A DNA stretch of 45,807 bases from contig JAQWGO010000001.1 of NCBI GenBank assembly GCA_029238175.1, forward strand, positions 1 to 45,807, read 5' to 3'. Made by a program: the position numbers and the translations under genes. Below are positions 1 through 45,807 of this stretch, in pieces; the stretch's first letter is position 1, and the number at the start of each line of letters is the position of its first letter. The notes under the pieces are model-generated. The model did not search any database. It was not told the DNA's origin and saw only the letters and a program-made list of their open reading frames with translations. The stretch is from Henriciella sp. Its GTDB lineage: Bacteria > Pseudomonadota > Alphaproteobacteria > Caulobacterales > Hyphomonadaceae.

Positions 1-628
1 CTGACACGGCGCTTTCATCATATTGAGGATCGCCGAGAAGCGTTTTCTTCCCAATCATTCGCCACACAAAGTCGCCAATAACTGGCGTTCGAACTAGCTT
101 TGCCGCGCCGCTATCTGCGCCAGCAAGGTCAAGCCCAGCGGGGACAAATAGAAACAGTTTGCTGACACGATCAGGATGGCGGGCAGTGAACTCAGCTGTG
201 ATGGGGCCACCCATAGACAGCCCAACGAGCCCCACCGGCTCTTCGATATTGAGCCCCTCGAGCAGACTAATGAGTGTCCGGTCATAGAAATCAATATCGT
301 ATTTAACCTTAGGACGGTCAGACCAACCCCGGCCAAAATGGTCATATCGCAGCGTCCTAAACCCAGCAGCATTCAGCGCCTCAACATTCTGCTCATAGAT
401 AAAGTTTGGCGTAGAAAACCCATGAGACAGAACAATGATCGGCCCATCTTCTGGCCCCTCTAAAAGGTAGTGCAGCTTACCTTCTGGTCGTTCCAAAAAT
501 GCACCCGGAGCTTGCGCACGCGCGTCATCATCAAGAGGCTTGAGAGACATACCCGACCAGAGGTAGAAAGCCCATGCTGCGAACATAAGGCCGATCAAGC
601 CAATCAGTATCCATTTCAGTATTGCCAT
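1..628 (-). CDS. alpha/beta hydrolase, C-terminus cut by window edge
   Basis: The minus-strand frame is open from an ATG at 628 to the window edge, giving about 209 residues without a stop. The N-terminus has a hydrophobic membrane anchor or signal-anchor at about residues 4-22. An alpha/beta-hydrolase fold follows, with an oxyanion-hole type LSHGFS motif, a YDHFGRGWSD strand-turn, and the nucleophile elbow GLSMGGP with Ser138 as the presumed catalytic serine. The catalytic Asp and His would lie beyond the edge. Family knowledge suggests an esterase, lipase or peptidase-like hydrolase; the substrate cannot be read from the sequence. The N-terminal hydrophobic segment suggests action at the inner membrane or in the periplasm. 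It lies downstream of the secreted protein at 696-1343 on the same strand, so the two may be co-transcribed. Confidence 0.85.
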   Translation of the reverse strand, partial: MAILKWILIGLIGLMFAAWAFYLWSGMSLKPLDDDARAQAPGAFLERPEGKLHYLLEGPEDGPIIVLSHGFSTPNFIYEQNVEALNAAGFRTLRYDHFGRGWSDRPKVKYDIDFYDRTLISLLEGLNIEEPVGLVGLSMGGPITAEFTARHPDRVSKLFLFVPAGLDLAGADSGAAKLVRTPVIGDFVWRMIGKKTLLGDPQYDESAVS

Positions 629-695
629 TGCGCCACTCCCAAGCCGCTCAAAACTGAGCATGCGCTAGAGCAAACGCAGCGGCAAGCCTTAAGGA

Positions 696-1343
696 CTATT
701 CTGACAATGCCGCTTCTGCTTCTCGCTGGGCGCGCGCAACGTCTGGATCAACATAGCTTGGGTTCAGGGCCCGCACGATGAAGGTCACTTCATGCGTGAC
801 GCTCAGGCGGGCTCTACTCCGCTTGCTGCCTCTACGGGTTTCTTCAAGCTCAGCGAGCACTTGAATACCTGTCTCTGGATGAGTCCAAGTATCGTTATTG
901 GTGCGGCCAGTTCCTGTTGGCTGCATATAGGTCCACCCTTTCAGAGCCTCACATGTCCCTAGAATGCCGCCAAGATATGCGCGCTCTGGGTCCACCTCAC
1001 TCATGGTCAACTGCTCACCATACGGGGAGCGGTAAGTGACGCATTCGATTTTATTATGCTTGCCGCCACCGACCACGCCTTCTGGTGAGCCAGCCACGTA
1101 CACAAAGCAACGACGCTTTTCACTTTCCATTTTTTGGCCGATCGGAGCATCCCTATAGCCCATCGACTCACCTCGGTTCGTAGCGTCTGACATGCTCTTG
1201 AACGGGGTGGTCTCTTTCCCCGCTTCAATCAGTTGAGGCAACGCATCGCACAGGGGCCATTTATAGTCCTCTGCAGTGGCAGCAGCCGCTAGCGAGAGAC
1301 CGAAGGCTGTGACAAAAGCGGCGCGAGAAAAAAGTGAAAGCAT
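696..1343 (-). CDS. secreted hypothetical protein
   Basis: The frame opens further upstream, but I place the start at ATG 1343. That Met begins a clean signal peptide (MLSLFSRAAFVTAFGLSLAAAATA) and has a GGAG ribosome binding site about 9 bases before it. The mature protein has about 190 residues with several Cys (near WPLCDALP, KRRCFVY, IECVTYR and GTCEALKGW) that could form periplasmic disulfides. I recognise no domain. The C-terminus is charged and probably helical (VDPDVARAQREAEAALSE). It lies 67 bases upstream of the alpha/beta hydrolase on the same strand and diverges from gyrB. A periplasmic location is inferred from the signal peptide only; no function is proposed. Confidence 0.75.
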   Translation of the reverse strand: MLSLFSRAAFVTAFGLSLAAAATAEDYKWPLCDALPQLIEAGKETTPFKSMSDATNRGESMGYRDAPIGQKMESEKRRCFVYVAGSPEGVVGGGKHNKIECVTYRSPYGEQLTMSEVDPERAYLGGILGTCEALKGWTYMQPTGTGRTNNDTWTHPETGIQVLAELEETRRGSKRSRARLSVTHEVTFIVRALNPSYVDPDVARAQREAEAALSE

Positions 1344-1522
1344 GGTCGAGTTCTCCGTAATTATTGCCGAAATTCGCACCAATCTATTATGACTGCATCA
1401 CCCTATGGGGTTAGGGGCAGAATTCGCCCACTAACTCATTGTTTTTTATGGCTTTATATTGCCTTTAAAATACCACCTTCAGATTTCCCTTTTGGGTCAA
1501 ATTCCCTTATAAATACAAGTAA

Positions 1523-3979
<2,457 letters not shown>

Positions 3980-3981
3980 TC

Positions 3982-3995
3982 GGGATGAAAATCCC
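3982..3995 (+). terminator. small hairpin just after gyrB
   Basis: GGGAT / ATCCC stem with a GAAA tetraloop, starting 2 bases after the gyrB stop. There is no T-run, so a role in transcript 3'-end formation is possible but not shown. Confidence 0.3.
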
Positions 3996-4009
3996 CTAGC
4001 CGTTTCGCT

Positions 4010-4030
4010 CCCTCGGACTTGATCCGAGGG
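4010..4030. repeat. REP-like palindrome downstream of gyrB
   Basis: Perfect 8-bp inverted repeat (CCCTCGGA / TCCGAGGG) around the loop CTTGA. From memory, this sequence resembles short intergenic palindromes dispersed through many alphaproteobacterial genomes. No T-run follows, so I read it as a repeat rather than a classical terminator. I saw no second copy in this window. Confidence 0.55.
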
Positions 4031-4218
4031 TCCACCTCCGGACATCTCGGCGGTAAAAAAGATTGTAATCAGTCATTACGGACCAATCAGGACGCTCTTT
4101 TTTAAACTCCTAGCGCACGCATCCCAACTCTACGGGCAACCCGTAAAGCGATAAATCCTGAATGTGATGTAGAGAAATCTATCCCCACCCCATCCAACCT
4201 GAACTATACTCCAAACCT

Positions 4219-4596
4219 ATGGAGATCAGTTTCAACCCCAAGCACTATGCCCATGTGCCCGTCTATTACTGGCCGTGGATTTGGTGGCAGCTTGTCTGGC
4301 TGCGTGGCTGGGCTGAGGGTTTGCGCCGGGATATCTTGTTTGAGGTTGCCCCGAACGGCAAAGTTCACGTCGTTTTCTGGTCGGATGACAGAAACGACCT
4401 GCGCGCATGGATGTGGGGGCAGGAAACCGCACCGCGCCGCCACCTCGATTATATGGACAATGCCGCTGGTGATGTGGACCTGAACTATTTTGTTTGGGCA
4501 ATGGCCAAAGCGCTAGAGCGTACTGGCCATCTCGTTCGCTGGGTCTGGGTCCGCCTTATGTTGCGCGCAGTCCCCCCATTTGAGGATAGTGGCTAA
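4219..4596 (+). CDS. Trp-rich hypothetical protein
   Basis: An open frame of 125 residues starting at ATG 4219. I do not recognise it. Twelve of 125 residues are Trp, concentrated in an aromatic N-terminal segment (YYWPWIWWQLVWLRGW, about 17-32) and again near WMWGQ, FVWAMA and RWVWVRL. The first segment is amphipathic-aromatic rather than a classical membrane helix, so a peripheral or interfacial protein is possible. It stands alone, 240 bases after gyrB and in front of a pair of inverted palindromes. No strong ribosome binding site is visible before the ATG, which lowers confidence. No function is proposed. Confidence 0.6.
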   Translation: MEISFNPKHYAHVPVYYWPWIWWQLVWLRGWAEGLRRDILFEVAPNGKVHVVFWSDDRNDLRAWMWGQETAPRRHLDYMDNAAGDVDLNYFVWAMAKALERTGHLVRWVWVRLMLRAVPPFEDSG

Positions 4597-4604
4597 TTTC
4601 CGTC

Positions 4605-4626
4605 GATACCTGCGCAGGCAGGTATC
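4605..4626. repeat. palindromic repeat, copy 1
   Basis: GATACCTG / CAGGTATC stem around the loop CGCAGG. Its reverse complement aligns well with the element at 4720-4739, so the two form an inverted pair about 95 bases apart, as in REP doublets (REPINs). Confidence 0.6.
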
Positions 4627-4719
4627 CAACATCGAATAGGGCCTCAAGGTCAGACGACCTTAGATGCACCAAAACGCTCAGGCAAACCCAACCATCCAAG
4701 CTCTATCTTCCGGAGCGGG

Positions 4720-4739
4720 ATACCTGCCCACACAGGTAT
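4720..4739. repeat. palindromic repeat, copy 2 (inverted)
   Basis: ATACCTG / CAGGTAT stem around CCCACA. It shares the GGATACCTGCC head with copy 1 read in the opposite direction. Its position in a gene-free stretch fits a REPIN-like mobile palindrome. Confidence 0.6.
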
Positions 4740-4823
4740 TAGCGGACTTTACGCGGGCTGTCCGGCCCTTTTCGGCTGCGTGAAATACAAGTTCCCATAT
4801 GACACCAAACAGAAACATCGCTC

Positions 4824-4838
4824 AATATTCTGAATATT
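4824..4838. promoter_or_regulatory. AT-rich perfect palindrome, possible operator
   Basis: AATATTC T GAATATT is a perfect 15-base palindrome about 127 bases before the first small-protein gene, followed by TTTT. It could be a binding site for a dimeric regulator; this is inference from symmetry and position only. Confidence 0.35.
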
Positions 4839-4964
4839 TTTCAACAATATCAACGCCGTAATATTTTTTAATATATCCATCAGAAGCGCGTCAGGAAGTT
4901 TTTTGCTGGCTCGGTCATCTCTCTCCTCACAGCCAACGGGGCTGACACACAAATGGAGATACAC

Positions 4965-5165
4965 ATGACCAACCTTATTAACACTGCACAAACAAACGCC
5001 GTCGCAACCGCAGTTTTCACTTTCGCACAGCAGGCTCTTAACGCCCCAAACGCGGTGACACTCATTGCGCCGAGCATTGAGAGCAACGAAGCGCCAGAGG
5101 CATACCGCCCTCGCACTTTGGAAAGCCGCCGCCGCCGCGCCAAACGCCTTGCAGGCCGCCGCTAG
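4965..5165 (+). CDS. tandem small protein A, basic C-terminal tail
   Basis: Small protein of 66 residues. An upstream in-frame ATG at 4953 exists, but GGAG at 4956-4959 sits 5-6 bases before ATG 4965, so I choose 4965. The N-terminal half is uncharged and Ala/Thr/Asn-rich (VFTFAQQALNAPNA). An acidic linker follows (ESNEAPEA), then a strongly basic tail, YRPRTLESRRRR plus AKRLAGRR. It aligns without gaps over all 66 residues with the next gene, and tail differences are mostly silent third-position changes, so the protein sequence appears to be conserved. I recognise no family. The basic tail suggests binding to nucleic acid or another polyanion; this is inference. Confidence 0.72.
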   Translation: MTNLINTAQTNAVATAVFTFAQQALNAPNAVTLIAPSIESNEAPEAYRPRTLESRRRRAKRLAGRR

Positions 5166-5226
5166 GCCTCACCCCACCCTTTCAAACATCACCGCATATC
5201 GCGGACATCATTTTCGGAGAAACACC

Positions 5227-5427
5227 ATGACACATCGCATCTCAACATCATCAGTTTCAATCGCAACAACACCAGTATTCGTGTTCGACGCAGAAGCCCT
5301 TCAAACGCCAAACGCGTTCATCATCACAGAACCAACTGTCGAAACAGAAGAGACCGGCGAGACCTACCGCCCCCGCGCCCTAGAAAGCCGCCGTCGCCGC
5401 GCCAAGCGCCTCGCAGGTCGCCGCTAG
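5227..5427 (+). CDS. tandem small protein B, paralogue of A
   Basis: Small protein of 66 residues with a CGGAGA ribosome binding site 7 bases before ATG 5227. It is colinear with the protein at 4965-5165: shared VFxF, ALxxPNA, a Thr/Glu-rich acidic linker, and the tail YRPRxLESRRRR-AKRLAGRR with a single Thr/Ala difference. In the tail I count six codons with silent changes against one replacement, which points to selection on the protein after an old duplication. The two genes are 61 bases apart, and a small CCGC-ATATC-GCGG hairpin (5192-5204) lies between them. A strong terminator follows, so the pair forms its own transcription unit. The family is unknown to me. Confidence 0.72.
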   Translation: MTHRISTSSVSIATTPVFVFDAEALQTPNAFIITEPTVETEETGETYRPRALESRRRRAKRLAGRR

Positions 5428-5452
5428 GTTTCACTACTCAACACACAAAACA

Positions 5453-5490
5453 GCCGCACCGCTCAATAGAACGGTGCGGCGTGCGTTTTG
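5453..5490 (+). terminator. intrinsic terminator of the small-protein unit
   Basis: A 9-bp GC-rich stem (GCCGCACCG / CGGTGCGGC) with a 10-base loop, starting 25 bases after the stop of small protein B, followed by GTGCGTTTTG. The U-run is short but the stem is strong. Confidence 0.7.
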
Positions 5491-5496
5491 ACAAGT

Positions 5497-5523
5497 ATTC
5501 AAGATTGACGATCAATCCTGAAT
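5497..5523. promoter_or_regulatory. long imperfect palindrome
   Basis: ATTCAAGATTGA / TCAATCCTGAAT around the centre CGA: 12-base arms with one mismatch. It sits in the 330-base gap between the small-protein terminator and the lipoprotein genes, about 235 bases before the lipoprotein start. It could be an operator or a second hairpin. Confidence 0.4.
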
Positions 5524-5758
5524 CGCCGCTCACAAAAGTTTGATCACTACTCAAAATTCGGCAAAATCGCCGTAATCATGGATGATCGCCCCTAGATGCA
5601 TCATTCAGACCCATAAAACTTTCGGGTCCGATACTGGACATCGGCTCAGCACCCAATAAGCTACATTTGTAACATTAGTTTACAGAACGCCCCCAATTGC
5701 CTGCCAGCACAAGAAATCTTAAATTTGCCGCGACTTCAACGCGGTGGAGGACACCCAG

Positions 5759-6622
5759 TTGAAACGTATTCTAGCATCTTCAGTTCTTTCGCTTTCACTC
5801 CTTATCACTGGCTGTGTAAGCGCCTCTCAATCAGGCGCTTCTAACCTGACCGGGCCGTACCTTGGGCAAAACACACCCGGGACGACCCCCGAGATCTTTG
5901 CACCGGGAATCGTGAGCGGAGAGGGGCGTGACTTAAGTGGCTTCTTCAACCCAGATTTGACGGAATTCTATTTCACAAGAAGGGATTCCGAGTCGGGAAA
6001 GTGGTCTCTAATCGCCTTCACCCGTAGTGGCGACCAATGGGAGCAGACGTCGGTAACGCCTAGGATTGGCCGTCCTGTTTTGTCCCCAGATGGACAGACA
6101 ATGCATTTGGGGAAGCGCTATATGGACCGCACCCAGACCGGATGGTCGGATGTAAAGGACCTCGGCCCAATGTTTGATCGGGAAGAATGGGGTATAATGC
6201 GACTATCTTCATCCTCTAATGGCACTTACGTTTTGGATGACTATAAAGGCAGCGACGTCATTCGTATTTCAACACTCATAGATGGTGTACGCCAAGAACC
6301 CGAGCAGCTGGGCCCCGAAATCAACACTGGGGAATTCAATGCTCATCCCTTCATCGCACCGGATGAATCCTACTTGATATGGGATGGCGTGCGAGCAGAA
6401 GGATATGGCAGAAGCGACCTCTGGATCAGCTTCAAGCAGCAAGATGGCACATGGGGACAAGCCCTCAATATGGGGCCGGAGATAAATACCGAAGGCCGCG
6501 AAGCCAGCGCTTTCGTGACCGCCGACGGAAAATACATTCTTTTCAGTAGAACAGCTGGATCCGATGAGGGCGACATCTATTGGGCTGATGCGCAGATTAT
6601 TGAGACACTCAGAAACAAGTAG
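5759..6622 (+). CDS. lipoprotein with PD40-like beta-propeller repeats (copy 1)
   Basis: Predicted 287-residue lipoprotein. I choose the TTG start at 5759, because GGAGG at 5746-5750 is spaced 8 bases from it and the resulting N-terminus (MKRILASSVLSLSLLITGC) is a proper lipoprotein signal with lipobox ITGC. The GTG at 5744 overlaps that ribosome binding site. The mature part has repeated beta-strand blocks typical of TolB/WD40-like PD40 propellers: TEFYFTRR, VLSPDGQTMHLG, HPFIAPDESYLIWD, SDLWISFKQQDGTWG and FVTADGKYILFSR. Each has the xPDGxxxxF/W signature. It is likely anchored in the envelope, facing the periplasm, as a binding or scaffold protein; the ligand is unknown. The tandem paralogue begins 9 bases downstream. 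Confidence 0.8.
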   Translation: MKRILASSVLSLSLLITGCVSASQSGASNLTGPYLGQNTPGTTPEIFAPGIVSGEGRDLSGFFNPDLTEFYFTRRDSESGKWSLIAFTRSGDQWEQTSVTPRIGRPVLSPDGQTMHLGKRYMDRTQTGWSDVKDLGPMFDREEWGIMRLSSSSNGTYVLDDYKGSDVIRISTLIDGVRQEPEQLGPEINTGEFNAHPFIAPDESYLIWDGVRAEGYGRSDLWISFKQQDGTWGQALNMGPEINTEGREASAFVTADGKYILFSRTAGSDEGDIYWADAQIIETLRNK

Positions 6623-6631
6623 AGACATGGT

Positions 6632-7510
6632 ATGAAACAGATTTTTCCGGCGGCGCTTTTGTCGCTTACGCTTGCACTGGGGGGCTGCGTAAGCTCTGCC
6701 ACCAATGACACATCTGAGGCCAATGCCCTCACCGTCCTTGGTCAAAATCCTCCCGGCCTAAAGGCTGAGCTTTTCGCGCCCGGACTTATTTCAACCGACA
6801 GCCTGGAAATCGAGAGCGTTTTCGCACCAGGGATGACGGAGTTTTACTTCACGCGGCAGGTCAACCGCGGGCCGGTTAACACCCATACTTTTAGCTATGA
6901 AAACGGAGAATGGCGCGAAACCAGCGTGGAACCGCGTACCGGTGAAGTCGCCCTGTCGCCCGATGGAAACACGATGTATTTGGGCAACATGTATCGAGAG
7001 CGCACAGAAGACGGGTGGACAGAAAGCAAAAGCCTTGGTGCTGCCTATGAAGATACTGAAATTATGCGCTTAACAGTGTCATCGACTGGAACATATGTGT
7101 TTGATGAACGTGATGAAGTTGGTACTATCCGATTTTCGCGTATGGTGGATGGACAGCGCGAAGCGCCAAAAGCGTTCGATGAAACGATCAATTCCGGCGC
7201 ATTTACCGCGCACCCGTTTATCGCCCCTGATGAAAGCTACATTATTTGGGATAGCGACCGTGACGGCGGCTATGGCGATTCAGACCTTTATATCAGCTTC
7301 CGCCAAGACGACGGTCGCTGGGGACCTGCTATAAACATGGGCGAAGGCATAAACACCGAATACGAAGATGCGTATGGCAGCGTCACGCCGGACGGGAAGT
7401 ATTTCTTCTTTCACACGGTCGATTTGAACCGTGAAAAGCCTGACGAAAGTTTCGCCGATGTATTCTGGGCGGACGCAGATATTATTGAATCCCTGAGACC
7501 TAAGAAATAG
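6632..7510 (+). CDS. lipoprotein with PD40-like beta-propeller repeats (copy 2)
   Basis: Paralogue of the preceding gene, 292 residues, starting at ATG 6632 only 9 bases after its stop, so the two are certainly co-transcribed. The lipoprotein signal is MKQIFPAALLSLTLALGGC, with Cys19 as the acylated residue. The propeller blocks occur in the same order as in copy 1: MTEFYFTRQ, ALSPDGNTMYLG, HPFIAPDESYIIWD, DSDLYISFRQDDGRWG and SVTPDGKYFFFH. The ends also match (FWADADIIESLRPKK against YWADAQIIETLRNK). The two copies have diverged considerably, so the duplication is not recent. Probably an outer-membrane or periplasm-facing lipoprotein; ligand unknown. Confidence 0.8.
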   Translation: MKQIFPAALLSLTLALGGCVSSATNDTSEANALTVLGQNPPGLKAELFAPGLISTDSLEIESVFAPGMTEFYFTRQVNRGPVNTHTFSYENGEWRETSVEPRTGEVALSPDGNTMYLGNMYRERTEDGWTESKSLGAAYEDTEIMRLTVSSTGTYVFDERDEVGTIRFSRMVDGQREAPKAFDETINSGAFTAHPFIAPDESYIIWDSDRDGGYGDSDLYISFRQDDGRWGPAINMGEGINTEYEDAYGSVTPDGKYFFFHTVDLNREKPDESFADVFWADADIIESLRPKK

Positions 7511-7541
7511 GTTCAGATGAAGGCCCGCCTATATGAGATCT

Positions 7542-7561
7542 CGGGGGTTGGCTAATCCCCG
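7542..7561. terminator. hairpin between convergent genes
   Basis: CGGGGGTT / AATCCCCG stem (one G-U pair) with loop GGCT, between the plus-strand lipoprotein pair and the minus-strand gene at 7593-7802. It could end transcription from either side, but no clear T-run is present. Confidence 0.4.
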
Positions 7562-7592
7562 GGGTTCAAACTGAACTATTGCGCGACCTGAT

Positions 7593-7802
7593 CTAAGTAT
7601 CAGGATTATCCAGCTTCAACCGCGTTGTGAACTTTTCCATCTCCATATCGATGATAAGTTCTGTACCACCGTTTAGGATCATTCGAATTTGGTTGGCAGC
7701 TTCAACAACAGCAACAACATGATCTAGAAATATCGTCGCAGGACTATAGTCGCCGCTACCCTGAAAACGTACACGCGGTAAGACCATTGTGTTGTATGCC
7801 AT
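7593..7802 (-). CDS. small hypothetical protein
   Basis: A 69-residue frame from ATG 7802, preceded by AGGGA at about 8 bases. The sequence looks like a small all-beta fold: alternating hydrophobic residues (IFLDHVVAVVEA, IRMILNGGTELIIDM, FTTRLKL). It vaguely resembles the short FlbD or PilZ-like beta proteins, but I cannot assign a family. It follows dapB on the same strand with a 70-base gap and may be read from its transcript. No function is proposed. Confidence 0.55.
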   Translation of the reverse strand: MAYNTMVLPRVRFQGSGDYSPATIFLDHVVAVVEAANQIRMILNGGTELIIDMEMEKFTTRLKLDNPDT

Positions 7803-7872
7803 GGTAAAAATCCCTGCTGATTTGATTACTTTTCAACATGACGACTAACAGAGAGACCCTAAGATAGCGTTG

Positions 7873-8682
7873 CTAAAGCCCTATTACATCGCTCATATCG
7901 TAAAGTCCGGGAGCCTGTCTGGCCGCCCACTCGGCCGCCTTTATCGCGCCGTGAGCAAACACAGCGCGGTCGAGTGCCGTATGCTGGAGCGAAACGATCT
8001 CTAGGTCAGAAGCAAAGGTCACTTCGTGGTCGCCGATAACACCGCCGCTGCGGCGCACCGCAAACCCAATCTTACCTGCTTCGCGTTTAGCGTCCGGGCC
8101 ATCATATGGCGCAGTCTTTAGCTCTGATAACGGTTTACCGCGTCCGTCAGCGGCAGCTTGAGCCAGCATGAGTGCAGTACCAGACGGTGCATCCACTTTT
8201 CGGCGATGGTGGGTTTCAAGGACTTCAATATCCCAATCTTCGCCAAGGCGTTCTGCCGCCTGACGCACCAATGCCTCCATCAAATTAACGCCGAGAGAGA
8301 AGTTCCCAGCCTTAACAATGGCAATGTTGGCGGCCGCGTCTGCGATCTGTTTCTCTTCTTCCGCACTGAACCCGGTCGTGCCAATCACAGCCGCCTTCAC
8401 CCCTAGGCGCGGTAGCGCCGAAAGCGCGGTGAGCGTTGCGCCCGGCACTGTGAAATCGATCCAGACGCCGGCGCCCTTTGCGGCTTCACCGATACCCGCA
8501 TGCGCCGACGCGCCGATATCTCTCAAACCAGCAAGCACGCCAATATCCTGTCCCAGTGCGGTCGAGCCAGGCGCTTCGCTGCCGCCGCTAATCGCGTGGC
8601 CACTATCAATAGCGGCTTTGACCAATTGGCGGCCCATTCGGCCTGCGACGCCTGCGACGGCAATGTTCATATTCTGAGTCAT
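7873..8682 (-). CDS. dapB: 4-hydroxy-tetrahydrodipicolinate reductase
   Basis: NAD(P)H-dependent reductase of the diaminopimelate/lysine pathway, cytoplasmic; it supplies both lysine and the peptidoglycan cross-linking residue. The start is ATG 8682, preceded by AAGG; the in-frame TTG at 8697 would place that site inside the gene. The protein has 269 residues, normal for the family. The nucleotide-binding motif is GVAGRMG at 11-17. GTTGF and the catalytic signature ETHHRRKVDAPSGTA, with the proton-donor His and the substrate Lys, follow at about 155-170. The C-terminal RSGGVIGDHEV block is also typical. It is not linked to other dap genes here. Confidence 0.96.
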   Translation of the reverse strand: MTQNMNIAVAGVAGRMGRQLVKAAIDSGHAISGGSEAPGSTALGQDIGVLAGLRDIGASAHAGIGEAAKGAGVWIDFTVPGATLTALSALPRLGVKAAVIGTTGFSAEEEKQIADAAANIAIVKAGNFSLGVNLMEALVRQAAERLGEDWDIEVLETHHRRKVDAPSGTALMLAQAAADGRGKPLSELKTAPYDGPDAKREAGKIGFAVRRSGGVIGDHEVTFASDLEIVSLQHTALDRAVFAHGAIKAAEWAARQAPGLYDMSDVIGL

Positions 8683-8811
8683 GCTCGCCTTATACAACGC
8701 TTTGCAAACATGACCACAAGACTTAACGAGGCCTTCAGCCTGTATTCAGCGTAATAATGTGTTAACCATAGCTAAGCCCGCAATGATTGCGGCAAACACG
8801 TGGGGAAATAC

Positions 8812-9351
8812 ATGATACGTTCAGCACTCATCCTTCTTGGTACCGCTACTTGCTTTAGCGCGCCAGCAGTTGCGCAAAGCTTCAGCCATACACACGGCAA
8901 TAGTGGCTATCACAGCCATGACACGACCATCACCGTCACGCATGGCGACTGTTGCCAGACGACCCATACGTGCAGCCACACGAGCCATTCAGGTCACGGA
9001 TCGCATCACGGGCATGCAAATCACCATGGCAATCATCACACACAGGGCCACGGGCATCATAGCGGCCATCACCAAAGCCACGGCCACCATAGCGGACACA
9101 GTTCACACAGCAGCCAAGTGACCCGCACTTATACGCGCACTTACGTGCACCCTCAGACAACAACGCACATCTACACACGCACGGTTCCTGCAACGGTGAC
9201 ACACACGACATATCCCGGCCGCCATATTGCTACCCATTCAGATCACGCGCCGCGCTATAACGTTCAACACACGGATCGCGACAAGCCATGGGCGCATCAT
9301 GATCGCAAGTGGAAAAGCCGGACGCGCACTGGCTACCGTCACCGCCACTAG
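8812..9351 (+). CDS. secreted histidine-rich protein
   Basis: A 179-residue protein starting at ATG 8812 with GGGGAAA just upstream; an in-frame GTG at 8800 overlaps that site. The signal peptide is MIRSALILLGTATCFSAPAVAQ. In the mature part I count about 37 His, mostly as HH, HGH and HSH clusters between residues 25 and 105, with a CC pair and one more Cys at the start of that block. The second half is Thr/Tyr/Arg-rich (TRTYTRTYVHPQ). The pattern suggests periplasmic or extracellular binding of Zn, Ni or Cu, but low complexity prevents family assignment. prmA starts 33 bases downstream. Confidence 0.75.
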   Translation: MIRSALILLGTATCFSAPAVAQSFSHTHGNSGYHSHDTTITVTHGDCCQTTHTCSHTSHSGHGSHHGHANHHGNHHTQGHGHHSGHHQSHGHHSGHSSHSSQVTRTYTRTYVHPQTTTHIYTRTVPATVTHTTYPGRHIATHSDHAPRYNVQHTDRDKPWAHHDRKWKSRTRTGYRHRH

Positions 9352-9384
9352 GCGCGCGCTAAACTGAGTGCTAAGGCCGCGCGC

Positions 9385-10245
9385 ATGTATCAGATTACTG
9401 CACGTGGCCCTCGCGCCTCTATCGAAGCCGCTTGGGATGCCCTTGCTTGGACAGACCCAACGCCGGCGGACGCCGTCGACGCCAAAGAAGACACGCGTCT
9501 TACATGGCGATTGGCTGCTTATGCCGATGATGCAACCGCGGCAGAGGCCTGCGCAGATATTATCCGCGAAACCTCGCCGGATCTGAACCCTGTTGTTGAA
9601 GCATTAGAAGACAGAGACTGGGTAACGCTCTCGCTCGAAGGCCTTCCGCCCGTAAAAGCCGGCCGCTTTATTGTTGCCGGAAGTCATGCCTTAGCAGCCA
9701 CATCGCCGGGCAAAGTTGATATTCTAATTGAAGCCGGTCCCGCATTTGGAACCGGCCATCACGGCACAACCCTCGGATGCCTATTGGGCTACGAGCATGT
9801 GCTTCGCAGCGGCGTGCCGAAGACTGTTCTAGATGTTGGAACGGGATCTGGCGTGCTTGCGATTGCCGCAATCAAGACGGGTGCGGAACGCGCCATCGGC
9901 ACAGAGATCGATGCGCAGAGCGTTGTGGTTGCAAACGACAATGCGGCGAAGAATAATGTCGGCAACAAGTTCCGCGCCTACCACACGCGCAGCGCGGCCA
10001 ACGCGATTATTCAATCCGCAGCACCCTTTGACCTGGTCTTTGCTAACATCCTCGCGAAGCCTTTGATTGGCCTCGCACCAGAGATTGAACGCCTAACCGA
10101 GAAGGGTGGCCACATTATCCTATCTGGGTTGCTCAATCGTCAGGAACCGCTTGTTTCAGCGGCTTATACTGGGCGCAATTTGAACCTTGTGAAGCGGATC
10201 CGTAAAGACGGCTGGTCCACACTGGTTTTCCAAAAAGGCGCTTAG
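9385..10245 (+). CDS. prmA: ribosomal protein L11 methyltransferase
   Basis: SAM-dependent methyltransferase that methylates lysines of ribosomal protein L11 in the cytoplasm. The protein has 286 residues. The family-specific motif FGTGHHGTT is at 121-129, the SAM motif I VLDVGTGSGVLAI at 148-160, an acidic SAM-ribose residue in GTEIDAQSV, and the catalytic-region motif NILAKPLIGLAPEI (normally NILAxPL). The N-terminal substrate-recognition domain occupies about residues 1-90. The ATG at 9385 follows the His-rich gene by 33 bases. An aminopeptidase P gene follows 49 bases after its stop on the same strand. Confidence 0.95.
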   Translation: MYQITARGPRASIEAAWDALAWTDPTPADAVDAKEDTRLTWRLAAYADDATAAEACADIIRETSPDLNPVVEALEDRDWVTLSLEGLPPVKAGRFIVAGSHALAATSPGKVDILIEAGPAFGTGHHGTTLGCLLGYEHVLRSGVPKTVLDVGTGSGVLAIAAIKTGAERAIGTEIDAQSVVVANDNAAKNNVGNKFRAYHTRSAANAIIQSAAPFDLVFANILAKPLIGLAPEIERLTEKGGHIILSGLLNRQEPLVSAAYTGRNLNLVKRIRKDGWSTLVFQKGA

Positions 10246-10294
10246 GCCGAATTACCCCTTTGCATGGGGCTGATTTCCGCACTACCTAAGCGGC

Positions 10295-15908
<5,614 letters not shown>

Positions 15909-15945
15909 GCCCCCTCATATCATTAGAACAAAATGAGAACAAGTG

Positions 15946-16779
15946 CTATTTTCCGCCGGGAATTAGCCGTTGCAACCAAGTTCGTTTCTGCGCCTCGCTA
16001 GCGGCCTCTGGATCAAGGCCTTCATTCCCCAACAAACGGTATGCGTCGCGGTACCAGTTTGTCTCAGGATAATTGTACCCAAGCACCGCGCCGGAGGCGA
16101 GAGCCTCTTGCTTCAGGCCCAAAGATAAATAGGTCTCGACAAGACGATAAAGTGCTTCTGGGGCATGGCTTGTCGTATCATAGTCTTTCACGACCGTGCG
16201 AAAACGGTTCACAGCTGAAAGGTGTTGGTTGCGGCGGAGATACCAACGACCGATTTCCATTTCTTTGCCAGCAAGTTGATCCTGAACCATGTCGAGTTTC
16301 AATGTCGCATCACGAGCATAGTCGGTTCCCGGATAACGGCGGACCACATCATTGAGCGCGGCCTTTGCAAGCTCTGTCGTCTTCTGGTCCCGGCCAACAT
16401 CCATGATTTGATCGAAATAGCTCGCAGCAATCAGATAGTACGCATAAGCAGCGCCCTGACCTGCTGGGTTAAGAGATAGATAGCGCTGAGCCGTGCTGAT
16501 TGCATCATCATAGCGACGCGATTCATATGACGCGAACGCCGACATCAAAGACGAACGTCGCGCCCATTCAGAATACGGGTGCTGACGCTCAACCTCATTG
16601 AAGAGCAAAATTGCATCATCATAATCACGTTTATCAAGCTCTTCAGTTGCGCGTGAATAAAGCTGCTCAACGGGGCGCTCGACATAAGCTAATTGCTCAT
16701 CACGGCGGGAATTCTGACAGGCGGTTAAGGCCAGAGCCAAAAGCGGCAACGCAAGCATAATTTTCGGGATCGTACGCAT
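15946..16779 (-). CDS. bamD: outer membrane assembly lipoprotein BamD
   Basis: Essential lipoprotein of the BAM complex that inserts beta-barrel proteins into the outer membrane; it faces the periplasm. The protein has 277 residues, typical. The lipoprotein signal MRTIPKIMLALPLLALALTAC places the acylated residue at Cys21. Five TPR-like helical repeats follow: LYSRATEELDKRDYDDAI, SLMSAFASYESRRYDDAI, AYAYYLIAASYFDQ, WYLRRNQHLSAVNRF and ALYRLVETYLSLGLKQEA. It is the first gene of the bamD-recN-ligA unit. The divergent XRE regulator starts 186 bases away, so the intergenic space probably holds both promoters. Confidence 0.95.
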   Translation of the reverse strand: MRTIPKIMLALPLLALALTACQNSRRDEQLAYVERPVEQLYSRATEELDKRDYDDAILLFNEVERQHPYSEWARRSSLMSAFASYESRRYDDAISTAQRYLSLNPAGQGAAYAYYLIAASYFDQIMDVGRDQKTTELAKAALNDVVRRYPGTDYARDATLKLDMVQDQLAGKEMEIGRWYLRRNQHLSAVNRFRTVVKDYDTTSHAPEALYRLVETYLSLGLKQEALASGAVLGYNYPETNWYRDAYRLLGNEGLDPEAASEAQKRTWLQRLIPGGK

Positions 16780-16965
16780 TACAAATATCTACCAATGATG
16801 AGTTTGGCGCAGTTTCCCCAAGGCCCAGCATTTGTAAAGCCTGTGACTGTGGCAAAACAATCAAATCGATGCAGGGTTACGCACTTGTCATAAGCGGACG
16901 GCGACCTACGTCTCCCGTATATCACCTCGTAGGCACTATTGTGTGCGGAGGGCGAAGGAATAGTT

Positions 16966-17400
16966 ATGACACAACTCGACAAAGACGTTTTAAGCGCGAG
17001 CGAAGTTGATAGACTGGTTGGCGATCGCATTCGTCGCCGCAGGATCTTGATGGGTCTCACTCAAGATCAATTGGGCGAGGCTTTAGGCATTTCGTACCAA
17101 CAGATCCAAAAATATGAGACAGGCGCTAACCGCGTCAGTGCGGGCCGTCTTTACCTCATCGCTGAAAAACTTGAAGTCTCAGCCGGTTGGTTTTTTGATC
17201 CTGTAAAATCTGATGCAAGCAGTTCTGATTTCAACGACATTGGGTCATCACGGCAGCTCATGGATTTTGTTCGTAGCTTCTCAAAAATCGAAGACGATCG
17301 CGTTAAAGCAATCCTCGTCTCGCTCGTGCGCGCCATGGCCGATAGTGATGAGCTGGACATCGCTGATACACTAACAGACGAGATCAGACCAAACGCCTGA
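16966..17400 (+). CDS. XRE-family transcriptional regulator
   Basis: A 144-residue DNA-binding protein. I place the start at ATG 16966 because GAAGGAA lies directly before it; the upstream GTG at 16939 adds an unlikely MCAEGEGIV. The helix-turn-helix is at about 20-75 (DRIRRRRILMGLTQDQLGEALGI then SYQQIQKYETG, NRVSAGRLYLIAEKLEVSAGWFF). This matches the alphaproteobacterial subgroup of XRE regulators with the FQQVQKYExGxNR recognition helix, single-HTH proteins with a helical C-terminal tail. Targets cannot be predicted. It is divergent from bamD, and a CDF metal transporter follows 112 bases downstream; whether it controls that gene is open. Confidence 0.88.
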   Translation: MTQLDKDVLSASEVDRLVGDRIRRRRILMGLTQDQLGEALGISYQQIQKYETGANRVSAGRLYLIAEKLEVSAGWFFDPVKSDASSSDFNDIGSSRQLMDFVRSFSKIEDDRVKAILVSLVRAMADSDELDIADTLTDEIRPNA

Positions 17401-17512
17401 AAAGGTTGAGTATTTATTGGCCCTTTTCCTCCAGCACGCATACGATACGTTATAACTTTTATAACCCCCTGTTTTAATTGACTATTTGAGTGTGACGACC
17501 TAGTTTTGATGA

Positions 17513-18427
17513 ATGTCACACGATCATAGCCACCATGGCCACGACCACGCACACCATCATGCTCTAGACGACACCATAGATGGTCGACGTCGTATCGCTA
17601 TCGCGGCATTTCTAACATTCTCTTTCATGATTGTAGAAGTTGTCGGCGGGGTCATCTCGGGCTCACTGGCACTCTTAGCGGATGCAGCTCATATGCTTAC
17701 AGATGCCGGGTCTCTTGGGCTCGCTTGGCTAGGGTTTAAGCTGGCCGAGCGCCCTGCGGATGCTTCCCGTTCATTTGGGTGGGCGCGATTCAAAGTTCTT
17801 GCAGCGTTCGTAAATGGCCTTGCGCTGATTGTGCTTGCCGCATGGATCATCGTCGAGGCGATTCAAAGACTATCCGAGCCTCAACCCGTTATGGGCGGCG
17901 TGCTGTTTGCCGTTGCCTGTGGAGGCCTCCTCGTGAACATCGCCGCCTTCTTTGTGCTTCATGGTGGGGATCGGGAAGATCTTAATATGCGCGGCGCGCT
18001 GTGGCATGTCGCTGGCGACCTTTTAGGGTCGGTTGCAGCGATTGGAGCGGCAATCGTCATTATCTATACAGGATGGATGCCGATTGACCCGATCTTATCG
18101 TCGCTTGTGGCTGTGATTATAGCCATTGGTGGATACAGGATCATTCGCAGTACAGGTCATATCCTGATTGAGGGTGTACCAGCTGGGCTATCACCCGATG
18201 CGATCAAGGATGATCTGCGAATGCATCTGATAAATGCTTATGAAGTTGGTCATGTTCACGCATGGGCACTGAACGAGTCTAAATTCCTCGTCACTTTGGA
18301 TGTGACCGCAAAGCCGGGCGCCTGTCCCGAATCGCTGCGGCAAACGGTTAAGGCGAGATTGAAAGACGCCTTCGATGTCGATCACGTGACCGTCGAGATC
18401 ACCAGTGATCCGCTAGAATCCACCTAG
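17513..18427 (+). CDS. cation diffusion facilitator (Zn/Co/Cd efflux)
   Basis: Inner-membrane proton-coupled exporter of divalent metals, probably zinc, of the CzcD/ZitB/DmeF group. The protein has 304 residues with six transmembrane helices (about 28-48, 53-75, 93-112, 122-145, 163-185 and 190-208). The intramembrane metal site is visible as LADAAHMLTDAG in helix 2 (His60, Asp64) and ALWHVAGDLLGS in helix 5 (His165, Asp169). The N-terminus is His-rich (MSHDHSHHGHDHAHHH), the usual metal-sensing tail, and the C-terminal cytoplasmic domain (about 210-300) carries VHAWAL and VDHVTVEI. The ribosome binding site is weak. A strong bidirectional terminator follows. Metal identity is inferred from the HxxxD pattern. 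Confidence 0.93.
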   Translation: MSHDHSHHGHDHAHHHALDDTIDGRRRIAIAAFLTFSFMIVEVVGGVISGSLALLADAAHMLTDAGSLGLAWLGFKLAERPADASRSFGWARFKVLAAFVNGLALIVLAAWIIVEAIQRLSEPQPVMGGVLFAVACGGLLVNIAAFFVLHGGDREDLNMRGALWHVAGDLLGSVAAIGAAIVIIYTGWMPIDPILSSLVAVIIAIGGYRIIRSTGHILIEGVPAGLSPDAIKDDLRMHLINAYEVGHVHAWALNESKFLVTLDVTAKPGACPESLRQTVKARLKDAFDVDHVTVEITSDPLEST

Positions 18428-18471
18428 GGTCAAAAGCCCGATAGCCGATCAAAACATTTTCAGAAACGAAA

Positions 18472-18500
18472 AAAGGAGGCCAAAAAGGCCTCCTTTATCC
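18472..18500. terminator. strong bidirectional terminator
   Basis: Perfect 10-bp stem AAAGGAGGCC / GGCCTCCTTT with an AAAAA loop. It has A- and T-rich flanks on both sides, so it can end the plus-strand CDF transcript and the minus-strand phasin transcript. Confidence 0.85.
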
Positions 18501-18534
18501 ACTCTACTCATACTCTACTAAGCGGATACATAAC

Positions 18535-18568
18535 CGATTACGATCTTTTTGCAAAGGGGTCGTAATCG
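18535..18568. repeat. inverted repeat near the phasin 3' end
   Basis: CGATTACGATC / GGTCGTAATCG, an 11-bp stem with one G-U pair around a 12-base loop, about 20 bases beyond the phasin stop. It has no T-run. It could stabilise the phasin mRNA or be a regulator site. Confidence 0.4.
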
Positions 18569-18587
18569 ATCCGTGTATTACCGTAAC

Positions 18588-19544
18588 TTAAGCAGTGACT
18601 TGCTTGGCAAATGTTTTCGCCTGAGCAACCCACTCATCACGACCAATACGGCCCGGGAAGCTCATATCAGCTTCAAGAAGCTTGATTTGAGCTTTCTTAA
18701 GGCCGGCAATCTGCCAGAAGTGGAACATACCAGCTGTGTTAAGCTTGCCTTCGAGAACCGCGCCAACACCTTTGATCATTTTCAGATCGTCAGCAGCACC
18801 AATTGGTGCCTCAAGGCGACCATTCTCATCAGCCATTGGAAGTGTTGCGGCTTTTGCAGCTTTCGCTTTCCGCGCGGCTTTCTTCACAACTTTAGCTTTT
18901 TTCGCTTTCTTTGGCTTGTCACCAACAGCTGCGATTTCGGCGCTGAGACGCTCAACGCGGGCTTTGACTTTGTCGTCAGCACCCGTTGCATTGGCTTTAA
19001 GGTCAGCAACCTGCTCTTCGAGGTCGTCCAGCTTGCTGTGAAGCTTTTCAGACTTCTTGGCTTTCAAAGAAAACTTCTTAAGACCAAGTGCGTCACGCAT
19101 ACGCTCCATACGGGCTTCAAGACGTTCACGCTGCTCTTCTTGGAACTTAGAAACGGCCTCAGTTGCGTCTTCGGTTGCTTCAGCAACACGGCCGCGAACC
19201 TTAGATACCTGCTCGGCAACTTTAGACGCTTGCTCAGCAACTTTGCTCATTTGCTCAGTCATTTTAGAAACAGCTGTGTTTGAAGAAAGGCGCGCACGAA
19301 CGTCGCCTTCGATTTCTTCACCGCGTTTGACGAGATCATCAAAAAGAACGCCGCTTTGGCCGCTGACTTTGCCAACGCCGTCAGCTGCGACGTCATAGGC
19401 TTTGCCATATGCGCCAACGCCAGCAAGCCAGATTTTGTGTGCTACGTCGAGGCCTTTGTTCTCGATTGCCGCGCCTACGAATTGGGCTTTCACTTTTTCA
19501 GCAGCCTTCTTCGCTTTTTTCGCTGTTTTGTCTTTCTTAGCCAT
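18588..19544 (-). CDS. phasin-like protein with C-terminal helix-hairpin-helix domain
   Basis: A 318-residue protein with AAGGAG at 7 bases before ATG 19544. Residues about 20-95 resemble the granule-associated phasin domain of PhaI/PhaF (KIWLAGVGAYGKAYDVA, LVKRGEEIEGDVRARLSS). A long heptad-like coiled coil follows (MSKVAEQASKVAEQVSKV, about 95-215), then a histone-like Lys/Ala-rich linker (KKAKKAKVVKKAARKAKAAKAA). The last 70 residues (DDLKMIKGVGAVLEGKL to RDEWVAQAKTF) match the HhH domain found as an extension on alphaproteobacterial NuoE and ribosomal L21. It likely coats polyhydroxyalkanoate granules or links them to nucleic acid, as PhaF does; no pha genes are nearby. The fusion is unusual to me. 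Confidence 0.75.
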   Translation of the reverse strand: MAKKDKTAKKAKKAAEKVKAQFVGAAIENKGLDVAHKIWLAGVGAYGKAYDVAADGVGKVSGQSGVLFDDLVKRGEEIEGDVRARLSSNTAVSKMTEQMSKVAEQASKVAEQVSKVRGRVAEATEDATEAVSKFQEEQRERLEARMERMRDALGLKKFSLKAKKSEKLHSKLDDLEEQVADLKANATGADDKVKARVERLSAEIAAVGDKPKKAKKAKVVKKAARKAKAAKAATLPMADENGRLEAPIGAADDLKMIKGVGAVLEGKLNTAGMFHFWQIAGLKKAQIKLLEADMSFPGRIGRDEWVAQAKTFAKQVTA

Positions 19545-19648
19545 GATCAGGCTCCTTGATATCTATCCGAAAAGCCATGCGCCTTTCTCCATTGGGGATA
19601 GAAATACAGAACCTGTCTAGAAATCGCATACTAATCGCAAAACGCGAA

Positions 19649-20761
19649 CTAGCTGGCCAGTTCAGCAACGTGTTCTGCAATGGATAGCGACGATGTCAGG
19701 CCGGGGCTTTCGATGCCCAGTAGGTTAATCAGATGAGGGCCTGAAGCTTCAATCCGAAAATCGCCTGAAGGCTCACCCGGGTTGACCAGCTTTGGTCGAA
19801 CGCCAGCATAATCAGGAGCCAGTGCATCCTTTTGAAGATCAGGCCAATAGCGCCGCGCAGAATTGAAGAAATGCTCTGCGCGCGCGGGATCAACTTGATA
19901 GTCGAATGGCGGCTCAGCGTCCTCATCGAGCCATTCAGCGTCAGGACCAAGCTTGCCGCGCCCGGCCAGATCCACGGTCAAATGCAGTCCCAAACTGGAG
20001 GTGCCAGGCATCGGATAGATCAACCGCGAAAATGGGGTGCGGCCCGTAATGCTGAAATAACTCCCCTTTACATATCGAGGAACAGGCAGCGTCGCGACAT
20101 GGTCTCCAGCGATTTTAGCTGCGAGGAATACGGAATTATGGCCAGCTGCATTCACCACGGTTTTTGCGGTAATGATGGCGGGCATTGCGCCGCCTGTGAC
20201 GAGCTCAACGCAGTCTGGTTTTACTTCGCCGCCTTCAACCGGAGTCTCGAACGCGATCATGCCGCCTCGATCTTCCAGCTCGCCCTGCAGTGCTAGGAAG
20301 TAGCCATGACTATCAAAGATACCCGAAACTGGGGAATGGATCGCTGCTTCTATCTCTGGCGCTAGCGCTGGCTCAAGCGCGCGCGCAGCATCGCCGTCCA
20401 TAATAACAAGGTCTTCCACATCATTATCGCGGGCACGGCCAACGATGCCCTCTAGGCCTGCTGCCTCATCGCCATGCGCGACGACAAGCTTTCCGCATCG
20501 GTTATAGGTGACGCTATGTTGATCTAGATATTTATAAAGCTTCCGGCGGCCTTGCACGCAATGACGGGCCTTTAATGACCCTTTGGCGTAGTAGATACCG
20601 GCATGGATGACTTCAGAATTTCGCGAAGACGTATGCGAGGCAATTAGCGCTTCGGCCTCTAGCACAATCACATCGCGTCCCTGCATTGAAAGGGCCCTTG
20701 CGACGGCTAGGCCAATTACGCCTGCGCCAATAACCACTGCATCTGCATCAAATCGTTCCAT
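19649..20761 (-). CDS. FAD-dependent oxidoreductase, L-2-hydroxyglutarate oxidase-like
   Basis: DAO/GlpD-type flavoprotein of 370 residues. The frame extends upstream, but I choose ATG 20761 because the protein then begins with the FAD Rossmann fold (DAVVIGAGVIGLAVARAL, GAGVIG at 12-17) and avoids overlap with the divergent gene at 20825. The SRNSEVIHAGIYY motif is typical of LhgO-related enzymes that oxidise L-2-hydroxyglutarate. GKLVVAH, TVVNAAGHNS and a C-terminal INLLGIESPGLTSSLSIA FAD contact follow. By family it would oxidise a 2-hydroxy acid or amino acid and pass electrons to quinone or oxygen. The substrate is a family-level guess. Confidence 0.85.
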   Translation of the reverse strand: MERFDADAVVIGAGVIGLAVARALSMQGRDVIVLEAEALIASHTSSRNSEVIHAGIYYAKGSLKARHCVQGRRKLYKYLDQHSVTYNRCGKLVVAHGDEAAGLEGIVGRARDNDVEDLVIMDGDAARALEPALAPEIEAAIHSPVSGIFDSHGYFLALQGELEDRGGMIAFETPVEGGEVKPDCVELVTGGAMPAIITAKTVVNAAGHNSVFLAAKIAGDHVATLPVPRYVKGSYFSITGRTPFSRLIYPMPGTSSLGLHLTVDLAGRGKLGPDAEWLDEDAEPPFDYQVDPARAEHFFNSARRYWPDLQKDALAPDYAGVRPKLVNPGEPSGDFRIEASGPHLINLLGIESPGLTSSLSIAEHVAELAS

Positions 20762-20824
20762 ATCTTTTATAGAAAGGTGGATTTGTGATTGGGCGAGTCG
20801 CGATTCTGCGCTATTCTGACGCAC

Positions 20825-21580
20825 ATGCGGTGGATTGCCCTCATATTGTTGCTGATAAGCCCCTACGCAATGGCGGAAAATGCAGAACAAGCACGCGCTT
20901 TCTCCGAAGGGCGATATTCAGAAGCGGTGCAACTAGCCCAAGCCGACCATACGCCAGACGCACTCGCATTTTCCGCACGTAGCCTACTCGCCGAAGCGAT
21001 GAGCGCAGAGAACTATGTCCCAGATCAAAAGCTTGCTGAAAGAGCGGAAGCCTTAGCGAGACAAGCTCTAGAACAAGCCCCTGATCATATTGAGGGTCGC
21101 CTGCAACTTGCGATCGCATTATCGCTTAGGGCCCATCCCCTTTCAAACCGAGAAGCCATGCGCGCAGGGTTTGGAGAAGAAGCTAGAGACTTGGTAGAGT
21201 CTGTATTGAGCGATAATCCAGACAACCTTTATGCAAATGGCTTTATGGCCGTTTGGCATGTCGAAGTTCGTCGCCGCGGCGGCGCAATAGGCGCCTCTTT
21301 CATGGGCGCCTCCACCAAGCAGGGGCGCAAGCACTATCAGACAGCCATATCAGCATCACCCGGTGATGCATCCACGCATTGGCAATACGCGCGCGCCCTT
21401 GCCGCATTAAATTCTAATAAGTTCCGCAAAGAGATCGAAGCTACCTTGCAAGCGGCATTAGATTCTCCGACTGAGACCGAACTCGAACGCGTGATGCAAA
21501 CCCGCGCTGCAATATTGTTGAAGACTCTCGAACAGAAAGGGCGCCGCCCGACCGAAAAGCAAGCTAAGGATATGCTGTGA
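20825..21580 (+). CDS. secreted TPR-like protein
   Basis: A 251-residue protein from ATG 20825; the 36 extra upstream bases are open but would spoil the signal peptide MRWIALILLLISPYAMA. The mature protein is Ala/Glu/Leu-rich and helical, with TPR-like units: AEQARAFSEGRYSEAVQLAQ, LAERAEALARQALEQAPDHI, ARDLVESVLSDNPDNLYANG and GRKHYQTAISASPGDASTHW. It carries the RRGGAIGASFMGAS segment between repeats. A periplasmic scaffold is likely; partner unknown. It is divergent from the FAD oxidoreductase, with start codons 63 bases apart. It is convergent with trxB, with stop codons 6 bases apart. Confidence 0.75.
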   Translation: MRWIALILLLISPYAMAENAEQARAFSEGRYSEAVQLAQADHTPDALAFSARSLLAEAMSAENYVPDQKLAERAEALARQALEQAPDHIEGRLQLAIALSLRAHPLSNREAMRAGFGEEARDLVESVLSDNPDNLYANGFMAVWHVEVRRRGGAIGASFMGASTKQGRKHYQTAISASPGDASTHWQYARALAALNSNKFRKEIEATLQAALDSPTETELERVMQTRAAILLKTLEQKGRRPTEKQAKDML

Positions 21581-21586
21581 CGGAAA

Positions 21587-22564
21587 CTATTCCGCAGCCA
21601 CCGCTTCCATAGCTTTGCTTTCTTCAAGGAAGCGTTCCGCCTCTAGCGCAGCCATACAGCCCATGCCCGCAGCCGTGACCGCCTGACGATAAGTTTCATC
21701 AGTGACATCGCCTGCCGCAAAAACACCGGGGATATTCGTCGCTGTCGAATCTGGCGCAGTAATCAAATAGCCATTGTCATGCATATCGAGTTTGCCCTTG
21801 AACAGTTCAGTCGCTGGGGCGTGACCGATTGCGATGAAGATACCGTGGACAGGAACGTCCTCAATCTCTCCAGTATCACGGTTCTTTAGGCGCGCCGCCG
21901 TCACACCGAGCGGATTTTCATCACCAAGAACTTCTTCAAGCTGCGTATTCCACTTCACTTCAACCTTCGGATTGTTGAGCAAGCGGTGTTGGAGGATTTT
22001 CTCTGCGCGAAGCGTGTCACGGCGGTGCACAAGCGTCACTTTGCTGGCGAAGTTTGTGAGGAACAGAGCCTCTTCAACAGCCGTATTACCGCCGCCAACG
22101 ACAATGACGTCTTTGCCGCGATAGAAGAAGCCGTCACAAGTTGCGCAAGCTGATACACCAAAGCCTTGGAATTTCGTCTCTGTCGGCAACCCAAGCCACT
22201 TCGCCTGCGCACCTGTTGAAATCACGACGCTATCAGCGGTGTAGACTGTGCCGCTTTCGCCAACCGCGCGGAACGGACGGCTATCAAAATCGACCGTTGC
22301 GATATGATCTTCCGCCATTTTCGCACCCATTTTAAGCGCATGGTCCTGCATCTTGATCATCAATTCAGGGCCTTGGATTTCAGCGAAGCCCGGATAGTTT
22401 TCAACGTCAGTTGTGATGGTCAGTTGACCGCCGGGCTGCAGACCCGCAACAACCAAAGTATCGCGCATCGCACGCGCCGCATAAACCGCCGCGGTCCAGC
22501 CCGCAGGGCCAGAGCCTATTATAAGGATTTCCGCGTGACGCGTATTCTGTTCTGTGTCGGCCAT
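21587..22564 (-). CDS. trxB: thioredoxin reductase
   Basis: NADPH-dependent flavoenzyme that keeps thioredoxin reduced in the cytoplasm. About 325 residues. The start is ATG 22564 (GGAGACGGTG before it; the preceding GTG codon is also in frame). The FAD motif GSGPAG is at 17-22, the redox-active CATC at 140-143, the NADPH motif VVGGGNTA at about 155-163, HRRD for the NADPH phosphate, and GVFAAGDV near the C-terminus. All match low-molecular-weight TrxB. It follows pyk on the same strand after 106 bases, so it may have its own promoter. Confidence 0.96.
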   Translation of the reverse strand: MADTEQNTRHAEILIIGSGPAGWTAAVYAARAMRDTLVVAGLQPGGQLTITTDVENYPGFAEIQGPELMIKMQDHALKMGAKMAEDHIATVDFDSRPFRAVGESGTVYTADSVVISTGAQAKWLGLPTETKFQGFGVSACATCDGFFYRGKDVIVVGGGNTAVEEALFLTNFASKVTLVHRRDTLRAEKILQHRLLNNPKVEVKWNTQLEEVLGDENPLGVTAARLKNRDTGEIEDVPVHGIFIAIGHAPATELFKGKLDMHDNGYLITAPDSTATNIPGVFAAGDVTDETYRQAVTAAGMGCMAALEAERFLEESKAMEAVAAE

Positions 22565-22670
22565 CACCGTCTCCGTCTGGCCTTAGCGGCCGATAATTTG
22601 TCTTGGCACTTGTTATGGGGATTCGCTGGTGATCAATAAAGGGGGCAGCAGCGTCACAGTAACGTGAGAA

Positions 22671-24077
22671 TTACTGCTCTACCCCGATTGCCCATGCCCA
22701 TAGACCATCAGCAGACTTACCCTGCCATGCAGCATAGGCGACAGCGCCCTCACATCCAGCGGAACTCATCAAACGCTTTGTCCAATCATCGCCGGGTTCC
22801 ATCGTCGCCGCATGAATTCCCCATAGCAGCTGCGCCTGTCTCAACCGGGTCTTATCCAATGATCCGTAGAGGATGGGTTGCGCGCCGCGCACACGTGAAA
22901 ACTGTGCAAGGCGGAAAATATCGCCCGTTCGGAGTGCCAAGGGAACATCATTGCGCGTTGCAATTTCCATCGCCGCAACTGCAACCGTATCAATATCATT
23001 GCGGCATTCACCGCCGCCATCATATTGTTCCAAAGCTTGGCGATAATCATCCGCGCCCTCAACCGCGCGAATGATGCGATTCATAATTGCCACAGCCGTC
23101 GCAGGATGGCGGCCCACAGCAGTTTCAGCCGATAGCATAACAGCGTCAGCACCTTGATAGATTGCGGTCGCAACATCACTCGCTTCGGCGCGCGTTGGGG
23201 CAGCATTTTCAATCATGCTCTCCAACATCTGGGTCGCAACAATAACGGGCTTTCCCGCATTACGAGACACGCGAACAATACGGCGTTGGATCAGCGGCAC
23301 TTCTTCTGGTGGAAACTCAACCCCAAGGTCACCGCGAGCAATCATCACTGCATCGGTCGCATCAACGATAGCATCTAGATTATCAATGGCGGCAGGCTTC
23401 TCAAGCTTGGCAACAATCATCGCTTTATCACCAATGATCGCTCTGGCTTCTTCGATATCGGCAACGGTTTGGACGAAACTTAACGCAACAATATCGACGC
23501 CCATCTCAAGCGCGAATGCAAGGTCGCTATGATCTTTCTCAGACAGAGCCGGGACAGGCAGAGTTTTGCCCCGCACCGTAAACCCTTTTCGGTCTTTCAA
23601 AACGCCCGGAACATCGGCGCGAACCTTTGGCTTATCCCCGGCGCGAACGACCGTGAAAATAAGCAGCCCGTCATCAGCGAGGATGGTATCACCCTCTTCT
23701 AGGACAGATAAAATTTCCTTGCGCGGCACAGGGATCGTATCAGGCTGATCAGTCTCTTGCCCAACGACCAAATCAAATTCACTGCGAAAGCCAAGCTTCA
23801 ACTCGCCGCCCGGGAATTTTCCAACCCGGATTTTTGGGCCTTGAAGGTCTGCCAAAACCGCAAGTGGCCGTCCAAGCAACTCCTCAGTCATACGGATCGT
23901 ATCACAGGTACGCTTGTGCTTTTCCTGCTCGCCGTGGCTAAAGTTCAAGCGGAAAACATCTACGCCGGCTTCGGCGAGCAAGCGGATATTCGCTGAGGAT
24001 GAACTACCCGGTCCTAAAGTCGCAACAATCTTGGCACTGCGGCCTCGTAATCCTGATACTGAAGGCCGACCGATCAT
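22671..24077 (-). CDS. pyk: pyruvate kinase
   Basis: Converts phosphoenolpyruvate and ADP to pyruvate and ATP, the end of the Entner-Doudoroff route. The protein has 468 residues, normal. Seen: AKIVATLGPGSSS with the substrate-binding segment, FRLNFSHGE, DLQGPKIRVG, the catalytic Lys region in FVQTVADIEEAR and IVAKLEKPAAIDNLD, the active-site signature MIARGDLGVEFP, and VATQMLESMIENAAPTRAEASDVA. The C-terminal allosteric domain is shorter and divergent. Only 3 bases separate the eda stop (24081) from this ATG, so it is part of the zwf-edd-glk-eda operon. Confidence 0.97.
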   Translation of the reverse strand: MIGRPSVSGLRGRSAKIVATLGPGSSSSANIRLLAEAGVDVFRLNFSHGEQEKHKRTCDTIRMTEELLGRPLAVLADLQGPKIRVGKFPGGELKLGFRSEFDLVVGQETDQPDTIPVPRKEILSVLEEGDTILADDGLLIFTVVRAGDKPKVRADVPGVLKDRKGFTVRGKTLPVPALSEKDHSDLAFALEMGVDIVALSFVQTVADIEEARAIIGDKAMIVAKLEKPAAIDNLDAIVDATDAVMIARGDLGVEFPPEEVPLIQRRIVRVSRNAGKPVIVATQMLESMIENAAPTRAEASDVATAIYQGADAVMLSAETAVGRHPATAVAIMNRIIRAVEGADDYRQALEQYDGGGECRNDIDTVAVAAMEIATRNDVPLALRTGDIFRLAQFSRVRGAQPILYGSLDKTRLRQAQLLWGIHAATMEPGDDWTKRLMSSAGCEGAVAYAAWQGKSADGLWAWAIGVEQ

Positions 24078-24080
24078 GTC

Positions 24081-24722
24081 CTAAGTCCCTTTACCCAATT
24101 CAACAGCTTCGCGGACCTTGGCTTCGATTCCCGCCCAATCACCAGCCGCCATTTCAGCAGGCGAAGCGATCCACGTTCCACCCGCAGCGATAACGTTTGG
24201 CAATGTGAGATAGTCTCTCACATTATGCTGCTTAATCCCGCCAGTCGGCATGAAATCGATATGCGGCAAAGGCCCGCCAAGAGATTTAACGAAGTTCGCG
24301 CCGCCAGCGGCTTCGGCTGGGAAGAATTTCAGAACGCCATATCCCTCTTCAAACCGCGCCATGGCTTCGCTGGCGGTCGAAACGCCGGGAAGAATGACAC
24401 CGTCATGGTAGGCGAGCGCTTTAAGAAGATCAGGGCCGGCGCCTGGCGAGACCAAAAAGTCTGAGCCAGCTTTAAGCGCAGCATCGACATCACCCTCTGA
24501 ACAGATCGTACCTGCACCAACGAGCAAGGATGGCTCAGCCTGTTTCATCTCTCGAATAACTTCAAGTGCGACAGGCGTGCGAAGCGTAACTTCTGCACTT
24601 TTCAAACCACCAGCGACCAATGCGGCGGCTAAGGGTGCGGCATGCTCAACGGCTTCAACCGTAAGGACAGGTACAATTGGGGCACCATCAAGCGCTTGGC
24701 GGAACGTTGCTAGGTTGATCAT
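24081..24722 (-). CDS. eda: KDPG/KHG aldolase
   Basis: Cleaves 2-keto-3-deoxy-6-phosphogluconate to pyruvate and glyceraldehyde 3-phosphate, the key split of the Entner-Doudoroff pathway. The protein has 213 residues. The Schiff-base Lys is Lys132 in VLKFFPAE. The catalytic Glu is in SAEVTLRT (Glu44). The pyruvate-contact segment VGAGTI and the phosphate-binding MPTGGI are also present. The ATG overlaps the glk stop by 4 bases (ATGA), and pyk follows after 3 bases. No signal peptide, so cytoplasmic. Confidence 0.97.
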   Translation of the reverse strand: MINLATFRQALDGAPIVPVLTVEAVEHAAPLAAALVAGGLKSAEVTLRTPVALEVIREMKQAEPSLLVGAGTICSEGDVDAALKAGSDFLVSPGAGPDLLKALAYHDGVILPGVSTASEAMARFEEGYGVLKFFPAEAAGGANFVKSLGGPLPHIDFMPTGGIKQHNVRDYLTLPNVIAAGGTWIASPAEMAAGDWAGIEAKVREAVELGKGT

Positions 24723-25696
24723 TGCTCAACCTCCTCATCAAAATGTAGTGCTGCCGCTCCGATAAGGGCCGCTTGCCCCTCCATCAACAGACGAACCGGA
24801 ATAGGATCCATGTATGGACTCATAGGTCCGCGTTCGAAGAAACGCGCAAGGGCGCCGGACTGGCTGAGCCAGTCAACTAACCGTTCAGCGACGCCTCCGG
24901 TGATAACGACCCCGCCGCGCGTGCCATTTATCAACGCAGCATCACCTAGTGCGTCTAGCGTTGCACCCGCGCGGATCTCACATATATCGCGGCACAATTG
25001 ATCACCGCTAAGCGCCCGTTGCATTATTTCGGCGGGCGGAGTTTCAACCCACGCCTCACCATCAATCTCACAGAGCGCTTGGTGAACCGCATTCAAGCCT
25101 GAGCCTGACAAAACCAATTCTTTAGATACATATCCGTGCGTCTTGCGCAGACGTTGAGTCAAAGCCCATTCACGGTCATTTCTAGCTGCAAATGCGGCAT
25201 GGCCGCCCTCGCCTGTCATAACTTTCCAACCGCGATCACCCTCAGGAAGCAAAGTCGCCATGCCGAGCCCCGTTCCCGGTCCGGCAACAAGTATAGGCGT
25301 GCGTTCTTCGGGAACATCGCCCTTGTGAAGAACACGGAAGCTTGAATCAGGTAGCTCAGGGATGGAGCGCGCCATCGCCGCATAATCATTGACTAAACGC
25401 ACACGATCAAAGGCAAGTTTCGATGCGAGCGCTTTGCTATTCACGGTCCAATTGCGATTGGTCAGGCTGACAATGCCGTCGCTAACTGGTCCAGCGAAAG
25501 CAAACAGGGCTTTATTCGGTCGATTGTTTCCGAGGCCACGCAAATACTGCTTCAAAGCGTCTTCGAAGCTACAAAAATCATCACCGGGCATGACCGCGAT
25601 ATCATTAACTTCAAGATGACCCGCAAAGCCTAATTTAGCCCGCGCAAAGCGAACATTTGTGCCGCCGATATCGCCAACGAGTACACTATCCGGCAT
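24719..25696 (-). CDS. glk: glucokinase
   Basis: Phosphorylates glucose to glucose 6-phosphate with ATP, feeding zwf. The protein has 325 residues, of the proteobacterial Glk family (PF02685 type). Seen: the ATP-phosphate motif VGDIGGTNVRFA at 7-18, FAFAGPVSDG, the catalytic Asp region VNDYAAMA, VAGPGTGLGMA, TGEGGHAAFA with the glucose-contact Glu, and GGVVITGGVAERL near the C-terminus. Its ATG overlaps the edd stop by one base (TGATG) and its stop overlaps eda, so it is translationally coupled on both sides. Confidence 0.96.
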   Translation of the reverse strand: MPDSVLVGDIGGTNVRFARAKLGFAGHLEVNDIAVMPGDDFCSFEDALKQYLRGLGNNRPNKALFAFAGPVSDGIVSLTNRNWTVNSKALASKLAFDRVRLVNDYAAMARSIPELPDSSFRVLHKGDVPEERTPILVAGPGTGLGMATLLPEGDRGWKVMTGEGGHAAFAARNDREWALTQRLRKTHGYVSKELVLSGSGLNAVHQALCEIDGEAWVETPPAEIMQRALSGDQLCRDICEIRAGATLDALGDAALINGTRGGVVITGGVAERLVDWLSQSGALARFFERGPMSPYMDPIPVRLLMEGQAALIGAAALHFDEEVEQ

Positions 25697-27522
25697 CAGC
25701 TCGTCCCCAGCATCGAAAAGATGCTTCCACCTTGCTCAGAATTGCTAACTGAACCGCGCAAGCCAGCGAATAGCTCTCGTCCAAGCCCCATCGCGCTTTG
25801 ATTTGGACGAAAGACAACAGCCTCCCGCGCATCAAATTCTTCATCAGTAACTTTAATTGTGAGCTCGCCGGTCGTCGCATCCAAGCGAATGACATCGCCA
25901 TCGACAACACGCGCAAGGGGGCCGCCGCGGGATGCTTCTGGCCCGACATGAATAGCGGCAGGAAATTTGCCCGACGCCCCAGACATACGTCCATCCGTTA
26001 CCAAGGCGACTTTATAGCCTTTATCCTGCAACGCGCCCAGCGGAGCAGACAAAGCATGTAACTCTGGCATTCCATTGGCCGCTGGGCCCTGAAAGCGCAC
26101 CACGATAACAACGTCGCGGTCCAACTCTCCGGCTTTGAAGGCGGCTTTTACCGCGTCTTGGTGATCGAAAACACGGCATGGGGCTTCGGTAATATGACGA
26201 TCTGGCTTAACCGCCGAGACCTTGATCACACCGCGGCCTAGCTTACCATCGAGCATTTGGACACCGCCGGTGGCCGCAAACGGGTCTGTATAGGGACGAA
26301 TGATCTCCAAATCACCGCTCTCGGCTGGCGCCTCACGCCATTTCAGATCATCGCCGTCCAAGTACGGCTCTTGACTATAGGTTGATATGGGCCCCGCCAC
26401 GCCCATGGCGTTACCGTTCATCAACCCGGCTTCGAGGAGCTGGCGAACCACAAAACCCATTCCGCCAGCAGCATGAAAATGGTTCACATCAGCCGGGCCA
26501 TTTGGATATATCTTACACAGCAAAGGTACGACGGCGCTGATTTCCGCGAAGTCTTCCAATGTGATTTCGAAGCCAGCAGCAGCAGCCATAGCAGGCAAGT
26601 GAAGCGTGTGGTTGGTTGAGCCACCCGTGGCCATCAAACCGACAATCGCATTCACAAAAGTAGCAGCGCTTACCATTTCACCAAGAGGAGCGTATTCACC
26701 CTTCACAGAACTGCTGAGCACTTGCCGAACGGTCCCCCGCGTCAGCGCTTCGCGAAGCTTTGTTTTCGGATTTGGAAATGCCGCACCGGGAAGGTGGAAG
26801 CCCATGACTTCCATCATCATCTGGTTCGAGTTTGCAGTCCCGTAGAACGTGCAAGTACCCTGTGTGTGATAGCTTGCAGCCTCAACTTTGAGCAGCTCTT
26901 CACGGCCGACATTGCCAAGCGCAAACTCTTGGCGGACGCGTTGCTTTTCGGGGTTGGGCAAGCCCGAAGGCATTGGGCCAGCAGGTACCATCACATGCGG
27001 CAACCACCCAAAGCGCAATGCCGCGATTACCAGTCCCGGAATAATCTTATCGCAAACGCCAAGATGCAGCACGCCATCATACATGTCGTGGCTCATTGAA
27101 ACAGCGCTCGCCATGGCGATCACATCCCGAGAGAAGAGCGACAATTCCATGCCGTCTTGGCCTTGCGTGACACCATCACACATCGCGGGCACGCCGCCAG
27201 CAACCTGCGCTGTTGCTGTATTTTTGCGCGCTTCATCGCGGATAATTTCTGGATAGTGTTCGAATGGCGCATGCGCCGAGAGCATATCATTATAGCTTGT
27301 GACAACGCCCACATTCGGCCAACCACCACCAAGCAGTTCAGCCTTATCCATGACGGCACAGCCCGCGGAGGCGTGCGCAAGATTGCCCTCGGTGAGTTTC
27401 GCACGCGCATAGCCGTCCGGCTTTCGTGCGCGGATCATTTCAAGATAGGCGGCGCGGCTATCAGCGCTTCGATCTTCAATTCGCTTTGTGACGCTCGCAA
27501 TTACCGGATGTAGCTCAGTCAT
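25696..27522 (-). CDS. edd: 6-phosphogluconate dehydratase
   Basis: Dehydrates 6-phosphogluconate to KDPG; an Fe-S enzyme of the IlvD/Edd family. The start is ATG 27522 (MTELHPVIASVTKRIEDRS), with GGGAG in front; the longer frame has no such site. The protein has 608 residues, the usual length. Seen: the first Cys region SAGCAVMDKAELLGGG, PAMCDGVTQGQDGMELSLFSRD, the LGVCDKIIPG Fe-S Cys, TGGSTNHTLHLPA, DGRMSGASGKFPAAIHV, and ALVTDGRMSG, all family signatures. It overlaps the zwf 3' end by 8 bases and the glk start by 1. Confidence 0.97.
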   Translation of the reverse strand: MTELHPVIASVTKRIEDRSADSRAAYLEMIRARKPDGYARAKLTEGNLAHASAGCAVMDKAELLGGGWPNVGVVTSYNDMLSAHAPFEHYPEIIRDEARKNTATAQVAGGVPAMCDGVTQGQDGMELSLFSRDVIAMASAVSMSHDMYDGVLHLGVCDKIIPGLVIAALRFGWLPHVMVPAGPMPSGLPNPEKQRVRQEFALGNVGREELLKVEAASYHTQGTCTFYGTANSNQMMMEVMGFHLPGAAFPNPKTKLREALTRGTVRQVLSSSVKGEYAPLGEMVSAATFVNAIVGLMATGGSTNHTLHLPAMAAAAGFEITLEDFAEISAVVPLLCKIYPNGPADVNHFHAAGGMGFVVRQLLEAGLMNGNAMGVAGPISTYSQEPYLDGDDLKWREAPAESGDLEIIRPYTDPFAATGGVQMLDGKLGRGVIKVSAVKPDRHITEAPCRVFDHQDAVKAAFKAGELDRDVVIVVRFQGPAANGMPELHALSAPLGALQDKGYKVALVTDGRMSGASGKFPAAIHVGPEASRGGPLARVVDGDVIRLDATTGELTIKVTDEEFDAREAVVFRPNQSAMGLGRELFAGLRGSVSNSEQGGSIFSMLGTS

Positions 27523-28993
27523 CTTTGATCTCCCACCAATCGCGATCATCACGGCGCAGCATCATGCGCGCTTCGACTGGCCCATCCTCAACGCCCGCCT
27601 GATATGTATGCATCGGCGTTTCAGCTTCCTGCCAAGCCTCTAACAACCCGTCGACCCACTTCCAAGCCGCTTCGACTTCTTCCCGCCGCATAAAGAGCGA
27701 AAGATTGCCCCGCACAACATCCATTAGGAGGCGCTCATAGGCATCTGGGTATCGGACTTGGAAATTATCTTCGTAAGAAAGATCCATCGGAAGTGATTTG
27801 ATGCGCAAACCGCCCGGGCCGGGTTCTTTAATCTGCAGATATAGTTTCACGCCTTCATCTGGCTGGACATTGATGACCAGTCGGTTGGATTGGCCATGGC
27901 CCTTAGACTGACCAAACATCGCATGCGGTGCCGGTCTGAATTGTATGACAATTTCAGAATGCCGCCCCTTCATGCGCTTTCCTGTACGCAGGTAAAATGG
28001 CACGCGGGCCCAGCGCCAATTATCAACCGTCGCTTTTAGTGCGACGAAAGTCTCGGTGTCGCTGTCGCGGCCCAATTCCTCCAGATAACCACCAACGGCT
28101 TCGCCCTTGACGGAACCGGCTTTATATTGCGCCCGCACTGAATTTTTACTGACTTTATCCTTGGTCATCGGGCGAAGCGCCTCAAGGACCTTAATCTTTT
28201 CAACCCGGATCGCATCGCCATCGATTGAATTCGGCGGTTCCATCGCGATCAGGCAGAGAAGCTGGAGCAAATGGTTTTGCACCATATCGCGTAGCGCGCC
28301 GGACCCATCATAGTAGCCAGCCCTCTCGCCGACGCCGTAATGCTCAGCCACCGTGATTTGAATATGGTCGATCGCCGTACGATTCCAAAGCGGCTCAAAC
28401 AGTGAGTTGGCAAAGCGCAGGACCATGAGGTTCTGAACCGTTTCTTTGCCGAGATAGTGATCGATCCGGTAGATACACTCTTCGCAAAAAACCGCGCCGA
28501 CACCTTCGTTAATCTCGCGCGCTGATACGAGATCAGTTCCAATCGGTTTTTCTAGCACAACGCGGCTATTGCCGTCGGAAAGGCCAACTTTTCCGAGCGC
28601 CTGACAGATCGGCACATAAATCTTCGGCGTTACGGCTAAGTAGAAAATACAAGGACGCTCAGGATCAAGCGTGAGCAAGCTTTTCAAGGCTTCCCAATCA
28701 GCTTTGGGATCAGTGGCATCCATCGCAACATAAGCGAGGTGCTTTTCAAACTTCTTCCACTCAGTCTTATCGAGTTTCTCAGGCGTTGCTTCCTCACATG
28801 CATCAAACGCAAAAGCCTTAAATGCCGAATCGTCCATGTCAGATCGCGACACACCGATTATACGTGAGTTTTCAGGTATCTGGCCGTCTGCCCAACGGTG
28901 ATAAAGCGCAGGCATCAGCTTGCGACGGGATAAATCTCCCGTGCCACCAAAGATAACGATGTCGAACGAGCCGACGGGAATGAACTCCGCCAT
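27515..28993 (-). CDS. zwf: glucose-6-phosphate dehydrogenase
   Basis: First enzyme of the oxidative branch: converts glucose 6-phosphate to 6-phosphogluconolactone with NAD(P)+. The protein has 492 residues, normal. The dinucleotide motif GGTGDLSRRK is at 16-25, EKPIGTD at about 148-154, and the substrate-binding, active-site motif RIDHYLGKE at 176-184. It heads the operon zwf-edd-glk-eda-pyk. The usual pgl gene (lactonase) is absent from the cluster. An AAGGGAG ribosome binding site precedes ATG 28993. A candidate promoter and operator palindrome lie at 29026-29056. Confidence 0.97.
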   Translation of the reverse strand: MAEFIPVGSFDIVIFGGTGDLSRRKLMPALYHRWADGQIPENSRIIGVSRSDMDDSAFKAFAFDACEEATPEKLDKTEWKKFEKHLAYVAMDATDPKADWEALKSLLTLDPERPCIFYLAVTPKIYVPICQALGKVGLSDGNSRVVLEKPIGTDLVSAREINEGVGAVFCEECIYRIDHYLGKETVQNLMVLRFANSLFEPLWNRTAIDHIQITVAEHYGVGERAGYYDGSGALRDMVQNHLLQLLCLIAMEPPNSIDGDAIRVEKIKVLEALRPMTKDKVSKNSVRAQYKAGSVKGEAVGGYLEELGRDSDTETFVALKATVDNWRWARVPFYLRTGKRMKGRHSEIVIQFRPAPHAMFGQSKGHGQSNRLVINVQPDEGVKLYLQIKEPGPGGLRIKSLPMDLSYEDNFQVRYPDAYERLLMDVVRGNLSLFMRREEVEAAWKWVDGLLEAWQEAETPMHTYQAGVEDGPVEARMMLRRDDRDWWEIKDD

Positions 28994-29025
28994 ATTGCTC
29001 CCTTACAAGTCTTATATTTTGACCA

Positions 29026-29056
29026 AAGATATGCCCCTACGTGACAGCGGTGTCAA
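29026..29056 (-). promoter_or_regulatory. candidate zwf-operon promoter overlapping a palindromic operator
   Basis: On the minus strand a perfect -35 TTGACA (29056-29051) and a -10 TATCTT (29031-29026) are separated by 19 bases. The -35 lies in a perfect inverted repeat TGACA-CCGC-TGTCA (29042-29055). A repressor bound there would block the polymerase. This is inference; the spacer is slightly long. Confidence 0.45.
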
Positions 29057-29154
29057 CGTATTCAACCCTAAATGTAAACGAAATCTCTCCACCAGTCGGC
29101 AAACTCGCCGTCCTCTTGAAACCGCAATTAAATTCGGATTTGCTAGTCGGGGTG

Positions 29155-30918
29155 ATGAGATTTGTGCGTGACCTGATCATCTTTACGCTTTTGCTGTCTT
29201 CAGTGTGGAGCTTCGGCGCGCCATCGGCCTTTGCCGAAAATAGACATATCGGGCAGCAAGTCTGCGCCTTAACCCAGGCGGAAGGGCTCTCACCAGATGA
29301 AGCGCTATACTATAGTGGATCGTTCGACTGCTCAGATAGGGCTCTAAGCGCGCAGAGTACGCATGTTTGGCTGTTGATTGATGTTCGCGATTTACAGGGG
29401 CGATATTCTGACCCGGCGCTACGCCTGCGCATGTCATACCATGAAGATATTTCTCTATCACTGGTATCGAACGGAAAAATCGTCTCTGAAAAGCACTATC
29501 CAGCCGATGAGCTTCGCAATTTCACATTAATTCCTGACGCGTTGGTGCTGCCATTTGATCAAACGCTTGACCAAGACGTGGACCAAATTTTGGTGGGCAT
29601 TGAAGAAGTTTGGGACATGACCAATTGGCGCGACATTGCCATTGTCAGTGAAAGCGTCGAAAAACGCCACCATCTCAGAAATGCCGTCATATATAGCTTG
29701 CTGACGGGTCTGCTGATTACACCCTTAATCCTAACCGCATTGGTGTATTTTGCGCTTAGAATGGCTTTCCTGCCTTACCATTTTGGCATGATCCTATTTG
29801 GTTTGATCTATGGATTCTCTTGGTCAGGCCTGATCTTTGTTTTACCTTTCGAGATCACGCCCATCATTCGCTCCACGATCAATCATACCTCAATTCCAAT
29901 TGCCTTTTTCTTTGCTTGCCTTCTCACCAGAGAGCTTTGCGGCAGGGAAAACATCAGCAAAGCGTGGTCTACCCGTCTTTTCCTTGGCGGAATTACGCCG
30001 GTTATCACATCGTTTATCTTAATCGCGGTTGCGCCAGAGTTTAGCCATTATGGCTCCATTATATACCATGTAGGCTTCCTGTTACCCCTGATGGCGATAA
30101 CTGGAACGCTTATCATCGGCAGCAAGAACGGATTACGAATCTGCCAAATTCAGCTTATCGCATGGTCGCCAATGATCGCTTATGTGAGCCTTCGGATTCT
30201 TCGCGGCACAGACATCATTCAGCCGAGCCTCATCACTCAGTACGGGCTGTACCCCTCACTCCTGATTGAGGCCCTGCTAACATCGAGTGTTATTTGTTGG
30301 AGAATTTTCCAAATACGAAAAGAACGCGATAGCGCGTTGATGAGGCAAAGCGTGCTCAGCGATCTTGCCAATGCAGACGCACTAACGGGGGCGCTTAACC
30401 GACGCGCGTTCATAGAAGGCTTCAACCATGTGGTCGCAGCTGGCCCTATGAGAAATCGGGTTATTTCACTTCTGACACTAGATCTTGATCACTTCAAAGG
30501 CGTGAATGACGCCCACGGGCATGCGGTTGGCGATGAAGTGCTAAAAGGGATCACTCACATCCTAAAGTCTCAATGCCGAGGTGAAGATTTATGCGCGCGG
30601 TTTGGCGGCGAAGAATTCAGTATTCTTCTGATCACATCCTCAAGTGCTGCTGCGGACGCCTGCGCCAACCGTCTGCGCAGCGCGATTGAAGAGCATAGCT
30701 TCCCAATCGCCGGAAAAGTCACGGCCAGTGTGGGTCTAGTGCGAGTTGACCCTGAAGCCCCTGTACCTTTCGAAAGCTGGTATAATGCCGCTGATAAAGC
30801 CCTCTATGTGGCAAAGTCTAAAGGCAGGAACCGGGTTCAGCGCAGCGGCTGGTCACCCGATTATGCCTCACAAGCTGACCAAGCCTATGCGGCAGGTTGG
30901 CAGATCAAAAAGGCATAA
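29155..30918 (+). CDS. 7TMR-DISM-like membrane diguanylate cyclase (GGDEF)
   Basis: Makes cyclic di-GMP from two GTP. I start at ATG 29155, which begins a signal peptide (MRFVRDLIIFTLLLSSVWS to AFA); the longer frame from GTG 29041 runs through the putative zwf promoter. The protein has 587 residues: a periplasmic sensor domain (about 30-185), about seven transmembrane helices (about 190-405) as in 7TMR-DISM receptors, then GGDEF. The GGDEF domain contains DALTGALNRRAF, LDLDHFKGVNDAHGHAVGD and the active-site loop as GGEEF (484-488), a functional variant. An RxxD inhibitory site (RGED) lies 5 residues before it, so product inhibition is likely. It is divergent from the zwf operon. The signal is unknown. 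Confidence 0.9.
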   Translation: MRFVRDLIIFTLLLSSVWSFGAPSAFAENRHIGQQVCALTQAEGLSPDEALYYSGSFDCSDRALSAQSTHVWLLIDVRDLQGRYSDPALRLRMSYHEDISLSLVSNGKIVSEKHYPADELRNFTLIPDALVLPFDQTLDQDVDQILVGIEEVWDMTNWRDIAIVSESVEKRHHLRNAVIYSLLTGLLITPLILTALVYFALRMAFLPYHFGMILFGLIYGFSWSGLIFVLPFEITPIIRSTINHTSIPIAFFFACLLTRELCGRENISKAWSTRLFLGGITPVITSFILIAVAPEFSHYGSIIYHVGFLLPLMAITGTLIIGSKNGLRICQIQLIAWSPMIAYVSLRILRGTDIIQPSLITQYGLYPSLLIEALLTSSVICWRIFQIRKERDSALMRQSVLSDLANADALTGALNRRAFIEGFNHVVAAGPMRNRVISLLTLDLDHFKGVNDAHGHAVGDEVLKGITHILKSQCRGEDLCARFGGEEFSILLITSSSAAADACANRLRSAIEEHSFPIAGKVTASVGLVRVDPEAPVPFESWYNAADKALYVAKSKGRNRVQRSGWSPDYASQADQAYAAGWQIKKA

Positions 30919-30920
30919 AA

Positions 30921-30954
30921 AAAGCCCCGCCTAATTGGCAGGGCTTTGTCTTTT
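30921..30954. terminator. intrinsic terminator between dgc and ilvC
   Basis: AAAGCCCCGCC / GGCAGGGCTTT stem with one mismatch and a TAATT loop, followed by GTCTTTT, 3 bases after the diguanylate cyclase stop. The A-rich left flank means it can also end the ilv transcript on the minus strand. Confidence 0.75.
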
Positions 30955-30970
30955 AGATGTCCATCAGTGA

Positions 30971-32756
<1,786 letters not shown>

Positions 32757-32757
<1 letters not shown>

Positions 32758-33314
32758 CAGCCAGCTTGCGCCCCGCGCTTAATCGACAGAACGCCCGTGC
32801 GACTAACTTCAACCAGCCCAAGTGGTTTCATCAAAGCGCAAAACTGATCGATTTTGTCGCTAACTCCGGTTAGCTCAAAAATGAAACTCTCATTTGTCGT
32901 ATCGATGACGCGCGCGCGGAAAATCTCAGAAAGACGCAAGGCTTCAACCCGTTTATCGCCCGTACCGGCAACCTTGATGAGCGCCAGCTCACGCTCAACC
33001 CCGCGTTTTGACTTGGTAATGTCGGTCACGTTCGCAACAGGGACCAGCCGCAAAAGCAGCGCCTCAATCTGAAGCAGCGTATGTGCCGACCCATTCGTGA
33101 CGATCGTAATCCGGGAACGGTGCTTACGGCGGTCGACTTCCGCTACGGTGAGGCTCTCAATATTGTATCCACGTGCAGAGAACAGACCGACGACACGGCC
33201 CAACACGCCGGGTTCGTTGTCGACGATAACTGCAAGCGTGCGGCGCTCTTCAACTTCATCAACATGGCTCATATCATAGGCACTTGCTGGAATGGATTGC
33301 ACCGTATCGGTCAT
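32757..33314 (-). CDS. ilvN: acetolactate synthase small (regulatory) subunit
   Basis: Regulatory subunit of acetohydroxyacid synthase, conferring valine feedback. The protein has 185 residues: an N-terminal ACT domain (about 25-100, with AVIVDNEPGVLGRVVGLFSARGYNIESLTVAEVD) and the C-terminal ALS_ss_C domain (about 110-180, with ALIKV, EIFRARVID and GVSDKIDQF). The ACT valine-site glycines (NEPGVLGRV) are present, so feedback control is expected. Its ATG overlaps the preceding gene's stop by 4 bases and its stop overlaps the wecG-like gene by 1. Could equally be named ilvH. Confidence 0.95.
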
Positions 33315-33991
33315 TGAACGGTCTCCCTACGGTCTTCGATATTCAGTTCAGGTCGGCGTGATTTTAGCATATTCTTCAGTGTCGAGGCGCGCTCACGTGC
33401 GTCGCTGCGATGCTCTAGGCGCTGATCATCATAACGTCCAACGACGGCGTCTCGTCGACGAGGGTCGAAGTGCGCCTGAAGTTCAGAGACAAGCAATCTG
33501 CGGCAATCTTCGATATAATCACCGCTATTATCGGCTGTCGGGCCTGCACTTCGCGTTAGCGCCTCAATCTCATAATAGGCACACATGAGGGCGTCCAGAA
33601 TCGGCGGACGAGAGCCACGATATGCACCCTCTTTTTCCGCGCCTTTTCCGCCCGGCTCAATATTTGGAAAGAATAGACGACCGCGCTCGACGAGTGATGA
33701 CAGAGCGAGCATCATATTCACCCGTTGTTGCAAGAACGCTGCGTCATTGGGTTGATGCTGACGCGTACGCGCAAACATCGCCGCACGGTTTAACGTATCA
33801 ATACAAATATTGCCCCAACCAAGGCTTTGCGCATCAATCCCTTGGCGTAGGTTCTCTAGCTGCAAAGCACGCTGTTTACGCGTTTCATTCCGGCTAATTA
33901 GGGCGCCGAAGATTGCAACAACCGCGGATAGAACAGCTATCAACACTTCAAGATTGTCTCTCAACCACCCGAAAATCACATCAACACTCAT
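33311..33991 (-). CDS. membrane-anchored hypothetical protein inside the ilv operon
   Basis: I place the start at ATG 33991, preceded by AGGGGA; an upstream ATG at 34060 overlaps the ilvB stop (TAATG) and is possible, adding 23 residues that look unstructured. The 226-residue product has one transmembrane helix at about 13-33 (NLEVLIAVLSAVVAIFGALIS), then a short charged helix and a cytoplasmic helical domain (LGWGNICIDTLNRAAMFART, VNMMLALSSLVERGRLFFPN, ALMCAYYEIEALTRS). I recognise no catalytic motif. It separates ilvB from ilvN, which are normally adjacent, and overlaps ilvN by ATGA. Function unknown; its place suggests co-expression, not necessarily a shared role. Confidence 0.78.
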   Translation of the reverse strand: MSVDVIFGWLRDNLEVLIAVLSAVVAIFGALISRNETRKQRALQLENLRQGIDAQSLGWGNICIDTLNRAAMFARTRQHQPNDAAFLQQRVNMMLALSSLVERGRLFFPNIEPGGKGAEKEGAYRGSRPPILDALMCAYYEIEALTRSAGPTADNSGDYIEDCRRLLVSELQAHFDPRRRDAVVGRYDDQRLEHRSDARERASTLKNMLKSRRPELNIEDRRETVQ

Positions 33992-34059
33992 CACGGTCCC
34001 CTGTCTGTGAAACGTGCTTGTGCCAGAGGCTTGATGGTGGGGAAAGAGACCGACCTGCA

Positions 34060-35832
34060 TTAGACAAGCTTTCGGCCCGCTTCATCAATTTCGTCGCCAG
34101 TGATTTCAGACAAGATCATCTCATTATGCGCTGCGCCTGACGGGATCATCGGCAAACAGTTTTCAGCCTTGGTGACGCGGCAATCAAAGACCACCGGACC
34201 ATCATAAGCGATCATCTCCAGAATTTTCGCGTCCAGCTCTTTGGGATCATCACAATAGATGCCCATGCCGCCATAAGCTTCGGCCAGTTTCACAAAGTCC
34301 GGCAAGCTTTCAGAGTAAGAGTGCGAGTATCGCTCACCGTGCAGCAATTCCTGCCACTGGCGCACCATGCCCATCCATTCATTATTCAGAATGAAGATCT
34401 TGATGGGTAATCTGTGCTGAACCGCCGTTGAGAGCTCCTGCATAACCATCTGTACCGAGGCTTCACCAGCTATATCAATGACGAGCGCGTTCGGGTGCGC
34501 TGCTTGAATACCAACCGCAGCTGGCAAGCCGTATCCCATCGTTCCAAGACCGCCGCTGGTCATCCAGCGATTAGGTTCCTCAAAATGATAGTGCTGGGCT
34601 GCCCACATTTGGTGCTGCCCAACCTCGGTTGAGATGTAAGTGTCCCGATCTTTGGTCAGCTCATACAAGCGCTCAACCGCGTATTGCGGTTTAATTTCAG
34701 TGTCGCTTTTCGCATAGTCAAAACACTTGCGCGCTTTCCAGCCTTCAATCTGCGTCTTCCAGTCTGAGAGGTCCGGGGCAGCGGTCGTGCCCCACTCGTC
34801 CAACATCGCGTTCAGCGTATTTGCGCAATCGGCGATAATCGGCAGGTCAACCCGAACGACCTTATTGATAGAGCTTGGGTCAATATCGACATGGATTTTC
34901 TTTGATCCCGGCGAGAATGCATCCAAGCGCCCCGTCACCCGGTCATCAAACCGTGCCCCAATACAGATCAACAGATCGCAATCGTGCATTGTGTTATTAG
35001 CTTCGTAAGACCCGTGCATCCCAAGCATGCCCAGCCAATCTGGGTGGCTTGCTGGAAACGCGCCCAGCCCCATCAAAGTTGAGGTTACCGGAAAGCCGGT
35101 TGCCGCTTGCAGCTTGCGCAATGCTGTGCTGGCTTCGGGGCCAGAGTTGATGACGCCGCCTCCCGTATAGAATACAGGCCGCCGCGCCTTTTTCATCAAA
35201 GCAACGGCTTCGCGAATCGCTTTTGGTTGAGGCTGAGTCACCGGTTTGTAAGTGCGCTTATGCACGCCTTCTTTACCGATATATCGACCTGTCGCGAACT
35301 GAACGTCCTTTGGAATATCGATAACAACTGGCCCCGGACGCCCGGTTGTGGCGATTAGAAAGGCCTCATGCACCGTGCGGGCAAGATCGTTCACATCCAT
35401 GACGAGATAATTGTGTTTGGCGCAGCAGCGCGTAATCCCGACTGTATCGCATTCTTGGAAGGCATCTGTACCGATAAGGTGTGACGGAACTTGCCCCGTG
35501 AAAACAACCATCGGGATGGAATCCATCATCGCGTCCGCAATCGGTGTCACCATGTTCGTCGCGCCCGGGCCTGATGTCACAAGTGCCACGCCAGCTTTGC
35601 CCGTAGACCGCGCATAGCCCTCTGCAGCATGGCCTGCGCCTTGTTCATGGCGAACAAGAACGTGCTTGATCGAGGGTTCACCAAACAAGGCGTCATAGAT
35701 TGGCAAAACAGCGCCGCCTGGATAGCCGAACATCACATCCACGCCCTGTTCCTTTAGCGCGGTAATCACGATTTCCGCGCCAGTCATCGTGCGGGTTTCG
35801 GTGTCGGCCTCAGGCTGTGTCTGCGTATCCAT
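34060..35832 (-). CDS. ilvB: acetolactate synthase large (catalytic) subunit
   Basis: ThDP enzyme joining pyruvate units (or pyruvate and 2-ketobutyrate), first step of valine, leucine and isoleucine synthesis. The protein has 590 residues, normal. Seen: FGYPGGAVLPIYDALF, the catalytic Glu in VRHEQGAGHAAEGYAR, FAD-binding central-domain segments (GRPGPVVIDIPKDVQ, MLGMHGSYEAN, GARFDDRVTGR), and the ThDP/Mg motif near 455-485 that ends with ILNNEWMGMVRQWQ. The first Mg-ligand position, usually Asp in GDx, reads GEAS with Glu457. It is the first structural gene after the attenuator; AAGGA precedes the ATG. Could be named ilvI. Confidence 0.96.
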   Translation of the reverse strand: MDTQTQPEADTETRTMTGAEIVITALKEQGVDVMFGYPGGAVLPIYDALFGEPSIKHVLVRHEQGAGHAAEGYARSTGKAGVALVTSGPGATNMVTPIADAMMDSIPMVVFTGQVPSHLIGTDAFQECDTVGITRCCAKHNYLVMDVNDLARTVHEAFLIATTGRPGPVVIDIPKDVQFATGRYIGKEGVHKRTYKPVTQPQPKAIREAVALMKKARRPVFYTGGGVINSGPEASTALRKLQAATGFPVTSTLMGLGAFPASHPDWLGMLGMHGSYEANNTMHDCDLLICIGARFDDRVTGRLDAFSPGSKKIHVDIDPSSINKVVRVDLPIIADCANTLNAMLDEWGTTAAPDLSDWKTQIEGWKARKCFDYAKSDTEIKPQYAVERLYELTKDRDTYISTEVGQHQMWAAQHYHFEEPNRWMTSGGLGTMGYGLPAAVGIQAAHPNALVIDIAGEASVQMVMQELSTAVQHRLPIKIFILNNEWMGMVRQWQELLHGERYSHSYSESLPDFVKLAEAYGGMGIYCDDPKELDAKILEMIAYDGPVVFDCRVTKAENCLPMIPSGAAHNEMILSEITGDEIDEAGRKLV

Positions 35833-35894
35833 GTCTTGGTCCTTGGTGAGTAAGCAGGGGTTGAATTGGTTCGGGTTAAGGTCTGGTTTTTGGT

Positions 35895-35927
35895 AAGAAA
35901 AAAAGGGCCCCCGAATGAGAGACCCTT
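35895..35927 (-). terminator. attenuator terminator before ilvB
   Basis: On the minus strand AAGGGTC / GGCCCTT (one G-U pair) with an 11-base loop, directly followed by a T-run (TTTTTC), 60-70 bases before the ilvB ATG. Premature termination here would set ilv expression according to Val/Leu/Ile-tRNA charging. Confidence 0.82.
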
Positions 35928-35934
35928 GTTACAA

Positions 35935-35973
35935 GCACCTGCGACCGACGTTTGGGAACGTCAGCGCAGGTGC
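35935..35973 (-). promoter_or_regulatory. attenuator hairpin 1 (overlaps leader peptide end)
   Basis: Outer stem GCACCTGCG / CGCAGGTGC (35965-35973 with 35935-35943) and inner stem GACGTT / AACGTC (35957-35962 with 35947-35952) around a 4-base loop. The 5' arm contains the last leader codons and the stop, so a translating ribosome would prevent it from forming. An antiterminator conformation was not resolved by eye; CTTG-TAA-CAAG at 35925-35935 is a weak candidate. Confidence 0.75.
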
Positions 35974-36002
35974 CTAATAACGAGTACGACTGTTGGACGC
36001 AT
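35961..36002 (-). CDS. ilv leader peptide (attenuation)
   Basis: A 13-codon reading frame, MRPTVVLVIRHLR then TGA, 128 bases upstream of ilvB. It has its own GGGAGGA ribosome binding site at 36011-36017, 8 bases before the ATG. Five of 13 codons are Val, Val, Leu, Val, Ile, the three end products of the operon. The stop lies at the base of the hairpin at 35935-35973, so ribosome position would decide whether that hairpin forms. This is the layout of the known ivbL/ilvL leaders of enterobacteria, and the peptide is unlikely by chance. The peptide itself probably has no function. Confidence 0.85.
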   Translation of the reverse strand: MRPTVVLVIRHLR

Positions 36003-36030
36003 GAAGCGTTTCCTCCCAAAATCTAAAAAG

Positions 36031-36059
36031 GGCATAACTTACCCCTTAGCCCCCGTCAA
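36031..36059 (-). promoter_or_regulatory. candidate ilv promoter
   Basis: Minus-strand -35 TTGACG (36059-36054) and -10 TATGCC (36036-36031) with an exact 17-base spacer. Transcription would start near 36024, just before the leader ribosome binding site. The -35 lies inside the last codons of miaA. The -10 is only a 3/6 match, so confidence is moderate. Confidence 0.5.
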
Positions 36060-36978
36060 CCTCCCTATAGAGGGCAAGAATCACCCTCATTCGGTCATCC
36101 AGAGACATGCTTGGGATACGCGGCCAGAAAGGGAATTGTCGTCCTATCCATGTGAATTGCCGCTTGGCATAACGCCTTGTGTCACGCTTTGCATTTTCAG
36201 CAGCGGCTTGCGCGCTTATTTCTTCACGCAGATATTCCAGCAGCCATGGAATACCATGCGCCTTCATAGCAGGAAGCTCAGGCGGCAAATCTTGAGCAAG
36301 CAAGCCTCTTGCCTCCTCCATCGCGCCTTCCATCAACATGCCCTCAAAGCGCTTGTCGATGCGCGAATACAATTTGGCCCGAACCGGCGTCAGCGCAATA
36401 CCAAGCCATTCGTTTGGCCCAAGCACGGGCCGTGTCTTTTGACCTTGAAAGCTTGCAATAGAGCTGCCTGTTGCAAACCAAACCTCAAGTGCCCGCGCCA
36501 ATCGCTGGCGATCGCCTTTACCAAACCGCGCTGCCGTTTCGGGGTCAACTTCTTCCAGCTTTGAGCGCAGGGCTTCAACGCCGCCTGATCTTGTAATGGC
36601 TGAGACATCAGCGCGAATTTCGTCAGGTACCGGAGGAATTTGGGACAGGCCCTCAACCAAACAGAGATGGTAGAGGCCCGTGCCCCCAATAATGATCGGG
36701 ACTTTCCCGCGTCGTTGCACATCAGAGATGACCGGCGTCGCCGCTTCAAGCCACTTTCCGGTTGAGTAGCGCATTGCGGCTGGCACATGCCCAAACAAGT
36801 GATGAGGCACGCCATCCATCTCAGATTCGGTTGGCCGCGCCGAAATTACCCTAAGGTCCCCATAGACTTGCATGGAATCGGCGTTAATCACCTCGCCATC
36901 AAGTCTTTTGGCCAATGCCACAGACAAGGCAGTCTTGCCACTTGCGGTTGGACCATGAATGAGGATTGCTGGCTTCAT
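36046..36978 (-). CDS. miaA: tRNA dimethylallyltransferase
   Basis: Adds the isopentenyl group to A37 of tRNAs reading UNN codons. The protein has 310 residues, normal. Seen: P-loop HGPTASGKTALS (GPTASGKT at 9-16), the catalytic Asp region VINADSMQVYGDLRVISARPT, PHHLFGHVP, IIIGGTGLYHLCLVEGLS, GDRQRLARALEV, and the RYAKRQFTWIGRQ tRNA-binding motif. It lies upstream of the ilv leader on the same strand, and its 3' end carries the candidate ilv promoter. It is divergent from serB (51 bases between starts). MiaA is known to affect attenuation in enterobacteria through leader-codon decoding; here the leader codons are not UNN, so a direct link is not implied. Confidence 0.97.
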   Translation of the reverse strand: MKPAILIHGPTASGKTALSVALAKRLDGEVINADSMQVYGDLRVISARPTESEMDGVPHHLFGHVPAAMRYSTGKWLEAATPVISDVQRRGKVPIIIGGTGLYHLCLVEGLSQIPPVPDEIRADVSAITRSGGVEALRSKLEEVDPETAARFGKGDRQRLARALEVWFATGSSIASFQGQKTRPVLGPNEWLGIALTPVRAKLYSRIDKRFEGMLMEGAMEEARGLLAQDLPPELPAMKAHGIPWLLEYLREEISAQAAAENAKRDTRRYAKRQFTWIGRQFPFWPRIPSMSLDDRMRVILALYREVDGG

Positions 36979-37029
36979 GCTTCAAGTCGTAGGAAGGTCA
37001 CCGCGCGCCGTAAAGATAGGAATGTACAG

Positions 37030-37965
37030 ATGACAGTGAAAACCGCACGATCATCACATGTTGCAATCGCCGTTGCGCCCGTAAACCTTGGCTTCATGAA
37101 ACTTGGCGCAGCATTAGAAACAGCATGCGCAGACGCAGGTTTGACCCAAACCGCACATGTCCGGCTGCTTGGAACAGAAGCACGCTGGGCCGCCGTTGAG
37201 ATCGCAGTTGCAATCGGAGAGCAAAACGTATCCGCGGCGCGGCAGATAATAAGTGAGGTCATGGACCCCGCTTGTGATATCGCGCTGATCCCAGCACGGA
37301 ACCGCCGGAAAAAGCTCCTCGTATCGGACATGGACTCGACGATTATTGAGCAAGAATGTCTGGATGAGCTGGCAGCTTATGCAGGACTGAAGGACGAAAT
37401 CGCCGCAATCACGGCGCGAGCGATGGCCGGAGAGTTAGATTTTGAAGGCGCGCTGACTGAGCGTGTCGGCAAGCTAAAAGGCCTGCCGCTCAATGCTTTA
37501 GAGCAATGCTATGCTGAGCGAATATCTCTAATGCCGGGCGCCAAGACACTCACCGCGACGATGGCGGCCCATCGCGCACACTGTTTGCTTGTCTCAGGCG
37601 GCTTTACATACTTCACCGCCAGAGTCGCACAAGCTGCGGGCTTCCACGCTCATCAGGGTAATACATTGATCGACGATGGGAGCGCTTTAACCGGCGACGT
37701 TGGACGACCCATCTTAGGCCGAGAGGCTAAGCTAGACTTCCTCGATGATGCCGCTTTTGCGAACGGGCTTAATCGGCATGACGCGCTGGCCATGGGCGAT
37801 GGAGCGAACGATTTGGCGATGATTGAGGCCGCAGGTCTTGGCCTTGCGGTCCATGCGAAACCGGTTGTGGCCGCAGCGGCCGATGCTGCAATAAATCACA
37901 CAGATCTAACGGCAGCGCTTTACTTCCAAGGTTACACGGACAGCGAAATCGTTTGGAAAGACTAA
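37030..37965 (+). CDS. serB: phosphoserine phosphatase
   Basis: Last step of serine synthesis: hydrolysis of phosphoserine; HAD superfamily, cytoplasmic. The frame is open far upstream through miaA antisense, but the natural start is ATG 37030 (AGGA about 9 bases before). The protein has 311 residues: an N-terminal degenerate ACT-like region (about 10-80), then the HAD core with the nucleophile motif SDMDSTIIEQE (Asp100, Asp102), motif II LLVSGGFTYFT, motif III Lys in REAKLDF, and GDGANDLAMI with the acidic pair. Its stop overlaps the degP stop on the other strand by 4 bases. Confidence 0.96.
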   Translation: MTVKTARSSHVAIAVAPVNLGFMKLGAALETACADAGLTQTAHVRLLGTEARWAAVEIAVAIGEQNVSAARQIISEVMDPACDIALIPARNRRKKLLVSDMDSTIIEQECLDELAAYAGLKDEIAAITARAMAGELDFEGALTERVGKLKGLPLNALEQCYAERISLMPGAKTLTATMAAHRAHCLLVSGGFTYFTARVAQAAGFHAHQGNTLIDDGSALTGDVGRPILGREAKLDFLDDAAFANGLNRHDALAMGDGANDLAMIEAAGLGLAVHAKPVVAAAADAAINHTDLTAALYFQGYTDSEIVWKD

Positions 37966-39404
37966 GTCTTCGGCTCTAGATCAATTGCCTCAAAGCTAGT
38001 TTGGCGTCCGCGATAAACACGGATCAAAAGCGGCTGGCCTTCACGTGCCATGGCCTCATCCATTGCGACCAGCGCATCCTCGGCTGTCTCAACCGACTTA
38101 AACGCCATTTCCATTACAACATCCCCTTTACGCAACTTGCCGAAGCTAGGCCCGCGCGGTGAGACAGAGCGAACGACGACGCCTGTAATATCGCTTGGAA
38201 CGCTGTAGCGACGGCGTTGGTCTTCGTCCAACTCAACGAAGTCTACGCCCATAGGGTTATCCGTCAGGGTGCTGTCGGTTTCTGGGATGTCTGTTTTATC
38301 TTCGTCATCGTCAGTTTTAAGTTCGCCAAGCTCAAGCTCGACAACTCTTTCACGGCCATCACGGACGAGATCGACTTTAACCGTCTTACCAATCTCAGTG
38401 TCAGCGACGATCCGGCTGAGCGCGCGCTCATCTCTCACATCCCGGCCATCAAATTTGAGAATGAGGTCGCCAATTTCAAAGTCGGCCTCTGAGGCTGGAC
38501 CATCATCGGCAATGCGTGTGATGATAACACCGCCGCCATTCTCCATGCCGTAAGCTTGGGCCAATGCACGGTCAGCATTTTGGATATTTACACCGAACCA
38601 ACCCCGGCGCGCTTTACCGAACTCAATCAACTGTCCTGAAATCTGTTTCACAAGATTGGACGGGATCGAGAAGCCCAAACCAACCGAACCACCTGTTGGG
38701 GTTATAATCGCTGTGTTCACACCCAGAACTTCACCGTTCAGATTAAACAGCGGACCGCCAGAATTGCCTGAATTAATCGCGGCGTCTGTCTGAATATAAT
38801 TGTCGTAGTTTCCAGAATTGATGTCGCGGTTTCGGGCCGAGACAATGCCAACCGAAACTGAACCACCAAAGCCAAACGGGTTACCAATTGCCATGACCCA
38901 GTCGCCAACTTGGGCCTGTTCGCTATCGGCAAATTCTACATATGGCAGCGGATCAGGTTCTTCGATTTTAAGAACAGCGACATCGGTCGCTGCGTCGGTT
39001 CCAACAAGCTCTGCGCGCACAACACGGGCATCAGCGAAAACGACGTTGATCTCATCAGCGCCTTCAATCACGTGATTGTTCGTCACGATCAAGCCATCTG
39101 GCGAGATTACAAACCCTGAACCTAGCGCGCCTTCACGGCTAAATCCTTCCGGGTCACGACCGAAAAACTCGTTATAATCGTTTAGCGGTTGGCCTTCATC
39201 GAACTGCGGCAGATTACTCGCAACGACTTTCGACGTGGTGATGTTGACCACCGCGGGCATGAGCCGCTTCGATAGTACGGTGAAATTATCAGGGCGGGTT
39301 TGTTGGTCGACCCTGTCACCAGTATTTGAGAGCGAGTCTTGAGCCGCAACAGGTAAAACAGCCAGCAAAGCTGAACCAGCAATCGCAATCATCAATCGGC
39401 GCAT
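37962..39404 (-). CDS. degP: Do-family periplasmic serine protease/chaperone
   Basis: HtrA/Deg protease for envelope quality control. I start at ATG 39404, preceded by GGAG; an ATG at 39425 would place that site inside the gene. About 480 residues: signal peptide (MRRLMIAIAGSALLAVLPVAAQ), trypsin-like domain with His in VTNNHVIEG, Asp in GTDAATDVAVLKIE and Ser in INSGNSGGPLFN, and two PDZ domains (WFGVNIQNADRALAQAYG; and SVSPRGPSFGKLRKGDVV). An acidic linker (KTDDDEDKTDIPETD) between the PDZ domains is unusual. It is the last gene of hflK-hflC-DUF2065-degP and is convergent with serB. Could be called degQ or mucD. Confidence 0.95.
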   Translation of the reverse strand: MRRLMIAIAGSALLAVLPVAAQDSLSNTGDRVDQQTRPDNFTVLSKRLMPAVVNITTSKVVASNLPQFDEGQPLNDYNEFFGRDPEGFSREGALGSGFVISPDGLIVTNNHVIEGADEINVVFADARVVRAELVGTDAATDVAVLKIEEPDPLPYVEFADSEQAQVGDWVMAIGNPFGFGGSVSVGIVSARNRDINSGNYDNYIQTDAAINSGNSGGPLFNLNGEVLGVNTAIITPTGGSVGLGFSIPSNLVKQISGQLIEFGKARRGWFGVNIQNADRALAQAYGMENGGGVIITRIADDGPASEADFEIGDLILKFDGRDVRDERALSRIVADTEIGKTVKVDLVRDGRERVVELELGELKTDDDEDKTDIPETDSTLTDNPMGVDFVELDEDQRRRYSVPSDITGVVVRSVSPRGPSFGKLRKGDVVMEMAFKSVETAEDALVAMDEAMAREGQPLLIRVYRGRQTSFEAIDLEPKT

Positions 39405-39481
39405 CAATTTCACTCTCCGGCACATGTGTAACGTGTCTAGCCCTTAACTATGGCGTTAACCGGGCAAGACGCAAGGCGTTC

Positions 39482-39679
39482 TCACCCGCCAAACCTAAGC
39501 ATTCCGTAAAGAAGCAGCCCGCCAAATGCCATCGACCACAATCCTGACTGCCGCACTGACGCGTCTGGCATGTTTGACAACCATTCCCCAAATTTCTTCA
39601 TCGCATCGGGCGCAGCGGCGTACATAGCGCCCTCAAGCAGAAACCAAAGCCCCAGTCCGGCAAGGATAATTGTCCACAT
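39482..39679 (-). CDS. small membrane protein, DUF2065 (YjeT) family
   Basis: A 65-residue protein with AGGAG 8 bases before ATG 39679. Two transmembrane helices (about 3-22, IILAGLGLWFLLEGAMYAAA, and 44-62, GLWSMAFGGLLLYGMLRF) flank a short basic loop (KKFGEWLSNMPDASVRQSG). The GLWxMAxGGLLLxYxxR pattern and the position directly after hflC match the YjeT/DUF2065 family, which is linked to hflKC in many proteobacteria. Role unknown, presumed linked to membrane proteostasis with HflKC. Confidence 0.82.
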   Translation of the reverse strand: MWTIILAGLGLWFLLEGAMYAAAPDAMKKFGEWLSNMPDASVRQSGLWSMAFGGLLLYGMLRFGG

Positions 39680-39702
39680 TTTTTATGCTCCTGATAAGCA
39701 AA

Positions 39703-39731
39703 CCCCGCCCACGGCGTAAACCGGGGCGGGG
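39703..39731 (-). terminator. GC-rich hairpin between hflC and DUF2065 gene
   Basis: CCCCGCCC / GGGCGGGG, an 8-bp stem with a 13-base loop. It lies in the middle of an operon rather than at its end and lacks a strong T-run. It may weaken downstream expression or protect the hflC mRNA 3' end. Confidence 0.5.
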
Positions 39732-39755
39732 TCAATTACGCGCTAAAATGATAGC

Positions 39756-40694
39756 CTAACGACGAGGCGTACCGTTCCGGCGTGCTTGTTCGATAAACTC
39801 GTCACAAAGACCAAGATTCCCCGGTGCAAGAACAATCCGGGTTGGCTCAGTTCGAGAAGCATCCGTATCTTTATCGCGAGCATCGAACGCGATTTCGCAA
39901 GCTATCAGTGCGCGTTGGAACCGGAAGAATTCAGCATCCTGCTCATATGCAGTTGCATAAATCTCGTTCCGCTTCGCATCGCCTTCACCGCGAATCTGCT
40001 CTGACTCACGCCGGGCTTCAGCCAAAAGAACTGTCCGTTCACGCTCTGCTTCAGCGCGGACGAGCTTAGCCCGCTCTTCACCTTCGGCACGAATTTGTTC
40101 AGCTTCTTGGCTACGCGTCGCTTCCATTCGGTCGAACACACGTTGAGACACGTCTGCAGGCAGATCCACACGCTTGATACGAACATCGATAATATCGATA
40201 CCCCGTCCAGCAATCGACTCGCCCAAGTTCTCACGGATCGTATCCATTAGTTCTGAACGCTGCCCTGAAATGATCTCTTCGGGCAATTGCTGACCCAGGG
40301 CGTTACGAATCGCACTTTCGGTGAAGCGATTAAGCTGACTTTGAGCCTCACGCTGTGTTCCAAGGCGCTGATAGAAAGCAAGTGGATCAGAGATTTGCCA
40401 GCGCACAAACGCATCGACAATCAGCTGTTCTTGGTTCGACGCGAAGATTTCAATTTCATCCACATCAAGACCAAGGTTTCTGCGATCATAAGTAACAACA
40501 GATTGAATGAATGGGATTTTGAATTTCAATCCAGCTTCCGGTTCCGGAGAGCCCGGTTCATTATACGCCTCAACCGCACGACCAACTTGCAGAACAAGCG
40601 ATTGCTGACGTTGATCAACGATGAAGAAGGAATTCAACAAAGCAACAACTGCTGCGACGATGATGACTATGCCAATAATACCAAAGGGTTTCAT
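39756..40694 (-). CDS. hflC: HflC, FtsH-modulating SPFH protein
   Basis: Inner-membrane partner of HflK; the HflKC cage surrounds the FtsH protease and limits access to membrane substrates. The protein has 312 residues: N-terminal transmembrane segment (about 5-27, GIIGIVIIVAAVVALLNSFFIV), SPFH/band-7 domain (VVDQRQQSLVLQVG to IDIIDVRIKRVDLP), and an Ala/Glu/Arg coiled coil (QEAEQIRAEGEERAKLVRAEAERER). The ATG lies 2 bases after the hflK stop. The C-terminal extension (RTEPTRIVLAPGNLGLCDEFIEQARR) is longer than a minimal HflC. Confidence 0.95.
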   Translation of the reverse strand: MKPFGIIGIVIIVAAVVALLNSFFIVDQRQQSLVLQVGRAVEAYNEPGSPEPEAGLKFKIPFIQSVVTYDRRNLGLDVDEIEIFASNQEQLIVDAFVRWQISDPLAFYQRLGTQREAQSQLNRFTESAIRNALGQQLPEEIISGQRSELMDTIRENLGESIAGRGIDIIDVRIKRVDLPADVSQRVFDRMEATRSQEAEQIRAEGEERAKLVRAEAERERTVLLAEARRESEQIRGEGDAKRNEIYATAYEQDAEFFRFQRALIACEIAFDARDKDTDASRTEPTRIVLAPGNLGLCDEFIEQARRNGTPRR

Positions 40695-40696
40695 GG

Positions 40697-41842
40697 TTAG
40701 TTCCCTCCCGATGTTCGGTTAACCCGATCCAGTGGCAGGTAAGGTACCGCGCCAGAATCATTGTCGAGGATCAATTTGTCGGTGCGGCTCAGCACACGTT
40801 CCATTGTCTCAAGATACATACGCTCACGTGTCACCTGAGGAGCTTTGCGATACTCGTTCAAGATCGCCACAAAACGGTCAGCTTGACCGGTTGAGTCGGC
40901 AATAACCTGATCACGGTAAGCTTGCGCATCTTGAAGGATACGTTGAGCTTCACCACGGGCGCGCGGAACAATTTCGTTCTTAAAGCGATTTGCAACCTGA
41001 ACTGTTCGTTCAGCATCCTGGCCCGCATTGATAACGTCAATAAACGCATCACGGACCGGGGCTGGGGCTAGAGCTTCTTGAATTTCAACGTTTTCGATAT
41101 TCACACCAGCGCCATAGTCAGACAAAAGAACCTGCAGCTGTTCTTTGACGTTCGCAGCAATTTCGCCGCGACCTGTCGTTAGAACAGCATCAAGGGTCGA
41201 TTTACCGACAACTTCGCGCATAACGCTTTCGGCGGCTGCTTTCACAAGCGGCGTACCGTTATCTACGTTTAGGATAAAGTTTTCAGGGTTCTTGCCATCA
41301 TAATACCAAAAGACGCGGAATTGAACTTCAACAATGTTCTCATCCCCAGTTAGCATAAGGCTTTCACCGCCATTTATGCCGACCTGCGTTTCTTGTTGAC
41401 GCTCTGAAGGTAGAATTTCATGCGTTTCAATCGGTGCAGGCAAGTGAATGTGGAAACCCGGCGTAAAGTTCTTTTGATACTCACCAAACCGGAAGACCGC
41501 AGCACGCTCGCCTTCGTCAACGACAACAATGCCTGTGGCTAACCAAGCGACCAGACCAACAACACCAAGTGCGATAAAACCACCCGGCCCCATACTTGGG
41601 CCTTTTTTACCGCCACCACCGCCGCCGCCGCGGCGACGTGAACTGAAACGCTCCTGCATTTTGCGCATTTGCTCTTCTAGGTCGGGGCCTTTGCCGCCGC
41701 CTTGATTTCCGCCATTGCCGCCGGGACGGTTCCAAGGAGAGCCGCCGTCACCGCCGCCATTACCATTTCCACCGCCGCCCCATGGGCCGCCATTGGCTTT
41801 GGGTGGCTCTTCGCCATTCCCATTATTGTCGTTCCAGGGCAT
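40697..41842 (-). CDS. hflK: HflK, FtsH-modulating SPFH protein
   Basis: First gene of the hflK-hflC operon. AAGGAGG precedes ATG 41842. The protein has 381 residues: a Gly/Asn/Pro-rich cytoplasmic N-terminus (about 1-80, MPWNDNNGNGEEPPKANGG and a run of Gly), transmembrane helix (about 88-108, GGFIALGVVGLVAWLATGIVVV), SPFH domain (EGERAAVFRFGEYQKNFTPGFH), and a coiled coil (RARGEAQRILQDAQAYRDQ). The Gly-rich head is typical of HflK. The divergent mrp gene starts 92 bases away, so that gap holds both promoters. Confidence 0.96.
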   Translation of the reverse strand: MPWNDNNGNGEEPPKANGGPWGGGGNGNGGGDGGSPWNRPGGNGGNQGGGKGPDLEEQMRKMQERFSSRRRGGGGGGGKKGPSMGPGGFIALGVVGLVAWLATGIVVVDEGERAAVFRFGEYQKNFTPGFHIHLPAPIETHEILPSERQQETQVGINGGESLMLTGDENIVEVQFRVFWYYDGKNPENFILNVDNGTPLVKAAAESVMREVVGKSTLDAVLTTGRGEIAANVKEQLQVLLSDYGAGVNIENVEIQEALAPAPVRDAFIDVINAGQDAERTVQVANRFKNEIVPRARGEAQRILQDAQAYRDQVIADSTGQADRFVAILNEYRKAPQVTRERMYLETMERVLSRTDKLILDNDSGAVPYLPLDRVNRTSGGN

Positions 41843-41934
41843 CGCCCCTCCTTCTGGTCACACCAGTTGTCTAGTTTTTTGTTCGGTTAGTGTCTATTTG
41901 CGGTCGAACAGCCTCTGCATCAAGGACATAGCTC

Positions 41935-43122
41935 ATGTTTTGGGACAAGAAAGCGCGTAAAACACTCTCAGAAGAGACGATACGCTCAACTTTGGGCAAT
42001 CCGGACTGGCTTTCAGGCGTTAAGCTGAGCGAAAATGGTGAGGTCACTTTGGTGATCGAGGCCGATCCGTCCGATATGGAGCGTTCAGAAACAAGACGTA
42101 TCGAAACTGAGACGCGGATTATGTCGCTTGAAGGCGTCAAAGACGTGAAAAGCGTACTAACCGCTCAGCAGCAACCCGGGGCCGCCGCGCCCCATGCACA
42201 CAAACATTCTGCTGAGGCACCGGTTCAGGCAGGGCAAACACGCGTTCGAAAAGGCGCGCGCCTTTCTGACGAGGCGGTCAATCAAGGCAATCCGGGAGGC
42301 CCGGCGCAGATTGCGTATATTGCCGGCATCTCCCGCATCCTCGTGGTTGCCAGCGCAAAAGGCGGCGTCGGAAAATCAACGGTCTCGGTCAATCTCGCCG
42401 CAGCATTCGGCAAACAAGGCTTACGCGTCGGCCTGCTCGACGCCGATGTTTATGGGCCATCGATCCCGACCATGCTGAACACCGCAGATATCAGTCCAGA
42501 AACGAATTCTAACGGCAAACTGGTTCCGGTAGAGGCGCATGGCATCCTCACGCTTTCAATCGGCTATTTAACAGATCCAGACGCCCCCATGATTTGGCGC
42601 GGCCCGATTGTTCAATCCGCGATCACGCAAATGCTGAACGATGCAGCATGGGGCACGCCAGAAAACCCATTGGACCTTCTGATCATCGACACCCCTCCGG
42701 GGACGGGTGAGGCACAGCTTACGCTCGCCCAAAAAGTACCTGTCACAGCGGCCATAATTGTAACCACACCGCAGGAAGTCGCTTTGGCCGATGTTAGGCG
42801 CGGCGCGGCGATGTTTGCCAAGACACATGTTCCAATACTTGGCATCATTGAAACGATGAGCTGGTTCGAAGACCCGGCAGGTAATCGCCACCATCTTATG
42901 GGTGACGGCGGCGGCGAAAAAATGGCGAAAGCGCTAGGCCTGCCTTTGCTTGGGCAATTGCCGATGGTGCAAGCCATCCGCGAGGGCGGTGATAGTGGCA
43001 CCCCAGCAGCGCTTACCGACGACGCCATCGGCGCAACATTTACAGACCTTGCGCGTGAAGTTGCCTTAAGCCTTGATGCACTTCAAACTAAGCCAGCCCC
43101 AGCAATCATTTTTGAGGATTAG
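41935..43122 (+). CDS. mrp: Mrp/ApbC-type P-loop ATPase without cysteines
   Basis: Mrp/NBP35 family ATPase, usually a carrier of Fe-S clusters. The protein has 395 residues: N-terminal MIP18/DUF59 domain (about 10-85), a His/Ala/Pro linker, and the ParA-like ATPase domain from about 130, with the deviant Walker A ASAKGGVGKST, DADVYGPSIP, LIIDTPPGTGEAQL and TPQEVALADVRRG. Family members typically carry a CxxC after ENMS for the cluster; here that place reads ETMSWFEDPAGNRHHLMG, and I find no Cys anywhere in the protein. Cys-ligated Fe-S binding is thus excluded for this protein alone. The oxygenase-like gene starts 2 bases after its stop. Confidence 0.93.
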   Translation: MFWDKKARKTLSEETIRSTLGNPDWLSGVKLSENGEVTLVIEADPSDMERSETRRIETETRIMSLEGVKDVKSVLTAQQQPGAAAPHAHKHSAEAPVQAGQTRVRKGARLSDEAVNQGNPGGPAQIAYIAGISRILVVASAKGGVGKSTVSVNLAAAFGKQGLRVGLLDADVYGPSIPTMLNTADISPETNSNGKLVPVEAHGILTLSIGYLTDPDAPMIWRGPIVQSAITQMLNDAAWGTPENPLDLLIIDTPPGTGEAQLTLAQKVPVTAAIIVTTPQEVALADVRRGAAMFAKTHVPILGIIETMSWFEDPAGNRHHLMGDGGGEKMAKALGLPLLGQLPMVQAIREGGDSGTPAALTDDAIGATFTDLAREVALSLDALQTKPAPAIIFED

Positions 43123-43124
43123 AT

Positions 43125-43772
43125 ATGTCGCAGACCGAACGCCTCGACCTGTTTTCGACCCCCATTCTGAAAGCGAGACTACCGGGGCATCAAGCCGTAA
43201 ACGATGCGCTCAGACAGGCTATTACCGTTGAACGAGGTCAAAATCCAAGCGGCATAGATCGATCGAATATTGGCGGCTGGCACTCTGACATTGATATGCT
43301 GCGCTGGGGCGGTCCGGCCGCCGGGCAATTGGCGCAGTTTGCCCTAAGCACGGCGAGCCCTCATTTAGCGGATATGCACGCGGGCGGGAAACGCGACTTT
43401 AGTTTTGGCGCGAATATGTGGGCCAATATTAATCCAGTGGGTGCCTCAAATGCTTTGCATTGCCATCCCGGCGCGACATGGTCCGGCGTATACTATGTCG
43501 ATGATGGCGGCGCATCTGAGGAAGGGTCCGGCGGCGAACTGGTGCTCGAAGATCCGCGCTACCCGATGGCGTATATGGGCGTTCCGGATCTGGTTCTTAA
43601 AGACGCCGCAGGCAAAGCCATGATGAGCCAGAGCGCCATTCGCCCGGAGGCTGGCCTGTTGGTGCTTTTCCCAAGTTGGCTGCGCCATTCAGTCAACACG
43701 CACAAAGGAAATCGCGACCGAATTTCGATCGCGATCAACCTTATTCTAACTCCGGAAGCCCCTAAAGCTTAA
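43125..43772 (+). CDS. 2OG-Fe(II) oxygenase-like protein (TIGR02466 type)
   Basis: A 215-residue protein, probably a non-heme iron, 2-oxoglutarate-dependent oxygenase of the TIGR02466 group. Seen: FSTPILKARLP at the N-terminus, GGWHSDIDML, ANMWANINPVGASNALHCHPGATWSGVYYVD with candidate iron ligands His112 or His114, ELVLEDPR, and LLVLFPSWLRHSV with His188 as the distal ligand; these motifs define the jelly-roll core. It begins 2 bases after the mrp stop and is surely co-transcribed with it. The substrate is unknown. Its stop overlaps the stop of the response regulator on the other strand (TTAA). Confidence 0.85.
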   Translation: MSQTERLDLFSTPILKARLPGHQAVNDALRQAITVERGQNPSGIDRSNIGGWHSDIDMLRWGGPAAGQLAQFALSTASPHLADMHAGGKRDFSFGANMWANINPVGASNALHCHPGATWSGVYYVDDGGASEEGSGGELVLEDPRYPMAYMGVPDLVLKDAAGKAMMSQSAIRPEAGLLVLFPSWLRHSVNTHKGNRDRISIAINLILTPEAPKA

Positions 43773-45247
43773 CTGGCACTCCGCTTGGCATCTTCTTCAA
43801 GGCCGTATTCGCGGACTTTGCGATACAGTGTTGAGCGACCAATACCGAGACGACGGCTCACTTCGCTCATATGCCCGGCATAAAAGTCGATCGCATGCGC
43901 GATTAGATCGCGTTCCACCGCAGACAGACTGCGCACTTCACCGTCTTCCATAACGGGCACGGGACTGGCCTCATTCGTCATTGCGACTGGCGCAGCAACG
44001 ATTGGCGGCAGAGCGTCATTGGCAGGTTGAACGCGGGCAGGAACTTCGGGAAGGCTCGCAATTTCTGGCATAACACCGCTGATTTGCGGGAAGTCGTGTG
44101 GCTGCAGGACATCGCCGTCGCACAGAACAACCGCGCGGAAAACAGCGTTCTCAAGCTGGCGAACATTACCCGGCCAGTCAAAGGCGCAAAGAATCCGCAA
44201 TGTGTCATCAGAAGCAGACGTAATTCGTGTCCCTTCTGAAGCATTGAACCGACCGATAAAGTGATCCACGAGCGCTGGAATATCCTCAACCCGCTCACGC
44301 AGGTTTGGCATTTCAACCGGATAGACATTCAGGCGATAATACAGGTCTTCCCGAAACGCGCCCTCTTTAACGCGGCTGGCGAGATCACGGTTGGTTGCAG
44401 AAATAATCCGGACATCAACCTTCACGGGGCGACGTGCGCCGACCGGATCAACTTCACCTTCTTGTAAAGCACGGAGCAGTTTGACTTGCATCTCTAAAGG
44501 AAGCTCACCGACTTCATCGAGGAAGAGCGTGCCGCCATCAGCCTCAACAAATTTACCTGCTGAACGCGCGACAGCGCCTGTGAACGCGCCTTTTTCGTGG
44601 CCGAACAAAATGCTTTCAACCAAGTTCTCTGGAATCGCGCCGCAGTTCACCGAAATAAACGGCTTACCAGAGCGATCAGATGCACCTTGAATGCAGCGCG
44701 CAATGACCTCTTTACCGACACCGCTTTCACCCAGGATCAGAACCGGAATGTCTGACGCTGCAGCGCGTTGTCCGAGGCGCATGACTTGTTTCATAACGGG
44801 GGCGCTGGCGATCATATCGTCAAAGCTCATCCCGCCTTCGGCTTTGCGGGTCAGGCGTTTCACTTCGCCGGTTAGAGACGATAGTTTCAGAGCGTTTCGG
44901 ATCGAAACGACAACGCGTTCTGGGTTGGCCGGCTTAACGATAAAGTCGACTGCCCGGGCGCGCATGGCCGACACAATTGTATCAATGCCGCTGGTGGCCG
45001 TAAGCATCACGACCGGGAGTTCCGGACGGCGCTCTGACAGCATTTCCAACGTATCCATTCCCGATAGGCCGGGCATGGTTAGATCGAGCAGAACGACATC
45101 GACGCTAGCATTGCTATCTGTAGCAATGGCAACGCCTGTCTCACCATCCGGGGCGGTGCGGCAGGCAAATCCAGCCTTCTCTACCGCCGCTGTTAGTAAG
45201 CGACGCTGGGTTGGATCATCATCAATTACCAGAACGGTCTTCGCCAT
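43769..45247 (-). CDS. sigma-54-dependent response regulator (TacA-like)
   Basis: NtrC-type activator of 492 residues. Receiver domain 1-120 with phospho-acceptor Asp55 (VVLLDLTMPG), Asp10-11 and Lys105 (FIVKPANP). The AAA+ domain has Walker A GESGVGKE at 173-180, the sigma-54 contact loop GAFTGA at 220-225, and Walker B GGTLFLDEVGEL. A Pro/Val/Ala-rich linker (about 385-440) precedes a Fis-type helix-turn-helix (about 443-486, VERDLIAHAIDFYAGHMSEVSRRLGIGRSTLYRK). It opens sigma-54 promoters after phosphorylation by an unlinked kinase. The layout resembles Caulobacter TacA, which controls stalk genes; orthology is a guess. No sensor kinase is adjacent. Confidence 0.93.
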   Translation of the reverse strand: MAKTVLVIDDDPTQRRLLTAAVEKAGFACRTAPDGETGVAIATDSNASVDVVLLDLTMPGLSGMDTLEMLSERRPELPVVMLTATSGIDTIVSAMRARAVDFIVKPANPERVVVSIRNALKLSSLTGEVKRLTRKAEGGMSFDDMIASAPVMKQVMRLGQRAAASDIPVLILGESGVGKEVIARCIQGASDRSGKPFISVNCGAIPENLVESILFGHEKGAFTGAVARSAGKFVEADGGTLFLDEVGELPLEMQVKLLRALQEGEVDPVGARRPVKVDVRIISATNRDLASRVKEGAFREDLYYRLNVYPVEMPNLRERVEDIPALVDHFIGRFNASEGTRITSASDDTLRILCAFDWPGNVRQLENAVFRAVVLCDGDVLQPHDFPQISGVMPEIASLPEVPARVQPANDALPPIVAAPVAMTNEASPVPVMEDGEVRSLSAVERDLIAHAIDFYAGHMSEVSRRLGIGRSTLYRKVREYGLEEDAKRSAS

Positions 45248-45451
45248 GCTCTCATCACCTTATCTTTGACCCGTCTCTATTGGACGTGGTTCATTTCGTT
45301 ACGCCCCGTATTGGCACAGAGAGGTGAGGTTATGGTTCAGGTGATTGTTTGAATTTGATGGAAGTTTGAGTGTGAAGCCTAAAGGGCTAAGGATTGGAAT
45401 TAGAGACGAGAAGTTTTTTGAACGCCCGCTAAGCGGGTTTAGATTTATCTC
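45248..45451. other. non-coding region upstream of the response regulator
   Basis: About 200 bases without a supported gene; it should hold the response-regulator promoter, but I see no convincing -35/-10 pair. A short hairpin CCCGC-TAA-GCGGG followed by TTT (45425-45440) lies at its far side and looks like a weak plus-strand terminator. Confidence 0.4.
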
Positions 45452-45662
45452 TTTCTCACCGCGCTAAGTGCTTCGCACACGCGGTGGTAGCAGGTTCCGT
45501 ATCGTCGCTTTGCTCCTCACATGAACCGGGCCGCGGGCGCTTTTATCCAAACCAACCGAGTCGCTTGGGGCAAGAGCCCTCAGCTTGGTTCATGGGCTGG
45601 CCTTGGCCAGACCGGAACCTGCTTCCACCGCGTCGCCCAAAGGGCGTTAGCGCGGTGAGAAA
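45452..45662. repeat. large imperfect palindrome (MITE-like)
   Basis: About 210 bases that are largely self-complementary. Outer arms 45452-45499 and 45613-45662 (TTTCTCACCGCGCTAA... with its complement ...TTAGCGCGGTGAGAAA, sharing GCAGGTTCCG) flank inner arms 45520-45541 and 45573-45594 (CATGAACC / GGTTCATG, 17 of 22 matching). Each outer arm also folds on itself (CACCGCG / CGCGGTG). It encodes nothing credible. It could be a non-autonomous mobile palindrome or a structured RNA. Confidence 0.65.
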
Positions 45663-45678
45663 AACCCAGCACAAAAAA

Positions 45679-45700
45679 CCAGACTGCGTCAGCAGGCTGG
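45679..45700. repeat. short hairpin in the terminal repeat cluster
   Basis: CCAGACTGC / GCAGGCTGG around GTCA, 9-base arms with one mismatch, between the two larger palindromes. Confidence 0.5.
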
Positions 45701-45712
45701 ATACAGAGCTAA

Positions 45713-45786
45713 GGCGCATCCAGATTGGGTGCGGGTTGTAATGCCAGCCTTTCGGCGTGGCTGTTAGCATCCAATTTGGATGCGCC
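45713..45786. repeat. second palindrome with 20-base arms
   Basis: Arms 45713-45732 and 45767-45786 are inverted copies with 2 mismatches (GGCGCATCCA...TTGGGTGC against GCATCCAATTTGGATGCGCC). Each arm is itself nearly palindromic (GCATCC/GGATGC), and the centre holds a CAGCC/GGCTG hairpin. It may continue past the window edge. Confidence 0.6.
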
Positions 45787-45807
45787 TGCGGCGGCGCGTT
45801 GCTCATA

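Follow-up and report, generated by a model that had tools for sequence, protein, structure and literature searches.

Questions raised by a small tandem pair of reading frames downstream of gyrB include whether such short frames are genes at all, whether anything else carries their nearly identical basic tail, and what a protein built in this way might do. The pair, called P1 and P2 here, lies in the window, by which we mean the whole stretch of 45,807 nucleotides of Henriciella sp. DNA that was analyzed.

Two tandem genes and the part that selection keeps

P1 occupies 4965–5165 on the + strand (codons 4965–5162, TAG at 5163–5165) and its paralogue P2 occupies 5227–5427 on the same strand (codons 5227–5424, TAG at 5425–5427), with 61 nt between them. 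The initial annotation had described two adjacent frames of 66 codons that align without gaps, and so they do: 36/66 residues are identical in the ungapped alignment and the two match at E = 1.5e-17 in a search of their own genome, so the likeness is not due to chance. Equally, both carry the PNA motif it reported, at residues 28–30, and each has a ribosome-binding site of its own, with GGAG at 4955–4958 lying 6 nt 5' of the P1 ATG (4965) and GGAG in the region 5214–5219 lying 7 nt 5' of the P2 ATG (5227). The tail runs from residue 47 to residue 66 (P1, 5103–5162, YRPRTLESRRRRAKRLAGRR; P2, 5365–5424, YRPRALESRRRRAKRLAGRR), holds nine basic residues and one acidic, and belongs to proteins with predicted pI values of 11.7 (P1) and 10.6 (P2) and arginine fractions of 0.14 and 0.15. 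An acidic linker ahead of the tail, also proposed, is clear in P2 but weaker in P1 (7 versus 3 acidic residues in the head).

Comparison of the two copies tells what has been held constant. At the DNA level 120/198 bases are identical overall and 51/60 in the tail, where, as the initial annotation had counted, six codons differ silently (49, 52, 56, 60, 62 and 64) and one changes the residue (T to A at 51). By the Nei-Gojobori method the tail gives dN 0.024 and dS 0.717 (dN/dS about 0.03); the whole of P1/P2 gives dN 0.363 and dS 1.97, a ratio of about 0.18 that saturation of dS in the head makes approximate. There are more synonymous changes than neutrality would give (binomial P = 3e-4 for the tail and 1e-4 over the full length), and differences at codon positions 1, 2 and 3 number 23, 16 and 39. 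When six frames were compared across both copies, the read frame had the highest residue identity (36/66, the next 31/65) and was the only one free of stops in both. P1 and P2 are coding genes; the selection on the protein that had been suggested is purifying and is strongest in the tail, where it is strong. In this duplicated pair the basic tail is kept and the head diverges.

Downstream, the "strong terminator" of the initial annotation proved half right. The stretch 5428–5500 folds 4.1 standard deviations better than shuffles (z = -4.1), with a terminator-like hairpin at 5453–5480, but the scanner scored it on the - strand only, and on the + strand the T-run is poor and set at a distance, starting only after GTGCG. 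A stable hairpin behind short frames might suggest that the transcript is what matters, as a regulatory RNA or a leader with chance frames in it. We consider this extremely improbable: the synonymous excess and the codon-position pattern argue for a peptide, Rfam has no match in the window at gathering score, and over the many genomes described below the start, a GGAG-like site, the length and the tail are all kept as protein.

The surroundings hold repeats of other kinds. A frame at 4219–4596 on the + strand (within 4176–4647) encodes 125 residues without a Pfam match and belongs to a repeat that is dispersed: the same genome has 2 matches at E ≤ 1e-5, G022 has 25 and G012 has 14, with none in the other 26 genomes of the genus, and the two copies in the home genome have about 470 bases of DNA in common at 86%. 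Between this frame and the pair lie two short palindromes, ATACCTGC...CAGGTAT, at 4606–4625 and 4720–4739. Directly downstream of P1/P2 stands a second tandem pair (5744–6622 and 6632–7510), which encodes 292-residue PD40-repeat proteins with lipoprotein-like starts.

Relatives in the Hyphomonadaceae

The lack of homologues in any relative had been named beforehand as grounds against a new family. Relatives were sought with profiles built stepwise, whose own rows count among the resulting matches, and proteins of 60–67 residues were found in 68 of 105 Hyphomonadaceae genomes (E ≤ 1e-3, profile rows included). The 68 come from 4 of 10 genera: the same genus as the window (26 of its 29 genomes), g5 (39), g8 (2) and g9 (1). 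The three genomes of the genus that gave no match measure 2.3–2.5 Mb. Wider searches added little outside this group. Across the order, 58 of 398 genomes matched (E ≤ 1e-3), 57 of them Hyphomonadaceae, and the sole exception, in G273, reads through a stop. Across the class, matches at E ≤ 1e-4 came from 2 of 385 genomes, the home genome and one more member of the Hyphomonadaceae, in a search that scored 16 candidates per genome and could for that reason have missed distant members. A loose search (E ≤ 1) touched 85/105 genomes, many of its rows by chance, and served only for picking candidates. Used alone, P1 found one match outside its own genome in 61 genomes, in the same genus, and scans of genome contigs with it yielded no confirmed relative; the same scan with a query from group A (below) gave nine loci.

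Aligned, these proteins end in a tail of about L-x-x-x-RRRR-x-x-R (one aligned member has RRRKR) and average 14.8% arginine (mean of 40). P1 and P2 share this tail motif and fall within the length range. The 20-residue, nearly identical tail that had been offered as the family motif is confined to P1 and P2; the shorter pattern is what the family keeps.

Heads diverge much among the three larger groups, which differ in place as well. Group A (10 read) consists of 67-residue proteins ending in LDKRRRRRARLSNRH or nearly so; its loci vary, several adjoining a GMC-oxidoreductase-like gene, and pN is below pS in 45/45 pairs. Group B (12 members, 61–64 residues, ANDN in 11) and group C (11 members from g5, g8 and g9, 60–64 residues, AND in 11/11) both occupy a home locus, to which no group A gene belongs. 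There an FAD-dependent oxidoreductase-like gene and/or a photolyase-like gene (the latter upstream in most of group C) is followed by the small gene, a sixA-like gene and a peroxiredoxin-like gene. These neighbor names reflect recognition of protein starts, except for ten proteins near palindromes that were scanned against Pfam. A further MQAT group (three members: one each in G028 and G014, and a third copy in the home genome) also sits at the home locus, and two ungrouped members, G003a and G014c, lie elsewhere.

The initial annotation had asked whether the tail occurs elsewhere in the genome on a different head. It does, in one place: the third copy, at C151:61802–61981, which a class-search profile built without it recovers at E = 3.8e-7 and which has an FAD-dependent oxidoreductase-like gene on one side and, on the other, a sixA-like gene with a peroxiredoxin-like gene beyond. 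This copy occupies the home locus of the genome, and P1/P2 stand apart from it. In 28 relatives the first 1.5 kb downstream of gyrB revealed no gene of the P1/P2 type (judged by frames of at least 35 residues ending in an arginine run), and the pair is therefore known from its own genome only.

An internal AND motif is found in 22 of 40 members, 11 of which have ANDN; counted by eye, it falls to 11/12 of group B, 11/11 of group C and 0/17 of the others. In four genomes the tmRNA tag, as read from its gene, is ANDNFAEGELLAA (three genomes) or ANDNFAEGELMAA (one), and the first residues of ANDNFAEGELLAA resemble the ANDN found inside group B proteins.

That no known family has such a tail, as the initial annotation supposed, agrees with every library consulted. 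P1 and P2 match nothing in Pfam, NCBIfam or PADLOC, and the one PHROGs match, to P1, is at chance level (E 0.099). When 23 members were scanned singly, the best E values were likewise those of chance (Pfam 0.057, NCBIfam 0.2, PHROGs 0.016), the PDB offered no solved chain at E ≤ 1, and among the titles and abstracts listed in literature searches there was no description of a Hyphomonadaceae Arg-tail family. An origin in phages or plasmids was considered and set aside, P1 finding nothing by tblastn at E ≤ 1 in phage and plasmid collections; so was an origin in defense systems or phages, given no PADLOC match and PHROGs matches at chance level. The small-protein family has no name and no entry in the libraries searched; its locus is conserved, and so is the palindrome at its promoters.

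Is the pair kin to this family?

Evidence for kinship comes from profiles from which the pair was held out. When 38 members, P1 and P2 excluded, made up the profile, a search of 18,579 stop-to-stop frames (taken from the window and retrieved loci) ranked P2 at E = 3.4e-6 and P1 at E = 0.0013, immediately behind the family members; the next other frame scored 0.52. With G003a and G014c held out too, P2 was found at 3.3e-5 and P1 at 0.087; these two members were themselves recovered when held out, at 1.7e-7 and 9.4e-5. A profile limited to groups B, C and MQAT still found P2 (3.7e-4), and P1 was not among its best 14 matches. From within the genus, the single-copy gene G003a aligns with P1 across residues 13–65 (E 9.7e-4). 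A tree joins P1 and P2 with support of 100/99, carries a long-branch warning and does not give the place of the pair among the groups.

P1 and P2 might instead have no tie to the family: as small basic proteins peculiar to one lineage and kin only to each other, they would have converged on an arginine-rich tail. Room for this exists because the heads of the pair score no better against the heads of relatives than shuffled heads do, so that kinship rests on the short arginine-rich tail; P1 falls as low as 0.087 when held out, the pair has neither palindrome nor home locus, and its absence downstream of gyrB in the 28 relatives fits as well. Against convergence, the held-out profiles bring P2 ahead of the best-ranked non-family frames in all three cases, and the first does the same for P1; the match between G003a and P1 spans residues 13–65, and length and architecture are the same. 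We regard convergence as unlikely, and kinship with the Arg-tail family as likely on these sequence comparisons. On balance it seems probable, if modestly so, that P1 and P2 are a tandem, relocated duplication in a family of 60–67-residue basic proteins, found here in the Hyphomonadaceae only, that would act as small adaptors.

A palindrome upstream and its possible regulon

The promoter regions of the family share a feature of their own. A palindrome, TTATTG-N5-CRATAA or nearly so (W at either end), precedes 34 of 36 relatives, at the home locus or elsewhere, and is missing from the upstream regions of P1, P2, G003a and G014c. All 10 group A genes have it despite their loci away from home, as do the third copy in the home genome and the second copy in G028. 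Core sites number 51 in 38 upstream regions of 250 bases versus 0.66 in mononucleotide shuffles, sites that are not independent because related genomes were counted apart. The strict palindrome nearest each gene starts 96–134 bp before the start codon.

Genome-wide the palindrome is rare. Its strict form was counted in five genomes, which have 1–5 sites each, and the reversed control matched once in total; a wider pattern, for which palindromic sites are counted on both strands, has 3–12 forward matches a genome in seven genomes versus 0–2 reversed. Forty neighborhoods, part of the wider-pattern sites, were read. Genes for DUF2807, S49 peptidase and GPP34 proteins recur there, as do OEP efflux genes and the HisKA kinase divergent from them; SufC-like ABC ATPase, radA, UrcA-like and PspB-like genes recur as well, and other sites lie inside genes or far from them. 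Pfam scans of ten neighboring proteins support DUF2807, S49, GPP34, OEP, HisKA, ABC_tran and a MarR-type regulator; the UrcA-like protein and one other had no match, and the PspB-like one had none above the cut-off. The rare palindrome seems to mark an undescribed Hyphomonadaceae regulon that includes envelope and stress genes.

Eleven patterns known for alphaproteobacterial promoters and operators (EcfG, CtrA, RpoH, LexA and others) were set aside, each occurring in at most 6 of the 38 upstream regions. UzcR was also considered and rejected as regulator of the palindrome, the half sites CATTAC-N6-TTAA given in PMC8963506 being unlike TTATTG-N5-CRATAA.

How the proteins might act

An AlphaFold2 model of P1, computed from an alignment with P2 and nine group A rows, is of low confidence for the most part (mean pLDDT 69.6, pTM 0.27), with a confident predicted helix in the tail at residues 52–63 (mean pLDDT 92 over residues 51–60), most of the rest at 50–70, and a four-residue helix at 22–25 of low confidence. 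Head and linker probably form a flexible tether that ends in a short cationic helix, which would dock on an acidic partner, whether RNA, an acidic protein or a membrane surface; the Arg-tail protein would then be a small adaptor or modulator, much like the arginine-rich DUF1127 proteins. RNA or a ribonucleoprotein is tentatively the single most likely partner, while a sensor kinase, another acidic protein and the inner-membrane surface may, taken together and with more doubt, supply it. An envelope or stress regulon would govern the production of the palindrome-bearing relatives, a reading drawn from the envelope and stress genes among the neighbors of the DNA motif, and P1/P2 would be under other control.

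Those same neighbors could be taken to mean that the site of action of the helix is the membrane or a sensor kinase, and that the protein modulates membrane or envelope stress instead of binding RNA. The palindrome is common to promoters near an OEP efflux gene with its divergent HisKA kinase and near DUF2807, S49 peptidase and GPP34 genes, and PMC12501420 reports DUF1127 proteins that bind the sensor kinases PhoR and SsrA. The palindrome is found near radA-like and SufC-like genes too, however, P1/P2 are without it, and neither protein has an apparent transmembrane stretch as read from its sequence, so that we hold this account to be somewhat unlikely. The initial annotation had suggested contact with nucleic acid or the ribosome; in this vein the tail might be mainly a nucleic-acid handle on ribosomes or the nucleoid, which would make the proteins ribosome- or DNA-associated stationary-phase factors. 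The charge of the tail and the high predicted pI values speak for such a role, but no ribosomal or nucleoid family matched, nor did any solved chain, and we think it decidedly unlikely.

The adaptor reading can be taken a step further. In Caulobacter, ANDN serves as an SspB docking site. The family could represent small adaptors of a new kind, induced by stress and short-lived. Most members read would belong to the undescribed palindrome-marked regulon, and the AND motif, where present, could hand the protein to SspB and ClpXP; P1 and P2, which have neither operator nor motif, would then be a stable duplicate controlled in another way. We offer this as an improbable proposal. The conserved locus and the promoter palindrome make regulation of the Arg-tail family testable at once.

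Comparison with known systems

Set beside the unnamed Hyphomonadaceae Arg-tail proteins, P1 and P2 are alike in length (60–67 residues), in the L-x-x-x-RRRR-x-x-R tail and in being stand-alone genes with a ribosome-binding site. They differ in their tandem arrangement, their location downstream of gyrB, their lack of palindrome and AND motif, and heads without detectable similarity.

Among described families, DUF1127 (YjiS-like, including CcaF1) is the closest analogue in mode of action. As a candidate for membership, DUF1127 (PF06568) was rejected: neither the two window proteins at E ≤ 10 nor 23 members at E ≤ 1 matched it. According to PMC12501420, DUF1127 proteins are about 14% arginine, are predicted to form two arginine-bearing helices, have alphaproteobacteria among their hosts and occur as several paralogues per genome in some species; CcaF1 of Rhodobacter is reported there to bind RNA. 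The Arg-tail family resembles them, on that account, in small size, arginine content, alphaproteobacterial hosts, several paralogues per genome in some species and a predicted arginine-bearing helix, whereas the P1 model has one C-terminal helix of high confidence and the four-residue one of low confidence, compared with the published two. With a different motif and a distribution found here in one bacterial family only, the Arg-tail proteins provide a comparison case for the question whether RNA or protein partners mediate the action of small arginine-rich bacterial proteins.
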